Assembly: GCF_000400485.1 (NCBI RefSeq)
Contig: NZ_ASHR01000021.1
Coordinates: forward strand, 1 to 64,000
Reading direction: 5' to 3'
Length of the DNA: 64,000 nucleotides
DNA from: Agrococcus pavilionensis RW1
GTDB lineage: Bacteria; Actinomycetota; Actinomycetes; Actinomycetales; Microbacteriaceae
A program made the translations under genes and the position numbers. The notes beneath the pieces were generated by a model, which saw only the letters and a list, made by a program, of their open reading frames with translations, made no database searches and had not been told where the DNA came from. Below are positions 1 through 64,000 of this stretch, in pieces (within the stretch, counting starts at the first letter, position 1; every line of letters starts with the position of its first letter).

Positions 1-2
1 AC

Positions 3-371
3 CGCCTCAACCGCGGCGGCGATCGGCAGGCGAACAACGCGCTCTACCGGATCGCGCTCGTACGCATGAGCTCGGAGCAACGCACCCGGGACTACGTCGC
101 GAATCGCACTGAGCAGGGCAAGACCATGCCGGAGATCATCCGCTGCCTCAAGCGCTACATCGCCGACGAGATCTTCATGCACATCGTCCAGCCTCAGCCC
201 GTGCCCACCATCGACGACCTAAGACCCCTCCGTCACGCCCGAGGCCTCACCCTCGCCACCGCCGCGCAAGCACTCCAGAGCTGGCCATCAGCCATCTCCC
301 GGATCGAACGAGGCGAACGCCGCGACGACGCCTTGGCCGAGCGCTACCGCCAATGGCTCACCGCCGCTTGA
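3..371 (+). CDS. IS110-family transposase, C-terminal part
   Basis: The reading frame is open from the window edge, so only the last ~122 codons are visible; an internal ATG at 66 is not the real start. The segment reads RLNRGGDRQANNALYRI followed by a KTMPEIIRCLKRYIADE stretch, typical of the C-terminal (transposase_20 side) region of IS110/IS116/IS902 DEDD transposases. The last ~50 residues (from about 230) look like an XRE-type helix-turn-helix (LTLATAAQALQSWPSAISRIERG), a tail I recall from some actinobacterial IS110 proteins. Whether the element is intact cannot be judged, because the N-terminus and left end lie outside the window. Confidence 0.85.
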   Translation, partial: RLNRGGDRQANNALYRIALVRMSSEQRTRDYVANRTEQGKTMPEIIRCLKRYIADEIFMHIVQPQPVPTIDDLRPLRHARGLTLATAAQALQSWPSAISRIERGERRDDALAERYRQWLTAA

Positions 372-412
372 CAGCAATAGGAGCATCACGCGTCCGGGCG
401 CCGAGACGACGA

Positions 413-443
413 CCGCGCCGCGTGCTCAGAGCACGCGGCGCGG
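413..443 (-). terminator. Terminator hairpin after metQ
   Basis: Perfect inverted repeat: 413-427 pairs with 429-443 (15 bp, GC-rich), in practice a ~13-bp stem with a ~5-nt loop. It lies 18 bases beyond the metQ stop and would end the minus-strand met operon. It could also stop read-through from the IS110 side. No clear U-tract is seen. Confidence 0.7.
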
Positions 444-461
444 TGGGAGGAAGGCGGTGGA

Positions 462-1286
462 TCAGCCCGCGATCGGCACGATCAGCCCGCCCCACGTCTC
501 GAGCATGTACTCCTGCGTCTCCTCCGAGGTCAGCAGCTCGTAGAGCTTCGCGATGCGCGGGTCGCTCTCGAGCTCGGGCGTCGTGGCGAGCACGTTGAAG
601 TACTCCGAGTCGTCGCCCTCGGTGAGGATCGCCTGGTCCTGCGTGAGGCCGGCCGGCAGCGCGAACGAGGCGGTGACGAAGACCGCGTCGTTGTCGGGGA
701 TCGCGAGCGGCAGCGTCGCGTTCTCGACCTCGGTGAAGCGAAAGTTCGACGGGTTCGCCGTGATGCCGTCGAGGTTCGTCGCGCCCTCGGCGATCTCGAT
801 GAGCCCCTCGGCCGCGAGGATCTCGAGCGCGCGCGCCTCGTTCGTCGGGTCGTTCGGGATGGCGATCGTCGCACCCTCGCCGAGCTCGTCGATCGACGTC
901 AGCGAGTCGGAGTAGAAGGCGGCGGCCGGCAGGTAGACCTCGCCCACCGAGACGAGCGAGCCGCCCGCCTGCGAGTTGTAGGTCTCCATGAACGTCGCGT
1001 TCTGGAAGAGGTTCGCCTCGGTCGAGCCGTCGGTGAGGGCGGGGTTGGGGGTGTTGTAGTCGGTGAACTCGACGTACTCGATGTCGAGACCCTCGGCATC
1101 CGCGAGGTTCTCGTCGACCCAGTTCAGGATGTCGCCGGCCGGCACGGGGAGCGCGCCGACGCGGACGGTGCCGAGCGAGCCGTCCTCGGGGGCGGCGGTG
1201 TCGGCGGCGCCGGAGGAGCAGGCGGTGAGCGCGGCGACGGTCGCGCCGGCGGCGAGGGCGGTGAGCAGGGAGCGGCGCTTGGCCAT
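462..1286 (-). CDS. metQ: MetQ/NlpA-family methionine-binding lipoprotein
   Basis: 274 aa. This is the extracellular substrate-binding lipoprotein of a methionine ABC importer. The N-terminus has a lipoprotein signal (MAKRRSLLTALAAGATVAALTACSS region, lipobox LTAC, acylated Cys ~23). The mature part carries NlpA hallmarks, such as NPALTDGSTEANLFQNATF, where MetQ proteins read as D-x2-x-NALL-x-G-x2-DANxFQH. It is the last gene of metN-metI-metQ, 9 bases after metI, and is followed by a hairpin terminator. The substrate could be another D/L-amino acid or methionine derivative, but the family and gene order make methionine the best guess. Confidence 0.9.
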   Translation of the reverse strand: MAKRRSLLTALAAGATVAALTACSSGAADTAAPEDGSLGTVRVGALPVPAGDILNWVDENLADAEGLDIEYVEFTDYNTPNPALTDGSTEANLFQNATFMETYNSQAGGSLVSVGEVYLPAAAFYSDSLTSIDELGEGATIAIPNDPTNEARALEILAAEGLIEIAEGATNLDGITANPSNFRFTEVENATLPLAIPDNDAVFVTASFALPAGLTQDQAILTEGDDSEYFNVLATTPELESDPRIAKLYELLTSEETQEYMLETWGGLIVPIAG

Positions 1287-1295
1287 GGATGGTTC

Positions 1296-2108
1296 CTAAC
1301 GAGTGGGGGAGTCGGTGTCGCCGCGAGTCGGTGCGGAGACGATGGATGCGTCGTCGAGGTCGAGCGCGGCGCGCTCGGTCCGTCGGGCGGTGCGGCCGGC
1401 GGCGGGGGTGGCGCCGCTGAGGCGTCGTGCGAGCCGAGTGAGCAGCCACTGCACGACCTGCACGATGACGAACAGGATGATGACGACGAAGACGATGTGG
1501 AGCGCGCTGTAGCGCTGCATGCCGTAGGTGAGGGCGACGTTGCCGAGGCCGCCGCCGCCGACCACGCCGACCATCGCCGAGAAGTTGATGATCGAGGTGA
1601 CGGTCGTGGCGGTGCCGAGCGCGATCGCCGGCCACGCCTGCGGCAGCAGCACGCGCCGCACGACGAGCCAGCGGGAGGCGCCGAGCGATTCGGCCGCCTC
1701 GAACAGGCCCGGGTCGACCTCGCGCACGGCGATCTCGACGACGCGCACGAAGAACGGGATCGCGACGAGCGTGAGCGGCACGATCGCGGGGCCGGTGCCG
1801 ATGAACGAGCCGAGCAGCCAGCGCGTCACCGGGATGAGCGCGATCATCAGCACGATGAACGGCACCGAGCGGCCGAGGTTGACGACGAAGCCCAGCACCG
1901 CGTTGATCGCGCGGCCGAGCCAGCGCTGGCCGAGCGGCGCCTCGAGGAAGCGGCCGGGCTCGGTGCCGACGAGCACGATGCCGAGCGGCAGCCCGACGAC
2001 GAACGTGATCGCCATCGCGATCGCCGTCATGTAGAGCGTCTCCCACGTGCCCTCGAGGAGCACGGCGAAGAGCTGCGGCCAGAACTCCGGCGCGGCGGGG
2101 TCGATCAC
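1296..2108 (-). CDS. metI: Methionine ABC transporter permease
   Basis: 270 aa from a GTG start at 2108, chosen because GTGA overlaps the metN stop and a GGGAGG ribosome site lies just upstream; a start at 2123 would add five residues. It is an integral membrane protein with about five or six hydrophobic segments and the EAA-type loop (EAAESLGASRWLVVRRVLLPQAWPA, about residues 130-155) that docks on the MetN ATPase. The product pairs with MetN and MetQ to import methionine. Translational coupling to metN is likely from the 4-base overlap. Confidence 0.92.
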   Translation of the reverse strand: MIDPAAPEFWPQLFAVLLEGTWETLYMTAIAMAITFVVGLPLGIVLVGTEPGRFLEAPLGQRWLGRAINAVLGFVVNLGRSVPFIVLMIALIPVTRWLLGSFIGTGPAIVPLTLVAIPFFVRVVEIAVREVDPGLFEAAESLGASRWLVVRRVLLPQAWPAIALGTATTVTSIINFSAMVGVVGGGGLGNVALTYGMQRYSALHIVFVVIILFVIVQVVQWLLTRLARRLSGATPAAGRTARRTERAALDLDDASIVSAPTRGDTDSPTR

Positions 2109-3091
2109 GGGTGCACCTCCCACGCGGTCACGCCCTGCGACGTGAGCCGGTCGATCACCTTGAGGGCGACGGATGCGTCCCCGGGCACGGCGAGGCGGGT
2201 GCGGCCGGCCTGGTGGCCGCGGATCGTCTCGAGGGCGGCACCGAGGATCGACACGTCGAGGCCGAAGTCGCGCGAGAGCTGCGCGATGACCGGCCGGTCG
2301 GCGCTCAGCCCCGTGTAGGTGACGTCGATGATGCGGTGGCCGGGCGTGTAGTGCGCCTCGCCGACCGGGAAGAGCTCGGCGGCGACGCGCGAGCCGGGCG
2401 TGCGGATGAGCTGCTCGAGCGCGCCCTGCTCGACGACCCGGCCCTGCTCCATGAGGGCCGCCGAGTCGCAGATGCGCTTGACGACGTCCATCTCGTGGGT
2501 GATGAGCAGCACGGTGAGGCCGAGCTCGCCCGAGAGGCGCTTGATGAGGTCGAGGATCTGCCGGGTCGTCTCGGGGTCGAGCGCGCTCGTGGCCTCGTCG
2601 CTCAGCAGCACGTCGGGCTGCGAGGCGAGCGCGCGGGCGATGCCGACGCGCTGGCGCTGGCCGCCGGAGAGCTGCGCGGGGCGGTCCTTCGCGCGGTGGG
2701 CGAGGCCGACGAGGTCAAGCATCTCGAGCGCGCGGCCGCGGCGCTCGTCGCCCTTGACGCCGACCGCCTCGAGCGCGAACTCGACGTTCTGCGCGACGGT
2801 GCGGTTGCCGACGAGGTTGAAGTGCTGGAAGACCATGCCGATCTTGTGGCGGGCCTGTCGCAGCGCGGCGCCCTCGAGCCCGGTGATGACGGTGCCGTCG
2901 ACGGTCACGGTGCCGGAATCCGGACGCTCGAGCGCGTTGACGGTGCGCAGCAGCGTCGACTTGCCGGCGCCCGACTGCCCGACGACGCCGAAGATCTCGC
3001 CGCGCTGCACCTCGATGGAGACGTCGTCGAGCGCGACGACGGCATCGAGGCCGTCGCCGAAGCGCCGGCTGACGTGGTCGATCGTAATCAT
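2105..3091 (-). CDS. metN: Methionine ABC transporter ATP-binding protein
   Basis: 328 aa. The nucleotide-binding subunit has Walker A GQSGAGKST (~38-46), a Q-loop, the signature LSGGQRQR (~141-148), Walker B VLLSDEATSALD (~160-171) and the switch His in LLITHEMD. The last ~80 residues form the NIL (C2) regulatory domain of MetN proteins, which binds methionine and causes trans-inhibition. It is the first gene of metNIQ. I searched the leader for a SAM riboswitch and saw none; a small hairpin at 3166-3186 is the only structure. Confidence 0.95.
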   Translation of the reverse strand: MITIDHVSRRFGDGLDAVVALDDVSIEVQRGEIFGVVGQSGAGKSTLLRTVNALERPDSGTVTVDGTVITGLEGAALRQARHKIGMVFQHFNLVGNRTVAQNVEFALEAVGVKGDERRGRALEMLDLVGLAHRAKDRPAQLSGGQRQRVGIARALASQPDVLLSDEATSALDPETTRQILDLIKRLSGELGLTVLLITHEMDVVKRICDSAALMEQGRVVEQGALEQLIRTPGSRVAAELFPVGEAHYTPGHRIIDVTYTGLSADRPVIAQLSRDFGLDVSILGAALETIRGHQAGRTRLAVPGDASVALKVIDRLTSQGVTAWEVHP

Positions 3092-3165
3092 GGGGGAGGC
3101 TCCCGGTGCGGATGCGAAGGGTCGCCTTCCATGGTCTCACGCTGTCTGATAGCGCGGCGGGATGT

Positions 3166-3186
3166 GACGGAGTGTGACGCTCCGTC
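3166..3186 (-). promoter_or_regulatory. Inverted repeat upstream of metN
   Basis: GACGGAG-N7-CTCCGTC, 75-95 bases upstream of the metN start. It could be an operator or a leader hairpin. No known met-regulator consensus is recognised, so the role is open. Confidence 0.3.
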
Positions 3187-3348
3187 GCGCGCGCCAAGCC
3201 ACCGTGGCCACTGATCGGATCGGTGCGACACGCGGGAGATCGGTGAATGTCATCGCCATCCAATAGCTTGGTGAAGATAAGTCGAGTGCGCGGTCAAGCG
3301 CGTATTCGGTGTCGCGTTGCTGAGTCCCCAGCTCATCGAGGAGATACA

Positions 3349-3888
3349 TTGTCGTACCCGCTGGCGCAGTCCTTCCCTGCGCAACGAGCCGTTCCCTCGT
3401 GGCTGCATACCGTCCGGCAGGCTTTCGCCGACGTCGAGGATCGGCTCGACTCTCGCCGGGTGAGCTTCTCGACCAGAAGGGCGGAGGAAGCCCTGGAGTT
3501 GGTCCGGCCGGCGCTTATCGATGCAGGATTCCAGGTCAGCCCTGGCAAGCGCGCGAGCGTCTCGATGCATCGCGGTCATGACCGTGAGGGGAACGTCATC
3601 CCCGGGCACGAGGTCGATGCGTTTCATCCCACCCACAAGGTCGTGCTCGAGATCGATGCCGGGCGTGCCGCACAGAGCAATACGGGCTATCGCGCAATCT
3701 TGAACGGCGCTCTGCTTGAGGATGCAGACCACCTGGTGCTTGCAGTGCCGATCAGCTATCGCTACCAGAACAACGGTCGAGAAGCGGCGATCAATGCCTA
3801 CGACTCGCACGTGGAGCTGGCACGAGAGATCTACAGATCGCACCGCTTGGCGCTTCCTTTCCGCACGCTTACGGTGTTCGGCTGGTGA
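3349..3888 (+). CDS. Putative PD-(D/E)XK-like nuclease, first gene of defence cassette
   Basis: 179 aa from a TTG at 3349, preferred because GAGGAG sits 6 bases upstream; a longer frame from 3247 has no ribosome site and an unconvincing N-terminus. The central part, with HEVDAFHPTHKVVLEIDAGRA at about residues 85-105, has an acidic residue, a strand and then E-x-D, like the active site of PD-(D/E)XK/BglII-type nucleases. It is followed by a conserved-looking NGALLEDADHLVLAVP stretch. The fold assignment is inference. It lies 34 bases before the MORC ATPase gene and points the same way, so it probably belongs to the same operon. Base composition is lower in GC than the flanking genes. Confidence 0.55.
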   Translation: MSYPLAQSFPAQRAVPSWLHTVRQAFADVEDRLDSRRVSFSTRRAEEALELVRPALIDAGFQVSPGKRASVSMHRGHDREGNVIPGHEVDAFHPTHKVVLEIDAGRAAQSNTGYRAILNGALLEDADHLVLAVPISYRYQNNGREAAINAYDSHVELAREIYRSHRLALPFRTLTVFGW

Positions 3889-3922
3889 CCGAGGTGGTTC
3901 GAGAACGAGTGGGTTGGTAGAC

Positions 3923-5383
3923 ATGAGAGACGAAGAACTGGTCCCCGGCGTGGAGCTGCTGACATCCATGCGGTCGGTCGGTTACGACTTCGGCGCCGCG
4001 GTCGCTGACCTCATCGACAATTCGATCACCGCGGGCGCAACGGAGGTTGCGGTTGTCGGCGATCCGATCGAGGCCAGCTACGTCACGGTTCTCGACAACG
4101 GTGCAGGCATGGATGAGCAATCGATCCGGCAGGCGCTGCGGCTAGCGGGCTCCGTAGGAGATGGCACTCGCGCCGAAGACGACTTGGGACGCTTCGGGCT
4201 CGGCCTCAAGACAGCTTCTCTCTCGCAGGGACGCCAGCTGACAGTGGCCTCCCTACACGACGGCGCTCTGAAGGCGTTGCAGTGGGACATCGATCACGTG
4301 CGCGAAACGGGCCGCTGGACAGTCCGGGTTCTGGGTGAGGCGGATATCGCGGAGCTCCCATCGATCGACGCACTGGAGTCGATGGATCAAGGCACCTTGG
4401 TCGTGTGGCGACAGCTCGATGTCATGCTCGCCGGAGAGGTCGATCTCTCTAAGGCGATGGTGGCGCATCTGACGGCACTGCGTCATCACCTCGCGCTGAC
4501 GTTCCACCGCTTCCTCGAAGGGGAAGGCGGGCGTCCGCTGGCAATCACCGTGAATGGTGTGGCGGTGCAGCCAGTGGACCCTTTTCTCACACGCAATCGC
4601 GCCACGCAGTCCTCTCCCACTGAGCTCATCAGGATCGAGGGCCTGCCGGTCGAGATCAAGGCGTTCACGCTTCCTCATGTATCCAAGCTGACTGCGACGG
4701 AGCGTCGTCGACCTGACTTGGGCGCTGGCATGCGAGAAGCGCAGGGCTTCTACATCTATCGCAATAAGCGGTTGATCTCTCATGGCACGTGGGCGGGCCT
4801 GGCGCGGCGTGCCGAGCTCTCCAAGCAGTCCCGCGTGCGGGTGGATTTCCCCAACGCGCTCGACCACCTCTGGCGTCTGGACATCAAGAAGTCCAGGGCG
4901 GAAGCTCCGGCCGTGCTGAAGCGAAGGCTCGCCGACGTGATGACGTCGATCACCGGCTCCAGTGAGCGCGTGCACACCTTCCGCGCTCGGAAGGATCCCC
5001 AGCTCGACCCGATGCAACGGTTGTGGTCTCGCCAGAACGGACGCGACGGCTACTGGTACGAGGTGAATCTCTCGCATCCCTCTGTGCGCGCGCTGGCGGA
5101 AGACCTCGATGAGGCCCAGCGTGGGTTGCTGAACGATCTTCTCGAGGACCTGGCGGGAGGCTTCCCGGTGGAAGACCTCTACGCCTCTGTAGCGAAGAGT
5201 GAGCATCCCAAGCCGATCCACCTCGATCCGGATGCCGTCGACGAGCGCCTGACGGCGCTGCGGGCTGCGGCCGTCCTTCCGGACGAGCCGAAAGCAGCAG
5301 TCATGGCGCTCAAGAACATCGAGCCGTTCGACTCAGTCGAGGATCTCGAAGACCGAATCGCGAAAATCTGGAGTGGAAGCTGA
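3923..5383 (+). CDS. MORC/MutL-like GHKL ATPase of Mza-type defence system
   Basis: 486 aa from ATG 3923; upstream in-frame codons give no family-like sequence. The N-terminal GHKL (Hsp90/MutL-type) ATP-binding fold is clear: N-box ADLIDNS (~28-34) with Glu replaced by Asp at the usual position, DNGAGM (58-63), and GRFGLGLKTAS (89-99). The rest resembles the S5-like transducer and C-terminal region of prokaryotic MORC proteins, which are known from restriction-modification-linked operons with Z1 helicases. It is expected to act as an ATP-gated clamp on DNA. The Z1 gene begins one base after its stop, so the two are probably co-translated. Confidence 0.85.
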   Translation: MRDEELVPGVELLTSMRSVGYDFGAAVADLIDNSITAGATEVAVVGDPIEASYVTVLDNGAGMDEQSIRQALRLAGSVGDGTRAEDDLGRFGLGLKTASLSQGRQLTVASLHDGALKALQWDIDHVRETGRWTVRVLGEADIAELPSIDALESMDQGTLVVWRQLDVMLAGEVDLSKAMVAHLTALRHHLALTFHRFLEGEGGRPLAITVNGVAVQPVDPFLTRNRATQSSPTELIRIEGLPVEIKAFTLPHVSKLTATERRRPDLGAGMREAQGFYIYRNKRLISHGTWAGLARRAELSKQSRVRVDFPNALDHLWRLDIKKSRAEAPAVLKRRLADVMTSITGSSERVHTFRARKDPQLDPMQRLWSRQNGRDGYWYEVNLSHPSVRALAEDLDEAQRGLLNDLLEDLAGGFPVEDLYASVAKSEHPKPIHLDPDAVDERLTALRAAAVLPDEPKAAVMALKNIEPFDSVEDLEDRIAKIWSGS

Positions 5384-5384
5384 C

Positions 5385-8111
5385 ATGGACATCACGACTC
5401 AACGCAAGCATCTGCTGCATACGCTCAATCGACTGATCACGGATGACAGCTCGATTGAGCTGGACGACCTGCGCTCGAGAGCACACCAGGTCGCTCCGAT
5501 CCTCACCCCTGGTCTGGTCGCCGCCGACATCGAATCGGTGATTGACGACATCATCGAGCTTCGGAAGGTCGAGCTTCGCCTCGGCATCGGTGTCGTCGAT
5601 CAGGCGGAGTTCACTGAATGGATCGATGAGCGAAAGCCGACCGTCGAGCTGACTCGATGGAACGCCTACCGCGAGTTGCTCTTCGAGCGGAACTGGGCGC
5701 CTAACGTCATCGCAAACCTCGACTCGCAGACCGACCGGCTTGTCGAGCTCATGGGCGACCCAACAGTTGACGGCGAGTGGGCTCGCCGGGGTCTGGCGAT
5801 CGGTGAGGTGCAGTCCGGCAAGACCGCGACCTACGTCGGTGTGCTGAACAAGGCCATCGACTATGGCTACAACCTGATCGTCATCATCGGTGGGCACACC
5901 GAGGACCTGCGGCGCCAGACTCAACAGCGCGTGGACTCCGACCTCCTGGGTTTTGACTCCGCCTTCACCGAGGACCACATCGATGCAACGCAGGCTAAGC
6001 GTCTCGTCGGTGTGGGTCTGATCGACGGCACGACGCACACCAACGTGCTGACGACCACGAACAGCGACTTCAACTCCGCGGCGAAGCGTACGAGTCGCGT
6101 CGCGATCGGCGGCGCCGTGCCTACCGTCTTCGTTGTGAAGAAGAACGCGGCGGTGCTCCGCAACCTCGCCAACTATCTGAAGCAGCAGCACGCTTCCGGG
6201 CGGCTCTCGGTCCCCCTCGTCGTCATTGACGACGAGGCGGACTGGGCGTCGATCAACACACGGGGAGAGGACGATGTTGCGGCCGTCAATGCGGCGATTC
6301 GGGAGCTGTTGAACTCATCCGCACGAAGCTCCTACATGGCGATCACCGCGACGCCGTTCGCGAATGTCCTGATCGACGATGCCAACCAGGAGGATCTGTT
6401 CCCTAGGCACTACATCCAGGCGCTGGAGAGCCCGTCGAATTACTCCGGCATCAGCAGATACTTCGGCGACGGAGAGAGCCCCGGAGAACATGCACATGCC
6501 CTGATCGACGATGTCGCCGATTGCGTTGCGATGCTCCCATACAGCCACAAGCGCACACACCTGGTGACCGAGCTGCCAGAGTCGCTCCATGATGCGATAG
6601 CGACGTTCCTCGTCGGGGTGGGGGTCCGGCGCCTCCGCGGCGATGGCGCCAGTGCCGCCGCCATGATGGTCAACGTCTCGCGGTTCAACGACATCCAGAC
6701 GCGGATCCACGGACTGACGCAGGCGGCGGTGCTCGACCTTCTCGACGCGGCGGCCGCAGAGTTCGCCATGCCTTCCGGCGGGGGCATGTCGCCAACCACC
6801 CACAGGCTGCTGAGGATGTACGAGCGCGAGTACTCGCATGTGGAGTTCACATGGCAGCAGGTCCGCGCTGAGCTGATCGACGTTCTGCGGGATGTCCGTA
6901 TCGAGCTCGTCAACGGCCGCACCACGAACGAGCGCGCCCGGCGTCGGTCGGAGATGTCGCCGTCGGCCCGAGAAGCCGAGGACCGGCTGCCAACGATCTT
7001 TGTGGGCGGGAACGTACTGGCGCGCGGACTGACGTTGAACGGCCTGCAAGTGAGCTACTTTGTCCGGCGCGCGGGGGCCGCCGACACCCTGCTGCAGATG
7101 GGCCGCTGGTTCGGCTATCGCCCTGGCTACGAAGACCTTGTCCGCATCTGGATCGACTCAGACGTCGTCGATCTATTCCGCTACGTCGCAGAGATCTCCG
7201 ACGACCTTCGGCGTTCCATGCGTGAGATGAATGCGATGAAACTCACGCCCGAGCACTTCGGAATCAAGATCCGCCGGCACCCTGAGACGTTCATGGTGAC
7301 AGCCGCGTCGAAGCAGCGCGCTGGCGAGTTCTACGACGGCAAGGTCCTCGTCCACGGCCACAAGTTCGAATCTGTCGCGCTCCCGCCCGAGGCGGATGCT
7401 CGCGCCAGGAACCGCGCGGCCCTGCGGGCACTTGTCACCGAAGCCGAGGCAACGACGCAGTACGAGACGTCCGCCTCAGAGCAAGGCGGGCACATGATCT
7501 GGAGGGGGGTGCCGCGCGGTGCAGTCGAGCGTTTCTTCCTTGCCTTCCGTGGGCATGAGAGCGACCCCTATTTCGGCCTAGGGAACCCGACGGCCACCGT
7601 GCCTCAGATCGCCCAGTACCTCGGCGAAGCCGTCAACGGGGAGGCTTGGGACGTCGTCTTGGTCAATGGCTCCGGCAGTCCGCATGCGATCACGACGCAC
7701 ATCAAGCAGGCGGTGTCTGCCCGCAACCAGCTCGACCTGTTGGATGGGCGGCTCTACTTCGCCAACCGACGTGTTGCGACCGGGAGCGACATCCGAAATG
7801 TGGTCCCCAGGTCGGCGCTGCGTGAGCTTCAGGAGAGCCTCAGGGACGACGAGAAGCTCACCGAGACAACGATCGTCAGGCGCGGACTTGAGCGCCCCGC
7901 AATTCTCCTCTATTCCGTGTCGTCGAAGGAGTTCCCCGAGTCGCAGGAGACCCCGATCGCGGCCGTCGTTCTTGCCTTCCCTGGTCTTTCGCCGCAAGAA
8001 GAGGCGAGAGCGCTCCGGGAGAAGGCCGGTGCGAGGTTCGTCGTCAACAAGGTGTTCGCGCGCGCGCATCTCGGCGTCACCGATGAGGAAGAGCTGGAGG
8101 AGGGAGAGTGA
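5385..8111 (+). CDS. Z1-domain superfamily II helicase-like ATPase
   Basis: 908 aa from ATG 5385 (GGAAG 5 bases upstream); a GTG at 5373 overlaps the MORC gene and is less likely. Helicase motifs are visible: Walker A GEVQSGKT (140-147), Walker B VVIDDEAD (~279-286), motif III ITATPFAN (320-327). A motif V/VI block (~540-585) contains ARGLTLNGLQVSYFVRR and QMGRWFGYR. This is the Z1 (PF10593) ATPase, found in the CglI/NgoAVII restriction enzymes and in MORC-Z1-AIPR operons, where it is thought to translocate on or remodel DNA. It overlaps the next gene by four bases (GTGA). Confidence 0.92.
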   Translation: MDITTQRKHLLHTLNRLITDDSSIELDDLRSRAHQVAPILTPGLVAADIESVIDDIIELRKVELRLGIGVVDQAEFTEWIDERKPTVELTRWNAYRELLFERNWAPNVIANLDSQTDRLVELMGDPTVDGEWARRGLAIGEVQSGKTATYVGVLNKAIDYGYNLIVIIGGHTEDLRRQTQQRVDSDLLGFDSAFTEDHIDATQAKRLVGVGLIDGTTHTNVLTTTNSDFNSAAKRTSRVAIGGAVPTVFVVKKNAAVLRNLANYLKQQHASGRLSVPLVVIDDEADWASINTRGEDDVAAVNAAIRELLNSSARSSYMAITATPFANVLIDDANQEDLFPRHYIQALESPSNYSGISRYFGDGESPGEHAHALIDDVADCVAMLPYSHKRTHLVTELPESLHDAIATFLVGVGVRRLRGDGASAAAMMVNVSRFNDIQTRIHGLTQAAVLDLLDAAAAEFAMPSGGGMSPTTHRLLRMYEREYSHVEFTWQQVRAELIDVLRDVRIELVNGRTTNERARRRSEMSPSAREAEDRLPTIFVGGNVLARGLTLNGLQVSYFVRRAGAADTLLQMGRWFGYRPGYEDLVRIWIDSDVVDLFRYVAEISDDLRRSMREMNAMKLTPEHFGIKIRRHPETFMVTAASKQRAGEFYDGKVLVHGHKFESVALPPEADARARNRAALRALVTEAEATTQYETSASEQGGHMIWRGVPRGAVERFFLAFRGHESDPYFGLGNPTATVPQIAQYLGEAVNGEAWDVVLVNGSGSPHAITTHIKQAVSARNQLDLLDGRLYFANRRVATGSDIRNVVPRSALRELQESLRDDEKLTETTIVRRGLERPAILLYSVSSKEFPESQETPIAAVVLAFPGLSPQEEARALREKAGARFVVNKVFARAHLGVTDEEELEEGE

Positions 8112-9058
8112 GCCTCCGGCCGAAGCTTGAGGCCGTGCTGGCACGGGGGCCGCATCAGCTTCTCCCTCTGCCGCATCCAAGCCTCCGCGCCTACGTCCAG
8201 AATGTCGAAAGGCGACCGGCAGTCGTCATCGAGCTGGATCAGCCACTGACGTCCGTGGTCGACGGCTTCCGCGGCCTCGACGTCCTGCATCAGCAGTCTT
8301 CCGACGGAAAGACTGCATACTTGCGACTGACGTCGACACATCGAGGCATCACCCCTGGGTTCGCAACCGTCCTTGATTACGTCCTCGCGGAAGCCGCGAA
8401 GGCCGACGCGGGCGCCCCGGCGGTTCGCGCGTTGCTCGACGGTCTCGAGGAGCTGAGGCAGATGTTCGCCCGCAAGCGGGGCCGCCTCGGTGAATCGGAG
8501 ATTCGCGGCCTGTTCGCAGAGTTGAGACTGTTGCAGCTTCGGTTGCGGGGTGGCGCAGATAGCCGTACGGAGATGCTTGCGTGGGTGGGCCCGTTCGGCG
8601 GCGCCAAGGACTTCGTGTACGCAAGCGGATTCGCATTCGAGGTGAAGTCGGCTCACCGCCCGCCCAAGGCCGTCCGGATCTCGAATCTCGATCAGCTCGA
8701 GCCGTCCGACCTCGAACTTTACCTCGCGGTCTTGCCCCTGGAGCGGGACATTTCGGGTTCGCCGGAGGCCGTCTGCATCACGTCTGCAGTGGCAGACACT
8801 GCGGAGCTTGTCAGTAGCGACCCGTTGGCGCTCGAGATGTTCGAGGATGCGCTCGCCGCGATCGGATTCGACTCCACCGACGAGTACTACCGAAACTGGA
8901 GCTTCGTCGAGACCGGTTGGCTCGCGTATCGAGTCTCTGACGAGTTCCCACGTATCCGGGCCGGGTCGCTGGACGCCGGCGTGTTGGACGTCACGTATAG
9001 CGTCGCGCTTGACGCACTTTCTGGTTTTGTTGCGGACGACAGCGTCCTGAGGTATTGA
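8108..9058 (+). CDS. DUF4420-type PD-(D/E)XK nuclease of defence cassette
   Basis: 316 aa with a GTG start overlapping the Z1 stop and a strong GGAGGAGGGAG site. Residues ~128-182 hold the nuclease core: GESEIRGLFAEL (helix with a conserved Glu), then KDFVYASGFAFEVKSA, where Asp168 and Glu178-Val-Lys180 fit the D...ExK catalytic set. This matches the putative PD-(D/E)XK family DUF4420 (PF14390), which sits between Z1 and AIPR genes in this class of operon. It is the likely DNA-cutting subunit. The next gene follows after 4 bases. Confidence 0.85.
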   Translation: MSLRPKLEAVLARGPHQLLPLPHPSLRAYVQNVERRPAVVIELDQPLTSVVDGFRGLDVLHQQSSDGKTAYLRLTSTHRGITPGFATVLDYVLAEAAKADAGAPAVRALLDGLEELRQMFARKRGRLGESEIRGLFAELRLLQLRLRGGADSRTEMLAWVGPFGGAKDFVYASGFAFEVKSAHRPPKAVRISNLDQLEPSDLELYLAVLPLERDISGSPEAVCITSAVADTAELVSSDPLALEMFEDALAAIGFDSTDEYYRNWSFVETGWLAYRVSDEFPRIRAGSLDAGVLDVTYSVALDALSGFVADDSVLRY

Positions 9059-9062
9059 GGTC

Positions 9063-11150
9063 ATGATGAACGACTACTTTTTCGAATTGCAGAACGCCAT
9101 CCACGCGCAGGCTGCCGGTTCTAAGCAGTTCACCTTAGAAGCCTTCGCCACAGAGGTCGTCGAGCGGCTGCAGGAGGCGGAGGTGCTCGTGGATGTCTCG
9201 GTGCACCCGATCGTCGATGTCGCCGGTCGCAACCGGCGACGGCTGGGATTGCTTGGCTACGCGCACGAGCAAGCCGACGATTCACTGTTGATCCTCGTCG
9301 GCCTGCACACCGAAGACCCTGATGCTATTCTCACTCGCACGGAGGCAACCAAGGTCTTCGATGCCGGTGTCCATTTCGTGGAGCAATCGGCGGACGGGTG
9401 GCTCCAGGAGAATCTCGAGATCAGTTCGCCCGCCGTCGAGTTGGCCGTCTACCTGCAGAAACTGCTGGCTTCGAACGGCGACATGCGGGTGGAGCGAATT
9501 AAGTTCCTGCTCATCACCGATGCCACAATGAGCGAGCGCATCACGACTGTCGCCAGCCGCGAGGTGGTGGGGCGTCGGGCATCGTTCGAGATTTGGGATC
9601 TCGGAAGGCTGGAGGCACTCGCTCATTCGAAGACGGGCCTCGAGGATCTGGTGATCGACCTCACGCGCTGGTTGCCTGACGGCTTGCCCTGCTTGCCCGC
9701 TTCGGACACGGACGAGGAGGCGCACTCCTATCTCGCGGTGTTGCCAGGCGATGTGCTCGCCTCCGTCTTCCGCGAGCACGGCAGTCGCCTCCTTGAGTCG
9801 AATGTCAGGACCTACCTGAGCGCGCGGGGCAAGGTGAACAAGGGCATCCAGGCAACCCTGCTCAATGAGCCTTCGATGTTCCTCGCTTATAACAACGGCC
9901 TGACCACAACTGCGACGGACGTCACGCTTGTAGCGACTCCGAGTGGGCCGGCGATCACGGCGATTGAGAACTGGCAGATCGTCAATGGCGGTCAGACGAC
10001 CTCCTCACTAGTGCATTTCCTCCGTACTGGGACCGGCCGCTCACTCGACGACGTGTACGTGCAGATGAAGCTCGTCAAGGTGGTACCCGAGCGTGCGGCC
10101 GAGATTGTCGCCAGCGTCTCGCGGTTTGCGAACAGCCAGAACAAGGTGAATGAAGCGGACTTCTTCTCGAACAGCCAGTTCCATGTCGAGCTGGAGAAGA
10201 TCAGCAACCGCGTGAAGGCTCCGGCTCGAGAGGGGGAGCAGTACCAGACGGGTTGGTTCTACGAGCGAACTCGTGGCCAGTACGAGTCCCGACGCAATGC
10301 GCTTGTCGCATCTCAGCAGAAGAAGTTTGACCTCGAGTTCCCGAAGCACCAGAAGGTGACGAAGACTGACTGGGCGAAGTACGCCTTCTCCTGGTCGAAG
10401 CGCCCGCACATCGTCAGCAAGGGCGCGCAAGCCAACTTCATGGCCTATGCGGAAGAGGCGAACAAGCTCTGGGAAGCGAGCCCAGATCTAGTCAATGACG
10501 CATACTTCCGGACAGGCATCGCGAAGGCCATTATGTTCCGTGACCTCCGTCTCGGGGTCCTTGCGGCGGATTGGTACGGCAAGGGATACCTGGCGAACAT
10601 CGTCACCTATGCGATGGCCAAGCTGTCATTCGAGATCGAGAGGAGCGGGCGAGGCAAGTTCGACTTCGAGAGGACTTGGAGGTCGCAGGCTCTAACCCCT
10701 GTCGCCCTCGGACAGCTGCTGGTAGCGGCCAAGCTCGCGCAAGAGGTCCTCAACGATCCCCGCCGCTCGCAGGCGAATGTCACCCAGTGGGCGAAGCAAG
10801 AGGCCTGCTGGAAGATGCTGCAGGGACGTCCGATGCAGCTGTCCGCGGCTACTGTCGACGAGTTGATGGACGAGTCGACTCATCGGTCCCTCCAGTCCGC
10901 CGCGCGAGCCGATGCTCGCGTTGATGCGGAATTCCAGGTCGTCTCGCGAGTGATGCAGGTGAAGTCCGATGTCTGGCGCCGTGTGATCGAGCACGGCGTT
11001 CGTCAGGGCTTCGTGGGCCCTGTCGAGCGCGACATCGTTCAACGATTCGCGGGCGGCCGCGCGGTGCCCTCGGACCGCCAGGCTCGCAAGATGCTGGAGG
11101 TCCTCGAGCGGGCTGCGGACCACACGGTCATCTATCGAAACGAGTTCTGA
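9063..11150 (+). CDS. AIPR-domain protein, last gene of defence cassette
   Basis: 695 aa from ATG 9063 (a second ATG follows directly). AIPR (abortive infection phage resistance, PF10592) signatures are plain: FLAYNNGLTTTA (~275-286), IVNGGQTTSS (~306-315) and FANSQNKVNEADFFSN (~355-370). The N-terminal ~200 residues are a separate region with nuclease-like alternating strands and no motif I can name. AIPR proteins occur in phage-resistance and restriction-linked operons; their biochemical role is not settled. It closes the plus-strand cassette and converges on the methyltransferase gene, 34 bases away. Confidence 0.9.
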   Translation: MMNDYFFELQNAIHAQAAGSKQFTLEAFATEVVERLQEAEVLVDVSVHPIVDVAGRNRRRLGLLGYAHEQADDSLLILVGLHTEDPDAILTRTEATKVFDAGVHFVEQSADGWLQENLEISSPAVELAVYLQKLLASNGDMRVERIKFLLITDATMSERITTVASREVVGRRASFEIWDLGRLEALAHSKTGLEDLVIDLTRWLPDGLPCLPASDTDEEAHSYLAVLPGDVLASVFREHGSRLLESNVRTYLSARGKVNKGIQATLLNEPSMFLAYNNGLTTTATDVTLVATPSGPAITAIENWQIVNGGQTTSSLVHFLRTGTGRSLDDVYVQMKLVKVVPERAAEIVASVSRFANSQNKVNEADFFSNSQFHVELEKISNRVKAPAREGEQYQTGWFYERTRGQYESRRNALVASQQKKFDLEFPKHQKVTKTDWAKYAFSWSKRPHIVSKGAQANFMAYAEEANKLWEASPDLVNDAYFRTGIAKAIMFRDLRLGVLAADWYGKGYLANIVTYAMAKLSFEIERSGRGKFDFERTWRSQALTPVALGQLLVAAKLAQEVLNDPRRSQANVTQWAKQEACWKMLQGRPMQLSAATVDELMDESTHRSLQSAARADARVDAEFQVVSRVMQVKSDVWRRVIEHGVRQGFVGPVERDIVQRFAGGRAVPSDRQARKMLEVLERAADHTVIYRNEF

Positions 11151-11184
11151 AGCGACGCCCGGCTGGCCGGCACCGGTGAGCTCA

Positions 11185-12321
11185 TCACGAGTCCCGGTTC
11201 CGGCCCCGAGTGCGTGCTCCTCCCCGCGACAGCGCCGCGGGGACGCTGTCGTAGGGAATCCCCTCGAGCGTCTTGAAGAGCGCTTCGAAGATCACCTGGG
11301 CGCCCTTCGGTGGGACTGCCATGCCGACCTGCTTCTTCACGCTCAGGGTGCCGCCCTCGAACCGGTGATGGTCGTCGAACGTCTGCAATCTGGCACGTTC
11401 TCGGTTCGTCAGCGCTCGCGGCTCTTCCCAGTGGTAGCCGCTCGTGCCGCCACCGCCGCTGCCCGTGATGGTGTAACTCGGCTCGTTCGGCTTGAGGCGC
11501 TTGTAGATCTGGCTCAGGGTGGCACCCTTCACGTTGATCCGAGAATCCTCGCTCAGGTCGGCGTTCCAGGCGTTCTGACCAGGCTGGATCTGGGAGAGGC
11601 GCCGAACTACTGAAGGCGAGTGGCGTGTCTTCTCGTGATTCGGTGCCGACGGGTGGATGCCGTCGAGCGCCTCTGCCGCCGTCACCTGGTCGTCGCGTTC
11701 CGGTGTCGTCGGTGCGGGCACTCGGAAGCGCTTGCCGAGATCTTTGCGAATGCCGACGATGATGACGCGGTGCCGCTTCTGCGGGACCCCGTACTCCTCG
11801 AAGCGATAGAGGTGAGTCGTCAGCTCATACCCCGGGCCGGCAGCCTCGAGCTCGAGCAGTATCTGGCGGAAGGTCTCTTCGTGGCTGCGGATGCCCCCAA
11901 CGTTCTCGGCCACGAACCACTCGGGTTGCTTCGCTTCGAGCACCTTGACGCCATAGGAGTAGAGCGGGCCGAAGTCTCCGGCAATCCCCTTTCGCTCGCC
12001 GACCAGTGAGTAGTCGTTGCAGGGGAAGCCAAACGCGAAGCCATCGATATCGCTGAGCGCATCGATGTCCAGCTTTCTCACATCCGCGTGGATCACGTCA
12101 TTGCGGCGCAAGGAGGGGTCGTACTCCCGCACCGCACCGAAGTAAGTCCGAACGGTATCGGCGTCGTAGTCGTTGGCCCACGCGTGCTTGATGGCGACCC
12201 GCCGGAACAGAGCAGGGTCTTTGAGCGCCTTGTGCGCACCCACCGCAATGCCACCCGGGCCCGCGAAGAGCTCCCCCATGCGGTAGGTCCGAGTCGACCT
12301 CATCGCGCTCTCTTCTTCCAT
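11185..12321 (-). CDS. DNA (cytosine-5-)-methyltransferase
   Basis: 378 aa from ATG 12321; ATG 12303 is an alternative. It transfers a methyl group from SAM to cytosine C5. Motif I LFAGPGGIAVG (18-28), motif IV GFPCNDYS with catalytic Cys101 (most relatives read GFPCQxFS), motif VI ENVGG (139-143), motif VIII QKRHRVIIVG, and motif IX/X NRERARLQTFDD plus QVGMAVPP are visible. The target-recognition region is short (~residues 200-290), so the site is probably simple. It is convergent with the AIPR gene and divergent from vsr, and would protect self DNA if the cassette is a restriction system. Confidence 0.93.
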   Translation of the reverse strand: MEEESAMRSTRTYRMGELFAGPGGIAVGAHKALKDPALFRRVAIKHAWANDYDADTVRTYFGAVREYDPSLRRNDVIHADVRKLDIDALSDIDGFAFGFPCNDYSLVGERKGIAGDFGPLYSYGVKVLEAKQPEWFVAENVGGIRSHEETFRQILLELEAAGPGYELTTHLYRFEEYGVPQKRHRVIIVGIRKDLGKRFRVPAPTTPERDDQVTAAEALDGIHPSAPNHEKTRHSPSVVRRLSQIQPGQNAWNADLSEDSRINVKGATLSQIYKRLKPNEPSYTITGSGGGGTSGYHWEEPRALTNRERARLQTFDDHHRFEGGTLSVKKQVGMAVPPKGAQVIFEALFKTLEGIPYDSVPAALSRGGARTRGRNRDS

Positions 12322-12417
12322 GTCCTCCGCCTGCCTTGAGCTTGCCTATCCAGCAGCCTACCGGCGGCTGCCCACCCTCCAGGAACGCAGCGCGGTGTCG
12401 CCTGCCACGATGTCTTC
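12322..12417. promoter_or_regulatory. Divergent promoter region between methyltransferase and vsr
   Basis: These 96 bases separate the divergent start codons and must hold both promoters. On the minus strand a TAGGCT at about 12355 could be a -10 box for the methyltransferase. No convincing C-box or palindromic operator is seen. Confidence 0.4.
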
Positions 12418-12861
12418 GTGGGCACAACGGACGGCGGGATCGAGCTGGGGAGCTGGGCAACCTCCCCGGCGGCTCGAGCGACGATGCGGGGCAACGTCCG
12501 TCGGGATACGACGCCCGAGCTGGCGGTACGCCGCCTGCTCCACGCCGCTGGCATGCGGTACCGCGTCGACTATGCCGCCCTCGAGTCCGACCGGCGCCGC
12601 CGCGCCGACATCGTTTTCACTCGGCGCCGAGTTGCAGTATTCATCGATGGGTGCTTCTGGCACGGGTGCCCCGAGCATTTCATCGCGCCGAGGGCGAACG
12701 CTGACTACTGGGGTCCAAAGATCCAGCGAAATCGAGAGCGAGACATCGACACCAGCCGGCGCCTTCAAGCCGACGGCTGGCAGGTGCTTAGGTTCTGGGA
12801 GCACGAATCGCCGCTCTCCGTCGCTGATCGCATCATCGCCGCCGTGCGTCACAGGACTTGA
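12418..12861 (+). CDS. vsr: Very short patch repair (Vsr) endonuclease
   Basis: 147 aa from GTG 12418; the start is uncertain because no ribosome site is obvious, but relatives begin just before the SWATSP motif. Vsr nicks next to T:G mismatches left by deamination of 5-methylcytosine. Visible family signatures are RRDTTPELAVRRLLHAAGMRYRV (~28-50), the Asp in ADIVF (~64), VFIDGCFWHGCPEH (~75-87, catalytic Asp and His plus zinc ligands) and NRERD...GWQVLRFWEHE. It is divergent from the C5-methyltransferase gene, its usual partner. Confidence 0.92.
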   Translation: MGTTDGGIELGSWATSPAARATMRGNVRRDTTPELAVRRLLHAAGMRYRVDYAALESDRRRRADIVFTRRRVAVFIDGCFWHGCPEHFIAPRANADYWGPKIQRNRERDIDTSRRLQADGWQVLRFWEHESPLSVADRIIAAVRHRT

Positions 12862-13962
12862 CGCCCGACCCGACGAGCCGAAGCGCCTGCCGCTTACGGC
12901 GAACCGGTCGAAATCCCGCGGGAGCAACTCCATGCGCTCGCCATCTCACAGTCCGCGCATGAAGCGCACCGCCTCGCGCAACCCGGCGAGCGCTCAGACG
13001 ATCTCGGGTCGGTGCTCACCGATCGCCTGCTCAGTGAGCGCCTCGCCGCGCGCGACGCCCCGCGCAAGTCTCGACACCGACGAGATGACGCGCGGTCGGG
13101 ACGTGGCGAGAGCCAACGCATCCCGCTCAGGCGATAGGACCGTTGAGGCGATGCGACAGGGCGACGGTGCGCCTACCGCGCCGCCCACATCCCGATCATG
13201 CACCGGCTCCAGTAGCCCGCCCCCGTCCCCTCGGCGCGGCCTGCTTTGCGCTGTTTACGTGTGGCGTCGCCGGCCCACCGGTTGGTCCATTTAATCCGGA
13301 GGCCGACGAAATGCTCCTGTCACTCCGGCGGGGCGCGGGATAGCGCAAGGCGCCTCGAGCATTCTTGCGCTTCCTGACACCGTACTCTGCGGAGGCGGAG
13401 GCGGAGGCGGAGGTCCCGCCGCTCACGGGCAGGGCTCGGCTAGCAGTTGAGCTCGTTTCGGACACGAAGTTGCGCCGTCGACGTGCGCGTCCTCGCCTCG
13501 ACGGATTCGTCTGAGCCCGCACGCCAGCGCTTGAGTGCTTCGCGACCCAATGAAGCGGCAGGTCGCCGGCCAGCCGCTTCATGTCGGCCGGATCGCGGAT
13601 GCTCTGCTCCTACTCCGGCGTCTCGCATCCGCTCGCCCGCGAGCTCGGGGTCGGGGCTGGCCGGACACCGTGAGCTCGATTACGCGATCCTGAGCAGCAT
13701 GGTTGCCGTAAGGCATCCGTCGCTGCAGCCGGAAGTGCGCTACTCCTGTCGGCGTAGATCGTCGGCCGCCCCAGCAAGTAGAAGTCGGCTCGCTGGCCGC
13801 CCCGGCCTTGTATGAACGCTGCCCACTCGGCAAAGACGCTCCGCTCGCCACTGGCTCCTCGCGGCCTGCTACCGCCGCTCTGCGGACTCGGCTCGACGGC
13901 GACGGCGCGCTGCGGTTGCATTTTCGACGACGTCGAGCCCGGCCTGCGAGTGCTGAAGCGGC
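12862..13962. other. Gene-poor debris at the right edge of the defence island
   Basis: About 1.1 kb without a convincing gene. The vsr frame stays open for 91 more codons after its stop (12862-13137) and reads like protein, but has no start or recognised family. Between 13600 and 13960 the minus strand has frames containing protein-like pieces such as VFAEWAAFIQGRGGQRADFYLL and MPYGNHAAQDRVIEL, split over different frames. A GGAGGC microsatellite lies at 13391-13413 and a 10-bp inverted repeat (13550-13559 with 13573-13582). I read it as decayed coding material left by past insertions and deletions. Confidence 0.5.
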
Positions 13963-15342
13963 CTAGACTCGAGCTCGCCGCAAGCCCGCCCCCAGGTGGT
14001 CGGTCGGCAGGTTCGGGCCTCCGCCGGTCAGCGCCTCGCGCAGCGTGAGTCCCTTCGGTTCCTCGCCCGCCTCGGGCAGCAGCCCGCGCCGCCGCAGTTC
14101 CGGCGTCACCAGGTCGACGAAGCGCTCGATGTCTGCTGGCCGCACCGCCGCCGTGATGTTGAAGCCATCGACGCCCGACTCCTCGCGCCAACGCTCGAGC
14201 TCGTCGACCACCGTCGCGGGGGAGCCGACGATCACTGGGCCGCGACCGCCGATCGCCACGAACTCGGCGAGGTCGCGCACCGTCCACGCGCGCCCGGTCG
14301 AGAGGGTCGTGAACGACGCGAGGGCGGAGTGGTTCGCCTCCGTCTGCACGTGCTCGAGCGTCGCATCCGGGTCGAGGCCCGAGAGGTCGACGCCCGTCCA
14401 GCCGCCGAAGAGCGCGAGCGCGCCCTCGATGTCGACGTGCTGCCGGTACTCCTCGAGGCGCGCCCGCGCCTCCTCGTCCGTCTCGGCGGCGATCACCGTT
14501 GCGATCGTCAGGATCTTCACTGCGTCCGCCGACCGACCGCGCTCGACGAGCCCCTCGCGCACGCCGTCGACCCAGCGGCGCACGAGCTGCGGCGTCGAGC
14601 CCGAGAAGAAGATCGCCTCCGCGTGGTCGAGCGAGAACGCCTGCCCGCGGCTCGACGCGCCCGCCTGGAAGAGGTAGGGCGTGCCCTGCGGCCCCGGGTG
14701 CGCGAGCGCGTAGCCCGGCACCGTGAACCACTCGCCCTCGTGCCCGATCGGGTGCACCTTGTCTGGGTCGACCCAGACGCCCGATTCCTTGTCGGCGACC
14801 ACCGCATCCGCCTCGAACGAGCCCTCGAAGAGCTTGTACATGACCTGCATGTACTCGTCGGCGCGGTCGTAGCGTACGTCGTGCGGCAGCTGCTTGTCGT
14901 AGCCGAGGTTGCGCGCGGCGGAGTCCTGGTAGGAGGTGACGATGTTCCACGCGATGCGGCCACCGGTGAAGTGATCGAGCGTCGTGAGCGTGCGCGCCAG
15001 CAGGTAGGGCGACTCGTAGGTGACCGACGCCGTGACGCCGAACCCGAGCCGCTCCGTCACCGCGGCCATCGCCGGCACCGCGACGAGCGGGTCGAGCACC
15101 GGGTACTGCACGCCGCCGCGCGCCGTCGCCTCGATGCCGTCGCCGTAGACGTCGTAGACGCCCGGGATGTCGGCGAGGAAGAGCGCCGAGAAGCCGCCGC
15201 GCTCGAGCGTCTTCGCGAGCTCCGTCCAGTAGCCGAGCGTGTCGAAGTCGCGCGCCTGCGACTCCGGGTGCCGCCAGAGGCCCGGCGACTGGTGGTTGGG
15301 CACGAGCATCTCGAAGGCGCTCAGCAGCAGCGGTCGGGTCAT
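13963..15342 (-). CDS. NtaA/SnaA/DszA-type FMN-dependent monooxygenase
   Basis: 459 aa from ATG 15342, which overlaps the upstream transporter stop by four bases (ATGA). It is a bacterial luciferase-like, FMNH2-dependent monooxygenase of the NtaA/SnaA/DszA branch: the N-terminal ~50 residues resemble that group (HQSPGLWRHPESQ, FLADIPGVYDVYG), then TLTTLDHFTGGRIAWNIVTS (~115-135), YLFQAGASSRGQAF (~225-240) and GSPATVVDELERW near the C-terminus. Such enzymes oxidise organosulfur compounds, chelators or similar substrates with a separate flavin reductase, none of which is seen nearby. The SAM riboswitch ahead of the operon favours a sulfur substrate. Confidence 0.9.
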   Translation of the reverse strand: MTRPLLLSAFEMLVPNHQSPGLWRHPESQARDFDTLGYWTELAKTLERGGFSALFLADIPGVYDVYGDGIEATARGGVQYPVLDPLVAVPAMAAVTERLGFGVTASVTYESPYLLARTLTTLDHFTGGRIAWNIVTSYQDSAARNLGYDKQLPHDVRYDRADEYMQVMYKLFEGSFEADAVVADKESGVWVDPDKVHPIGHEGEWFTVPGYALAHPGPQGTPYLFQAGASSRGQAFSLDHAEAIFFSGSTPQLVRRWVDGVREGLVERGRSADAVKILTIATVIAAETDEEARARLEEYRQHVDIEGALALFGGWTGVDLSGLDPDATLEHVQTEANHSALASFTTLSTGRAWTVRDLAEFVAIGGRGPVIVGSPATVVDELERWREESGVDGFNITAAVRPADIERFVDLVTPELRRRGLLPEAGEEPKGLTLREALTGGGPNLPTDHLGAGLRRARV

Positions 15343-16736
15343 CGGTCGGTCCTCTCGGTCGCGGCGAGCACGGGCTCCGCGTCGGTCAGGGTGGTCTCGG
15401 GGTCGGAATCGGGGCGGATGCGCTCGGTCGCGCCGTGCAGGTCGCCCAGGTCGGTGCCGGGCCGGTCGCGCGCGGGATCGGCGGCGAACAGGGCCGCCAC
15501 GATCGAGAGCGCCGCGAGCACCGACAGGTAGCCGGCGATGAGCCACGGCTCGTTGCCGCCCGCGGAGAACAGCAGCGCCGCGATCATCGGCATGAGGCCG
15601 CCGCCGAGCACGGAGCCGATCTGGTAGCCGAGGCTCACGCCGGAGTAGCGCACGTGCACCGGGAACTGCTCCGCGAACCACGCCGCCTGCGGCCCGTAGA
15701 CCGAGTCGTGGGTGATGTTGACGCCGATCACGACGACGAGCGGCAGCAGTGCGAGCGGGCCGGCGTCGAGGAAGGCGAAGAGCGCCCAGCCGAAGACGCC
15801 GATCGAGGCATAGCCGAAGATCGAGACGCGGCGGCGGCCGACGCGGTCGGAGAGCCAGCTCCACAGCGGCGTCGCGACGAGCCCGAGCGCCGAGGCGATC
15901 ATCACGGCGGTGACGCCGGAGGTCGTGTCGCCGCGCTCGCTCGCGAGGTAGCTCAGCATGTAGACGGTGATGAGGAAGTAGATGGCGTTCTGGCCGAGCC
16001 GCAGGCCGATCGTGATGAGCAGCGGGCGGCGGTGGTGGCGCAGCAGCTCGGCGACCGGGGCGCGCGTGACGCCGCTCGAGCGGTGCTCCTCGAACTCCGG
16101 CGCGTCCTCGACACCGAGCCGGATCCACAGCCCGAACGCGACGAGCGCCGCCGAGATGAGGAACGGGATGCGCCAGCCGAAGTCGGTGAACTGCTCGGCG
16201 CTCAGCACCTGCTGCACGATGAAGAAGGCGCCGGTCGCGAGCAGCATGCCCGCCGAGGAGCCGAGCTGCGTGAAGGAGCCGAAGAGCCCGCGATGCCGGG
16301 CCGGTGCGTGCTCGACGCTCAGCAGCGCGGATCCGCCCCACTCGGCGCCCGCCGAGAGGCCCTGCAGCACGCGCAGCACGATGAGCCCGCCGACCGCCCA
16401 CCAGCCGATCGCCGAGAAGTTCGGCAGCAGCCCGATGATCGTCGTCGCGATGCCCATGAGCAGCAGCGAGGCGACGAGCAGCGACTTGCGTCCGATGCGG
16501 TCGCCGAGGTGGCCGGCGATGATGCCGCCGAGCGGCCGCACGACGATGCCGACCGCGAGCGTCGCGAACGAGGCGATCGTGCCGGCGAGCGGGCTGCCCT
16601 CGGGGAAGAACTGCGTGCTGAAGATGAGGGCGGATGCGGTGCCGTAGAGGTAGAAGTCGTACCACTCGATCGTGGTCCCGACGAAGGAGGAGGCGAGCAC
16701 GCGCCGTCGTTGCGCGCCCCGGTCGATGCTGGTCAT
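15339..16736 (-). CDS. MFS transporter, metabolite:H+ symporter type
   Basis: 465 aa from ATG 16736 with GAGAGG 6 bases upstream; an upstream GTG-type start at 16778 is not needed. It has twelve hydrophobic segments, the SSFVGTTIEWYDFYLYG opening and GHLGDRIGRKS loop 2-3 motif of the metabolite:H+ symporter (MHS) family. The last ~50 residues are a charged cytoplasmic tail. It is the first gene of a two-gene operon with an FMN monooxygenase, behind a SAM riboswitch, so it probably imports the monooxygenase substrate. Confidence 0.9.
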   Translation of the reverse strand: MTSIDRGAQRRRVLASSFVGTTIEWYDFYLYGTASALIFSTQFFPEGSPLAGTIASFATLAVGIVVRPLGGIIAGHLGDRIGRKSLLVASLLLMGIATTIIGLLPNFSAIGWWAVGGLIVLRVLQGLSAGAEWGGSALLSVEHAPARHRGLFGSFTQLGSSAGMLLATGAFFIVQQVLSAEQFTDFGWRIPFLISAALVAFGLWIRLGVEDAPEFEEHRSSGVTRAPVAELLRHHRRPLLITIGLRLGQNAIYFLITVYMLSYLASERGDTTSGVTAVMIASALGLVATPLWSWLSDRVGRRRVSIFGYASIGVFGWALFAFLDAGPLALLPLVVVIGVNITHDSVYGPQAAWFAEQFPVHVRYSGVSLGYQIGSVLGGGLMPMIAALLFSAGGNEPWLIAGYLSVLAALSIVAALFAADPARDRPGTDLGDLHGATERIRPDSDPETTLTDAEPVLAATERTDR

Positions 16737-16830
16737 GCGGTGGTCCTCTCGTAGCCCAAGGGAGCCGCATCCGGGCACGCGCAGCGGGCTCGGTCGATGC
16801 CGGCCTCGGCCGGTCTCGATGCGGGAGATC

Positions 16831-16912
16831 CATCGGTCCTGGCCGAAGCACCCGCGCGATCACGGGTTGCTGCGGCGTCGTCGAGCCAGGTCTCTCAGCC
16901 GCTCTGGATGGT
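16831..16912 (-). ncRNA. SAM riboswitch (S-box, SAM-I type)
   Basis: Read on the minus strand, the 5' P1 strand ...GATGG-side is followed by AGAGCGGCTGAGAGACC, TGGCTC, GCAGCAACC and then GGGTGCT...CCAGGACCGATGG. These match the SAM-I core: AGAG kink-turn region, GAGRGACC, the GCAACC block, GGTGC and the closing P1 strand. P1 pairs about 16831-16835 with 16908-16912. It lies ~95 bases upstream of the MFS/monooxygenase operon. A CCGGCC-GAGGCCGG hairpin between the aptamer and the start may be part of the expression platform. High SAM should shut the operon off. Confidence 0.85.
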
Positions 16913-17046
16913 GTGCTCTCAACGTAGGAGCGCGGAGCGGGGAGCGCACGGATGGCCCGTCACGGTCGGTAACAGAGCGGATGCGCGACCCGGTTGAGGT
17001 CGCTCTCGGCGGGGCCGGAGTGTCAGTCGCTCAGTAGCATTCGGGC

Positions 17047-17820
17047 ATGTCTGTCGACGCTCGCATCCCAGGTGAGGTCGCGGACGTCCTGCGCTACTAC
17101 GTCTACGCGCTGCGCGATCCGCGCGACGGCAAGGTCTTCTACGTCGGCAAGGGCATCGGCGACCGCATCAACGCCCACGTACGCGAAGCTGGCGCCGACC
17201 TCGCCTCGGAGCGAGCCAAGATCCGGACGATCAACGAGATCGAGGCCAGCGGGCAGCCGGTCGACCTGCTGTTCCTGCGCACCGGCATCGAGGACGAGCA
17301 CACGGCGTTCATCGTCGAGCAAGCCGTCATCGATGCGTTCCACGCCGACCATCACCCGCTCACGAACCTCGTTCGCGGTCATCACTCGGGCCAGCACGGC
17401 CTCGCCACACTGCCCGCTGTCGTCGCGCGGCACCAGGCCAAGCCGTGCCCGCCGATCCCTGAGCCGGTGATCATGCTCAAGATCCAGAACGGCTGGCGCG
17501 CCGACATGAACGAGAGGGAGATCTACGACGCGACGCGCGGTCACTGGAAGATCGCCGGATGGGTCCGCGACCGGGCGGCGTACGCACTGGGCATCGCCTA
17601 CGGCATCGTGCGCGGCGCGTACCGAGTCGATTCGTGGTTCCCGTCGGAGATGCCATGGGACGAGGGCAAGGACAGGTGGGGTTTCATCGGCGACCCAGCA
17701 CCCGAGCTCGCGCATCTGCCCGGCACCCAGGTCCGAGACGCCTTCCCCAATCAGGTGATGTACCGGCGCTTCCTCGACGGCTATCCAGGGTCTCGGGACA
17801 CGGGAGCGAGTGACGCCTGA
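17047..17820 (+). CDS. GIY-YIG nuclease, LEM-3-like
   Basis: 257 aa from ATG 17047; a TAGCAT -10-like box ends 7 bases before it, so the mRNA is probably leaderless. Residues ~17-100 form a GIY-YIG domain: YYVYALRDPRDGKVFYVGKG carries the YVY and YVG strands, an Arg is in the following DRINAH helix, and Glu in FIVEQAVIDAF is the likely metal ligand. The C-terminal half (QNGWRADMNEREIYDATRGHWKI... and SWFP) is a second conserved region found with such domains, possibly DNA- or sugar-binding. A role in DNA processing is likely, but the target is unknown. It stands alone. Confidence 0.8.
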   Translation: MSVDARIPGEVADVLRYYVYALRDPRDGKVFYVGKGIGDRINAHVREAGADLASERAKIRTINEIEASGQPVDLLFLRTGIEDEHTAFIVEQAVIDAFHADHHPLTNLVRGHHSGQHGLATLPAVVARHQAKPCPPIPEPVIMLKIQNGWRADMNEREIYDATRGHWKIAGWVRDRAAYALGIAYGIVRGAYRVDSWFPSEMPWDEGKDRWGFIGDPAPELAHLPGTQVRDAFPNQVMYRRFLDGYPGSRDTGASDA

Positions 17821-17859
17821 ACTGGCGGACAGGATCGCGAGCGCTCGCGGTCGTGCTGG

Positions 17860-18244
17860 TCAGCGGCCGACGTGCGCAGTCAGCGCGATCGACACGAGCA
17901 CGCCGGGCAGCTCCGGACCGAGCCGGGCGACTGCGCGAGCGGGCGGGTCGGTAGCGAACACGGCCGCGTAGGCCTCGTTCATGCCGGCGAAGTCGTCCGG
18001 ATGCGCGAGCAGCACGGTCACCATCGCGACGTCGTCCAGTGTGCAGCCCGCGGCCTGGAGGACCGATGCGCAGTTGTGCAGGGCCTGCGTGGTCTGGCTC
18101 TGGATCGACGCTCCCGCGAGCTGGCCCGTCTGCGGGTCGATGCTGACCATCCCGGACACGTAGATCGTGGAGCCGACGCGGACGCCCTGAGCGAAGAGTG
18201 CGGAGCCGGGGGGCGTCGCTCGTCGTGATGATCCGCCTCGTCAT
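17860..18244 (-). pseudogene. RidA-family gene broken by a +1 frameshift
   Basis: RidA (reactive enamine/imine deaminase) proteins are ~130 aa. The start at 18244 (ATG, with TACCGT ending 8 bases before it) opens MTRRIITTSDAP. After a run of six C on the coding strand (G run 18208-18213) the family sequence continues only in another frame: PGSALFAQGVRVGSTIYVSGM, running to the stop at 17860. With five C the two parts join into a ~127-aa RidA protein ending in LTAHVGR. Either the gene is dead, the run is phase-variable, or the base is an assembly error. An internal GTG at 18168 could yield only a truncated protein. Confidence 0.8.
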
Positions 18245-18284
18245 GCTCCGGACGGTAGACCCGGCCTTCCCGGCGCGCGAGGGG

Positions 18285-20015
18285 TCAGTGCGGGAGCGGC
18301 GCGCGGTCTGCGATCTCGTCGAGCGACGTGAGCACGACGAGCCGCTCGGTCGCCCGCGTGGCACCGACGTAGAGCAGGTCGCGCCAGCCTGGCGTGGCAC
18401 CGTCCACGTCGGTGAGCACGACGACCGGCGCCTCGAGCCCCTTGAAGAGGTGCACCGTGCCCCACCGGATGCCGGGACCGTCGGCGTCGTCGGGGGCCAG
18501 CGCATCCGCCACCGAGCCCGTCGCGTGACGGGCCGCCGACGCGCGGCGAGGGGAGAGCACGAGGATGTCGCGCGGCTCCCAGCCCTCCTCCCACAGGGCT
18601 CGCAGCACCTGCTGCAGCTGCGCCTGCTGCTGCTCGGCGGAGTCGAACCGCAGGATCTGGCCGCACTCGACGCCGAGCTCGGCGCGATCGTACTGCTCGT
18701 AGACGTCGTCGCCGAGCAGCTCCTCGACGAAGGCGGCGAGCTCGGGGCGCTGGCGCACGTTGCGGGTCACGGCCATGCGGCCGGCGTCGGAGAGGCGGGC
18801 GAGGAGCGTCTCTCGTCTCGATACGCCCGGCTCCGCCGGGCTACTCGACGAGCGAGCGTGGCGTGGGCGGTAGATGTCCTGCCCGTCGAAGTCGCCGGCG
18901 ACGATGACCCGGCTGCCGGCGAGGCCGCCCTCGAGCAGGCTGTCGAGCACGTCGAGCGTCGAGTCGCGCGCGAGGTCCTGCGCCTCGTCGGCGACGAGGC
19001 ACGAGTAGGGCGGCTCGAAGCCGGGTGCGCGAGTGATCGCCAGGGTGGCGTCTGGCAGGGTGCCGTTCCACCAGGCGTCATCGGCGTCGGGTGGGGGAGT
19101 GATGCCGGTGATCGCGAGCATGAGGTGGTGGACGCGCGCGACCGTGACCTCCTCGCGATCCCGCAGTCGGTGACGCAGCTCGGCCTCGAGCTTCCGGTTG
19201 AAGCACGTCAGCAGCACGCGCTCCTCCCGGTTGGCGGCTTGCAGGGCCGCGCGCACGGCGATGTTCGTCTTCCCGGTGCCGGCGGGGCCCTCGACGACGA
19301 GCCGCGGGTAGTGCGCGAAGTACTGCAGCGCCTCCTCCTGCCGCTCCGTCGCCTCGCGCAGGTCGCGCTCGCGAACGGCTCGCGCGTCGGCGCTCGCCTG
19401 CTGCCACGTCACGGGCGGCGTCAGCAGGTCTCGAGCCTCGGCGAGGTCAGCCTGGGTCGGTCGTCCCTCCTCGTAGCGCACGCCTCGCGCGCGCAGCTCG
19501 CGTTCGCCCGCCCGCAGTGCCTTGACGAGGCTCGTCACCAGCCGGTCGGGCTGCAGGTCGGGGCGCGTGAGCGTCGCGTCGGGCGTGACGTCGATGCGCG
19601 CCTCGAGCTGCTTGACGAGCTCGCCGCCGCGGTTCGGGAACCACACCGCGTGCCAGATCGGGTACCGCGGGTCGTAGGCGCGCCGCAGGATCCACGAGCG
19701 GAGGCTCCTCGCGTTCTCGATCGCCTGGTCGTAGGGCGAGCGAGACGTGGGCTCCTGGCTCCCGAGCCGCCACAGCCCGTCGGCACCGACCTCGACGCGC
19801 TCGTGCGACTTCACCTCGACCACGAGCATCCCCTCGTCGGGGATCACGATGACGAAGTCGGCCTCGCCCTCGACCTGCGTCTCGTGGTGGCGGATGGGCA
19901 GGCCGTGCCAGACGATCCAGTCGCTCGTGCCCGGGTGGTCGCGGAGCGCCTCGAAGACCTTCGCCTCGCCGGGCGGCGTGCCGGGACGGATCGCGCCGGG
20001 GATCATCGTGGCCAT
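18285..20015 (-). CDS. NERD-domain UvrD/Rep-like helicase
   Basis: 576 aa from ATG 20015; TACGTT ends 7 bases upstream, suggesting a leaderless mRNA. Residues ~15-110 form a NERD nuclease-related domain (GEADFVIV and VVEVKS, the D...ExK set). An SF1 helicase follows: Walker A EGPAGTGKT (~241-249), VADEAQD Walker B (~336-342), NVRQRPEL, and a motif V/VI region TVHLFKGLEAPVVVLTD...LLYVGATRA. Between the RPRHA and LLARL stretches lies an in-frame insert made from a palindromic repeat (18815-18854). A truncated relative lies at 25889-26120. It is probably a DNA-repair or defence helicase-nuclease. Confidence 0.88.
   Translation of the reverse strand: MATMIPGAIRPGTPPGEAKVFEALRDHPGTSDWIVWHGLPIRHHETQVEGEADFVIVIPDEGMLVVEVKSHERVEVGADGLWRLGSQEPTSRSPYDQAIENARSLRSWILRRAYDPRYPIWHAVWFPNRGGELVKQLEARIDVTPDATLTRPDLQPDRLVTSLVKALRAGERELRARGVRYEEGRPTQADLAEARDLLTPPVTWQQASADARAVRERDLREATERQEEALQYFAHYPRLVVEGPAGTGKTNIAVRAALQAANREERVLLTCFNRKLEAELRHRLRDREEVTVARVHHLMLAITGITPPPDADDAWWNGTLPDATLAITRAPGFEPPYSCLVADEAQDLARDSTLDVLDSLLEGGLAGSRVIVAGDFDGQDIYRPRHARSSSSPAEPGVSRRETLLARLSDAGRMAVTRNVRQRPELAAFVEELLGDDVYEQYDRAELGVECGQILRFDSAEQQQAQLQQVLRALWEEGWEPRDILVLSPRRASAARHATGSVADALAPDDADGPGIRWGTVHLFKGLEAPVVVLTDVDGATPGWRDLLYVGATRATERLVVLTSLDEIADRAPLPH
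18815..18854. repeat. REP-like palindromic element inside the helicase gene
   Basis: This 40-base unit matches the repeats at 51029-51176 and 59781-59955: TCTCGATACGCC, then a hairpin CCCGGC-TCC-GCCGGG (18826-18840), then CTACTCGACGAGCG. It lies in the helicase reading frame without breaking it, encoding a Ser/Pro-rich insert of about 13 residues. Confidence 0.75.
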
Positions 20016-20157
20016 GGGGTCAACGTAGCCGCCTCGATGCGGGCGGATGCGCGCGACGGACCGGCGCGTGGATCGATCGCGCCCGCTCAGGCTCCGCTCG
20101 CGCTCGTCCGCGAAGATCGGTGCACCGGGCGTGCGATGCGGAAGGCGGGGGAACGAG

Positions 20158-21033
20158 ATGGATGCGGTGCTCACGATCGTGGGAGTGGCGATCATCGCGA
20201 TCGGCCTCTGGGACATGTTCCACACGCTGCTGCACCCGAGCGGGCGCGGGGCGCTGAGCCGCCGCCTGCTCGCCGCGACGTGGGCCCTGACGAAGCCCTT
20301 CCGCCGACGGCTCGGCTCCGTCGCCGGCGCCGCCGGGATGCTGCTGGTCGTCCTCCTGTGGGTCGTGCTCCAAGGGTTGGGCTGGGCGCTCATCTACCTG
20401 CCGCACATGCCGGCGGAGTTCACCTACTCGCCCGGGCTCGACGCCGACGACTACGCGCCGTTCGCGGAGTCGCTCTACGTCTCCTTCGTCACCCTCACCA
20501 CGCTCGGCTTCGGCGACGTGCTCGCCGTGACCTCGTGGATCCGGCTGGTGGCGCCGCTCGAGGCGCTCACGGGGTTCGCGCTGCTGACCGCGGCGATGAC
20601 CTGGTTCTCGCAGATCTACCCGCCGCTCTCGCGCCGGCGGGCGCTGTCGCTGCAGCTCGACGGCCTCGCCGAGGCGGGCTACGCGGAGGCGGTGCCGGAG
20701 CTCGACGTCGGCAGCCTCTCGCGCGTGCTCGACTCGGTCGCAGGCAAGGCCGCCGAGGTGCGGGTCGACTTCGCCCAGCACTCCGAGGGGTTCTACTTCC
20801 GCGAGGAGACGCCCGCGCTCGCACTCGCCCGGCAGCTGCCGTATGCGCTCGAGCTCAAGGACGCCGCGCTGGTGCGCCAGGAGCCGGTCGTGCGGCTGAG
20901 CGCCCAGCAACTCGCGCGCGTGCTCGACCAGCTCGCCGAGACGCTGCGCTCGCAGTACCGGCTGCGCGGCGACGACGCGCGCGCGGTGTTCGCTGCGTTC
21001 GCGACCGACCACCGCCACGAGGCGCGCGCCTGA
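20158..21033 (+). CDS. Two-TM potassium channel family protein
   Basis: 291 aa from ATG 20158, preceded by GGCGGGGGAACGAG. Hydrophobic segments fall at about residues 3-22, 62-82 and 128-150, with the pore loop SFVTLTTLGFGDV (~108-120) between the last two; TLGFGD is the selectivity-filter signature of ion-channel family 2 (PF07885). The C-terminal ~130 residues are soluble and show no RCK (TrkA-N) nucleotide-binding motif. It is probably a K+ or other monovalent-cation channel of the plasma membrane. It is transcribed divergently from the NERD helicase. Confidence 0.85.
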   Translation: MDAVLTIVGVAIIAIGLWDMFHTLLHPSGRGALSRRLLAATWALTKPFRRRLGSVAGAAGMLLVVLLWVVLQGLGWALIYLPHMPAEFTYSPGLDADDYAPFAESLYVSFVTLTTLGFGDVLAVTSWIRLVAPLEALTGFALLTAAMTWFSQIYPPLSRRRALSLQLDGLAEAGYAEAVPELDVGSLSRVLDSVAGKAAEVRVDFAQHSEGFYFREETPALALARQLPYALELKDAALVRQEPVVRLSAQQLARVLDQLAETLRSQYRLRGDDARAVFAAFATDHRHEARA

Positions 21034-21051
21034 GCGCGTCGGCGCGCCGGT

Positions 21052-21810
21052 TCAGCGCGCCGTGTAGCCGCCGTCGACCGCGATGCTCGCGCCGGTGACG
21101 TACGCGGCCTCGGGCGAGGCGAGGTAGGCGACGGCCGCCGCGACGTCCTCGGGCGTCGCGAGCCGGCCGAGCGGGATGTCGCGCAGCGTGTCGGCGAGCG
21201 CTCGGTCGGGATTCGGCTGGTCGGCGAGCCAGTCCTCGATGAGCGGCGTGCGCGCCATGCCGGGCGCGACGGCGTTCACGCGGATGTTGTGGGGCGCGAG
21301 CTCGACGGCCGCGCCCTGCGTGTAGGCGGCGAGCGCGCCCTTCGAGGCCGTGTAGGTCGTGAGCGTCGGCACCCCCGACGACGCGAGCCGCGACAGCATG
21401 TTGATGATCGCGCCGCCGCCGGTCGGGATCATCGCCCGCGCGGCCGCCGCCGTCATCGCCATGGCCGCGATCGTGTTGAGGGCGAAGACGTCGACGAGCT
21501 CCTCGACCGGGTTGTCGACGATGAGGCCCGCGTGCCGCCTGCCCGCGTTGTTGACGAGCACGTCGAGCCGACCGAAGGCATCCACCACCTCGCCCACGAT
21601 GCGCTCGGGCGCGCCCCGCTCGGTGAGGTCGCCCGCGACGAAGAGCGCGTCGCCGAGCCGCTCGACGGCCTCGCCGACGGGCGGTCGGCGGCCGGTGACG
21701 GCGACGCGCATGCCGTCGGCGCGCAGCCGCGCGGCGATCTCGACGCCGAAGCCCGAGGTGCCGCCGGTCACGAGCGCGACGCGCGCGCTGGTGTGGTCTG
21801 GAGTGGTCAT
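21052..21810 (-). CDS. Short-chain dehydrogenase/reductase
   Basis: 252 aa from ATG 21810 (GGGAAGG upstream). It is a classical SDR with Rossmann TGGTSGFG (~16-23), NNAG (~89-92), catalytic Ser-Tyr-Lys with YTASK (~155-159), and VNAVAPGMARTP after it. The C-terminus IAVDGGYTAR is typical of FabG-like enzymes. The substrate is unknown. It lies 26 bases downstream of an amidohydrolase gene on the same strand, so the pair probably forms a catabolic operon. Confidence 0.92.
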   Translation of the reverse strand: MTTPDHTSARVALVTGGTSGFGVEIAARLRADGMRVAVTGRRPPVGEAVERLGDALFVAGDLTERGAPERIVGEVVDAFGRLDVLVNNAGRRHAGLIVDNPVEELVDVFALNTIAAMAMTAAAARAMIPTGGGAIINMLSRLASSGVPTLTTYTASKGALAAYTQGAAVELAPHNIRVNAVAPGMARTPLIEDWLADQPNPDRALADTLRDIPLGRLATPEDVAAAVAYLASPEAAYVTGASIAVDGGYTAR

Positions 21811-21836
21811 CGGATGCCTTCCCACGGTCGAGAGCG

Positions 21837-23474
21837 TCAGTCCACGTCGGCGTCGCGGTGCGTGAAGCGGCCGCCCGCGATCGTCGCCCGCACGGGGATC
21901 GCGCCGATCTCGGCCGCGTCGACCTCGCGCGGGTGCGCCTCGAGCAGGACCATATCGGCGAGCTGCCCCGGCGCGAGCCGGCCCTTGTGCGCCTGCTGGC
22001 CGGTCACCTCGCTCGAGCCGACGGTCGCGGCACGCACGGCCTCGTCGACCGAGATGCGCTCGTGCTCGCCGTAGACGAGCCCCTCCTCGCTGATGCGGCG
22101 CACGAACGACTGGATGCCCAGCAGCGGCGCCCCGGGCGCGACCGGCCGGTCGGAGGAGAACGCGAGCGGGATGCCGGCGTCGAGCTGGCTGCGCGCGCGG
22201 ATCGACATCTCGCCGCGCCGCTTGCCGACCGGGCCGCGGATGCCCTCGCCGAAGGCGGTGATGAAGCTCGGCTGCACGACGCACGCGACGCCGAGCCGCG
22301 CGAGCCGCTCGAGCTGGTCGGGGCGCACGACCATGCCGTGCTCGACCCGGTTGGGCACGGGCGGCCAGCCGTTCGCGCGAGTCGCCTCCTCGATCGCGTC
22401 GAGCGCGAAGTCGAGCGCGGCATCGCCGACCGCGTGCAGCGCGAGCGCCCAGCCGGCCGCCGCCGCCTCGCGGATGCGGGTGCGCATCGCCTCGGGATCG
22501 TCCTGCAGGTAGCCGTGGTAGCCGGGGCAGTGCTCGTACTCCTCGCGCATGTGCGCGGTGCGGCCGAGGATCGAGCCGTCGGTGAAGACCTTGACGGGGC
22601 CGAGCTGCAGCCACTCGTCGCCCCAGCCCGTGCGCATCCCGGCGCCGAAGCCGCGCCGCGCCGGCTCGTCGGCGTGCCCAGGCAGCTCGTGCAGCGCATC
22701 CATGACCGGCATCACCTGCATGCGGGTGCGGAGACGCCCCGCGTCGCGCGCCGCCTGGTAGGCCGCGAGCTCGGCGGGAGCGTGACCGATCCAGCCCCCG
22801 GCGACCCCCGCATCCGTCACGCTCGTGATCCCCTCGCGCGCGTACTGCGCCGTCGCGAGCTCGAGCGCCTGCTCGAGGGAGGCGAGCGGGTAGGGGAGCA
22901 GGATCTCCTGCACGAGCGCCATCGCCCGCTCCTCGAGCACGCCGGTCGGCCGGTCATCGCGGTCGACGACGATCTTGCCGCCGTCGACCTCCGGCACGTC
23001 GCGGTCGGCGACGCCCGCCGCGGCCAGGCCCGCGCTGCTCGCCTGGCCCGAGTGGCCGGATGCGTGCTTGATCCAGACGGGACGGCCGCCGCTCGCGCGG
23101 TCGAGCGCATCGCGGTCCGGCACCGCGCCCTGCAGCAGCACGGGGTTGTAGCCCGCGCCGACGACCCACTCGCCAGGCTTCGTCTCGGCGGCCTGCGCCT
23201 TGATGCGGTCGTAGATGTCGTCGAGCGACGCGACGCCCGAGAGGTCGGCCTCCATGAGCGTCGTGCCGAACCAGACCGAGTGCGCGTGCACGTCGTTGAA
23301 CCCCGGCAGGAGCGCGAGGCCCTTGGCGTCGAGCGTCTCGCGCGCCGTCAGGCCCTCGACGTCCTCGTCGAGCGCCACGACGCGGCCGTGCAGCACGGCG
23401 AGCGCGCTCGCGCTCGGCCGGCGCTCGTCGCGGGTGTCGATGCGCGCGTTGCGCACGATCAGGTCGACCTTCAT
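21837..23474 (-). CDS. YtcJ-type metal-dependent amidohydrolase
   Basis: 545 aa from ATG 23474, with GGAGGAG 6 bases upstream. It is an amidohydrolase-superfamily (amidohydro_3) enzyme: the N-terminal cap strand, the GFNDVHAHS metal-binding motif (~62-70), WIKHASGH, TDGSILGRTA, ALHAVGDAA, RVEHG and FSSDRPV correspond to the HxH, Lys, His, His and Asp ligand positions. It hydrolyses an amide or imine of unknown identity. It is the first gene of an operon with an SDR and is divergent from an MFS transporter whose FCD regulator lies downstream. Confidence 0.9.
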   Translation of the reverse strand: MKVDLIVRNARIDTRDERRPSASALAVLHGRVVALDEDVEGLTARETLDAKGLALLPGFNDVHAHSVWFGTTLMEADLSGVASLDDIYDRIKAQAAETKPGEWVVGAGYNPVLLQGAVPDRDALDRASGGRPVWIKHASGHSGQASSAGLAAAGVADRDVPEVDGGKIVVDRDDRPTGVLEERAMALVQEILLPYPLASLEQALELATAQYAREGITSVTDAGVAGGWIGHAPAELAAYQAARDAGRLRTRMQVMPVMDALHELPGHADEPARRGFGAGMRTGWGDEWLQLGPVKVFTDGSILGRTAHMREEYEHCPGYHGYLQDDPEAMRTRIREAAAAGWALALHAVGDAALDFALDAIEEATRANGWPPVPNRVEHGMVVRPDQLERLARLGVACVVQPSFITAFGEGIRGPVGKRRGEMSIRARSQLDAGIPLAFSSDRPVAPGAPLLGIQSFVRRISEEGLVYGEHERISVDEAVRAATVGSSEVTGQQAHKGRLAPGQLADMVLLEAHPREVDAAEIGAIPVRATIAGGRFTHRDADVD

Positions 23475-23551
23475 GGCAGCTCCTCCGACATCGTCGTCGT
23501 CGGACCGTGAGCGCCCCCGATCGGAGTGCTTGCGATCCGCGTCGATCTCAA

Positions 23552-23562
23552 ACATAGTATGT
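23552..23562. promoter_or_regulatory. Putative operator between amidohydrolase and MFS genes
   Basis: Perfect dyad ACATA-G-TATGT in an AT-rich patch of the 151-base divergent intergenic region. Size and position suit an FCD/GntR regulator such as the one encoded at 25057. The same patch may contain the -10 regions. Confidence 0.45.
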
Positions 23563-23625
23563 ATGACCTACCGATGGCGAGTGGCATCGAAGCCGCCGCC
23601 GGTTCCCCTTGGACGGAGCACAGCC

Positions 23626-24969
23626 ATGGCAACGACGCCAGCATCCACCGAGCGGCACACCAGCCGCGAGGTGCAGGACCTCAAGCGCCTGCGGAGGGTC
23701 GCGATGACCTCCTTCATGGGCACGGCGATGGAGTGGTACGACTACTTCATCTACGGCCTCTTCGCCGCGCTCGTGTTCGACGAGCTCTTCTTCCCGAGCT
23801 TCGACCCTGCGGTCGGCACCGTGCTGTCGCTGCTGACCTTCGGCATCGGCTTCGTCGCCCGCCCGGTCGGCGCGATCATCTTCGGTCACCTGGGCGACCG
23901 CATCGGGCGGAAGAAGACGCTCATCGTCACGCTGCTCGTCATCGGCCTCTCGACCGGCATCATCGGCCTGCTGCCGACCTTCGACGCCATCGGCTTCGCC
24001 GCGCCGATCCTGCTCACGACGCTGCGCTTCATCCAGGGCCTCTCGCTCGGCGGCGAGTGGAGCGGCGCCGTGCTGCTCGCGGTCGAGCACGCGCCCGCGA
24101 AGCAGCGCGCCTTCTACGGCGCGATGCCGCAGTACGGCTCGCCCGCCGGCACGCTCCTCTCCTCGGGCATCGTCACGCTCGTCACCCTCCTGCCGGACGA
24201 CCAGCTCCTCGCGTGGGGCTGGCGCATCCCCTTCCTCCTCTCCTTCGTGTTCCTCGCGATCGCGCTCTACATGCGCCTCAGGGTCGAGGAGTCGCCGGTG
24301 TTCACCGACGTCGTGCAGGTGCAGCGGGCCGAGCAGCAGAAGGTCACGAAGCTGCCCCTCATCGAGGTCTTCCGCCACGCGGGCGGCCGCGTGCTCATCG
24401 TCGTCGTGACGGTGCTGTTCGCCTCCGGCGGCTTCTTCCTCATGACGACCTACGCCGTGAACTTCGGCACCGGCGAGCTCGGGATGGAGCCCTGGAAGCT
24501 GCTCGTCGCGACGATGGTCGGCGCGGTGCTCGAGGCGATCGGCATCTACGTCGGCGCGCGCCTGGGCGACCGCATCGGCGCGTGGAAGACGGTCGCGCTC
24601 GGCGGTGCGGCCGCGGCGGTGCTCGTCATCCCGATCGCCTTCATGCTCGGCTCAGGCATCGAGGTGCTCGTGATCGCCGGCGTCGCGATCGGCATCGGCG
24701 CGCTCGGCATCCCGTACGGCCCGCTCGGCACGATGCTCTCGGAGCTCTTCAGCGCCCGCTACCGGTACTCGGGCGTCGCGGTCTCGTACAACATCGGCGG
24801 CCTCATCGGCGGCTTCGTGCCCTCGATCGCGGCGGCGTTCGCCCTCGCCGTCGGCAGTGCCGTCGTGGTGATCCCGGTGCTGCTCGGCATCATCATGGGG
24901 CTGTGCGTGATCGGCGCACTCATCGCCGGCCGCGTGCTGTCGCGCCAGGAGGAGACGATCGCGGCGTGA
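23626..24969 (+). CDS. MFS transporter, metabolite:H+ symporter type
   Basis: 447 aa from ATG 23626. It has twelve hydrophobic segments; the MTSFMGTAMEWYDYFIYG opening, GHLGDRIGRKK loop 2-3 motif and LRFIQGLSLGGEWSGA segment mark the MHS family, which carries organic acids, betaines and related metabolites. It is divergent from the amidohydrolase-SDR operon and followed by a strong hairpin and then an FCD regulator gene. It probably imports the substrate of those enzymes. Confidence 0.9.
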   Translation: MATTPASTERHTSREVQDLKRLRRVAMTSFMGTAMEWYDYFIYGLFAALVFDELFFPSFDPAVGTVLSLLTFGIGFVARPVGAIIFGHLGDRIGRKKTLIVTLLVIGLSTGIIGLLPTFDAIGFAAPILLTTLRFIQGLSLGGEWSGAVLLAVEHAPAKQRAFYGAMPQYGSPAGTLLSSGIVTLVTLLPDDQLLAWGWRIPFLLSFVFLAIALYMRLRVEESPVFTDVVQVQRAEQQKVTKLPLIEVFRHAGGRVLIVVVTVLFASGGFFLMTTYAVNFGTGELGMEPWKLLVATMVGAVLEAIGIYVGARLGDRIGAWKTVALGGAAAAVLVIPIAFMLGSGIEVLVIAGVAIGIGALGIPYGPLGTMLSELFSARYRYSGVAVSYNIGGLIGGFVPSIAAAFALAVGSAVVVIPVLLGIIMGLCVIGALIAGRVLSRQEETIAA

Positions 24970-24978
24970 GTCGCCGTC

Positions 24979-25016
24979 GCCGCCGCTGCGCCGCCGATCC
25001 ACGGCGCAGCGGCGGC
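24979..25016 (+). terminator. Strong hairpin terminator after the MFS gene
   Basis: A perfect 15-bp inverted repeat (24979-24993 with 25002-25016) with an 8-base loop begins 9 bases after the MFS stop. It would separate the transporter from the downstream regulator. It lacks a U-tract, as is common in actinobacteria. Confidence 0.8.
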
Positions 25017-25056
25017 GCTCGTCACTACGATCGATCCGATGGTCGGGAGGCAAGCC

Positions 25057-25830
25057 ATGACGGTGAGCGAAGCGGTGCGAGCGACGTGGTCGGAGGCCTC
25101 GGACGCCGTCGGCGACCTCAAGAGCGACCGCGTCCGCGCCGTGCTCGAGGCGCAGATCCTCAGCGGCGAGCTGCCGCCCGGCACCCTCCTGCCGACGGAG
25201 CCCGAGCTGAGCGCCGCGCTCGGCGTCAGCCGCACGGTGCTGCGCGACGCCGTCCGCGCGCTCGTCGCCCGCGGGCTGCTGACCGTGCGGCAGGGCCGCG
25301 GCACGATGGTCACCGAGCCGAGCGACGGCGCGCTCGCCGACGCGATGGTCGCGCTGCTCTCGCGCTCGCCCGTGACGGTCGCCGACGTCATGGACGCCCG
25401 CATCGCGATCGAGACCATGCTCGTGCGGCTCGCGGCGGTCTCGGGGACGACCGAGGACTGGGATGCGCTCGCCCTGCGCGAGCGCGCGCTCATCGACGCG
25501 ATCGAGGCCGGCGACGAGCGCGCCGCGCACCGCGAGCACGCCGCCTTCCACGCGGGCATCCTGCACGCGACGCACCAGCCGGCGCTCGCGCTCATGCTCA
25601 ACCCGATGAACAAGATCGCGCTGCTCACCGGCACTGCGTCGGTGCGGCGCGGCACGACCGCCGACTGGAACCTCGAGGCGCACCGCGCGATCCTCGAGGC
25701 GCTCCGCCTCGGCGACCCCGACGCCGCCGAGGCCGCGATGCGCGCGCACTTCGAGGGGCTCGAGGGCCCGTCGAGCAGCGTCGGCCTGCTCGAGCGCCCC
25801 TTCGCCGAGGCCTACTTCGCCTCGCCCTGA
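25057..25830 (+). CDS. FadR/FCD-subfamily GntR regulator
   Basis: 257 aa from ATG 25057, chosen because GGGAGG lies 6 bases upstream; ATG 25039 would add six residues. The N-terminal winged helix has the GntR signature LPTEPELSAALGVSRTVLRDAVRAL (~42-66) followed by RQGRGTMV. The C-terminal all-helical FCD ligand domain has conserved acidic and His residues (DARIAIE, EHAAFHAGI, HRAILEAL) that usually bind a metal and an organic acid. It probably regulates the neighbouring MFS and amidohydrolase-SDR genes through the dyad at 23552. Confidence 0.9.
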   Translation: MTVSEAVRATWSEASDAVGDLKSDRVRAVLEAQILSGELPPGTLLPTEPELSAALGVSRTVLRDAVRALVARGLLTVRQGRGTMVTEPSDGALADAMVALLSRSPVTVADVMDARIAIETMLVRLAAVSGTTEDWDALALRERALIDAIEAGDERAAHREHAAFHAGILHATHQPALALMLNPMNKIALLTGTASVRRGTTADWNLEAHRAILEALRLGDPDAAEAAMRAHFEGLEGPSSSVGLLERPFAEAYFASP

Positions 25831-25863
25831 GCCGCGGGAGCGCGCCAACGACCGCCCCGCGTT

Positions 25864-25888
25864 GGCTTCGAGGGTGCTCGACCTCGCG
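25864..25888. repeat. 25-bp direct repeat, left copy
   Basis: This copy matches 26846-26870 at 23 of 25 positions. It lies 33 bases after the FCD regulator stop and exactly where the helicase remnant breaks off. The right copy is the promoter/start region of the LysR gene. Confidence 0.65.
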
Positions 25889-26120
25889 GGAGAAGCCGCC
25901 GGCGAGCACGACGCGAGCGCCAGCGAGGCCGCCGACGAGCAGCCTGTCGAGCACCTCGAGGGTCGAGTCGCCTGCGAGGTCCTGCGCTTCGTCAGCGATG
26001 AGGCACGTGCATGAAGGCTCGAAGCCCGTCGCGCGGGGCGGCGAGCACAGGCTCGGGCAGCGTCCCGCTCCACCGATCGTCGCCGGCGTCGTCGGCGAGC
26101 CGTCAGCGTGATCGACACGA
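25889..26120 (-). pseudogene. Remnant of a NERD/UvrD-like helicase
   Basis: On the minus strand, two frames together read DDAGDDRWSGTLPEPVLAAPR and then DGFEPSCTCLIADEAQD, LAGDSTLEVLDRLLVGGLAGARVVLAG. This is parallel to residues ~300-365 of the helicase at 18285-20015 (DDAWWNGTLPDATL..., PPYSCLVADEAQDLARDSTLDVLDSLLEGGLAGSRVIVAG). There is a frameshift near 26025 and no start or stop context. Homology ends abruptly at the 25-bp direct repeat. It is a dead fragment of a paralogue. Confidence 0.8.
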
Positions 26121-26215
26121 GGATGCGAGGCGCCAGCCGGACGGCGGACGCGGCGCTATCCACACGTGCCGGATCCGCCCGCGCTGAGCGCTGGGCCGCG
26201 GCCTACACTCGAGGC

Positions 26216-26470
26216 ATGACCTTGGCGGAGCTGATCCGAGCGGCGCGTGGCTTATCACCCGCTGACCGTGTCAAGCTCGCCGACGAGGTCATGGCTGACC
26301 TCGAAGAGAGCGCTGAGGACAGCACGCGCATCGATGACGCTTGGCACGGGGAGCTCCGTCTTCGCATCGCGGAAATCGAAGACTCTCGAGTCGAGCTCGT
26401 CGACGGTCGCGAGACGATGCGGCTCGCCCGCGCGCGGATCGCTTCGCGTCGTGCGCAAGCGGACATGTGA
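26216..26470 (+). CDS. Addiction-module antitoxin
   Basis: 84 aa from ATG 26216, with TACACT ending 7 bases before it (leaderless type). Its sequence (LAELIRAARGLSPADRVKLADEVMADLEES...DDAWHGELRLRIAEIEDSRVELVDG) matches the small addiction-module proteins of PF09720, which pair with ParE/RelE toxins. It overlaps the toxin start by four bases (ATGTGA), so the two are translationally coupled. It lies in an islet bounded by direct repeats. Confidence 0.85.
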   Translation: MTLAELIRAARGLSPADRVKLADEVMADLEESAEDSTRIDDAWHGELRLRIAEIEDSRVELVDGRETMRLARARIASRRAQADM

Positions 26471-26784
26471 CGCTGTCCGACTGGAGCGAGCATCCTGCCG
26501 CGCGCGCCGAGCTGCTCGCGGCTGCGGATCGCCTGCCGATCGACGTCGCCTCCATGCTGATCGACGCCGCCGAGCGTGCGGTGGAAGACGTGCTCGCTCA
26601 CCCCGACGCTTGGCCCGCCCTCTCGACCGCGGAGACGAACGCGACGATTCGGCGACGCACCATCAGGCCGTTCCGCATGGGCGTGGTCTACGTCGTCGCC
26701 GACCAGCGAGTTCGAGTGCTTGCATACGCGCACGAGCGGCGCGAGCCGGGGTACTGGGCGAGCAGGATCGAAGACTCCACCTGA
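26467..26784 (+). CDS. RelE/ParE-family toxin
   Basis: 105 aa from GTG 26467, overlapping the antitoxin stop. A RelE/ParE fold is suggested by the N-terminal helical segment (ARAELLAAADRLPIDVASMLIDAAERAVEDVLAHPDAWP) and strands IRRRTIRPFRMGVVYVVADQRVRVLAYAHERREPGYWASRI, ending in the R...HxRR-PxYW pattern common to ParE-like toxins. The target (ribosome-bound mRNA or gyrase) cannot be told from the sequence. Ends ~60 bases before the right direct repeat. Confidence 0.85.
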   Translation: MTLSDWSEHPAARAELLAAADRLPIDVASMLIDAAERAVEDVLAHPDAWPALSTAETNATIRRRTIRPFRMGVVYVVADQRVRVLAYAHERREPGYWASRIEDST

Positions 26785-26845
26785 ACCACCCGGGGCATCA
26801 TCGCGTCAGCCTTGCACCGGGACGATCCGGCCCTCGTCCCGCATA

Positions 26846-26870
26846 GGCTTCGAGCGTGCTCGACCTCACG
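26846..26870. repeat. 25-bp direct repeat, right copy, at the LysR start
   Basis: Right copy of the repeat at 25864-25888, with two mismatches. It spans most of the TAGGCT -10-like box, the GTG start (26856) and the first codons of the LysR gene. The two copies bracket ~957 bases holding the helicase remnant and the toxin-antitoxin pair. Confidence 0.65.
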
Positions 26871-27752
26871 CGACTGCTCATGCTGCGGGCCGTGGCCCTG
26901 CACGGCAGCATCACGGCCGCCGCGCGCGAGCTCTCCTACAGCCACTCCGCGATCTCGCAGCAGCTCTCCCTGCTCGAGCGCGAGACCGGCGCCGTGCTGC
27001 TCGAGCGAGTCGGCCGCACCGCGCGGCTGACGCCCGTCGGCCACGAGCTCGTGCAGAACACCGAGGCGGTGCTCGCCGCGCTCGAGCACGCCGAGGCCGA
27101 GCTCGCCGCCGCGCGCGAGCAGCCGCGCGGCGTCATCACCGTCGCGGTCTACACCTCGATCGGCCGGATCGTGATGCCCACCGCGCTCCAACGGCTCGCG
27201 GAGGAGCACCCCGGGCTCGACGTGCGGCTGCGGCGCGCCGACCCCGAGGAGGCGGTGCTGCGCCTCGTCTCGCGGCAGGTCGACGCCGTCGTCACCGACA
27301 CCTTCCCCGGCACGCAGCTGAGCCCGACGGGCGCGATCGAGGCCTCGGTCATCGGCCGCGACCCCGTGCGCGGCTACCTGCCCGAGCGGTTCGCCGACGC
27401 GTCGTTCCAGGAGATGCGGGGGATGCCGTGGGTCATGGAGCGCCGGGAGGCCCCGTCGACCGAGTGGGCGATGCGCGTCTGCCGCGAGCTCGGGCTCGAG
27501 CCGCTCGTGGCGCACGAGTCCTCGGACCTGCTCTTCCACCTGCGGCTCGTCGAGGCGGGGCTCGCGGCGGCGTTCCTGCCCGACCTCGTCGTGCGGGAGG
27601 CCGGCTCCGCGCTCGAGCCGAGCCCGCTGCTGCCCGCCAACGAGGAGCGCGACATCCTGTTCCTCGTCCGCCCGGGCGCCGGCGCGCATCCGTGGTTCGG
27701 CGTCGTTCGCGACGCGATCGCCGCGGCGCTCGCGGATCGTCAGCAGAGCTGA
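26856..27752 (+). CDS. LysR-family transcriptional regulator
   Basis: 298 aa from GTG 26856; TAGGCT ends 7 bases before it, so the mRNA is probably leaderless. N-terminal winged helix-turn-helix: LLMLRAVALHGSITAAARELSYSHSAISQQLSLLE (~6-40), then the linker helix and a periplasmic-binding-like effector domain (~90-298). It is followed 108 bases later by an aminotransferase-dehydrogenase operon on the same strand. A palindrome GACGATCGATCGTC at 27751-27764, overlapping its own stop, may be its binding site there. Confidence 0.9.
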   Translation: MLDLTRLLMLRAVALHGSITAAARELSYSHSAISQQLSLLERETGAVLLERVGRTARLTPVGHELVQNTEAVLAALEHAEAELAAAREQPRGVITVAVYTSIGRIVMPTALQRLAEEHPGLDVRLRRADPEEAVLRLVSRQVDAVVTDTFPGTQLSPTGAIEASVIGRDPVRGYLPERFADASFQEMRGMPWVMERREAPSTEWAMRVCRELGLEPLVAHESSDLLFHLRLVEAGLAAAFLPDLVVREAGSALEPSPLLPANEERDILFLVRPGAGAHPWFGVVRDAIAAALADRQQS

Positions 27753-27764
27753 CGATCGATCGTC
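27751..27764. promoter_or_regulatory. Palindrome upstream of the aminotransferase operon
   Basis: Perfect 14-bp palindrome GACGATCGATCGTC beginning at the last base pair of the LysR stop codon and ~100 bases before the aminotransferase start. Position suits a regulator site; the identity of the binder is not shown. Confidence 0.35.
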
Positions 27765-27860
27765 GGAAAGGGTCGCTGTCCCTGACGGGTGCTGCCGCCT
27801 AGCGTGGAGCTGCGCGCCCGCTCGAGGCGCGCGACCCACGTCTGCGAAGAAGGAGATGCG

Positions 27861-29159
27861 ATGACGCTCACCGATGCCCACGCCGCCACCGACGCCGCCC
27901 GGGTGCTCGACGCGCCCGCGCTGTGGTCGGCGCAGGCGCACATGCCGTCGGTCGTGGGCCGCCAGCTCGTGATCGACCGCGCTGAGGGCTCCTACGTCTT
28001 CACCACCGACGGGCAGCGGCTCTTCGACGGCACCGCGGGCCTCTGGCACGCGAACGTCGGCCACGCCCACCCCGAGCTCGCGCGCGCCGCGTTCGAGCAG
28101 ATGCAGCGGCTCGAGACGTACCACGTCTTCGCCCGCTACTCGAACGACAAGGCGCTCGAGCTCGGCGAGCGGCTCGCCGCCCTCTCACCGATCGAGCGCG
28201 CGAAGGTCATCCTCAACTCCGGCGGCTCCGACGCGATCGACGTCGCGTGCAAGCTCGCCCGCCGCCACTGGCAGCAGCAGGGCCGCCCGACGAAGCAGGT
28301 CATCCTGAGCCGCGAGCACGCCTACCACGGGCTCCACGCCTACGGCACGAGCATCGCTGGCCTGCCCTTCAACCGCGAGGGCTACGGCACCGAGTCGCTC
28401 GTGCCCGAGACCGCGCGCGTCTCGTTCGACGACCTCGCGCAGGTCGAGGAGACGATCGAGCGCATCGGCGCCGACCGCATCGCGGCGATCGTCGCCGAGC
28501 CGGTGCAGGGCACGGGCGGCGTCAACCCGCCGGCGCCCGGCTACCTCGAGGGCCTGCAGCGCCTCGCGCGCGACCACGACATCCTGCTCGTGCTCGACGA
28601 GGTCATCACCGGCTTCGGCCGCACGGGCGAGATGTTCGCCGCCCAGCGCTACGGCATCGAGCCCGACCTCGTGACCTTCGCGAAGGGCGTCACCTCGGGC
28701 TACGCGCCCCTCGGCGGCGTGCTCGTCGCGCCGCGGCTGTGGGAGCCGTTCTACGTCGACGCGCCCGAGACGCCCGTCTTCCGGCACGGCGCCACCTACG
28801 CGGGCCACGCGACTGCGGCCGCCGTCGCGCTCGCGAACCTCGACATCCTCGAGCGCGACGGGCTCGTGCCGCGCGTGCGCGAGCTCGAGGAGGTGCTGCG
28901 CCGCGAGCTCGACGCGCTCCGCGAGCGCCAGGAGGCGGTCGTCGACGTGCGCGTCGCGGGCTTCCTCGGCGGCATCTCGCTCGACGAGCGGCTCGTGAAC
29001 GAGCGCGTCGCCGACCGCGCCGTCGACCTCGGCGTCATCACGCGGCCGCTGCGCGGCAACACGCTGCAGCTGAGCCCGCCGTTCATCGTGAGCGACCGCG
29101 AGGTCGTCGACTACGTCGCCGCCATCGAGCAGGCCATCGTCGAGGAGGCCGGCCGATGA
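27861..29159 (+). CDS. Class III aminotransferase
   Basis: 432 aa from ATG 27861 with AAGGAG 6 bases upstream. It is a PLP-dependent class III (omega/GABA-type) enzyme: GTAGLWHANVGHAHPEL (~58-74), SGGSDAIDVACKLARRHW (~117-134), VLDEVITGFGRTG (~245-257, cofactor Asp) and TFAKGVTSGYAPLGG (~271-285, the Schiff-base Lys). It moves an amino group from a terminal amine or omega-amino acid to pyruvate or 2-oxoglutarate. It overlaps the dehydrogenase start by four bases (ATGA), and alanine dehydrogenase follows, so alanine may be the amino product. Confidence 0.92.
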   Translation: MTLTDAHAATDAARVLDAPALWSAQAHMPSVVGRQLVIDRAEGSYVFTTDGQRLFDGTAGLWHANVGHAHPELARAAFEQMQRLETYHVFARYSNDKALELGERLAALSPIERAKVILNSGGSDAIDVACKLARRHWQQQGRPTKQVILSREHAYHGLHAYGTSIAGLPFNREGYGTESLVPETARVSFDDLAQVEETIERIGADRIAAIVAEPVQGTGGVNPPAPGYLEGLQRLARDHDILLVLDEVITGFGRTGEMFAAQRYGIEPDLVTFAKGVTSGYAPLGGVLVAPRLWEPFYVDAPETPVFRHGATYAGHATAAAVALANLDILERDGLVPRVRELEEVLRRELDALRERQEAVVDVRVAGFLGGISLDERLVNERVADRAVDLGVITRPLRGNTLQLSPPFIVSDREVVDYVAAIEQAIVEEAGR

Positions 29160-30634
29160 CCGCCATCGCGACCGACGCGCTCATCGCGCACGACGCATCC
29201 GCCGTCGCCGCCGCCGACGCCGTGATCGCCGGCCTCGACCTGCCCGCCGCGGGCATCGGGGTCGACGACCCCGCGACCGGCGAGCGCATCGCGCACATCG
29301 CCGACATCGACGTCGACGGCGCCCTGCGCGCGGTCGAGACGGCGGATGCGGCGGGTCGCGCCTGGGCGCGCACGACCCCGCGAGAGCGCGCGAACGTGCT
29401 GCACGCGTGGCACGCGCTGCTCGTCGAACGCACCGAGGAGCTCGCGCACCTCATCTCGCGCGAGATGGGCAAGCCGCTCGCCGAGGCGCGCGGCGAGGTG
29501 AAGTACGGGAGCGACTTCGTGCGCTGGTACGCCGAGGAGGCGGTGCGGCCCGCGGGCGGGTTCCGCGACGCGCCCGACGGCGGCGCGAGCATCCTCACGC
29601 GCCGCGCGCCCGTCGGGCTCTCGGTGCTCATCACGCCGTGGAACTTCCCGCTCGCGATGGCGACCCGCAAGATCGCGCCCGCGCTCGCCGCCGGCTGCGC
29701 CGCGGTCGTGAAGCCCGCGACCTCGACGCCGCTCTCGACGATCTTCGCCGTGCAGCTCGCGGTGCAGGCGGGCGTGCCCGCCGACCTCGTGCAGGTCGTC
29801 ACGACCTCGAGCTCGTCGCGCTTCAGCGAGGCGGTGCTGCGCCATCCGCGCGTGCGGAAGGTCTCGTTCACCGGCTCGACCGAGGTGGGCCGCACGCTCA
29901 TGCGGCTCGCCTCCGACACCGTGCTGCGCTCGTCGATGGAGCTCGGCGGCAACGCGCCGTTCCTCGTCTTCGACGACGCCGACCTCGAGCGCGCGATCGA
30001 CGGCGCGTTCGCGGCGAAGCTGCGCAACGGCGGCCAGTCGTGCATCGGCGCGAACCGCTTCTTCGTGCAGGAGGGCATCGCCGACGCGTTCGTCGAGGGG
30101 CTCGCCGAGCGGTTCCGCCAGGTGAAGGTCGGCGGCGGGCTCGGCGCGGGCACCGTGCTCGGCCCGCTCATCGACACCCGCGCCGTCGAGCAGATGGGCG
30201 CCTTCACGAGCGACGCGGTCGAGCGCGGGGCGACGCTGCTCGCGGGCGGCGAGGCGCTCGGCGACGGCCGCTTCTTCGCGCCGACGGTGCTCGACCGGGT
30301 GCCGGCCGACGCCGACCTCGCCCGCGAGGAGATCTTCGGCCCGATCGCGGCGATCCAGCGCTTCTCGAGCGAGGCAGAGGCGCTCGAGCGGGCGAACGAC
30401 ACCGAGCTCGGGCTCGCGGCGTACGTCTTCACCGAGAGCCTCGACCGCGCGCTCGACGTCGCCGACCGGCTCGAGAGCGGCATCGTCGGCATCAACCAGG
30501 GCGTGCCGTCGAACGCGGCCGCGCCCTTCGGTGGCGTCAAGCAGTCGGGCCTCGGCCGCGAGGGCAGCGCCGAGGGCCTCGAGGAGTACCAGTCGGTGCG
30601 CTTCTACAACATCGCGCGACGCGCGAGCAGCTGA
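29156..30634 (+). CDS. NAD(P)-dependent semialdehyde dehydrogenase
   Basis: 492 aa from ATG 29156. It is an aldehyde dehydrogenase close to succinate-semialdehyde dehydrogenases (GabD): TPWNFPLAMATRKIAPALAAGC (~160-181), FTGSTEVGR (~241-249), the general-base Glu in MELGGNAP (~263-270) and the nucleophile Cys in GGQSCIGANRF (~293-303). It probably oxidises the semialdehyde made by the aminotransferase encoded just upstream, as in GABA use. The substrate chain length is inferred from the pairing only. Confidence 0.92.
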   Translation: MTAIATDALIAHDASAVAAADAVIAGLDLPAAGIGVDDPATGERIAHIADIDVDGALRAVETADAAGRAWARTTPRERANVLHAWHALLVERTEELAHLISREMGKPLAEARGEVKYGSDFVRWYAEEAVRPAGGFRDAPDGGASILTRRAPVGLSVLITPWNFPLAMATRKIAPALAAGCAAVVKPATSTPLSTIFAVQLAVQAGVPADLVQVVTTSSSSRFSEAVLRHPRVRKVSFTGSTEVGRTLMRLASDTVLRSSMELGGNAPFLVFDDADLERAIDGAFAAKLRNGGQSCIGANRFFVQEGIADAFVEGLAERFRQVKVGGGLGAGTVLGPLIDTRAVEQMGAFTSDAVERGATLLAGGEALGDGRFFAPTVLDRVPADADLAREEIFGPIAAIQRFSSEAEALERANDTELGLAAYVFTESLDRALDVADRLESGIVGINQGVPSNAAAPFGGVKQSGLGREGSAEGLEEYQSVRFYNIARRASS

Positions 30635-30653
30635 GATGAGGAAGGACAGGCGG

Positions 30654-31775
<1,122 letters not shown>

Positions 31776-31866
31776 CCGACGCATCCGAGTGCTCGACGAG
31801 CCGCCCGCGCCGCACGGCGCCGGGCGGCTCGTCCGGCTCGGCGCCCCTGCCGATAGCCTCGCTCGC

Positions 31867-32073
31867 ATGGACGAGTCGACGATCACCCCGGTCGAGCTGT
31901 CGCGCGAGCTCGGGATGGACCGCAAGGGCAGGCAGATCCGCGGCTTCCTGCGTAATCCGACCGACGGCGGCGGCCCGTTCGAGGGTCACGAGATCGGCAC
32001 CGAGTGGCACCTCACGCCCGAGCAGGCCGACCGCATCCGGAAGCACTTCACGCGCGACCGCGCAGGGGAGTGA
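31867..32073 (+). CDS. Small conserved-looking protein, unknown function
   Basis: 68 aa from ATG 31867; TAGCCT ends 8 bases before it, so the longer frame from 31789 is unlikely. The protein reads [24 protein letters not shown], then [24 protein letters not shown]. This looks like a small helical domain with a possible DNA- or protein-binding surface (the [14 protein letters not shown] helix recalls MerR-like or phage-excisionase tails). I do not recognise a named family. It is convergent with merR, six bases away. Confidence 0.6.
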
Positions 32074-32079
32074 GCGCTC

Positions 32080-32451
32080 CTACGAGGGCCGGATGCGCTC
32101 GAGCAGCTCGTCGGCGTCCTCCAGCTGGCGCGCGAGCTTGTCGCGGCGGCGCTGCATCTCGTCGCGGAACCACGTCGCGCGCTCGTCGGGCAGTGCGCTG
32201 AGCGGATCGGCTGGCGCCGCCTCGATCGCGTCGGCGAGCTCGGCGAGCTCCTCGAGCGTGAAGCCGAAGGGCTTCATGCTCATGATGAGCCGCACCCGCT
32301 GCTCGTCGGCCTCGGAGTAGAGCCGGAAGCCGCCCTCGGTGCGGCCCGACGCGTGCACGAGCCCGAGCTCGTCCCAGTGGCGCAGCGAGCGCAGCGAGAG
32401 CCCGGTGCGCTCCGCGAGCTCACCGATGTGCATCGTGCCGTCGACCGTCAT
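32080..32451 (-). CDS. MerR-family regulator
   Basis: 123 aa from ATG 32451 (GAGGG site upstream). The N-terminal winged helix reads [26 protein letters not shown] (~7-32), then the [13 protein letters not shown] wing and the [11 protein letters not shown] segment, and a coiled-coil dimerisation helix to the C-terminus. There is no Cys in the C-terminal part, so it is not a classical metal sensor and more likely responds to a small molecule or stress. It is divergent from the SulP gene, with a dyad between them. Confidence 0.88.
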
Positions 32452-32470
32452 CTGATATCCCTCTTCAACT

Positions 32471-32490
32471 CTACCCTCACGTTAGGGTAG
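32471..32490. promoter_or_regulatory. MerR-type dyad operator
   Basis: CTACCCT-N6-AGGGTAG, a 20-base dyad 20 bases upstream of the merR start and 121 bases upstream of sulP. The length and spacing are those of MerR-family sites, which sit in a long -10/-35 spacer. It could control one or both genes. Confidence 0.6.
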
Positions 32491-32610
32491 GGTCATCGGG
32501 TCGAGTCCTCGACCTCGCGCTCCCATCCTCGCCCATCGGGCCCCGGGGCGCCGCGCGCCGAAGCGCCCCACTTCCGCCGCGGCACGCCCGCGCTGTCCCA
32601 TGGAGCACCC

Positions 32611-34113
32611 GTGACCACCACCGCCCCCGCCGCCCGCGAGCGCTACCGCGACGACCCATCCGTCGCCACCGTGCTGAAGAGCCCCAGGCTCTTCACGCGC
32701 GAGGCCCTCGCCGGCCTCGTCGTGGCGCTCGCGCTCATCCCCGAGGCGATCTCGTTCTCGATCATCGCGGGCGTCGATCCGCGCGTCGGCCTCTTCTCGA
32801 GCTTCATCATGGCCGTCACGATCGCCTTCGTCGGCGGTCGGCCCGCGATGATCTCGGCCGCGACCGGCGCCGTCGCGCTCGTCATCGCGCCGATCATGCG
32901 CGAGCACGGCTTCGACTACTTCATCGCCACGGTGCTGCTCGCCGGCGCGCTGCAGATCGTGCTCGGCGTGCTCGGCGTCGCGAAGCTCATGCGCTTCATC
33001 CCGCGCAGCGTCATGGTCGGCTTCGTCAACTCGCTCGCGATCCTCATCTTCATCGCGCAGATCCCGCACCTCATCGACGTGCCGTGGCTCGTCTACCCAC
33101 TCGTCGCGGTCGGCATCCTCATCCTCGTGCTGCTGCCGAAGCTGCAGCGCGTCGTGCCGGCGCCGCTCGTCGCGATCGTGCTGCTCACCGCGGCCGTGCT
33201 CGTCTTCGGCTGGTCGGTCCCGAACGTCGCCGACCAGGGCGAGCTGCCGCGCAGCCTGCCGGAGCTCTTCATCCCGCGGGTGCCGCTCTCGCTCGAGACG
33301 CTCGGCATCATCGGCCCGACCGCGCTCGCGATGGCGCTCGTCGGCCTCATGGAGTCGCTCATGACGGCGAAGCTCGTCGACGACGTCACCGACACCCGCT
33401 CCGACAAGACGCGCGAGTCGTGGGGCCAGGGCGTCGCCAACATCGCCTCCGGCATGTTCGGCGGCATGGGCGGCTGCGCGATGATCGGCCAGACGATGAT
33501 CAACGTGAAGGTCTCGGGCGCCCGCTCGCGCGTCTCGACCTTCCTCGCCGGCGTCTTCCTGCTCATCCTCGTCGTCGCGCTCGGCGACATCGTCGGCCTC
33601 ATCCCGATGGCGGCGCTCGTCGCGGTCATGGTGATGGTTTCGGTCGGCACCTTCGACTGGCACAGCATCCGGCCCGCGACGCTCAGGCGCCTGCCGAAGT
33701 CGGAGACGCTCGTCATGCTCGTGACCGTCGCGGTCGTCGTCGCGACGAGCAACCTCGCGATCGGCGTCATCGTCGGCGTCGTGACGGCGATGGTGCTCTT
33801 CGCCCGCCGGGTGGCGCACTTCGCGACCGTGACCCGCACGGCGACGGATGCGTCGGCGCACTACACCGTCGAGGGCGAGCTGTTCTGGGCCTCCTCGAAC
33901 GACCTCACGACGCAGTTCTCCTACGTCGACGACCCGGAGCGGGTCATCGTCGACCTCTCGCGCTCCCACATCTGGGACGCGTCGACGGTCGCCGCGCTCG
34001 ACGCGATCGAGACGAAGTACGCGCGGCTCGGCAAGACCGTGGAGCTGCAGGGTCTCAACGCGGCATCGATCTCGATGCGCGACCGGATGTCGGGGCAGCT
34101 CGGCGGGGAGTAG
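32611..34113 (+). CDS. SulP-family anion transporter with STAS domain
   Basis: 500 aa from GTG 32611. The membrane domain (to ~400) begins with REALAGLVVALALIPEAISFSIIAGVDPRVGLFSSF, the SulP opening, and has GMFGGMGGCAMIGQTMINVKVSGARSRVST (~288-317), the conserved core. A C-terminal STAS domain (~410-495) carries VIVDLSRSHIWDASTVAALDAI. SulP proteins move sulfate, bicarbonate or other anions; the substrate is not determined by sequence. It is divergent from merR, whose dyad operator probably regulates it. Confidence 0.92.
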   Translation: MTTTAPAARERYRDDPSVATVLKSPRLFTREALAGLVVALALIPEAISFSIIAGVDPRVGLFSSFIMAVTIAFVGGRPAMISAATGAVALVIAPIMREHGFDYFIATVLLAGALQIVLGVLGVAKLMRFIPRSVMVGFVNSLAILIFIAQIPHLIDVPWLVYPLVAVGILILVLLPKLQRVVPAPLVAIVLLTAAVLVFGWSVPNVADQGELPRSLPELFIPRVPLSLETLGIIGPTALAMALVGLMESLMTAKLVDDVTDTRSDKTRESWGQGVANIASGMFGGMGGCAMIGQTMINVKVSGARSRVSTFLAGVFLLILVVALGDIVGLIPMAALVAVMVMVSVGTFDWHSIRPATLRRLPKSETLVMLVTVAVVVATSNLAIGVIVGVVTAMVLFARRVAHFATVTRTATDASAHYTVEGELFWASSNDLTTQFSYVDDPERVIVDLSRSHIWDASTVAALDAIETKYARLGKTVELQGLNAASISMRDRMSGQLGGE

Positions 34114-34258
34114 CGCTCGAGCCCGCCGCGACGAGGCTCCGGCGCGGCGCTGTCGGCCGATCCCGGCGCGGAGCGGCATGATCGTCTCGTCGGCCGACCC
34201 CAGCGGCGCGGCGAGGAGCTGACTGAAGCGGCGACGGCGCGCTCGGAGAGGAGCGGCC

Positions 34259-34768
34259 ATGCCGACGAGCGGTGCGATGGACGCGGTCATGACGAATCTC
34301 TGGGCTGCGGTGGTGCCGCAGCTCTGGTGGATCGCACTGCTGGCGATCGGGATGCTGGTGCTGCAGCTCCCGGCGGTCGGCCGCGGCCCGCGGTCCTCGA
34401 AGCGCGACCCGTGGCGCGGCTTCAAGTTCGCCGCGCGGGCCGCGGTCATGGATCGCGCCGGCGGGCGCTGCGAAGCACCGCTCTTCTTCGCCTGGGGACG
34501 ATGCGCGTCGCCCGCGACGGACGCGGACCACATCATGCCGTGGTCGCGGGGCGGCCCGACGGTCGTCAGCAACGGGCAGGCGCTGTGCCGCGGGCACAAC
34601 CGCTCGAAGGCGGCCTTCGTGCCGCCGTGGTGGTACATCCACGGGCTCGAGCGACGCCGGCGCGGCTACTTCCCGGACGGCGCGAGCGTGCGGGTGCTCG
34701 CGGTCATGGACGACGCCGACCGCGCCGCTCGCGAGCGAAGCTCGAGCGCCGCCCGCCCGCGGGGCTAG
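34259..34768 (+). CDS. HNH endonuclease-like protein with an N-terminal membrane helix
   Basis: 169 aa from ATG 34259. Residues ~15-40 (LWAAVVPQLWWIALLAIGMLVL) are a hydrophobic helix. An HNH domain follows: AAVMDRAGGRCE, ADHIMPWSRGGPTVVSNGQALCRGHNRSKA (~98-127), with the DH, the N and the HN positions intact and Cys pairs for zinc. The presence of a membrane anchor on an HNH protein suggests action at the membrane or on incoming DNA; that is inference. Its last four bases overlap nagB, convergently. Confidence 0.8.
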   Translation: MPTSGAMDAVMTNLWAAVVPQLWWIALLAIGMLVLQLPAVGRGPRSSKRDPWRGFKFAARAAVMDRAGGRCEAPLFFAWGRCASPATDADHIMPWSRGGPTVVSNGQALCRGHNRSKAAFVPPWWYIHGLERRRRGYFPDGASVRVLAVMDDADRAARERSSSAARPRG

Positions 34769-35544
34769 ACGTCGTCCGCGGGCGACAGCCGGTGCTTCTG
34801 CTCCTGGATGAACCGGTAGTACTCGGCACCCGCGAGCTGCTCCGCCGCTGCTTCGTCGACCACGATCGTCGCGTGCCGATGGTGCTGCAGGATCGAGGCC
34901 GGCACGCGCGCCGACACCGGTCCTTCGACCATCGCCGCGACCGCGGCCGCCTTGCGATCGCCGGTCGCGACGAGGACGACGCGGCGCGCGTCCATGATGG
35001 TGCCGAGGCCCTGCGTGATGCAGTGGACGGGCACCTCTTCCGGAGAGGAGAAGAACCGTGCGTTGTCGCGCCGCGTCCGCGGCGTCAGCGTCTTGATGCG
35101 CGTGCGCGAGCCGAACGACGAAGCGGGCTCGTTGAACCCGATGTGGCCGTTGCTGCCGATGCCGAGGATCTGCACATCGACGCCGCCGGCGTCTCGGATG
35201 GCCCGCTCGAATCGCTCGCACTCGCCGGACAGGTCGCCGGCGTTGCCGTTTGGCACGTGCACGCGGCCGGGGTCGAGACCGAGGCGCTGCGTCACCTCCA
35301 CGTCGATGACGCGGTGGTAGGACTGCGGGTGCTCCTCGGGCAGGCCGACGTACTCATCGAGCGCGAATGCCGCGACGGTGCGCCACTCGATGGGCCGCAG
35401 CGCGAGCGCGCGATAGGTCGTCAGCGGGCTCGACCCGGTCGCGACGCCGAGCACAGGCTCGCTCCGGCGCCCGAGCGCAGCGACGATCGCGTCGGCAGCG
35501 AGCTCACCCACGGCCGCCGCATCGCGTGCGATCACGATCTCCAT
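34765..35544 (-). CDS. nagB: Glucosamine-6-phosphate deaminase
   Basis: 259 aa from ATG 35544; TACCCT ends 7 bases before it (leaderless type). It converts glucosamine-6-phosphate to fructose-6-phosphate and ammonia. Visible are VLGVATGSSPLTTYRAL (~31-47, phosphate loop), FALDEYVGLP with the catalytic Asp, GIGSNGHIGFNEP (~126-138) and TLTPRTRRDNARFF. It is divergent from a GntR/UTRA regulator gene, 38 bases away, and close to a PTS and a SIS-domain gene, so it belongs to an amino-sugar uptake locus. Confidence 0.93.
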   Translation of the reverse strand: MEIVIARDAAAVGELAADAIVAALGRRSEPVLGVATGSSPLTTYRALALRPIEWRTVAAFALDEYVGLPEEHPQSYHRVIDVEVTQRLGLDPGRVHVPNGNAGDLSGECERFERAIRDAGGVDVQILGIGSNGHIGFNEPASSFGSRTRIKTLTPRTRRDNARFFSSPEEVPVHCITQGLGTIMDARRVVLVATGDRKAAAVAAMVEGPVSARVPASILQHHRHATIVVDEAAAEQLAGAEYYRFIQEQKHRLSPADDV

Positions 35545-35582
35545 GAGGCGAGGGTAGGCGAGTCGGATGGCAGACTCGGAGC

Positions 35583-36323
35583 ATGGCGAGCGCTGCCCCG
35601 AAGTACCTCGAGCTGGCGGCGCAGATGCGGCTGCGGATCGAGCAGCAGCCGGTCGGCACGCCGGTCCCGAGCGAGCGCGATCTCGCGCTCGAGAGCGGTG
35701 TCTCGCGGATGACAGCACGGCGCGCCATCGAGGTGCTCGTGGCCGAGGGCCGGATCACGCGGGAGGTGGGCCGCGGCTCCTTCGTCGCTCGGCCCACGCT
35801 GAGCCTGCCGCTCACGCTCAGCAGCTTCAGCGAGGACGTGCGGCAACGGGGGATGACGCCGAGCGCGCGCGTCATCGAGGCGCGCATCGTGCCAGCGGCT
35901 GAGCTCGCGGGCGTCTTCGGCGTCGACGCCGTCGAGCCGCTCGTGCGGCTCGTGCGCGTCCGGCTCGCCGACGACCGTCCGATGGCGCTCGAGCGTGCGT
36001 CGCTGCTCGCCTCCGCCGCCCCGGACCTGCTCGACGTCGCGGACTTCACGCTCGCGTCGCTCTACGAGGTGCTCGAGCACCGCTACGGAGTGCGGTTCGA
36101 CGCAGGTACGCAGGTGATCCAGGCTGGGCTGGTCAGTGCCGCCGACGGCCGCCTCCTCGACGCCGCGGCCGGATCGGCAGCGTTCGAGTTCTTGCGCACC
36201 TCGACCGCTTCCGGCACCGTGCTCGAGCACACCGTCTCCCTCTACCCCGCCGGCCGCTTCGAGCTCTCCGCTGCCATCAGGCCGACCCGAGCTCCGGGAT
36301 CCGAGGCCCCAGCCGCTCGATGA
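35583..36323 (+). CDS. GntR/HutC-type regulator with UTRA domain (DasR-like)
   Basis: 246 aa from ATG 35583, with CAGACT ending 7 bases upstream. N-terminal winged helix: GTPVPSERDLALESGVSRMTARRAIEVLVAEGRI (~26-59) and GRGSFVARP. The C-terminal UTRA ligand domain (~75-240) has PLVRLVRVRLADDRPMALE and TASGTVLEHTVSLYPAGRFEL. Such proteins (DasR, NagR) sense phosphorylated amino sugars. It is divergent from nagB and probably controls it and the SIS-PTS operon. The 3' end overlaps the convergent SIS gene by 47 bases. Confidence 0.9.
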   Translation: MASAAPKYLELAAQMRLRIEQQPVGTPVPSERDLALESGVSRMTARRAIEVLVAEGRITREVGRGSFVARPTLSLPLTLSSFSEDVRQRGMTPSARVIEARIVPAAELAGVFGVDAVEPLVRLVRVRLADDRPMALERASLLASAAPDLLDVADFTLASLYEVLEHRYGVRFDAGTQVIQAGLVSAADGRLLDAAAGSAAFEFLRTSTASGTVLEHTVSLYPAGRFELSAAIRPTRAPGSEAPAAR

Positions 36324-36984
36324 GGGCCGCGTTCGCGCTGTCGTTCCCTGAGACGTTCGCGCTCCGCCACAGCGCCACGTCCTGCTCGAGCGCGACGATC
36401 CGCTCGAGCAGCGCGGACCACAGGGCGTTGGTGGCGAGGCTCGAGAGCGGCACCGTCACGGGCTGAGCGACCGGAGCGGAGACGTCGCCCGGCGGCACCA
36501 GGGTGTCGAGGACGACGTCGGCGAGATCGAGCAGCCGGTGTCCAGCGCGCGGCTCGCTCGCGCTGCTCGCGCGCACCGAGGTGACCGCGATCACCGTCGC
36601 GCCGAGCTCACGGGCTGCCTGGGCGACCTCGACCGGGTAGTGGTTGATGCCCGAGTTCGAGAAGATCACCAGCGCATCCCGCGACTCGATGCCCGCGCTC
36701 GCGGCGACCGACGCGCCGAGCCCCGGCTGGCGCTCGGCGCGCGTCGACTCGGCGGCGTTCGCGAGCGGCAGGAGCGACGGATGCCAGAGCGGGCGCACCT
36801 GGGCGAGCCCGCCGGCGCGGTAGAACGACTCCATCACCGCCGCGAGCGAGTGCCCCGCCCCGGCCGTGCGCACGAGCCCGTCCGCCTGCAGCGTCGCCAC
36901 CACCGCATCCGCGGCCCCATCGAGCGCGGGCGCGTTCTCCTCGAGCACCCGATCGACGAAGGCCCCGAGTGCGAGCCCGCTCAC
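36277..36984 (-). CDS. SIS-domain sugar phosphate-binding protein
   Basis: 235 aa from a GTG whose last two bases overlap the PTS stop (GTGA), so translation is coupled. It is a sugar isomerase (SIS) domain protein: TAGAGHSLAAVMESFYRAGGLAQVRP (~41-66), SRDALVIFSNSGINHYPVEVAQAARELGATVIAVTS (~101-135) and a C-terminal helix region. The family binds phosphosugars, often amino-sugar phosphates, as isomerase or sensor. It is second in the operon after PTS EIIBC, so it likely acts on the incoming phosphosugar before NagB. Confidence 0.85.
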   Translation of the reverse strand: MSGLALGAFVDRVLEENAPALDGAADAVVATLQADGLVRTAGAGHSLAAVMESFYRAGGLAQVRPLWHPSLLPLANAAESTRAERQPGLGASVAASAGIESRDALVIFSNSGINHYPVEVAQAARELGATVIAVTSVRASSASEPRAGHRLLDLADVVLDTLVPPGDVSAPVAQPVTVPLSSLATNALWSALLERIVALEQDVALWRSANVSGNDSANAALIERLGPRIPELGSA

Positions 36985-38807
36985 AGCCACCCCTGCCGCT
37001 CGAGCGCCGTGCGCAATCGCTGCTCGGCCTGCTTCACGTCGACGAAGCTCTCGATCGGGACGGCGAGCGCGTCGCCGCCCGCCAGCTCGTCGAGGTAAGC
37101 CGGCTGGCCGATCACGACATCGGCCTGCGTGCCGCGTGCCGATCCCACGTCGGTGTGGTCGAGCTGCGCCTCGACACCGAGTCGGTCGAGCGCCTGCTCC
37201 GCTGTGCGTCGCAGGATGAGGCTCGAACCCATTCCGGCGCCGCACACCGCGAGCACGCGCAGCGGCGACGGGCGGTCTGCTCCCGCCGCTGCCGACGTCG
37301 CGGTCGCACTCGGCGTCGTCTGCGGACTGCTGGCGCCCTCGGCCTCTGCGGTGCCGGCGCGACCCGCGAGCACCGGCTCGCCCGACGCATCCGCCGTCTC
37401 TCGCTCGGCATCGATCGGCGGCGCGGGCCGGCGGCCGAGTATCACGAGGACGAGGATCGTGACGACGAGCACGGCGCCCGCGACGAGCCACGCCGACCAG
37501 GCTCCCAGCGGCGCGAGCAGCGTCGAGACGCCCATGAGCAGCCAGCCGACGGCGAACCAGTCCGGGTCGGCGAGCGTCGCGAGCTCGGGCGCGGTGTCGC
37601 CGTAGAGGCCCCACGAGAACCACTGGCCGAAGGCGAGCAGGATCCCGTTCAGCACACCGCCGAAGACGGCGCCTCGCCAGCCTGCGACCGCGTTGCCGAA
37701 GACACCGCCGGCGCCGCCGCCGAAGAAGAGCATGATCATCGGCGGTACGAGCACGAACCAGCCCGCTGCCGCGAAGACGCCCATGAGGATGAGGAAGACG
37801 ATCGTCGAGGCGAGGAAGCCGAGCATCACCGCCGTCGGAGCCTTCGTGAAGGTGACGGGGATGTCGAGCGCGGGGTGCGTGCCGGGCAGTGCTCGCTCGC
37901 TCAGCCCGCGGAAGGCCGGGACGATCTCGGCGAGGAACATGCGCACGCCGAACAGCAGGATCGCGATGCCGGCGGCGAACCGCAGCGCTTGCAGCAGTCC
38001 CCACACCCACGGCATGACGGTGGCTCCCGCCATCTGCTCCTCGACGACCCCACCGTCGGCGAAAGCGATCGAGATGAGCATGATGACGCCGATGATGAAC
38101 GCGGTCGAGACGTTGACGTCCTTGAAGAACGAGAGCGCCTTCGGCAGCTTGAGGGCCTCGCTGTCGTGCCGCTCTGGGTCACCCAGTCGGAGCCACTTCG
38201 CGCCGTAGCCGGTCGCGACCGCGAGCGTCGAGGTCGTGTGAGCGAGGCCGACCTCGCCGCCGTCGCGCATCACTCGGCGCATGAGCGGTGCCGTCCACAG
38301 CGGCTGCAGCACCCAGTAGCAGCCGATCAGCACGGACCCGACGCCCGCGAGCAGCCACCGGTCGACCTCGCCGAACGCCTCGACCAGGGTCGCGGCGATG
38401 ACGACGCTCATCCAGTACATGAGGTGACCGGTGAGGTAGACGTAGCGCGCAGCCTTGAAGATCCGCACGAGCGCGAGGTGCACGAGGAACCCGCCCGCGA
38501 TGATGAGTGGAACGACCGAGCCCGCGCCCGCGTTGAAGTCCGTGAGCGTCGAGGCGGCTGCGGGCGGCTCGAGGCCCATCGCGCTTGAGACGATCGCCTG
38601 GAAGGCCACCAGGCCGCCGACGAAGATCTCGACCCCGATGTTGAGGATGACGACGCCGATCGTCGCGCGGAGGGTGCCGGCGACGACCTGCTCGACCGGC
38701 TTGCGCTGCAGGGCGAGCCCCACGAACGCGATGAGCCCGATGAGCAGCGCGACCTGGCTCAAGAAGTTGTCGGTGATCAGGGTGACGATGTCTTCGAAGA
38801 CGCCCAT
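36981..38807 (-). CDS. PTS sugar transporter EIIC-EIIB fusion (UlaA/SgaT type)
   Basis: 608 aa from ATG 38807. The first ~465 residues form an ascorbate/SgaT-type EIIC (PF03611): NFLSQVALLIGLIAFVGLALQRKP, GFLVHLALVRIF, FTKAPTAVMLGFLAS and about eleven membrane segments. A Pro/Ala/Thr-rich linker (~466-510) leads to EIIB with the phosphocysteine loop LAVCGAGMGSSLILRRT (Cys ~520). It imports and phosphorylates a sugar or sugar acid; the nagB/SIS/GntR context points to an amino sugar. No EIIA gene is present in the cluster, so EIIA must come from elsewhere. Confidence 0.9.
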   Translation of the reverse strand: MGVFEDIVTLITDNFLSQVALLIGLIAFVGLALQRKPVEQVVAGTLRATIGVVILNIGVEIFVGGLVAFQAIVSSAMGLEPPAAASTLTDFNAGAGSVVPLIIAGGFLVHLALVRIFKAARYVYLTGHLMYWMSVVIAATLVEAFGEVDRWLLAGVGSVLIGCYWVLQPLWTAPLMRRVMRDGGEVGLAHTTSTLAVATGYGAKWLRLGDPERHDSEALKLPKALSFFKDVNVSTAFIIGVIMLISIAFADGGVVEEQMAGATVMPWVWGLLQALRFAAGIAILLFGVRMFLAEIVPAFRGLSERALPGTHPALDIPVTFTKAPTAVMLGFLASTIVFLILMGVFAAAGWFVLVPPMIMLFFGGGAGGVFGNAVAGWRGAVFGGVLNGILLAFGQWFSWGLYGDTAPELATLADPDWFAVGWLLMGVSTLLAPLGAWSAWLVAGAVLVVTILVLVILGRRPAPPIDAERETADASGEPVLAGRAGTAEAEGASSPQTTPSATATSAAAGADRPSPLRVLAVCGAGMGSSLILRRTAEQALDRLGVEAQLDHTDVGSARGTQADVVIGQPAYLDELAGGDALAVPIESFVDVKQAEQRLRTALERQGWL

Positions 38808-38843
38808 GGCTGCTCCCGTCGTTGGGATGACGTTGTGCCGGAA

Positions 38844-38855
38844 TGGTATAGCCCA
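38844..38855. promoter_or_regulatory. DasR-type (dre-like) operator upstream of the PTS gene
   Basis: AATGGTATAGCCCACT contains TGG-N2-TA-N2-CCA, close to the DasR/NagR site TGGTCTAGACCA with A/C and CT flanks. It lies 37 bases upstream of the PTS start, a suitable place for repression by the GntR/UTRA protein encoded at 35583. Confidence 0.6.
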
Positions 38856-38997
38856 CTCGCAGGGAGGTCGAGTGGTGCGTCGGCGCCGGATGCGTGCGCG
38901 CACCGCCTGGCTCGATGCTGCCCCTCATCGCGTTCCGCGGTGGGCGGATTCCCAGCCGCCGCGAGCATGCTGGCTCACCTGACGGGGAGGCGGATCC

Positions 38998-40146
38998 ATG
39001 CGCGCGATGGTGTACCGGGGGCCCTACAAGGTGCGGGTCGAGGAGAAGCCGAAGCCCAGGATCGAGCATCCGAACGACGCGATCGTGCGCGTGCAGCTCG
39101 GCGCGATCTGCGGCTCCGACCTGCACCTCTACCACGGCATGATGCCCGACACCCGGGTCGGCACCACGTTCGGGCACGAGTTCATCGGCGTCGTCGACGA
39201 GGTCGGACCCTCCGTGCAGAGCCTCAAGGTCGGCGACCGCGTGATGGTGCCGGCCAACATCTACTGCGGCTCGTGCTTCTACTGCACCCGCGGGCTCTAC
39301 TCGAACTGCCACAACGTCAACCCGAACGCGACAGCGGTCGGCGCGCTCTACGGCTACTCGCACACGACGGGCGGGTACGACGGCGGCCAGGCGGAGTTCG
39401 TGCGCGTGCCCTTCGCCGACGTCGGCCCGACGATCATCCCGGACTGGCTCGACGACGAGGACGCCGTGATGCTGACGGATGCGCTCTCCACCGGCTACTT
39501 CGGAGCCCAGCTGGGCGACATCACCGCGGGCGACACCGTCGTGGTGTTCGGCGCGGGCCCCGTCGGCCTCTACGCCGCGAAGTCGTCGTGGTTCATGGGC
39601 GCCGGCCGCGTCATCGTCATCGACCACCTCGACTACCGGCTCGAGAAGGCCCGCACCTTCGCGCACGCCGAGACCTACAACTTCACCGAGTACGACGACA
39701 TCGTCGTGCACCTCAAGCAGATCACAGACTGGTTCGGCGCCGACGTCGCGATCGATGCGGTCGGGGCGGAGGCCGACGGCAGCTTCCTCCAGCACGTCAG
39801 CTCGGCGAAGCTCAAGCTGCAGGGCGGCTCGCCCGTCGCGCTCAACTGGGCGATCGACTCCGTGCGGAAGGGCGCGACGGTCTCGGTCATGGGCGCCTAC
39901 GGCCCGATCTTCAGCGCCGTGAAGTTCGGCGACGCGATGAACAAGGGGCTCACGCTGCGCATGAACCAGGCGCCGATGAAGCGGCAGTGGCCGCGGCTGT
40001 TCGAGCACATCCAGGCCGGCCACCTGAAGCCGAGCGACATCGTGACCCACCGCATCCCCCTCGAGCACATCGCCGAGGGCTACCACATCTTCTCGTCGAA
40101 GCTCGACGACTGCATCAAGCCGCTCGTCGTCGTCGGCGAGCGCTGA
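38998..40146 (+). CDS. Zinc-dependent alcohol dehydrogenase, formaldehyde dehydrogenase-like
   Basis: 382 aa from ATG 38998 (GGGGAGG upstream). It is a medium-chain dehydrogenase with catalytic zinc ligands in ICGSDLHLYHG and FGHEFIGVVDEVGP, and a structural-zinc loop with Cys in YCGSCFYCTRGLYSNC (~89-104). Rossmann motif VVFGAGPVGLYAAKS (~181-195) is followed by VIDHLDYRLEKAR, the long insertion pattern of glutathione-independent formaldehyde dehydrogenase-like enzymes. The substrate is unknown. A small uncharacterised gene follows 18 bases on, probably in the same operon. Confidence 0.9.
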   Translation: MRAMVYRGPYKVRVEEKPKPRIEHPNDAIVRVQLGAICGSDLHLYHGMMPDTRVGTTFGHEFIGVVDEVGPSVQSLKVGDRVMVPANIYCGSCFYCTRGLYSNCHNVNPNATAVGALYGYSHTTGGYDGGQAEFVRVPFADVGPTIIPDWLDDEDAVMLTDALSTGYFGAQLGDITAGDTVVVFGAGPVGLYAAKSSWFMGAGRVIVIDHLDYRLEKARTFAHAETYNFTEYDDIVVHLKQITDWFGADVAIDAVGAEADGSFLQHVSSAKLKLQGGSPVALNWAIDSVRKGATVSVMGAYGPIFSAVKFGDAMNKGLTLRMNQAPMKRQWPRLFEHIQAGHLKPSDIVTHRIPLEHIAEGYHIFSSKLDDCIKPLVVVGER

Positions 40147-40164
40147 GCGAGAGCAGGAGCGACC

Positions 40165-40734
40165 ATGCCCTACACCGCGAACAAGCCCGAGCCGGCGACG
40201 CGCGAGGAGCTGCGCGCCCGCATCCCCGGCTGGGGCGTCGACCTCGATCCCGCCGACCGGCCCTCGGTGCCGCGCGAGCGCTTCGATCCGAACGGCACCG
40301 GCGCGCACTGGGACTTCCCCGACCGGCAGCCCGAGGGCGACCAGCCGCGCGAGCGCTCGATCGAGCACGGCATGCTCCCCCCGGTGTTCGGCACCTCCGC
40401 GCCGCTGCACGGGGTCTCGGGCGCGATACGGCGCTTCGCCTACGACCGCTTCAGCGAGGGCCGCGCAGCCCACTGGCTGCTCCTCATCGCGGGCGACCGA
40501 GTGGATGCGTGGGGCGCGCACCTGCGCTCGCTCGCGACCCTGCGCCCCGACAACCCCATCACCGAGACCGGCGTCGTGAGCGAGCTGCGGCACGGGCTCA
40601 CGGCGCGCGTCGGGCGGAAGCGCGCCGACGTCAACCACCAGTGGATCGACCCGATCCTCGTCGCCGGGCCGTGGGTGCTCGTCGGGCTCGGCGCGGCGGC
40701 CGGAGTGCGGGCGCTGCGGCGTCGGCAGCGGTAG
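40165..40734 (+). CDS. Uncharacterised protein with C-terminal membrane helix
   Basis: 189 aa from ATG 40165 (GAGCAGGAGCG upstream). The N-terminal half is Pro/Arg/Asp-rich and soluble (ATREELRARIPGWGVDLDPADRPSVPRE, with IEHGMLPPVFGTSAPLHGVSGAIRR). There is a hydrophobic or amphipathic stretch at about ~100-112, and residues ~167-182 (ILVAGPWVLVGLGAAAG) form a membrane helix followed by an Arg-rich tail. I recall this pattern in actinobacterial proteins next to formaldehyde/alcohol dehydrogenases, but know no function. Its place directly after the Zn-dehydrogenase suggests a shared operon. Confidence 0.65.
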   Translation: MPYTANKPEPATREELRARIPGWGVDLDPADRPSVPRERFDPNGTGAHWDFPDRQPEGDQPRERSIEHGMLPPVFGTSAPLHGVSGAIRRFAYDRFSEGRAAHWLLLIAGDRVDAWGAHLRSLATLRPDNPITETGVVSELRHGLTARVGRKRADVNHQWIDPILVAGPWVLVGLGAAAGVRALRRRQR

Positions 40735-40785
40735 GCGCGCCTCGGCCCCAGCACGCTTTACGGCTGCGGGGCTACTGTCCGGATC

Positions 40786-41265
40786 ATGGTGAGGATCCGG
40801 GTGGCGCTCGCGAGCGCGGCGGTCGCGGCGGTCGCGCTGACGGGGTGCGGCATGCAGTTCCCGAACGATCCGGAGGGCACGCTCGAGCGGGTGCGCGGCG
40901 ATGTGCTGCGCGTCGGCGCCACCGAGCATCGGCCCTACGTCGAGCTCGACGGCGTCGACGAGCCCACCGGCTCGGAGCCCGCGCTCGTCGAGGAGTTCGC
41001 CGAGCGGCTCGACGCTGACATCGCCTGGACGATGGGGAGCGAGGCCGAGCTGCTCGACGCGCTCGAGCAGGGCGAGCTCGACCTCGTGATCGGCGGATTC
41101 CTGCACGACACCCCGTGGGCCGAGCACGGCGCGACCACGCGGCCCTACGTCGAGGCGCAGACCGCCGACGGCAGCACCGAGCAGCACGTCATGATCGTGC
41201 CGATGGGCGAGAACGCGTTCCTCGTCGAGCTCGAGACGTTCCTGCACGAGGAGACGGGCGCATGA
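40786..41265 (+). CDS. Small extracellular-solute-binding-like lipoprotein
   Basis: 159 aa from ATG 40786, with TACTGT ending 8 bases before it (leaderless type). A lipoprotein signal with ALTGC lipobox (Cys ~21) leads to a segment like the first lobe of family-3 solute-binding proteins: LRVGATEHRPYVELDG, PALVEEFAERLDADIAWTMGSEAELLDALEQGELDLVIGGF. At ~140 mature residues it is too short for a full two-lobe protein, so it may be truncated or a single-lobe sensor. It overlaps the CDF transporter start by four bases. Confidence 0.7.
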   Translation: MVRIRVALASAAVAAVALTGCGMQFPNDPEGTLERVRGDVLRVGATEHRPYVELDGVDEPTGSEPALVEEFAERLDADIAWTMGSEAELLDALEQGELDLVIGGFLHDTPWAEHGATTRPYVEAQTADGSTEQHVMIVPMGENAFLVELETFLHEETGA

Positions 41266-42269
41266 AGGCTCGCACCGATCGCTTCGGGCGCACCGAGCTG
41301 CCCGAGCGGCAGCAGCGGGCGCTCCAGCGCGCCATCCGCATCGAGTGGGCGACGATCGGCTTCCTCGCCGTCGCCATCACCGCCGTCGGCCTCGTGATGG
41401 GCGGCTCGCAGGCGATGAAGGCCGCCTGGATCGAGGACCTCCTCTCGCTCGCGCCGCCGTTCGCCTTCCTGCTCGCCGTGCGGCTCGTCAACAAGACGCC
41501 GACGAGGAAGTACCCCTACGGCTTCCACCGCTCGGTCGGGGTCGCGCACCTCGTCGCCGGCGTCGCGCTCTTCGCGATGGGCGGCTTCCTCATCTACGAC
41601 TCGGTCTCGGGACTGCTCATGGCGGAGCACCCGCCGATCGGCACGGTCGTGATCTTCGGGCAGCAGCTCTGGCTCGGCTGGCTCATGATGGGCGTGATGG
41701 CGCTCACCATCCCGCTGCCGATCTGGTTCGGCAAGGTGAAGATGCAGCTCGCCGAGGAGCTGCACGACAAGGTGCTCTATGCCGACGCCGACATGAACAA
41801 GGCCGACTGGATGACCGCGGCCGGCTCGATCGTCGGCGTCGCGGGCATCGGGCTCGGGCTCTGGTGGGCCGACTCGGCGGCCGCCCTCTTCATCTCGGTG
41901 AGCATCCTCTGGGACGGCGTGAAGAACATGAAGGCGGCGATCACCGACCTGATGGACACCCGCGCGACGACCTTCGACGACGGGAAGCCGCATCCCGATG
42001 CCGCCGAGATCGACGACTACCTGCGCGGGCTCCCGTGGGTCGCGGAGGCCGGCTCGCGCGTGCGCGACCAGGGGCACGTGTTCCACGTCGAGTCGTTCGT
42101 CGTGCCCCGGCACGGCATGCACCCGACGATGCAGCAGCTGCTCGACGCGCGCGACGGCTGCATCGACCTCGACTGGAAGATCCAGGACATCGTGCTCGTG
42201 CCGATCGACGAGCTGCCCGAAGAGGTCGGTGGCGCCGGCGCCGACCACCAGTCGGAGCGCAACCGCTGA
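41262..42269 (+). CDS. Cation diffusion facilitator family transporter
   Basis: 335 aa from ATG 41262, overlapping the lipoprotein stop (ATGA). Six membrane segments between ~25 and ~235, with EDLLSLAPPFAFLLAVRL and the KYPYGFHRSVGVAHLVAGV stretch matching the CDF second-third helices. DADMNKADWMTAAGS carries the D...D metal-site pattern of TM5. The C-terminal cytoplasmic domain (~240-325) is a ferredoxin-like fold typical of the family. It exports Zn2+, Fe2+, Mn2+ or similar; which one is not clear. The coupled lipoprotein is an unusual partner. Confidence 0.88.
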   Translation: MKARTDRFGRTELPERQQRALQRAIRIEWATIGFLAVAITAVGLVMGGSQAMKAAWIEDLLSLAPPFAFLLAVRLVNKTPTRKYPYGFHRSVGVAHLVAGVALFAMGGFLIYDSVSGLLMAEHPPIGTVVIFGQQLWLGWLMMGVMALTIPLPIWFGKVKMQLAEELHDKVLYADADMNKADWMTAAGSIVGVAGIGLGLWWADSAAALFISVSILWDGVKNMKAAITDLMDTRATTFDDGKPHPDAAEIDDYLRGLPWVAEAGSRVRDQGHVFHVESFVVPRHGMHPTMQQLLDARDGCIDLDWKIQDIVLVPIDELPEEVGGAGADHQSERNR

Positions 42270-42352
42270 GGCCGCCGTTGGTCGTCCTTCGAGTCGGAAC
42301 CGCCCGCGAGGCATCCGCGCATCCGTCCTAGGCTGTCCGCGGAGGAGCCCCG

Positions 42353-43033
42353 ATGACCGACACCGTCCCCGAGCTGCTCGCCGAGCTCGCCGCCCTCGAC
42401 GACCCGCGCATGCGCGAGGTCAACGAGCGCCACGGCGACGACCACGGCGTCAACCTGTCGAAGCTGCGGGCGATCGCCAAGCGGCTGAAGACGCAGCACG
42501 AGCTCGCGCTCGAGCTGTGGGCCACGGACGACACCGCCGCACGGCTGCTCGCGCTGCTCATCTGCCGCCCGAAGTCGTTCTCGCGCGACGAGCTCGACCG
42601 CATGCTGCGCGAGGCGCGCGCCCGCAAGGTGCACGACTGGCTCGTGAACTACGTCGTGAAGGAGCATCCGGAGGCCGAGCCGCTGCGACTCGCGTGGCTC
42701 GAAGACCCGGATGCGGTGGTCGCGAGCGCGGGCTGGGCACTGACGAGCGACCGGGTCGTCAAGCGCCGCGACGGTCTCGACCTCGACGGGCTGCTCGACG
42801 CGATCGAGGCGGAGATGCGGGATGCGCCCGACCGGCTGCAGTGGGAGATGAACACGACGCTCGCGCAGATCGGCATCGCGCATCCCGAGCACCGCGCGCG
42901 GGCGCTCGCGATCGGCGAGCGGCTCGGGGTGCTGAAGGACTACCCGACGCCGCCGAACTGCACGTCGCCGTTCGCGCCGACCTGGATCGCCGAGATCGTG
43001 CGACGGCAGGAGGCGGCGGGCGCCGCTCGCTGA
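42353..43033 (+). CDS. DNA alkylation repair protein (AlkD-like)
   Basis: 226 aa from ATG 42353 (GCGGAGGAGC upstream; a TAGGCT box lies ~20 bases up). It is an all-helical HEAT-like repeat protein of the AlkC/AlkD DNA glycosylase family: LSKLRAIAKRLKTQHELALELWATDDTAARLLALLI (~35-70), WLVNYVVKEHP, ASAGWALTSDRVVK and TTLAQIGIAHPEHRARALAIGERLG. Such proteins excise N3/N7-alkylated purines without base flipping. The catalytic residues of this subtype cannot be fixed with certainty here. It stands alone. Confidence 0.85.
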   Translation: MTDTVPELLAELAALDDPRMREVNERHGDDHGVNLSKLRAIAKRLKTQHELALELWATDDTAARLLALLICRPKSFSRDELDRMLREARARKVHDWLVNYVVKEHPEAEPLRLAWLEDPDAVVASAGWALTSDRVVKRRDGLDLDGLLDAIEAEMRDAPDRLQWEMNTTLAQIGIAHPEHRARALAIGERLGVLKDYPTPPNCTSPFAPTWIAEIVRRQEAAGAAR

Positions 43034-43042
43034 CCGACCGGC

Positions 43043-44302
43043 TCAATCGCCGATGCGCGCCTGCCGCGCGTCGGGCACGCCGTCGCGGTTCTCGTCGGCG
43101 CTGCGCGCGCGGCGCGCATCCCAGCGCAGCAGCGGCGCGGCGAGCAGCGCCGCGATGCCGGAGCCGACGAGCACGGCGAGCTTCGCCGCGTCGGTGCGGC
43201 CGGCGTCGTCGAAGGAGAGCTCCGTGATGAGCAGCGAGACGGTGAAGCCGATGCCGGTGAGCAGCGCGACGGGCAGCAGGTCGCGGATGCCGATGCCGTC
43301 GGGCAGTCGCAGCGGCGTCAGCCGCGTGACGAGCGCCGTGACGCCCAGCACGCCGAGCAGCTTGCCGACGACGAGCCCGGCAGCGACCGCGAGCAGCACC
43401 GGCTGCGCCGCGAGCTCCGCGAGGCCGCCGCCTCCGGCGATCGAGACGCCGGCGGAGCAGAAGGCGAAGACCGGCAGTGCGATCGCCGTCGACCACGGCC
43501 GCACCGCCGCCTCGTGCTGGTGCGTGCGGGGCTCGCGCTCGCCGTAGAGGCGCTCCGCCGGCACGGTCGCGCCTAGCAGCACCCCCGCGATCGTGGCGTG
43601 CACGCCCGACTCGTGCATGAGCCACCACGCCACGAGCCCGATGGGGATCAGCACCCACGGCGAGTCGAAGCGGCTGCGGACGAGCAGCGCGAAGGCCGTG
43701 ACCGCGAGCGCGGCGCCGAGCAGCGCGAACAGCTGCACCGTCGCGGTGTAGAAGACCGCGATCACGACGATCGCGAGCAGGTCGTCGACCACCGCGAGCG
43801 TGAGCAGGAAGGTGCGGAGGCCGATCGGCAGCCCGCGGCCGAAGATCGCGAGCACCGCGAGCGCGAACGCGATGTCGGTCGCGGCGGGAATCGCCCAGCC
43901 GCTGAGCGCCGCGGGGTCGCCGGCAGCCAGGACGATGCCGACGTAGACCACCGCCGGCAGCGCCATGCCCCCGATCGCGGCCAGCACGGGCACGGCCGCG
44001 CGCCTGGGATCGCGGAGGCTCCCCGCGACGATCTCGTGCTTGAGCTCGACGCCGACGACGTAGAAGAAGACGGCGAGCAACCCATCCGCCGCCCACGCGG
44101 CGACGCTCAGGTCGAGGTGCAGCGCAGCGGGGCCGACGCGCAGCTCCATGAGGGATGCGTACGACTCGCGCCACGGCGAGTTCGCCCAGACGAGTGCGGC
44201 GGCAGCGGCGACCAACAGCAGCACACCGCTCGTCGTCTCGAGTCGCAGCGCTTGCGCGAGGCGCGCGCGTCGCGCGCCGGTCGGGGTGCGGGTGGGCTCC
44301 AC
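43043..44302 (-). CDS. nhaA: Na+/H+ antiporter NhaA
   Basis: 419 aa from a GTG at 44302, chosen because GAGAGGAG lies 5 bases upstream; a GTG at 44365 would add 21 poorly folded residues. Eleven to twelve membrane segments; GWAIPAATDIAFALAVLAI (~157-175) and LAVVDDLLAIVVIAVFYT (~188-205) contain the adjacent Asp pair and the DD motif of NhaA. GSLRDPRRAAVPVLAAIGGMALPAVVY also fits. The C-terminal tail is short and charged. It exchanges Na+ for H+ to keep cytoplasmic pH and salt. The gene is isolated, convergent with alkD. Confidence 0.92.
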   Translation of the reverse strand: MEPTRTPTGARRARLAQALRLETTSGVLLLVAAAAALVWANSPWRESYASLMELRVGPAALHLDLSVAAWAADGLLAVFFYVVGVELKHEIVAGSLRDPRRAAVPVLAAIGGMALPAVVYVGIVLAAGDPAALSGWAIPAATDIAFALAVLAIFGRGLPIGLRTFLLTLAVVDDLLAIVVIAVFYTATVQLFALLGAALAVTAFALLVRSRFDSPWVLIPIGLVAWWLMHESGVHATIAGVLLGATVPAERLYGEREPRTHQHEAAVRPWSTAIALPVFAFCSAGVSIAGGGGLAELAAQPVLLAVAAGLVVGKLLGVLGVTALVTRLTPLRLPDGIGIRDLLPVALLTGIGFTVSLLITELSFDDAGRTDAAKLAVLVGSGIAALLAAPLLRWDARRARSADENRDGVPDARQARIGD

Positions 44303-44427
44303 GGGGCTCCTCTCGACGCCACCGAGCCTCGTGCCCGGCGGCACGCCGACCAGGCTTCCCGGCACACCGCATCCAGTCTACGGCGCGCGGCGCGCTCGTC
44401 CCTGGACGCTCTCCAGGCGCGGACCGC

Positions 44428-44676
44428 TCAGCGATCGGCGGGCTGCTCCTCCTGCCACGGCGCCGCTGCGACGCGCTGGACCAGCAGCCCGCCCGGGCAC
44501 CAGCCGCGGATCGCGCCGACGACGAGCAGCGCTGCGCCGAGCGCCGTCGCGCTCGCGAGCAGCGGCTGGTCGAGGCTGTCGAGCGCGAAGGCCGCGAGCA
44601 GCAGGCCGATGCCGGCCTGCGTCACCCGCTCCGCCGTGCCCGATGCGCAGCGGATAGGACGACCGCGCGCGCTCAT
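44428..44676 (-). CDS. DUF2892-type small membrane protein (YgaP-like)
   Basis: 82 aa from ATG 44676, which overlaps the thioredoxin stop by four bases (ATGA). Two membrane helices (about 19-37 and 42-60) surround a DSLDQPLLASATALGA loop, as in the YgaP C-terminal domain DUF2892, with the Cys of GWCPGG conserved after helix 2. Such domains accompany rhodaneses. It is the last gene of a sulfur-handling operon. Confidence 0.8.
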   Translation of the reverse strand: MSARGRPIRCASGTAERVTQAGIGLLLAAFALDSLDQPLLASATALGAALLVVGAIRGWCPGGLLVQRVAAAPWQEEQPADR

Positions 44677-45050
44677 GCCGAGGGGCTGCCGGAGTCCTGC
44701 TCGGCGAGCTGCCGCCGCACGTCGTCCATGTCGAGCCCGCGCACGCCGGCGATGAGCTGCTCGAGCTGCTCCGGGGGCAGTGCGCCCGGCTGCGAGAACA
44801 CCCGGATGCCGTCGCGGAACGCCATGAGGGTCGGGATCGAGGTGATGCCGAACGCCGCGGCGAGCTGCTGCTGATCCTCGGTGTCGACCTTGCCGAAGAC
44901 GATGTCGGGGTGCTGCTCGGACGTGCGCTCGAAGGTGGGGGCGAACATCCGGCACGGGCCGCACCACGCGGCCCAGAAGTCGAGCAGCACGATGCCGTCT
45001 GCCGCGACGGTCGGCTCGAGGGTATCGATGGTGATGTCTCGGGTGGTCAT
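44673..45050 (-). CDS. trxA: Thioredoxin
   Basis: 125 aa from ATG 45050 with GGAAGGATC upstream. A standard thioredoxin fold: VLLDFWAAWCGPCRMFAPTFE (~21-41) with redox Cys30 and Cys33, VDTEDQQQLAAAFGITSIPTLMAFRDG (~55-81) with the cis-Pro. The C-terminal helix extends ~20 residues beyond a usual thioredoxin. In this operon, after TauE and the MBL-rhodanese, it could reduce protein persulfides. The gap to TauE is 40 bases. Confidence 0.9.
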   Translation of the reverse strand: MTTRDITIDTLEPTVAADGIVLLDFWAAWCGPCRMFAPTFERTSEQHPDIVFGKVDTEDQQQLAAAFGITSIPTLMAFRDGIRVFSQPGALPPEQLEQLIAGVRGLDMDDVRRQLAEQDSGSPSA

Positions 45051-45090
45051 GGTCGGATCCTTCCGGTCGTGGGTCGGTGTGGGCTGTGGG

Positions 45091-45870
45091 TCAGGGGAGC
45101 GGCAGCAGCACGAGCAGCTGCAGCTGCTGCCAGGTGATGCCTGCCGCGACGAGCAGGACGAGCGCGGCGAACGCGCGCCGCAGCACGCGGTCGGGGATGC
45201 GTCCGGTGAGCGCGGTCCCGATGGCGGAGCCGACGACGGCGAGCGCCGTGAACGGCAGGACGAGCTGCCATGGGACGTCGGCGAGCGCGGGCTGGGCGAC
45301 GAGGCCGACGAGGGTCTGCATGGCGATCACCATGAGCGAGGTGCCGACCGCGGCGGCCATCGGCAGTCCCGCGAGCACGGCGAGCGCCGGCACGATGAGG
45401 AAGCCGCCACCGGCACCGACGAGACCCGCGAGGACGCCGACCGCGGCGCCCTGCAGCAGGACGAGCGCGGTGCGCGGCCGGGGCCTCGCGGTCCCGCCGG
45501 CGCTCGCTCGGCGCCGGAGCATCGCGATGGCGGCCGCGACCATCGTCGCGGCGAGCAGCAGCATGAGCAGCGTCGACGGCAGCCGAGCCCCGACGAGGCC
45601 GCCCAGCACGGCGCCGACGGCTCCAGCGGCGCCGAAGAGGCCGCCGATCCGCCATCGCACGCGCCCGGCGCGCGCGTGCTGGACGAAGCTCACCGCGCTC
45701 GTCACGCCGACGACGAGGAGCGAGGAGGCGATCGCCGCTCGCGGTTCGACGCCGGCGACGGTCGTGAGGATCGGCACGGTGAGGATGGCGCCGCCGCCGC
45801 CGAGCAGGCCCAGGCTGACGCCCACGAGGAGCGCCAGCCCGAGCGTCGCGCCGTCGGCGGCGACTGTCAT
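45091..45870 (-). CDS. TauE/SafE sulfite exporter family protein
   Basis: 259 aa from ATG 45870, which overlaps the MBL-rhodanese stop by four bases. Membrane protein of seven to eight helices: GLALLVGVSLGLLGGGGAILTVPIL (~10-34) and AAVGVLAGLVGAGGGFLIVPALAVLAGLPMAAAVGTSLMVIA (~155-195) are the duplicated GGGG and GAGGGF repeats of the TauE/SafE family. It probably exports sulfite or thiosulfate, or takes up thiosulfate. Staphylococcal cst operons have the same pairing of TauE with a CstB-type enzyme. Confidence 0.9.
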   Translation of the reverse strand: MTVAADGATLGLALLVGVSLGLLGGGGAILTVPILTTVAGVEPRAAIASSLLVVGVTSAVSFVQHARAGRVRWRIGGLFGAAGAVGAVLGGLVGARLPSTLLMLLLAATMVAAAIAMLRRRASAGGTARPRPRTALVLLQGAAVGVLAGLVGAGGGFLIVPALAVLAGLPMAAAVGTSLMVIAMQTLVGLVAQPALADVPWQLVLPFTALAVVGSAIGTALTGRIPDRVLRRAFAALVLLVAAGITWQQLQLLVLLPLP

Positions 45871-47282
45871 GCCGCGGTCGCCGGCTCGCCCGCGGTCGAG
45901 CGCAGCCAGCCCGCGTACGAGCCGTCGAGCTCGACGACGTCGACGCCCGCGCGCCGCAGCGCGCTCGCGACGACGCTGTTGCGCACACCGCTCTGGCAGT
46001 AGGTGACCACGGTGCCGCCCAGCGGCAGCTCGTCGAGGTGCCAGAGGGCGCGGCCGCCGCTGAGGTGGCGGGAGCCCGGGATGTGGCCGGCGTCGTGCTC
46101 GGACCGGCCGCGCACGTCGACGAGCTGCGCGTCGGCGAGGCCGTCGAGCTCCTCGGGCGACAGCAGCTTCGGCTGCAGGAGGGGCAGCCCGTCGAGCGAG
46201 CGGACGTAGCCCTCGACGGCGTCGATCCCGACGCGCACGAGGTGGTCGCGCATCCGCCCCGCCTCCTTCTCGTCGTCGGCGAGCAGCACGAGCGGTCGCG
46301 ACTCGGACTCGGGGTCGTAGACCCAGGCGCCGTAGCTGGCCGCCTTGTCGGCGCCGGGGATGTTCAGGGCGCCCTCAACGGTGCCGGCGTGCACGGCGTG
46401 CTGGTCGCGGGTGTCGACGAGGATCGTCGCGTCGGCCGTGAGCAGCTCGCGCACCGACTCGATCGAGCGCTCAGGCAGCGGGGCGAGCTCGCCGAGGAGC
46501 GCGGGGCCCGAGCGGTTCTGCGACTTCATGCGCGCGAAGTAGGCGTGCGCGTCGGGCTGGCCGGAGAGCAGCTCGTCGACGAAGCCCTGCTCGTCGTCGG
46601 CCGCGAGATGCGGCGCCCACCACGCGAAGGCGCGCTCGTAGCCGACGGTCGTGGTCGGGATCGCGCCGAGCGCCTTGCCGCACGCGCTGCCGGCGCCGTG
46701 CGCGGGCAGCACCTGCACGTAGTCGGGCAGGGTCAGGAAGCGATCGCGCAGGCTCGCGAAGAGCTGCTTCGCGCCCTCGAATCGGGTGTCGACGCCGCCG
46801 GCGGCCTCGTCGAGCAGATCGGGCCGCCCGACGTCGCCGACGAAGACGAAGTCGCCCGTGAGCATGAAGCCGGGCTCGTCCGCCTGCGCGCCATCGGTGA
46901 CGAGGAAGGAGAGGTGCTCGGGCGTGTGGCCGGGGGTGTGGACGGCCCGCAGGGTGATGTTGCCGACCGCGATGGTGTCGCCGTCGAGCATCCGGTCGGC
47001 GTCGTCGAAGCCCTCGCCGTAGGTCCAGTCGGGGCCGCCCTCGTCGGAGACGTGCATGCGGGCGCCCGTGCGCGCCGCGAGCTCGCGCGTGCCCGAGAGG
47101 TAGTCCGCGTGGATGTGGGTCTCGGTCACGTGCGCGATGCGCAGGCCCCGGCTCGCGGCGAAGTCGAGGTAGGCCTCGACATCGCGGCGGGGGTCGACGA
47201 CGATCGCCTCCCCGGTCGCCTGGCAGCCGACGACGTAGCTCGCCTGCGCGAGGTCCTCGTCGTAGAAGCGCTCCAGGAGCAT
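45867..47282 (-). CDS. MBL-fold persulfide dioxygenase-rhodanese protein (CstB-like)
   Basis: 471 aa from ATG 47282. The N-terminal metallo-beta-lactamase domain (1-~250) has THIHADYLSG (metal site ~55-60), HTPGHTPEHLSF and TGDFVFVGDVGRPDL, as in ETHE1/persulfide dioxygenases. Two rhodanese domains follow (~275-370 and ~380-465). The first lacks the catalytic Cys (its loop region reads VLLADDEKEA). The second has it in YCQSGVRN (~434-441). It should oxidise low-molecular persulfides and transfer sulfur, giving sulfite or thiosulfate. It starts a run of coupled genes with TauE, thioredoxin and DUF2892. Confidence 0.92.
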   Translation of the reverse strand: MLLERFYDEDLAQASYVVGCQATGEAIVVDPRRDVEAYLDFAASRGLRIAHVTETHIHADYLSGTRELAARTGARMHVSDEGGPDWTYGEGFDDADRMLDGDTIAVGNITLRAVHTPGHTPEHLSFLVTDGAQADEPGFMLTGDFVFVGDVGRPDLLDEAAGGVDTRFEGAKQLFASLRDRFLTLPDYVQVLPAHGAGSACGKALGAIPTTTVGYERAFAWWAPHLAADDEQGFVDELLSGQPDAHAYFARMKSQNRSGPALLGELAPLPERSIESVRELLTADATILVDTRDQHAVHAGTVEGALNIPGADKAASYGAWVYDPESESRPLVLLADDEKEAGRMRDHLVRVGIDAVEGYVRSLDGLPLLQPKLLSPEELDGLADAQLVDVRGRSEHDAGHIPGSRHLSGGRALWHLDELPLGGTVVTYCQSGVRNSVVASALRRAGVDVVELDGSYAGWLRSTAGEPATAA

Positions 47283-47307
47283 GGTGGTCCCTTCCTCTCG
47301 CTCGATG

Positions 47308-47421
47308 TCAGCAGCGGCAGCGGTCGGCGGCCGGGACGCCCGCGAGGGCCTCCTCGACGTGCTGGCCGCAGCCGGCCCACGTCGGCTTGCCGCAGCGGTC
47401 GCAAGTGATGCGTGCGCACAT
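47308..47421 (-). CDS. Cysteine-rich micropeptide (CGKxTWAGCGQHV family), copy 2
   Basis: 37 aa from ATG 47421. The sequence holds MCARITCDRCGKPTWAGCG, then QHVEEALAGVPAADRCRC: six cysteines, including CxxC and a terminal CxC. It is a close paralogue of the peptide at 47448-47633. I recall short peptides with TCxxCGKxTWxGCGxHV in many bacteria, with no known function; it may bind zinc or copper, or carry persulfide. It lies between the other micropeptide and the CstB-like gene, so it is likely co-expressed under the CsoR/CstR-type regulator. Confidence 0.75.
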   Translation of the reverse strand: MCARITCDRCGKPTWAGCGQHVEEALAGVPAADRCRC

Positions 47422-47447
47422 GGTCGTGTCCTCTTCTCGGTCGTGGG

Positions 47448-47633
47448 TCAGCGCCCGAACAGACGGGCGAGGAATCCGGGTCGGGCGCCGCGCGCCTCGG
47501 CGATCTCGCTCTCGGAGTGCTTGCCGTTGCACCACTGCCCGGCAGGCACGCCGCGGCGCACCTGCTGCACGTGCTGGCCGCAGCCCGCCCAGGTGGTCTT
47601 GCCGCACACGCGGCAGGTCGTCGCTCTGCACAT
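47448..47633 (-). CDS. Cysteine-rich micropeptide (CGKxTWAGCGQHV family), copy 1
   Basis: 61 aa from ATG 47633 with AGGAGG 6 bases upstream. MCRATTCRVCGKTTWAGCG is followed by QHVQQVRRGVPAGQWC, then a basic tail NGKHSESEIAEARGARPGFLARLFGR that could fold as an amphipathic membrane-binding helix. It is the first gene downstream of the tandem operators, on the minus strand, so it should be strongly controlled by the CsoR-family regulator. The core is shared with the 37-aa peptide after it. Confidence 0.78.
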   Translation of the reverse strand: MCRATTCRVCGKTTWAGCGQHVQQVRRGVPAGQWCNGKHSESEIAEARGARPGFLARLFGR

Positions 47634-47658
47634 CTCGCCTCCTGGCGTTCGGTTCTCA

Positions 47659-47699
47659 GATACCCCCGGGGGTATCAAAACTATACCCCAGGGGGTATC
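47659..47699. promoter_or_regulatory. Tandem CsoR/CstR-type operators
   Basis: A perfect palindrome GATACCCCCGGGGGTATC (47659-47676) and a second near-palindrome ATACCCCAGGGGGTATC (47683-47699) lie between the divergent micropeptide/cst-like genes and the regulator gene. ATACCCC...GGGGTAT is the known core of CsoR and CstR sites. Each site is placed to block one of the two promoters, giving repression and autorepression. Confidence 0.85.
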
Positions 47700-47724
47700 G
47701 TGGGTGTCAACCCAGGAGGTACCG

Positions 47725-48009
47725 ATGAGCACGACCCCCGACTTCCCCGCCGCGCACGATCCCGAGGCCAAGCGGAAGGTCGTCAACAGGCTGCGTCGCG
47801 CCCACGGCCAGCTCGCCGCCGTGATCGCAGCCGTCGAGGACGACGCGCACTGCCGCGACATCGTGCAGCAGCTCTCCGCCGTCTCGAAGGCAGTCGACCG
47901 CGCCGGCTTCCTCGTCGTCGCGGGCGCCCTCCGGGAGTGCCTCGCCGACGAGCCCGAGGGCGGCGAGCGCGTCGACGAGCTCGAGAGACTCTTCCTCTCG
48001 CTCGCGTGA
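47725..48009 (+). CDS. cstR: CsoR-family regulator, CstR (persulfide-sensor) type
   Basis: 94 aa from ATG 47725 (CCAGGAGG 5 bases upstream). An all-helical DUF156/CsoR protein: KRKVVNRLRRAHGQLAAVIAAVEDDAHCRDIVQQLSAV... The copper ligand set in CsoR is Cys-His-Cys; here it is Cys43, Ala68 and Cys72, with the same spacing (25 and 4) but no His. That pattern fits CstR, which senses persulfides through the two Cys rather than Cu(I). It is divergent from genes for persulfide oxidation, TauE and thioredoxin, which supports that assignment. The symbol is by analogy. Confidence 0.85.
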   Translation: MSTTPDFPAAHDPEAKRKVVNRLRRAHGQLAAVIAAVEDDAHCRDIVQQLSAVSKAVDRAGFLVVAGALRECLADEPEGGERVDELERLFLSLA

Positions 48010-48025
48010 GCCGGCTCGGCGAGCC

Positions 48026-49019
48026 TCAGCGGAGCGCGCGCCGCTCGAGCGGCGCGCGCTCGACGGAGGCAGCCCGACGCAGTCGACGCGCGGAGGACGC
48101 TGCGTGGCGGAGCCGCCCGCCCGCGTAGGGCACGCCGCCGAGCGCTCGCCACCCGACCGCGAGCCACGCGGTGACCGCGCGCTCCGCGACCCACGCGGGC
48201 GCCCACAGCGCGGCGGTGGTCGGGTAGATCCGCCGGCCGCCATCGACGCGGCTGCCGCGCTCGGCGACGGCGATCGCGGCCGCAGCCCACATCAGGTAGC
48301 CGAGCGGGCGGCGCGCCTGCAGGAGCAGTGCCGGCAGCAGCGTGAGCTCGGCCGCGAGCCGCGCCGGCTGCGCGAACGAGTCGTAGGCCTGACGGATGCG
48401 CTGCGAGCGGAAGTGCGCAGGCGTCGGTGGACGGCGCTCGACGAAGAGGTCCTTCGCCCACTCGACGCGGCCGCCGCGCGCCTCGACCGTGCGCAGCAGC
48501 TCGAGGTTCTCGAACAGCACGTCGCCGCGGTAGCCGTCGGCGGCGAACTCGCGACGCACGACGAGCGTGCCGGGGTAGTCGGCGCCGAGCGCCCGGTTGA
48601 TGAGCGAGCGGGCAGTGTCCCAGCGCGCGTGCCAGGGGAGCGGCCGGAAGTGGTTCTGCGGCGCGACGATGCCCGCGCGCGTGAGGCGACCGACCGCATC
48701 CGCCAGTGCCGCCTCGGTGTAGCGCACGTCGTCGTCGGCGATCACGGTGCGCGGCTGATCGGTCGCGTCGACGCCGGTGAGCACGCCCGCGACCTTGCCG
48801 TTCGGCGTCGTTCGGTCGGGGCGGATGTGGCGCACGAGCGGCGCCCACACCTCGTGGTGCTTCGCTGAAGACCGGCTCGGGGGAGACGTCGACCACCACG
48901 ACGTCGGCCCAGTCTTGCAGCCGCTCGAGGTAGGCGGTCAGCTCGGCGCGCTCGCGGCGGGAGGTCGCGGCATCCCAGCGCAGCGGCAGGATGTAGTCGA
49001 CGCCCGTCCGCTGGCTCAC
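48026..49019 (-). pseudogene. Membrane glycosyltransferase gene with a frameshift
   Basis: The gene starts at GTG 49019 (12 bases after the aminopeptidase stop) with MSQRTGVDYILPLRWDAA, ..., VVVVDVSPEPVF. After ~48872 family sequence resumes only in another frame, SAKHHEVWAPLVRHIRPD, and runs to the stop at 48026. One missing base explains it. The joined protein (~331 aa) is a family-2-like glycosyltransferase with VIADDDVRY (the DxD-like site), FENLEL, and C-terminal hydrophobic segments. An internal start at 48850 gives a 274-aa product lacking the nucleotide-sugar N-terminus. Assembly error cannot be excluded. Confidence 0.75.
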
Positions 49020-49030
49020 CGGCGCTCGGC

Positions 49031-50317
49031 TCAGATCTCGGTGCCGGTGAAGAACGCCTCGGCGACGCGAGCGAGGTCGAAGAGGTCGCTCACGCCCGCG
49101 AGCTCGCGCGCCGAGTGCATCGACAGGATCGGGATGCCGACGTCGACCGTGCGGATGCCGAGCCGCGTCGCGGTGATCGGCCCGATCGTCGAGCCGCACG
49201 GCACGGTGTTGTTCGAGACGAACGCCTGGCTCGAGACGCCCGCCGCCTCGCACCAGCCGTGCCACGCGGCGGCACCGGTGCCGTCAGTCGCATAGCGCTG
49301 GTTGGCGTTGATCTTGAGGATCGGTCCCGAGCCGAGCAGCGGCTGCACGACCGGGTCGTGCTTCTCGGCGAAGTTCGGATGCACCGAGTGGCCGACGTCG
49401 CTCGAGACGCACCACGACGACGCGAGCGCACGCATCCGCTCGCCGCGGTCGGCGCCGAGGGCGAGGCCGATGCGCTCGAGCACGTCCTCGAGGAAGGGGC
49501 CGGCCGCGCCCGAGCGGGTCGCCGAGCCGATCTCCTCGTGGTCGAAGACCGCAAGCATCGGGATGTGGTCGCCGTCGAAGCCGTCGGCCGCCGTCGCCAG
49601 CGCGACGACGCCCGCGTGCACGCTCACGAGGTCGTCGAGGCGGCCGGCGGCGAAGAAGACGTCGTCCTTGCCGAAGAGGGCACCGCGGGCGGCATCGGCG
49701 GTCGTGAGGTCGTAGCCGCGGATGCGGCTCGCGTCGATGCCGGCGGATGCGGCGAGCTCGGCGAGCAGGTCGGCCGACTCGGGCGCGCCGAGTCCCCACA
49801 CCGGCTGCGTGTGCGCCTGCTTGTCGAGCGTCAGCCCGTCGTTCGCGCCGCGGTCGAGGTGGATGGCGAGCTGCGGCAGGCGCAGGAGCGGCCCGGAGTC
49901 GGCGAGCGCCTCGCTGCCGTCGTCGAGCACGAGCCGACCGGAGAGGCGCAGCTCGCGGTCGAGCCACGAGTTGATGAGCGGTCCGCCGTAGATCTCGACC
50001 CCCGCCTGCAGCCAGCCGAGCCGGCCGGTCGTCGGCTGCGGCTTGAGCTTGAAGCCGGGGGAGTCGCTGTGCGCGCCGAAGACCCGCACCGGCGTCGTGG
50101 CCGACGCCCCCTGGGGCACGACCCAGGCGATGACGGCACCGTCGCGCACCACGAGGTGCTTGCCAGCGGTCTCGGGCCACGCATCCGTCTCGTCGAGGCT
50201 CGTGAAGCCGGCCTCCTGCAGGCGGCGGGCGACCTCGGCGGCGGCGTGGAAGCTCGAGGGGGATGCGTCGACGAAGTCGGCGAGATCCTCGGCGTGGGCG
50301 ACGGGAGCGACGGGCAC
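49031..50317 (-). CDS. M18-family aminopeptidase
   Basis: 428 aa from GTG 50317 (CTGGAGG 4 bases upstream). A zinc aminopeptidase of the M18 (aspartyl aminopeptidase) family: FGAHSDSPGFKLKPQP (His-Asp ligands, ~84-99), GRLDDLVSVHAGVVAL (bridging Asp, ~223-238), VFDHEEIGSATRSGAAGPFLED (Glu-Glu, ~252-273), and SVHPNFAEKHDP plus SMHSARELAGVSD with the remaining His ligands. It removes N-terminal acidic or other residues from peptides in the cytoplasm. The glycosyltransferase gene lies close behind it. Confidence 0.93.
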   Translation of the reverse strand: MPVAPVAHAEDLADFVDASPSSFHAAAEVARRLQEAGFTSLDETDAWPETAGKHLVVRDGAVIAWVVPQGASATTPVRVFGAHSDSPGFKLKPQPTTGRLGWLQAGVEIYGGPLINSWLDRELRLSGRLVLDDGSEALADSGPLLRLPQLAIHLDRGANDGLTLDKQAHTQPVWGLGAPESADLLAELAASAGIDASRIRGYDLTTADAARGALFGKDDVFFAAGRLDDLVSVHAGVVALATAADGFDGDHIPMLAVFDHEEIGSATRSGAAGPFLEDVLERIGLALGADRGERMRALASSWCVSSDVGHSVHPNFAEKHDPVVQPLLGSGPILKINANQRYATDGTGAAAWHGWCEAAGVSSQAFVSNNTVPCGSTIGPITATRLGIRTVDVGIPILSMHSARELAGVSDLFDLARVAEAFFTGTEI

Positions 50318-50395
50318 GGAACCTCCAGGGCAGCGGTGCTCCGAGCCTAGCCGCGGGCAGCCGAGGGGCCGCCGCCTCCGCCAGCTGCAGGTAGT

Positions 50396-50438
50396 GGGCG
50401 AGTCGCTCGAATGCCAAGCGCTCCAGAGCGACTCGCCC
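50396..50438. repeat. Long-stem hairpin between M18 and LapA-like genes
   Basis: Perfect 13-bp inverted repeat GGGCGAGTCGCTC (50396-50408) with GAGCGACTCGCCC (50426-50438), around a 17-base loop. It is separated from both flanking genes by ~80 bases and lies beyond the lapA-like stop. It may terminate that minus-strand transcript or be a mobile palindromic element. No U-tract. Confidence 0.6.
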
Positions 50439-50521
50439 TATCTCTGCCGTGGGACTGGCCGGCGGAGGGCTACTGCACCGTGCCGGGGGGCTGAGTCAGC
50501 GGCGCCCGGCGCCGTCGAGGG

Positions 50522-50953
50522 TCAGCGCAGCGCCTGCTTGATCTGCTCGCGCTCCTTCTCGAGCTTCCGCACGCGGCGGCTCACCTTGAACAGCCGCACC
50601 GAGCCGAGCAGCGCCGTGATGAGCACGCCCGCGATCGCGGCGAACAGCATCGCGACGCCGAGCGGCAGGCTGAAGTCGAGGCCGAGGAACGCGAAGTCGG
50701 TCGGCTCGTTGTTCTGCAGGATGAAGATGAGCAGCAGCACGAGGATGACCGTGCCGAGGATGAGCGCGAACCACGTCGCGCCCGAGATGCCCTGCCGCTG
50801 GTGACCGTCGAGGGTCGGGTCGAGCCGCACCTCCTTCGGCTCCGTGGATGCGGTGCTCCGGCTGGTCGAGGAGGCCTGCGTGCCTGCGCCGGTCGTGGTC
50901 GCGGGCACGCTGCGCGGGGCGGGCGTCGTGGTCGGGTCCTGGTCGTCGGCCAT
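50522..50953 (-). CDS. LapA-domain (DUF1049) membrane protein
   Basis: 143 aa from ATG 50953 (AAGGAG upstream). A Thr/Ser/Pro-rich disordered N-terminus (1-~55) leads to two membrane helices (~60-82 and ~93-115) with the ILQNNEPTDFAFLGLDFSLPLGVAMLFAAIAGVLI spacing of LapA/DUF1049 proteins. A charged cytoplasmic coiled helix (RRVRKLEKEREQIKQALR) ends the protein. LapA in enterobacteria helps control lipopolysaccharide assembly; in Gram-positive bacteria without LPS the role is unknown. Confidence 0.85.
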   Translation of the reverse strand: MADDQDPTTTPAPRSVPATTTGAGTQASSTSRSTASTEPKEVRLDPTLDGHQRQGISGATWFALILGTVILVLLLIFILQNNEPTDFAFLGLDFSLPLGVAMLFAAIAGVLITALLGSVRLFKVSRRVRKLEKEREQIKQALR

Positions 50954-51028
50954 GGCGGCTCTCCTTGCTCGCGGCTTGCGCTGGTGGGGGACACGCTAGC
51001 CACGCGAGCCTGAGATCCGGTGTGCGCG

Positions 51029-51176
51029 GCCCCGCTCGTCGAGCAGCCCGCGTCCCCCGCTCGTCGAGCAGCCCGCGCATCCCCCGCTCGTCGAGCAGCC
51101 CGCGCAGCGGGCGTATCGAGACGCAGGCGGCAGTTGGTCTCGATACGCCGGGCTGCGCCCGGCTACTCGACCAGCG
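51029..51176. repeat. REP-like palindromic repeat cluster
   Basis: Three direct copies of a ~25-base unit CCCGCTCGTCGAGCAGCCCGCG occupy 51029-51113. A longer inverted arrangement follows: GCGTATCGAGAC (51112-51123) pointing against GGTCTCGATACGC...GGGCTGCGCCCGGCTACTCGACCAGCGG (51138-51176). The same family occurs at 18815-18854 and 59781-59955. There is no reading frame of interest. Confidence 0.75.
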
Positions 51177-51193
51177 GTGGTGGCGGGCGGCGG

Positions 51194-51433
51194 CTACTCG
51201 GCCGCCGGAGTGCGCGGGCGCCGCTCGGGCGGCGGCGGCACCGTCTTCGCGGCGATGATGTCGGCGATCGCGATGACCACCTCGCCGCGACGGGTCGCGA
51301 CCGTGCACGTGGTGTCGCCGACGTGCACGAGCTCGCCGAGCGCATCCGTCGCCTTGTGGGTGTCGCCGTGCAGCCGGTAGCGCACGACGACGCGCGTGCC
51401 GAGCGGCAGCGCGCGCAGCTCGGCGGGTGTCAT
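51194..51433 (-). CDS. Stand-alone SH3-like protein, related to the Rv0428c N-terminal domain
   Basis: 79 aa from ATG 51433. MTPAELRALPLGTRVVVRYR, then GELVHVGDTTCTVATRRGEVVIAIADIIAAKTVPPPPERRPR: a small beta-barrel like that at the start of Rv0428c-type GNAT acetyltransferases, found here without the acetyltransferase. The Pro/Arg-rich end matches the usual linker, so it may be a genuine single-domain version or a truncated gene. The start lies 7 bases before the stop of the SDR gene, so it follows directly in the same operon. The function is unknown. Confidence 0.65.
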   Translation of the reverse strand: MTPAELRALPLGTRVVVRYRLHGDTHKATDALGELVHVGDTTCTVATRRGEVVIAIADIIAAKTVPPPPERRPRTPAAE

Positions 51434-51440
51434 CGGCGCA

Positions 51441-52931
51441 TCACCACGAACCGGGCGCGTAGTCCTTCAGGAAGACGCCGAAGAGGTCCTCGCCCGCCTC
51501 GCCACGCACGATCGGGTCGTAGACGCGCGCGGCGCCGTCGACGAGGTCGAGCGGCGCGTGGAAGCCCTCCTCGGCGAGCCGCACCTTCGTGAAGTGCGGG
51601 CGCTCGTCGGTGATCCAGCCCGTGTCGACCGCCGTCATGAGGATGCCGTCGCTCTCGAACATCTCGCGCGCGCTCGTGCGGGTGAGCATGTTGAGCGCGG
51701 CCTTCGCCATGTTCGTGTGCGGGTGGCCGGGGCCCTTGTAACCGCGGCCGAAGACGCCCTCCATCGCCGAGACGTTGACGATGTAGGTGCGGCGCGCGGT
51801 CGACGCGGCGAGCGATGCACGCAGCCGCGAGACGAGCAGGAACGGCGCCGTCATGTTGGCGAGCTGCACCTCGAGCATCTCGAGCGGCTCGACCTGGTCG
51901 ACGTGCTGCGTCCACGAGTTGACGTGCGCCTCGTCGGGCAGCAGGCCGCGCGCGTCGATCGCGGTGCCGGCCGCGAGCCGCTCGAGCGACGACGAGCCCG
52001 CGGCCATCGCCTGCTGCGTGAGCTCGTCAGCGGTCACGGCGGCGCTCGCGAGGATCGGGTGGCTCGCGACCGAGGCGGCGAGGGCGAGCGGATGCGCGTC
52101 GTTCGTGTGCCCGAACGTCACGAGCTCGGGGAGCGGGCCGTCGGGCAGCGGCGCGAGCTCCGCCTCGACGAGCGGCGCGTAGGCGCCCGCCGAGCGGCGC
52201 ACCGTCTGCGCGGCGTTGTTGATGAGGATGTCGATCGGACCGGCGGCCGCGACCTCCTCGGCGAGCCCGATGACCTGCGCCGGATCGCGCAGGTCGATGC
52301 CGACGACCTTCAGCCGGTCGATCCACTCGCCCGAGTCGGGCATCGCCGAGAACCGACGCACCGCATCCCGCGGGAAGCGCGTCGTGATCGTCGTGTGCGC
52401 GCCGTCGCGCAGCAGCCGCAGCGCGATGTGCATGCCGATCTTCGCGCGGCCGCCCGTGAGCAGCGCTCGCTTGCCGGTGAGGTCGGTGCGGGCGTCGCGC
52501 TTCGCGTGGCTCATCGCCGCGCACTCGGGGCAGAGCTGGTGGTAGAACGCGTCGACGACCGTGTACTGCTGCTTGCAGATGTAGCAGCCGCGCGCGCGGA
52601 GGAGCGTGCCGGCGGTGGGGGATGCACTGCGGGTCTCGAGCGGGATGCCGCGCGTCTCGTCGTCGATGCGGTCGGGCGCGCCGGTGGCGGTCTTCGCCAC
52701 GACGGCGCGGTCGGCGGCCTGGATGCGCGCGTGCTTCGCCTTGCGGCTCGCGAGCTTGACCTCCTTGAACATGTTCGCGGTGGCCTGCCGGACGGCGACG
52801 TAGTGGGGGTCGTCGCGGTCCATGCGGTGGAGCGTCTCGAGCACGCGGAGCGTGGTGGCGACGTCGTCGGCCGAGAGCGTCTCGGGGGCTTCTGCGGGCG
52901 CGCCGGAGGGAGCCGAATGGTGGGGGAGCAC
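51441..52931 (-). CDS. SDR oxidoreductase with an N-terminal zinc ribbon
   Basis: 496 aa from a GTG at 52931; the exact start is uncertain. Residues ~1-115 are helical (VLETLHRMDRDDPHYVAVRQATANMFKEVKLASRKAKHARIQAAD), followed by a zinc-ribbon CYICKQQYTVVDAFYHQLCPECA (~123-145). An SDR Rossmann domain follows: ALLTGGRAKIGMHIALRLL (~161-179), INNAAQTVRRS (~243-253), YIVNVSAMEGVFGRGYKGPGHPHTNMAKAAL with the Tyr/Lys-like site. The catalytic arrangement (Ser...Tyr...Lys) is modified (NMAKA). Substrate and role of the ribbon are unknown. Confidence 0.82.
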   Translation of the reverse strand: MLPHHSAPSGAPAEAPETLSADDVATTLRVLETLHRMDRDDPHYVAVRQATANMFKEVKLASRKAKHARIQAADRAVVAKTATGAPDRIDDETRGIPLETRSASPTAGTLLRARGCYICKQQYTVVDAFYHQLCPECAAMSHAKRDARTDLTGKRALLTGGRAKIGMHIALRLLRDGAHTTITTRFPRDAVRRFSAMPDSGEWIDRLKVVGIDLRDPAQVIGLAEEVAAAGPIDILINNAAQTVRRSAGAYAPLVEAELAPLPDGPLPELVTFGHTNDAHPLALAASVASHPILASAAVTADELTQQAMAAGSSSLERLAAGTAIDARGLLPDEAHVNSWTQHVDQVEPLEMLEVQLANMTAPFLLVSRLRASLAASTARRTYIVNVSAMEGVFGRGYKGPGHPHTNMAKAALNMLTRTSAREMFESDGILMTAVDTGWITDERPHFTKVRLAEEGFHAPLDLVDGAARVYDPIVRGEAGEDLFGVFLKDYAPGSW

Positions 52932-52959
52932 AGGCCAGTCTACCGAGCGGCCACATCCG

Positions 52960-53010
52960 TGTGCACGGTGTTGCGGCTCGCGCCGGCCGCAGGCCGCAAG
53001 TGCGTGCACA
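52960..53010. repeat. 51-base hairpin element, copy 1
   Basis: TGTGCACG-GTG-TTGCGGC at the left pairs with GCCGCAA-GTG-CGTGCACA at the right: an 8-bp stem, a GTG/GTG internal loop, a 7-bp stem and a 15-base loop. A second copy of equal length lies at 53044-53094. Both are between the SDR gene and hicA. Confidence 0.65.
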
Positions 53011-53043
53011 TCTCTCCGGGAGCGGTCGCGCTCGGGGCGACGG

Positions 53044-53094
53044 TGTGCACGGTGCTGCGGCTCGCGCGCCCGCCGAGTCGCGAGAGCGTGCACA
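53044..53094. repeat. 51-base hairpin element, copy 2
   Basis: Same ends as copy 1 (TGTGCACG-GTG-CTGCGGC ... CGTGCACA), same total length, but the inner right arm has diverged. It ends 82 bases before the hicA start. The copies start 84 bases apart. Confidence 0.6.
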
Positions 53095-53175
53095 TCGTTT
53101 CCGCAGATCGTTGATGCCCTCAAGCCGACGCGCTTGGGAGCTCCGCCGTCCCCAAACGGTGGCAATAGTGCTACC

Positions 53176-53433
53176 ATGACCGCCGTGGGGAAGCTCGAGA
53201 AACGACTCGATGCCATGCGCAACGCCCCGACGAACGTGCGCTTCTCGGACTTGCGAGCGGTGTGCGAGCACTACTTCGGGGAGCCGCGGCAGAGCGGCGG
53301 CTCGCATCTCGTGTTCGCGACGCCTTGGCCGGGTGACCCCCGCGTCAACATCCAGGATCGCGACGGTGCCGCGGTGCCGTACCAGGTGCGGCAAGTGCTC
53401 GCCGCCATCGAGAAGCTTGAGGAGGAGCGATGA
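53176..53433 (+). CDS. hicA: HicA-like toxin
   Basis: 85 aa from ATG 53176; AATAGT ends 7 bases before it, as in a leaderless mRNA. A HicA mRNA-interferase fold is suggested by RFSDLRAVCEHYFGEPRQSGGSHLVFATP, with catalytic His44 in the GGSH strand, then VNIQDRDG...VPYQVRQVLAAIEKL. A dyad GGT.GC-N7-GC.ACC spans the -10 box and could be the operator for HicB. It overlaps hicB by four bases (ATGA), in the usual toxin-first order. Confidence 0.85.
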   Translation: MTAVGKLEKRLDAMRNAPTNVRFSDLRAVCEHYFGEPRQSGGSHLVFATPWPGDPRVNIQDRDGAAVPYQVRQVLAAIEKLEEER

Positions 53434-53759
53434 GCAGCAGCCTGCACTACGGCTACCGCACGGTGTGGTCGGAGGAGGACGGAGCCTTCGTCGCCACCGC
53501 GGCGGAGTTCCCGTCGCTGTCATGGGTCGCGGACGAGGCGCCGGAGGCCCTGCGGGGCTTGGAGGCGCTGATCGAGTCGGTCGTCGCTGACCTGCGCGAG
53601 CGAGGGGAAGAAGTGCCGGTGCCGCTCGTCGACAGGGTGTACTCGGGGAAGCTCAGCGTGCGCATCTCGCCGTCGCTCCACAAGAAGGTGGCCATGCGGG
53701 CCGCAGAGGAGAGGGTGTCGATCAACCGGCTCATCTCGCAGGCGCTCGCCGAAGTCTGA
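53430..53759 (+). CDS. hicB: HicB-like antitoxin
   Basis: 109 aa from ATG 53430. The N-terminal half is the partially degraded RNase H-like HicB fold (YRTVWSEEDGAFVATAAEFPSLSWVADEAPEALRGLEALIESVVADL). The last ~35 residues form a ribbon-helix-helix DNA-binding domain (LSVRISPSLHKKVAMRAAEERVSINRLISQALAEV), the arrangement of HicB antitoxins that repress their own promoter. Partner of the HicA protein encoded immediately upstream. Confidence 0.88.
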   Translation: MSSSLHYGYRTVWSEEDGAFVATAAEFPSLSWVADEAPEALRGLEALIESVVADLRERGEEVPVPLVDRVYSGKLSVRISPSLHKKVAMRAAEERVSINRLISQALAEV

Positions 53760-53794
53760 AGCGGCCCTGCGGCGAGTGCGACAGACTCGAGGCG

Positions 53795-56302
53795 ATGCCC
53801 CTCCTCGACCTCGCCCCCTCGCCCTGGGATCCCGACGCCGCCTTCGACGCGTTCGCCGCGTGGTCCGCCGAGCGCGGGCTGCCGCTCTACCCGGCGCAGG
53901 AGGAGGCGCTCATCGAGGTCGTGAGCGGCTCGAACGTCATCCTCTCGACGCCCACCGGCACCGGGAAGTCGCTCGTCGCGGTCGGCGCGCACTTCGCCGC
54001 CCTCGCGCAGGGCAAGCGCACCTTCTACACCGCGCCGATCAAGGCGCTGGTGAGCGAGAAGTTCTTCCAACTCGTCGACGTCTTCGGCGCCGAGAACGTG
54101 GGCATGGTCACGGGCGACTCGTCGGTCAACGCCGACGCCGCGATCATCTGCTGCACCGCCGAGATCCTCGCGAACCTGGCGCTCCGCAACGGCGAGAAGA
54201 CCGACGTCGGCCAGGTCGTGATGGACGAGTTCCACTTCTACGCCGATCCGCAGCGCGGCTGGGCGTGGCAGGTGCCGCTGCTGACGCTCCCGCAGGCGCA
54301 GTTCGTCCTCATGTCGGCGACGCTCGGCGACGTGACCCGCATCGCCGACGACCTCAGCCGTCGCACCGGCCGCGAGACCGCGCAGGTCACGGGCGTCCTG
54401 CGCCCCGTGCCGCTCACCTACGAGTACGCCATGACGCCCGTGCACGAGACGATCGAGGAGCTGCTCTCGACCCAGCGCTCGCCCGTCTACATCGTCCACT
54501 TCTCACAGGCGGCCGCGCTCGAGCGCGCGCAGGCGCTCACCTCGGCGAAGATCACCACGCGCGAGCAGCGCGACGAGATCGCCCGCGCGATCGGCGACTT
54601 CCGCTTCACGACCCGCTTCGGCCAGACCCTCTCGCGGCTCGTCCGCCAGGGCATCGGCGTGCACCACGCGGGGCTGCTGCCGAAGTACCGCCGGCTCGTC
54701 GAGCAGCTCGCGCAGCAGGGGCTGCTGCGCGTCATCTGCGGCACCGACACGCTCGGCGTCGGCATCAACGTGCCCATCCGCACGGTGCTCCTCACGGGGC
54801 TCACCAAGTTCGACGGCTCCCGGATGCGTCACCTCACCGCGCGCGAGTTCCACCAGATCGCGGGCCGCGCCGGCCGCGCAGGCTACGACACCGCCGGCAC
54901 CGTCGTCGCGCAAGCGCCGGAGCACGAGGCCGAGAACGCGAAGATGCTCGCGAAGGCCGGCGACGACCCGAAGCAGCGCCGCAAGCTCGTGCGGAAGAAG
55001 GCGCCCGAGGGCTTCGTGTCGTGGGGCAAGCCCTCGTTCGAGAAGCTGATCGAGGCCGAGCCCGAGCCGCTGCAGTCCCAGATGCGCATCAGCCACTCGA
55101 TGCTGCTCAACATCATCGGTCGCGGCGGCGACGCGTTCACCGCGGTGCGGGAGCTCATCGAGTCGTCGCACGAGCCGCGCGCGAAGCAGCTCGAGCTCAA
55201 GCGGCGCGCGCTCGCGATCTACCGCACGCTCCGCACTGCGGGCATCGTCGAGCAGCACCCCGATCCCCGTGATCCCGACGCGCCCCCGCGCATCCGCCTC
55301 ACCGTCGACCTGCAGCCGAACTTCGCGCTCAACCAGCCGCTCTCGCCGTTCGCGCTCGCCGCGATCGACCTGCTCGACCCGGCCAGCCCGACGCATCCGC
55401 TCGACGTCGTCTCGGTCATCGAGGCGACGCTCGACGACCCGCGGCCGATCCTGTCGCAGCAGCAGTTCCTCGCTCGCGGTGAGGCGGTCGCCGCGATGAA
55501 GGCCGAGGGCATCGAGTACGAGGCGCGCATGGAGCTGCTCGAGGACGTCACGCACCCCAAGCCGCTCGAGGAGCTGCTCACCGAGGCGCTCGCGATGTTC
55601 GCCGAGTCGCAGCCATGGGTGCGCGACTTCGAGCTCTCGCCGAAGTCGGTCGTGCGCGACATGTGGGAGCGGGCGATGACGTTCGCCGACTACGTGCAGC
55701 ACTACGGGCTCTCGCGCTCGGAGGGGCTCGTACTGCGGTACCTGTCGGATGCGTTCCGGGCGATCCGGCAGACGGTGCCCGACGAGGTCAAGGGCGAGGA
55801 GCTGCTCGACCTCATCGAGTGGCTCGGCGAGGTCGTGCGGCAGGTCGACTCGAGCCTGCTCGACGAGTGGGAGGAGCTCATGCACCCCACCGCGCCGGGC
55901 GAGGCGCCGGTCGCGCCCCCGCCGCCGCCCTCCGTCGTGGCGAACCCGCGCGCGTTCCGGGTGCTCGTGCGCAACGAGCTCTTCCGGCGCGTGCAGCTCG
56001 CGGCGCTCGACAAGCACGAGGAGCTGGGCGAGCTGGATGCGTCGTCGGGCTTCGACGCGGATGCGTGGGGCGAGGCGCTCGACGCCTACTACGACGAGCA
56101 CGGCTCGATCGGCACGGGGGCGGATGCGCGGAGCTCGCGGATGCTCGTCATCGACGAGGGGCCGGAGGTGTGGGAGGCGCAGCAGATCCTCGCCGACCCG
56201 GCCGGCGACCACGACTGGCGCATCTGGGCGACGATCGACCTCGCGGCCTCGGCCGAGGAGGGCCGGGCGGTCGTGCGAGTGACGAGGGTCGGGCGGCTGT
56301 AG
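53795..56302 (+). CDS. DEAD/DEAH-box helicase with DUF3516 C-terminus
   Basis: 835 aa from ATG 53795; CAGACT ends 8 bases before it. An SF2 helicase of Ski2-like type: Walker A STPTGTGKSLVA (~50-61), motif II VVMDEFHFY (DEFH, ~141-149), motif III MSATLGD (~172-178), and motifs IV-VI in HHAGLLPKYRRLVEQLAQQGLLRVICGTDTLGVGINVPIRT...EFHQIAGRAGRAGYD (~287-370). The last ~400 residues are the DUF3516 region of actinobacterial proteins. It probably unwinds structured RNA or DNA; a precise role is not known. Confidence 0.92.
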   Translation: MPLLDLAPSPWDPDAAFDAFAAWSAERGLPLYPAQEEALIEVVSGSNVILSTPTGTGKSLVAVGAHFAALAQGKRTFYTAPIKALVSEKFFQLVDVFGAENVGMVTGDSSVNADAAIICCTAEILANLALRNGEKTDVGQVVMDEFHFYADPQRGWAWQVPLLTLPQAQFVLMSATLGDVTRIADDLSRRTGRETAQVTGVLRPVPLTYEYAMTPVHETIEELLSTQRSPVYIVHFSQAAALERAQALTSAKITTREQRDEIARAIGDFRFTTRFGQTLSRLVRQGIGVHHAGLLPKYRRLVEQLAQQGLLRVICGTDTLGVGINVPIRTVLLTGLTKFDGSRMRHLTAREFHQIAGRAGRAGYDTAGTVVAQAPEHEAENAKMLAKAGDDPKQRRKLVRKKAPEGFVSWGKPSFEKLIEAEPEPLQSQMRISHSMLLNIIGRGGDAFTAVRELIESSHEPRAKQLELKRRALAIYRTLRTAGIVEQHPDPRDPDAPPRIRLTVDLQPNFALNQPLSPFALAAIDLLDPASPTHPLDVVSVIEATLDDPRPILSQQQFLARGEAVAAMKAEGIEYEARMELLEDVTHPKPLEELLTEALAMFAESQPWVRDFELSPKSVVRDMWERAMTFADYVQHYGLSRSEGLVLRYLSDAFRAIRQTVPDEVKGEELLDLIEWLGEVVRQVDSSLLDEWEELMHPTAPGEAPVAPPPPPSVVANPRAFRVLVRNELFRRVQLAALDKHEELGELDASSGFDADAWGEALDAYYDEHGSIGTGADARSSRMLVIDEGPEVWEAQQILADPAGDHDWRIWATIDLAASAEEGRAVVRVTRVGRL

Positions 56303-56377
56303 CCCGCGGGGCGCTCAGCCGCCCGCGGGACGCGCACGGCATGCTGGTCACGATCACGGAGCTGACGAAGGAGCACC

Positions 56378-56821
56378 ATGCCGCTGCAGGGGGAGTACGC
56401 GCCGAGCGAGTCGGAGTGGGCGCGCAAGCAGGCCGAGACGTTCGAGGCGACGGGCGGCCGCGAGGCCAACACGCTGCGCGGCAAGCCGATCATCGTGCTC
56501 ACGAGCGTCGGCGCCAAGAGCGGCAAGCTGCGCAAGACCGCGCTCATGCGCGTCGAGCACGAGGGGGAGTACCTCGTGGTGGCGTCCAAGGGTGGCCACC
56601 CGACGCATCCCACCTGGTACTGGAACCTCAAGCGCAACCCGCACGTCGAGCTGCAGGACGGCGCCGAGAAGCACGACTACCTCGCGCGCGAGCTCGAGCC
56701 GGGCGAGGAGCGGGATGCGTGGTGGGGGCGAGCGGTCGAGGCGTGGCCCGACTACGCCGACTACCAGGTGAAGACGGAGCGGCTCATCCCGGTGTTCCTG
56801 CTGACCCGCATGGAGGACTGA
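56378..56821 (+). CDS. Nitroreductase/deazaflavin (F420)-dependent oxidoreductase, Ddn family
   Basis: 147 aa from ATG 56378 (GAAGGAGC upstream). Split-barrel flavin-binding fold of the Ddn type: [61 protein letters not shown] (~31-90) contains the GAKSGK.R and HPxWYxNL.xNP motifs that bind F420. The family reduces or oxidises small molecules using F420H2. Convergent with a second, distant member of the same superfamily, 2 bases away. Confidence 0.9.
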
Positions 56822-56823
56822 GC

Positions 56824-57339
56824 TCAGAGGCGGCCGTCGAAGGGCGACGGCTCCGCGTCGGTCGTGAGGCGGAACAGGCGCACCTCGCGGCCGGAGTCGC
56901 GCTCGTACTGCCGGTAGCCCGGCCACTGGCGCTCGATGCGCGCCCACGCGGCGTCGCGGTCGGCGTCGGGGATGCGCTCGGCGCGCACGGGATAGGTGCG
57001 GCCGCGCACGACGACCTCGGCCTGCGGATGCGCGGCGAGGTTGGCCGTCCACGCCGGGTGCTGGGCGCGTGCGAAGCTCGTGCCCGCGACGATCGCCCCG
57101 CCCGCGCCGTCGGGCGTGTACATGAGCTCGACGCTGCGGGACTGCCCGCTCTTGGCCCCGGTCGAGCGCAGCACGAGCGAGGGCACGAGGATGCCCGAGA
57201 CGACGAGCCGTCCGCGGGTGAGGCGGCGGAGCATGCGCTCGGCGACCGGGAGCGCCCTCGGACCGACGCGGCGGAACCAGCGCGTGCGCGAGACGGGCGC
57301 GAGGAGGCGGCGCAGCGTGCGCACGAGCGGGCCGGCCAT
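56824..57339 (-). CDS. Nitroreductase/deazaflavin (F420)-dependent oxidoreductase, Ddn family
   Basis: 171 aa from ATG 57339. Same superfamily as the protein encoded at 56378 but only distantly similar: RRLTRGRLVVSGILVPSLVLRSTGAKSGQSRSVELMYTPDG...FARAQHPAWTANLAAHPQAEVVVRGR (~38-110) has GAKSGQSR and HPAWTANL.AHP. The N-terminal ~30 residues are Arg-rich. It may use F420, or FMN or haem as some relatives do. Confidence 0.88.
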   Translation of the reverse strand: MAGPLVRTLRRLLAPVSRTRWFRRVGPRALPVAERMLRRLTRGRLVVSGILVPSLVLRSTGAKSGQSRSVELMYTPDGAGGAIVAGTSFARAQHPAWTANLAAHPQAEVVVRGRTYPVRAERIPDADRDAAWARIERQWPGYRQYERDSGREVRLFRLTTDAEPSPFDGRL

Positions 57340-57366
57340 GCGGCGATCACGGCAGAGCGGCCGGTC

Positions 57367-57555
57367 TCACGACCGGTCGTCTGCCTCCTCGGTGGGCGCC
57401 GTGCCCGAGCGGAACCAGCAGAAGCTCGCGACGAGGAACGCGGTCGCCGCGATCGGCTGTGGTACGAGCGTGGCCGTGACGAGGCACACGAGCGCGACGA
57501 TCGCGATCAGCAGCCACGCGAAGCTGCCGGGTGTCGGGCGCCAGCGGCGGCTCAC
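57367..57555 (-). CDS. Small membrane protein, unknown function
   Basis: 62 aa from ATG 57555, which overlaps the stop of the upstream SDR-like gene by four bases (ATGA). Two hydrophobic stretches (about 13-30 and 33-48) make a small two-helix membrane protein, with a charged tail. No family is recognised. The coupling suggests expression with the SDR-like gene. Confidence 0.65.
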   Translation of the reverse strand: MSRRWRPTPGSFAWLLIAIVALVCLVTATLVPQPIAATAFLVASFCWFRSGTAPTEEADDRS

Positions 57556-58190
57556 CGGTCGGCTCCTGCCTCCGCGGCCGACGAGAACTCGGCGACGAGC
57601 TCGGCCGCGAGTTCGGCGACATCGGTGTAGCCGGCGAAGTCGCGCTCAGGCTGCGCTGCGCGGTCTGCGTCGGAGACGAGCGCCTTGATGCGCTTGATCA
57701 CGGTGCGCGCCGGCGTGCCGCGCAGCTCGTGCCCGACGGCGGCGAGCCACGTCTCGGCGGCCGCCTTGAGCGCGACGTAGTTGGCGTTGCCGGCGGTCGG
57801 GCGCTCGAGCCCCGTGGTCGAGACGATCGCGATCACGCCTGCCGCCGAGCGCCCGATCGCGGGGGCGAGCGCGCGTGTCGTGTTGCGCAGCGTGCCGACG
57901 ACGCGCTGCTCGAGCCACGCCCAGTCCTCGTCGGTCTGCCCGGCGAGGCCGCCGCCGCCGCGCCAGCCGCCCACGAGGTGCACGAGCCCGTCGAGCTCGC
58001 CGACCTCCTCGGCGAGCGACCGCACCGCCTCGAGGTCGGTGAGGTCGCACTCGAGGTGCGCCGACGCATCCACGAGCCCGAGCCGGTCGGCGTTCGAGCC
58101 GACCGCGATGACGTGGTGGCCCGCGTCGAGCAGAGCGGTCGCGGTGGCGTGGCCGAGGGCGCTCGTGGCGCCGGCGATGAGGATGCGCAT
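57552..58190 (-). CDS. SDR-type NAD(P)-binding protein
   Basis: 212 aa from ATG 58190; CAGACT ends 8 bases before it. N-terminal Rossmann motif ILIAGATSALGHATATALL (~3-21), Asp in LECDLTDLEAV, LVHLVGG in the NAG position, and IAIVSTTGLERPTAGNANYVALKAAAETWL with a Ser...Tyr...Lys catalytic set (YxxxK). Shorter than typical SDRs. Substrate unknown. Confidence 0.82.
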   Translation of the reverse strand: MRILIAGATSALGHATATALLDAGHHVIAVGSNADRLGLVDASAHLECDLTDLEAVRSLAEEVGELDGLVHLVGGWRGGGGLAGQTDEDWAWLEQRVVGTLRNTTRALAPAIGRSAAGVIAIVSTTGLERPTAGNANYVALKAAAETWLAAVGHELRGTPARTVIKRIKALVSDADRAAQPERDFAGYTDVAELAAELVAEFSSAAEAGADR

Positions 58191-58208
58191 GCGCCCCAGT
58201 CTGCCCGG

Positions 58209-58583
58209 CTACCGCTCGGCGTTCACGATCGCGAGCTCGACGTGCGCCGTGACCGCGGCCGCGGCGAGGGCCATGCCGAGGAGCGAGACGATGACCGAGC
58301 GGCGAGCGAGCGCGGTGAGCGCGAGCGTCGAGGCGATCGTGACGAGCACGATGAGCGGGGCCGCGACCGCGAGCACGTCGATCACCGCGAGCACGCGCTC
58401 GGCGTAGCGGGGATGGCAGACGGCGACGGCCTCCGGGCACGCGCTCGTCGTCGTCACCCGCCCGACGTCGCGCAGCAGGAAGCCCGGCGCGTTGAGCACG
58501 ACGGGCGCGAGCATCACCGGCAGCACGCCGCGGATCGCCTCGCGCTTCTGCTCCGACGGCGGGATTGGGTTCGCGAGGCCCAT
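58209..58583 (-). CDS. Uncharacterised membrane protein
   Basis: 124 aa from ATG 58583, with TACCGT ending 7 bases upstream (leaderless type). Hydrophobic segments are at about 19-36, 65-85 and 92-116. Between the first two lies a loop with two Cys (SACPEAVAVCHP) that may form a disulfide outside. I do not recognise the family. Confidence 0.65.
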   Translation of the reverse strand: MGLANPIPPSEQKREAIRGVLPVMLAPVVLNAPGFLLRDVGRVTTTSACPEAVAVCHPRYAERVLAVIDVLAVAAPLIVLVTIASTLALTALARRSVIVSLLGMALAAAAVTAHVELAIVNAER

Positions 58584-58638
58584 GGCCCGACGGTAGCCCT
58601 CGCGCGGCGATCCCGACAGGGCCGAGTCGGCCTGCGCC

Positions 58639-58989
58639 TCAGCGGACGAGCAGCAGCGGCAGCACGAGGCCGACGACCATCGAGGCCATGATCGCGGCGA
58701 CGCCGATCGCGGCGGCGGGGAGCGCGCGCCGGCGCCGCACGGCGAGCACCACGACGGCGACGAGCGTCGCGAGCCAGAGGCCGATCGGCAGCTGCCACAC
58801 CAGCAGCTCCGACCAGCCGCGCATCGTCCACCAGTCGTCGTGCCCCTGCGAGGCGAACCAGAGGATGCCCATGAGCACGAGCGCGGGGAACGCGGCGAGC
58901 AGCGGCAGCGCGAGCAGCACGCCGCTCCACACCGGATCGGCGACGCCGGGCGATGCGTCGGCGACCTCGGGCGGCGGTGCTGCGGTCAC
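58639..58989 (-). CDS. Uncharacterised three-helix membrane protein
   Basis: 116 aa from GTG 58989, with TATGCT ending 7 bases before it, which supports this start. Hydrophobic segments at about 17-38, 56-76 and 91-113, an Arg-rich VRRRRA loop between the last two, and a Trp-rich extracytoplasmic loop (SQGHDDWWTMRGWSELLVWQ). No known domain seen. It is separated by 55 bases from the next gene on the same strand. Confidence 0.62.
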   Translation of the reverse strand: MTAAPPPEVADASPGVADPVWSGVLLALPLLAAFPALVLMGILWFASQGHDDWWTMRGWSELLVWQLPIGLWLATLVAVVVLAVRRRRALPAAAIGVAAIMASMVVGLVLPLLLVR

Positions 58990-59011
58990 GGCGCCAGCAT
59001 AGGCGCGCGGG

Positions 59012-59203
59012 TCAGTCCGGCGAGAAGAGATCCTCGATCGTGCAGCCGAAGACGGCGGCGAGCCGGAACGCGACCGGGAGCGAGGGGTCGAAGCGGCCCT
59101 TCTCGATCGAGATGACGGTCTGGCGCGAGACCCCGAGCTCGTCGGCGAGCCGCTGCTGCGACCAGCCGAGCTCGGCCCGGCGCTCGGGGAGCGCGTTGCG
59201 CAT
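59012..59203 (-). CDS. XRE-family regulator, small
   Basis: 63 aa from ATG 59203, which shares one base with the stop of the upstream membrane-protein gene (TGATG). Almost the whole protein is one helix-turn-helix: RRAELGWSQQRLADELGVSRQTVISIEKGRFDPSLPVAFRLAAVFGCTIEDLF. This matches the small regulators encoded with DUF2178-like membrane proteins. It probably binds the double palindrome at 59723-59755 to control its own operon. Confidence 0.88.
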   Translation of the reverse strand: MRNALPERRAELGWSQQRLADELGVSRQTVISIEKGRFDPSLPVAFRLAAVFGCTIEDLFSPD

Positions 59204-59673
59204 CAGGCGTCGGCTCGCTTGGCGAGCTGGTAGCGCACGCCGAAGTCGGCCATGACGAGCGTCCCGAAGACGATGAGCAGCATCCCCGTGTCGACCTGCA
59301 GCTGCGTGAACGAGAACAGCGCCGCGCCGATGCCGACGGTGATGAGCACGTCGTGCATCGTGCCCTCGGCCGCCTTCGAGTACCAGCGCGCCTCGACCGA
59401 GTCCTCGGGCCGGTCGACGGCGCCCTCGAGCGACGACCGGTCGACGAGCAGCGCCCAGGGCAGCATGATGCTCACCGGCAGCGTCACGATCGCGACGATC
59501 GCGAAGCGCATCCAGCCCTCGCCCGTCTCGCCGAGCCAGGCGTAGAGCGCCCCGAGGCCGCTCGAGATGGCCAGGCCGATCACGAGCGAGACGATGACGA
59601 GCGCGGCGGTGCCGCCGCCGAAGCGCGCGCGGCCGATGTTCGACTTCGGGGCGGATGCGGTGGGCTGGCTCAC
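59203..59673 (-). CDS. Membrane protein of an XRE-regulated operon
   Basis: 156 aa from ATG 59673 (AAGGAG 7 bases upstream). Four hydrophobic segments at about 23-45, 57-76, 107-125 and 130-148. Membrane proteins of this type are often found directly upstream of a 60-70-aa XRE regulator, as here, but the function is unknown. The operator pair lies 50-80 bases before the start. Confidence 0.72.
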   Translation of the reverse strand: MSQPTASAPKSNIGRARFGGGTAALVIVSLVIGLAISSGLGALYAWLGETGEGWMRFAIVAIVTLPVSIMLPWALLVDRSSLEGAVDRPEDSVEARWYSKAAEGTMHDVLITVGIGAALFSFTQLQVDTGMLLIVFGTLVMADFGVRYQLAKRADA

Positions 59674-59722
59674 GGGGTCTCCTTGCGTCGAGCGCGGGTC
59701 GATGTGTCAAGGAGACTGTACG

Positions 59723-59755
59723 GTCAAGCTCGCTTGACTGTCAAGTTCGCTTGAC
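59723..59755. promoter_or_regulatory. Double palindromic operator of the XRE operon
   Basis: GTCAAGCTCGCTTGAC (59723-59738) and GTCAAGTTCGCTTGAC (59740-59755) repeat with a 17-base period; each is a palindrome GTCAAG-N4-CTTGAC. A half site GTCAAG is at 59706-59711. The site lies just upstream of the membrane protein/XRE operon and is the likely target of the XRE protein. Confidence 0.75.
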
Positions 59756-59780
59756 TCGTTCGATGCGCTCCTCCCCGTGG

Positions 59781-59955
59781 ATCGAGTAGGCGGCGGGCCG
59801 CCGCATCGAGATCTCGTCTCGATGCGGCCCTGCGGGCCTACTCGACGAGCGGAGAGAGGGGGCCCTGCGGGCCTACTCGACGAGCGGAGAGAGGGGGCCC
59901 TGCGGGCCTGCTCGACGAGCGGGCGGGGCGGCCCTGCGGGCCTCGACGAGCGGAG
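59781..59955. repeat. REP-like tandem repeat array
   Basis: Repeats of a ~35-base unit GGCCCTGCGGGCC-TACTCGACGAGCGGAGAGAGGG occur at about 59826, 59861 and 59896, with a shortened fourth unit at 59931. They are preceded by an opposite-facing ATCGAGTAGGC...GATCTCGTCTCGATGC arm. It belongs to the same palindrome family as 18815-18854 and 51029-51176. It fills the gap between the XRE operator and the NAD-binding protein gene. Confidence 0.75.
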
Positions 59956-59964
59956 GGAGGGGGC

Positions 59965-60606
59965 TCAGTAGGCGAAGGAGATGTGCTCCCGGCGGTGCGC
60001 GCCCGCCTCGATCTCGTCGACGACCGCGAGCGCGAAGTCGGGGCCGGAGATGACCGAGCCGCCGTCCGCGTCGAAGAACGCGTCCTCGCCGCCCGTGCGG
60101 TACTCGCCGCGGCGCGACTGGTCGGGCACGAAGCTGCCGAACGTGCCGGCAGGGGAGATGTAGGTCCAGTCGACGCCGTCCATCGCCGAGACGCGCTCGT
60201 ACGCCGAGAAGAGCTCGAGCGCCTCCGGCTTGTACTCGGGCGCGAACGCGTCGGTGTTCACGATCCGCTCGCCGTCGGCGTCCTTCAGCGAGCCGAATCC
60301 GCCGACGATGAGGAACCGCGCACCGGTCTCCGCGACGCGCGTCGCGACGTCGGCATACGCATCCGCCACCTTGCCCTCCATGTCGCCGCGCGGCGAGAGC
60401 GCGCCGACGACGACCTCGGCGCCGTCGAGCGCCTGCGCGAGCACGTCGCCGTCGAGCACCGAGCCGCGGATGACGCGCGCGCCCTCGGGTGCCTCGCTCG
60501 GCGTCGACCGGGAGACGAGGGTGAGCTCGTGGCCGCGGCTCGCGGCCTCCTTCGCGATCCATCCGCCCGCGAACCCCGTCGCGCCGAGCACCGTGATCTT
60601 CGCCAT
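59965..60606 (-). CDS. NAD(P)H-binding atypical SDR protein
   Basis: 213 aa from ATG 60606 (GGAGGACG upstream). An NmrA/YwnB-like NAD(P)-binding protein: ITVLGATGFAGGWIAKEAASRGHELTLVSRS (~4-34) is the Rossmann motif, then VIRGSVLDGDVLAQALDGAEVVVGAL, FLIVGGFGSLKD, and WTYISPAGTFG. Members act as redox-linked sensors or reductases. Substrate unknown. It is divergent from the manganese catalase gene, which may hint at a stress role. Confidence 0.85.
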   Translation of the reverse strand: MAKITVLGATGFAGGWIAKEAASRGHELTLVSRSTPSEAPEGARVIRGSVLDGDVLAQALDGAEVVVGALSPRGDMEGKVADAYADVATRVAETGARFLIVGGFGSLKDADGERIVNTDAFAPEYKPEALELFSAYERVSAMDGVDWTYISPAGTFGSFVPDQSRRGEYRTGGEDAFFDADGGSVISGPDFALAVVDEIEAGAHRREHISFAY

Positions 60607-60808
60607 GCCGTCCTCCTCGAGAAGTGTGTGTCCTCGAGCCAACCGAGACGATGCCTGGTGCATTCCGCGCTCGGTCCCGTCCTCTGTCACCCGACTCCCA
60701 GGAGGCTCGGATGCGACACGCGGGCCGCGTGCTGACGCTCCGCCCGTAGCGTCGGTGCTCCGCCCGAGGTCACCAGGTCTCGGGCTTCGATCGTTCGGGA
60801 GGAACCAC

Positions 60809-61690
60809 ATGTATTTCCACCGCCAGGAGCTGCAGCACAAGGCCACACCGGACAAGCCCGATGCGGTCTACGCGCGCAAGCTGCAGGAGGTGCTGGGCGG
60901 GCAGTACGGCGAGATCTCGGTCGCGATGCAGTACTCGTTCCAGGCCTGGAACATGCACATGCCCGGCAAGTACCGAGACCTCGTCTTCGGCATCGCCGCC
61001 GAGGAGATGGGGCACGTCGAGATGCTCGCGGTCATGATCGCGCAGCTGCTCGAGAAGGCGCCGCTCGGCATCACCGATGACGCCGTGCAGTCCGACCCGA
61101 CGGTCGCTGCCGTCGTCGGCGGCACCGACATCCAGCACGGCATCGTCGCCGGTGCCGGCGCTCGCCCCGTCGACTCGATGGGCAACCCGTGGCAGGGCAG
61201 CTACATCACGGCGAGCGGCAACCTGCTCGCCGACTTCACGTCCAACGCGAACGCCGAGATGCAGGGCCGCGTGCAGGTCGCCCGGCTGTACCACATGACC
61301 GACGACCACGGCGTGCGCGACCTGCTGAAGTTCCTGCTCGCGCGAGACACGATGCACCAGAACCAGTGGATGGCCGCCGCGGCGGAGCTGCGCGAGGAGG
61401 GCCTCGAGGGCTGGCCGGTGCCGTCGAACTTCCCGCAGCGGAAGGAGCACACCGACGTGTCGTACGAGTACATCAACTTCAGCGACGGCGAGGCCGCGAG
61501 CGAGGGCAGCTGGGCGAAGGGCCCGACGCCCGACGGCCACGGCGAGTTCTCCTACCGCAGCGAGCCCGAGCCCGGCGTGCCGATGCCGCCAGCGACGCAG
61601 CCCGATGCGCGCTGGTACGGCACGACGCCCAAGCCGAACACGATGGAGAAGATCGCCGGCGAGGTGCAGGACAAGCTCCACATGGAGTGA
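60809..61690 (+). CDS. Manganese catalase
   Basis: 293 aa from ATG 60809 (CGGGAGG 6 bases upstream). A di-manganese ferritin-like catalase: LQEVLGGQYGEISVAMQYSFQAWNM (~27-51, first Glu), GIAAEEMGHVEMLAVMI (~64-80, E...EExxH), and a second E and H pair in ANAEMQGRVQVARLYHMTDDHGVRDLLKFLLARDTMHQNQW (~150-190). It degrades H2O2 to water and oxygen. The C-terminal ~80 residues are the usual extended tail. A clear terminator follows. Confidence 0.93.
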   Translation: MYFHRQELQHKATPDKPDAVYARKLQEVLGGQYGEISVAMQYSFQAWNMHMPGKYRDLVFGIAAEEMGHVEMLAVMIAQLLEKAPLGITDDAVQSDPTVAAVVGGTDIQHGIVAGAGARPVDSMGNPWQGSYITASGNLLADFTSNANAEMQGRVQVARLYHMTDDHGVRDLLKFLLARDTMHQNQWMAAAAELREEGLEGWPVPSNFPQRKEHTDVSYEYINFSDGEAASEGSWAKGPTPDGHGEFSYRSEPEPGVPMPPATQPDARWYGTTPKPNTMEKIAGEVQDKLHME

Positions 61691-61720
61691 GCTGGGCCCT
61701 GCGACGGGTGCAGGACGACT

Positions 61721-61750
61721 GACGGGGTGCTGGCGAACCAGCACCCCGTC
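61721..61750. terminator. Bidirectional terminator hairpin
   Basis: A perfect 13-bp stem, GACGGGGTGCTGG (61721-61733) with CCAGCACCCCGTC (61738-61750), closed by a CGAA tetraloop. It lies between the converging catalase and DUF6421 genes (30 and 36 bases away) and could serve both. Confidence 0.85.
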
Positions 61751-61786
61751 GGTGCGAGCGCACCCGTTGCGAAGGAGGAGCGGCGG

Positions 61787-63160
61787 CTACACCGTCTCGG
61801 CGGTGATGCCCTTCGTCGAGGCGATGACGTCGCGCATCTTCTTCTCGAAGGCCTCGTAGAACATCGAGAGCGGGAACTCGTCGTCCATCACGAGGTCGGT
61901 GAGCTGGCGCGGCGTGCCGTCGAGCGGCAGGTTCCCGGCCTTCCACGCGGATGCGGGGTGCGGCTCGACGACGGAGGAGACGAGCTCGTAGGCAGCGAGC
62001 CAGTGCGCGACCTTGGGGCGGTCGATCGACTTCCAGTAGAGCAGCTCGATCGCCTCGCCGAGCTTGTTGACGACGTCGGGCACCTCGTCCCAGTCGAAGG
62101 CGAGCTGCGTGTCGGTCCAGTGCAGCACGCGGTGCTGGTGCAGCCACGCGAAGAGCAGCTGGCCGCCGAGCCCGTCGTAGTTGCGCACGCGCGAGCCCGT
62201 GATCGCGAAGCGGAAGATGCGGTCGAAGATCACCGCGTACTGCACGAGCTTCGCGTGCTTCGCGAGGTCGCGGTCGGCATCCGTCGCGTGCTCGTCGGCC
62301 GCGATGCGCCGCTCGATCGCGACCGCCTCGCGGAACGCGGTGAGGTCGCAGCGCAGCTCCTCGAGCGAGTAGAGGAAGAACGGCATGCGCTGCTTGATCA
62401 TGAACGGGTCGAACGGCAGGTCGCCGCGCATGTGGGTGCGGTCGTGGATGAGGTCCCACATGACGAAGGTGCGCTCGGCGAGGCCCTGGTCGGCGAGCAT
62501 CTCGGCGGCGTCGGCGGGCAGCTCGAGCTTCGTGACGTCGCACGCCGCCTCGACGACGCGGCGGAAGCGGGCGGCCTCGCGGTCCTGGAAGATCGCGCCC
62601 CACGTGAACGCCGGGATCTCGCGCATCGCGACCGTCTCGGGGAAGAGCACGGCCGAGTTCGTGTCGTAGCCGGCGGTGAAGTCGATGAAGCGCAGCGGCA
62701 CGAAGAGCTTGTTCGAGTAGTCGCCAGCCTCGAGGTCGGCGATGAACTCGGGCCAGATGACCTCGACGACCACGGCCTCGACCTTGCGGTCGGGCGAGCC
62801 GTTCTGGGTGTACATCGGGAAGACGACGAGGTGCTGCAGGCCGTCGACGCGGTGCTCCTGCGGCTGGAACTGCACGAGCGCGTCGAAGAAGTCGGGCTCG
62901 CCGAAGCCCGAGGCGGCCCAGCGCTCGAAGTCGCGCGCGGCCTGGTCGAGGTAGGCGGCGTCGTGCGGGAACTCGGGGGCGATGTCGCGGATGCCCTGGG
63001 TCAGGTCGGCGACGTGGGCGCGCGCGCTCTCGTGGTGCGCGGCGTCGTCGATGGCGCCGCTCTTCGACTGGAGCGGCTGCAGCGCCGTCGCCGCGGCCTT
63101 GATGCGGAGCCAGGCGGGGTGCTGGCGGAGGTCGGCGGCGGTGGCCTGGGTCATCGTCAT
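61787..63160 (-). CDS. DUF6421 family protein
   Basis: 457 aa from ATG 63160 (GGGAGG upstream). It matches a family, DUF6421, that I know from actinobacteria with no assigned function. Features include FPMYTQNGSPDRKVEAVVVEVIWPEFIADLEAG (~105-137), FTWGAIFQDREAARFRRVVEAACDV, and WDLIHDRTHMRGDLPFDPFMIKQRMPFFLYSLEELRCDLTAFRE (~233-276), where conserved His/Asp/Glu could bind a metal. There is no signal peptide or membrane segment. It converges on the catalase gene. Confidence 0.82.
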   Translation of the reverse strand: MTMTQATAADLRQHPAWLRIKAAATALQPLQSKSGAIDDAAHHESARAHVADLTQGIRDIAPEFPHDAAYLDQAARDFERWAASGFGEPDFFDALVQFQPQEHRVDGLQHLVVFPMYTQNGSPDRKVEAVVVEVIWPEFIADLEAGDYSNKLFVPLRFIDFTAGYDTNSAVLFPETVAMREIPAFTWGAIFQDREAARFRRVVEAACDVTKLELPADAAEMLADQGLAERTFVMWDLIHDRTHMRGDLPFDPFMIKQRMPFFLYSLEELRCDLTAFREAVAIERRIAADEHATDADRDLAKHAKLVQYAVIFDRIFRFAITGSRVRNYDGLGGQLLFAWLHQHRVLHWTDTQLAFDWDEVPDVVNKLGEAIELLYWKSIDRPKVAHWLAAYELVSSVVEPHPASAWKAGNLPLDGTPRQLTDLVMDDEFPLSMFYEAFEKKMRDVIASTKGITAETV

Positions 63161-63442
63161 GGGAGCCTCCCTGGCGGTCGGTGCGGGCTGCGGGTGGCCG
63201 GATCGGCCCGTGAGGCGCACCGTCTGTGCGCGTTTCCAGCGTATGGGCCGCCCGGCGCACGTATCTTGCGTTCCGGCCGCCGTTTCCTGCCCGTTCCGAG
63301 TGGCACGGCGGAGCCTGCGGTCTCGCGCAACGCTCTTGCGCGGGGCACTGAGCATCGCCTCAGGAGGCCGCCAAGTCGGCTCGGCGAGCCTCGCGGGTTC
63401 GCCACGCTGGAGGGTGGTCATCGAGCAGGAGCGGGAGGGGCT

Positions 63443-63907
63443 GTGAACGAGGGTTCGCTGTCATCGCGCGCCGCGCTGCCGATCGGAGGGCGGATCGTCG
63501 CTGCGATCGCCGTGCACCTGCTCGCCGCCCTCGTGCTCGAGCGCACCGCCTCGCCGGGGGTGAGCGACCTGCTGCGCGTGCCGCTGCCGAGCGGCGGCGG
63601 GCCCGCCGAGGCGCTCGCGGGCTGGGCGCTGCCATCTGCAGCGCCGCTTGCCGTCTGGGCGCTGCTCGTGGTCGGGCGGGCCTGGGTGCTGCAGCGCGGC
63701 TACTCGGCGTTCTGGTTCGTGGGAGCGGCGCTGCTCGTCGCCGCGGCGACCTTCCCGATCGTGCTGCTGCAGGCGCTCGTCACCGGCAGTCGCGAGGCCG
63801 TCGCCACGGCGCTCGCCGCCTGGCTCATCCCGCCGTGCGCCGCCACCGTCGCCGCGATGGCCCGCGTCACGCGGGGTGCGCGCGACGACCGCTCCTCGCC
63901 GCAGTAG
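63443..63907 (+). CDS. Uncharacterised membrane protein
   Basis: 154 aa from GTG 63443 (GGGAGGGGC 3-9 bases upstream). Four hydrophobic segments at about 15-34, 60-80, 88-108 and 118-137. No recognised domain. The 282 bases before it (63161-63442) hold only the divergent promoter region with the DUF6421 gene and no other feature I can support. Confidence 0.65.
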   Translation: MNEGSLSSRAALPIGGRIVAAIAVHLLAALVLERTASPGVSDLLRVPLPSGGGPAEALAGWALPSAAPLAVWALLVVGRAWVLQRGYSAFWFVGAALLVAAATFPIVLLQALVTGSREAVATALAAWLIPPCAATVAAMARVTRGARDDRSSPQ

Positions 63908-64000
63908 CCGAGGAGCCTGCGTCATCGGCTCGTGGGCCGGTACGCTTGGCGCTGCAGCGACCGCCGCTCCTGCCAGCGCCCTGGGCCGAGTCTGGAAGCG

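Follow-up and report, generated by a model that had tools for sequence, protein, structure and literature searches.

A conserved family of cysteine-rich micropeptides as a probable target of CstR-type persulfide repressors in Actinomycetota

Two adjacent short open reading frames of Agrococcus pavilionensis RW1, here called pepA and pepB, are, as judged by comparison with their relatives, real and conserved, and represent a family of cysteine-rich micropeptides recurring in Actinomycetota. As far as regulation alone is concerned, these peptides very probably belong to a persulfide regulon of the CstR type. The operon type and its regulator are already known; what appears to be new, in that our text searches did not find it, is the peptide family and its role as a frequent, sometimes solitary target of CstR. 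Searches of the literature text, mostly limited to abstract starts and with most subscription papers outside their scope, turned up no publication that describes peptides of this kind in persulfide systems, and a search with the core letters WAGCG returned only seemingly unrelated topics (titles and abstract starts). Persulfide homeostasis is known through its enzymes and sensors, which are joined here by a small-protein family as an operator target, and proteins under about 60 amino acids can escape notice in otherwise well-described regulons.

The pepA-pepB locus and its relatives

The window, that is, the whole 64,000-nucleotide stretch of A. pavilionensis DNA that was analyzed, contains the features listed in table 1. 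A sequence-only reading had proposed two paralogous micropeptides at 47308-47633; the two reading frames were borne out, both on the minus strand, and so was their common CGKxTWAGCGQHV core. Its count of four to six cysteines is to be corrected to five (pepB) and six (pepA). pepA translates as MCARITCDRCGKPTWAGCGQHVEEALAGVPAADRCRC (37 aa), whereas the longer pepB ends in a C-terminal tail, GFLARLFGR, and the ATG of each is preceded by an AGGA/GGAG-type sequence. The minus-strand order is pepB, pepA, dioxygenase-rhodanese, TauE, thioredoxin, YgaP-like protein, and NhaA, with 26 bp separating the two peptide genes, 25 bp separating pepA from the dioxygenase gene, and a 4-bp overlap between the latter and tauE. 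The peptides are thus located, as had been claimed, between the operators (47660-47698) and the dioxygenase-rhodanese gene, both operators sitting in the gap that separates pepB from the divergent regulator gene. Scanning the complete assembly (2.88 Mb, 50 contigs) with ATACCCYNNRGGGTAT returned these two operators upstream of pepB and no other site. In an alignment led by pepB, the best named match was from Agrococcus lahaulensis (98% identical).

Table 1. Features of the pepA-pepB locus (positions in the window)
Feature	Position	Strand	Remarks
YgaP-like small membrane protein	44428-44676	-	Pfam score 21.8, below the cut-off of 25.3; start chosen by hand
Thioredoxin	44673-45050	-	Pfam, NCBIfam
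TauE/SafE sulfite exporter family protein	45091-45870	-	Pfam
Persulfide dioxygenase-like metallo-beta-lactamase fused with two rhodanese stretches, 471 aa	45867-47282	-	Pfam
pepA, 37-aa short-form micropeptide	47308-47421	-	Cys 2, 7, 10, 18, 35, 37; His 21
pepB, 61-aa long-form micropeptide	47448-47633	-	Cys 2, 7, 10, 18, 35; His 21, 39
Operator ATACCCCCGGGGGTAT	47660-47675		Perfect ATACCN6GGTAT palindrome
Operator ATACCCCAGGGGGTAT	47683-47698		Perfect ATACCN6GGTAT palindrome
CstR-type repressor	47725-48009	+	PF02583; Cys43, Ala68, Cys72

Family matches were present in 93 of the 199 genomes of the same bacterial family (E-value at or below 0.01) and, across the phylum Actinomycetota, in no fewer than 48 of 396 genomes, the latter count being a lower bound because at most 16 candidates per genome were scored in the phylum scan. 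A contig scan of GTDB species confirmed at least 582 related loci (582 of 591 stretches among the matches listed). The earlier suggestion that such peptides recur in many bacteria therefore stands for Actinomycetota, the extent of the survey, to which two virus contigs may be added. Plasmid records with a match, 84 in number, all carry actinobacterial genus names.

By profile, 252 peptides were gathered from the fetched loci. Cys2 is found in 208 of the 209 unique peptides of at least 36 amino acids, an MC start that is partly forced by a start choice favoring a codon followed by Cys. Among these 208 members, the ligand spacing M-C-x4-C-x2-C-x7-C-x2-H-x13-C is exact in 206 and the two others miss one residue within the first CxxC, while all 208 carry an extra Cys or His one to four residues past the last Cys. 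Conservation extends to Gly17 and Gly19 (100%), Trp15 (99%), Thr14 (93%), Lys12 (91%), and Val29 (90%), calculated from 205 of the 252 peptides preselected for five ligands, in which only non-ligand columns are independent. The chosen start is an ATG in 245 of 251 peptides, a Shine-Dalgarno-like sequence accompanies 213 of these 251 starts, and pN/pS amounts to 0.14 (single-change codons, 53 close pairs). These start codons, Shine-Dalgarno-like sequences, pN/pS value, and conserved residues together indicate translated proteins under selection; chance reading frames are excluded by the occurrence in close to half of the family genomes, the exact ligand spacing, and the pN/pS value. The 208 members fall into 56 short and 152 long forms, a GF[FL]xRLFGR-type tail being found in 122 long forms and in no short one. 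Both forms occur at the same locus in 21/80, 15/60, and 0/40 loci of the three samples described below (S1, S2, and S3, respectively). Three matches in the family scan contain an inner stop and are damaged copies.

The family passes no Pfam or NCBIfam cut-off and is often without a listed gene: pepA and pepB gave only subthreshold matches in Pfam and no match in NCBIfam, and a sequence search of the PDB with the peptides yielded no credible relative. On plasmid pC1a (L338) the gene table has no entry over the peptide, which lies near a regulator, rhodanese, DsrE, and TauE, and on pCM2U-F1 (L339) a peptide without a listed gene lies near a regulator, rhodanese, and FAD oxidoreductase; the peptide of pREL1 likewise has no listed gene, the plasmid gene tables being incomplete and some other plasmid records listing a hypothetical protein at the peptide. 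Among 50,697 phage records one matched the family. In two of three IMG/VR contigs a short-form peptide stands beside phage genes, at L115:7095-7205 (GP88, ribonucleotide reductase, and 2OG-Fe(II) oxygenase) and at L114:5209-5319 (GP88), in both cases with no CstR-type operator upstream. It would be noteworthy if phages carried a peptide of the persulfide regulon.

Operators, regulators, and sulfur-gene neighborhoods

We compared three samples of loci: S1, the best 80 of the at least 582 loci of the GTDB scan, which is biased toward pepB; S2, 60 regions from 136 places listed in the scan of family genomes, mostly of the higher ranks; and S3, the 40 places fetched out of 55 that the phylum scan listed (of the rest, five were already covered and ten were left unfetched). 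S1 and S2 overlap in some genomes and their counts were kept separate; 40 regions taken at round coordinates in S2 and S3 genomes served as controls. The samples include four near-identical loci with peptide and regulator (L084, L085, L086, and L087); they come from four different genera of actinobacteria, one lying on a plasmid, and their near-identity suggests that either a persulfide cluster was transferred recently or the assemblies are at fault.

At least one sulfur gene, defined as a CstR-like regulator, FAD disulfide reductase-rhodanese, persulfide dioxygenase, or rhodanese gene, was present within 3 kb in 60/80 (S1), 37/60 (S2), and 21/40 (S3) loci, against 0/40 controls. A rhodanese domain is common to the queries for dioxygenase, FAD reductase, and rhodanese, and counts per gene therefore overlap; the one FAD representative checked with Pfam shows Pyr_redox_2, dimerization, and rhodanese domains, and the small-rhodanese label denotes a query match without Pfam confirmation. 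Gene order varies widely among loci, so that the sulfur link is not due to one inherited block. An operator with at most one mismatch was found within 300 bp upstream of the peptide in 54/80, 37/60, and 15/40 loci, compared with 10/1280 control windows. This count also takes the first bases of the reading frame and all copies per locus; an earlier one, with a looser gap, gave 47/80, 37/60, and 10/40 and 19/1320 control windows. Either mark or both were present in 72/80, 53/60, and 26/40 loci, and where no sulfur gene was nearby an operator still occurred in 12/20, 16/23, and 5/19. Around the S2 and S3 loci without sulfur genes, Pfam detected no family in more than 3 of 76 or more than 3 of 62 ORFs (138 of the 146 chosen ORFs were scanned, eight being left out mainly for length). 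The link to sulfur genes proposed by the sequence-only reading thus recurs in other genomes, and the persulfide-operon setting has strong support and extends well beyond the Agrococcus locus in neighborhoods, operators, regulator residue class, and co-occurrence in genomes.

Across the bacterial family, ATACCCCNNGGGGTAT was found in 69 of the 199 genomes, a backward-read control pattern giving zero in every genome row. The peptide family is a frequent target of this persulfide-repressor operator: among the 75 perfect sites listed (the row counts total 140), 33, at 27 promoters, lie upstream of a peptide, the start of which is 26-100 bp from the far edge of the site, and the other 42 do not. 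In L307, L309, and L314, which belong to the same genus, a CstR-type operator occurs at a locus that encodes CstR and thioredoxin and no peptide, pointing to thioredoxin as another member of the regulon. In L215, L225, L228, L229, L236, and L238 the operator overlaps the ATG of the peptide, which suggests leaderless transcripts or transcripts with a very short leader.

Neither operator nor sulfur gene was detected at 14 of the 40 phylum loci (S3). Four of these 14 (L207, L217, L239, and L241) have another palindrome, WTGTCCGKACAW, no more than 150 bp ahead of the peptide; it was absent from S1, S2, and the control regions. At these loci a different regulator has perhaps taken over. The 14 loci lacking both marks and the four with another palindrome indicate that the family extends beyond a single regulon.

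The nature of the regulator is best judged from its residues. Copper-sensing CsoR proteins have a Cys-His-Cys site, the His of which CstR lacks. The regulator divergent from pepB, a member of the CsoR/DUF156 fold family (E-value 8.3e-23, 81 bits), has its two cysteines 29 residues apart and an alanine in place of the copper-site histidine. Adjacent to peptides we identified 102 regulators (some loci recur), of which two are incomplete and were not scored; at the aligned positions, all 100 others read Cys-(A/G/S/T/N)-Cys. Lower-scoring, non-adjacent homologs in the same family are Cys-His-Cys in 16/16 cases and were found by the same query at E-values at or below 2e-11, indicating that the query does not select against copper types. 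Remote high-scoring regulators were fetched from 14 genomes having S2 operator loci without a sulfur gene (13 with the N6 site and one, G129, with a shorter 15-bp form) and from two others. All 16 are Cys-Ala-Cys, 15 have an FAD reductase-rhodanese or dioxygenase gene as a neighbor, and an operator is present in 14 of the 16 stretches. Some peptides, judging from these genomes, stand alone under an operator with CstR encoded elsewhere. A high-scoring CstR is present in 71 of 91 peptide genomes and absent from 20, compared with 8 of 108 other genomes having one, in counts that ignore relatedness.

Subfamilies of the CsoR family are described in PMC10318464, the available part of which does not give the residues. 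In Streptomyces coelicolor, according to the part of PMC7533328 available, a two-cysteine regulator (Cys37 and Cys66) represses dioxygenase, rhodanese, and sulfite-transporter genes through two copies of ATACCn6GGTAT, and its binding is lowered by polysulfide. Copper CsoR and RicR operators resemble this site (same part of PMC7533328); the operator alone therefore does not decide between CstR and a copper sensor, and the regulator residues do. The same reservation applies to the CstR assignment at the Agrococcus locus insofar as it draws on the two perfect sites, which were read from sequence and are similar to those of copper CsoR.

Candidate functions and known systems

AlphaFold2 models of pepA (pLDDT 86, pTM 0.46) and pepB (pLDDT 80, pTM 0.53) predict strands at residues 3-6 and 13-16 and a helix from residue 19 or 22, that is, a beta-beta-alpha core, with the CxxC between the strands and the CxxH at the start of the helix, an arrangement that would correspond to the layout of a treble-clef zinc site. 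From this predicted core and the ligand pattern, zinc binding appears plausible. Copper binding finds no support in the adjacent regulators, and persulfide binding may be surmised from the gene context. Foldseek and VIA-align searches with the peptide models gave no match, PDB structures included, at an E-value of at most 0.001 or a Z of at least 2. The tail of pepB (pLDDT 55-59, no helix assigned) can be compared with the MinD C-terminus KKGFLKRLFGG (read from NC_000913), its helical moment being 0.64 versus 0.46 in shuffled sequences (p 0.23); for long-form tails generally, helical moments are not distinct from shuffles (median p 0.24). The peptides do not fit two known classes. Metallothioneins have a very high Cys density and no aromatic residues; here Cys makes up only 6 residues of the 37 in pepA and 5 of the 61 in pepB, Trp15 is almost always kept, and neither Pfam nor NCBIfam gave a metallothionein match. 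Nor did either peptide match known sulfur carriers or sulfurtransferases (rhodanese, TusA) above the Pfam or NCBIfam cut-offs.

Our tentative preference, for the statement as a whole, is that the micropeptides are induced through CstR, owe their structure to zinc, and act as acceptors or buffers of sulfane sulfur. As to regulation, for which the sequence evidence is good, the two-cysteine CstR would bind ATACCN6GGTAT just upstream of the peptide gene or its operon, and persulfides or polysulfides would modify a CstR cysteine, causing the repressor to leave the operator. In the induced peptide, Cys7-x2-Cys10 and Cys18-x2-His21 are predicted to hold one zinc in the treble-clef-type beta-beta-alpha core. 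Cys2, Cys35, and the late Cys/His, one to four residues further on, might then form a reactive site accepting sulfane sulfur, which might be buffered or passed on to the rhodanese, dioxygenase, and FAD disulfide reductase-rhodanese under the same control; both of these steps we propose with modest confidence. Methionine aminopeptidase is expected to remove an initiator Met that precedes Cys, in which case Cys2 would be N-terminal. The long form may reside at the membrane through its MinD-like tail and the short form in the cytosol.

Other roles have to be weighed against this one. A copper regulon under CsoR or RicR, with copper-binding peptides, would account for the resemblance of the operators; this is very unlikely, and we reject it because the copper His occurs in none of the 100 adjacent and none of the 16 remote regulators while all 16 non-adjacent homologs have it, and the neighbors are sulfur genes. 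Even less credible is that the reading frames are leader peptides whose translation reports on cysteine supply. They are short, Cys-rich, and, in Agrococcus, first in the operon, and Cys-rich attenuator uORFs do exist in mycobacteria; however, many copies are last in their operon or alone, and the near-invariance of non-Cys positions such as Trp15, Gly17, and Gly19 led us to reject this reading.

Two further proposals are unlikely rather than rejected. Persulfide might strip zinc (or copper) from thiolates, and the CstR-induced peptides might re-bind the metal like a metallothionein. Cys-rich small proteins bind Zn or Cu, and the family keeps seven Cys/His ligand positions. In the available part of PMC9952342, moreover, a structural zinc site, that of PerR, is described as a target of modification by sulfane sulfur. 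A plain metal buffer, however, would hardly contain only five or six Cys and would have no use for an invariant Trp15, Gly17, and Gly19, and no copper-type regulator occurs among the scorable adjacent ones. Alternatively, and with likewise little probability, the peptides might be adaptors or regulators, small zinc-finger modules that bind and tune one of the regulon's enzymes, which the long form would carry to the membrane. The zinc-finger-like core, a separate tail confined to long forms, and the several gene arrangements in which the peptide adjoins the dioxygenase, FAD reductase, or CstR gene agree with this, as do the one-domain zinc-finger micro-proteins with stress phenotypes of Haloferax (available parts of PMC6562870 and PMC10716476). 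Yet no one partner gene recurs at every locus, and the residues placed outside the putative zinc site (Cys2, Cys35, and the late Cys/His) are kept just as strictly. Given the inducer, we place a sulfane-sulfur acceptor or buffer before the metal buffer and the adaptor.

Since the family is under a reactive-sulfur repressor, actinobacteria probably make these peptides against toxic persulfide sulfur. A bolder version of the acceptor reading, which we regard as doubtful, would make them dedicated sulfane-sulfur carriers: a zinc scaffold would expose the N-terminal Cys near Cys35 and the late Cys/His, and the MinD-tailed form would load at the membrane and pass its sulfur to the short form and to the dioxygenase, reductase, and rhodanese of the regulon. 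If this were true, actinobacteria would manage persulfide by a two-peptide relay that is often absent from annotation.

Several described systems can be compared with the peptide loci. The CstR of Staphylococcus aureus, as Luebke and colleagues are said to have described in 2014, is a two-cysteine persulfide sensor of the CsoR family set over sulfurtransferase, dioxygenase, and TauE genes; we know of no such peptide in its regulon, from which the actinobacterial one differs in operon content and in its stand-alone peptide targets. The mycobacterial metallothionein MymT is also small, Cys-rich, and controlled by a CsoR-family protein, RicR, within a copper regulon; unlike in that case, the regulators adjacent to our peptides lack the copper His, and the peptides have an invariant Trp and His. 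A further parallel is the sulfane-sulfur circuit of S. coelicolor, consisting of the CsoR-like SCO0620, the persulfide dioxygenase (PDO) SCO0618, a rhodanese, and a sulfite transporter, which shares with the Agrococcus locus the kind of regulator, the two ATACCn6GGTAT operators, and the dioxygenase-rhodanese and TauE-type genes; the available part of PMC7533328 describes it as a set of four genes, no micropeptide among them, suggesting that the persulfide pathway can run without the peptide. Finally, the zinc-finger micro-proteins of Haloferax volcanii resemble the present family in having fewer than 70 amino acids and a single zinc-finger-like core and in being often overlooked, but, according to the available parts of PMC6562870 and PMC10716476, they are built on two C(P)XCG motifs, whereas the actinobacterial peptides combine CxxC and CxxH with three further ligands and are found in persulfide regulons.
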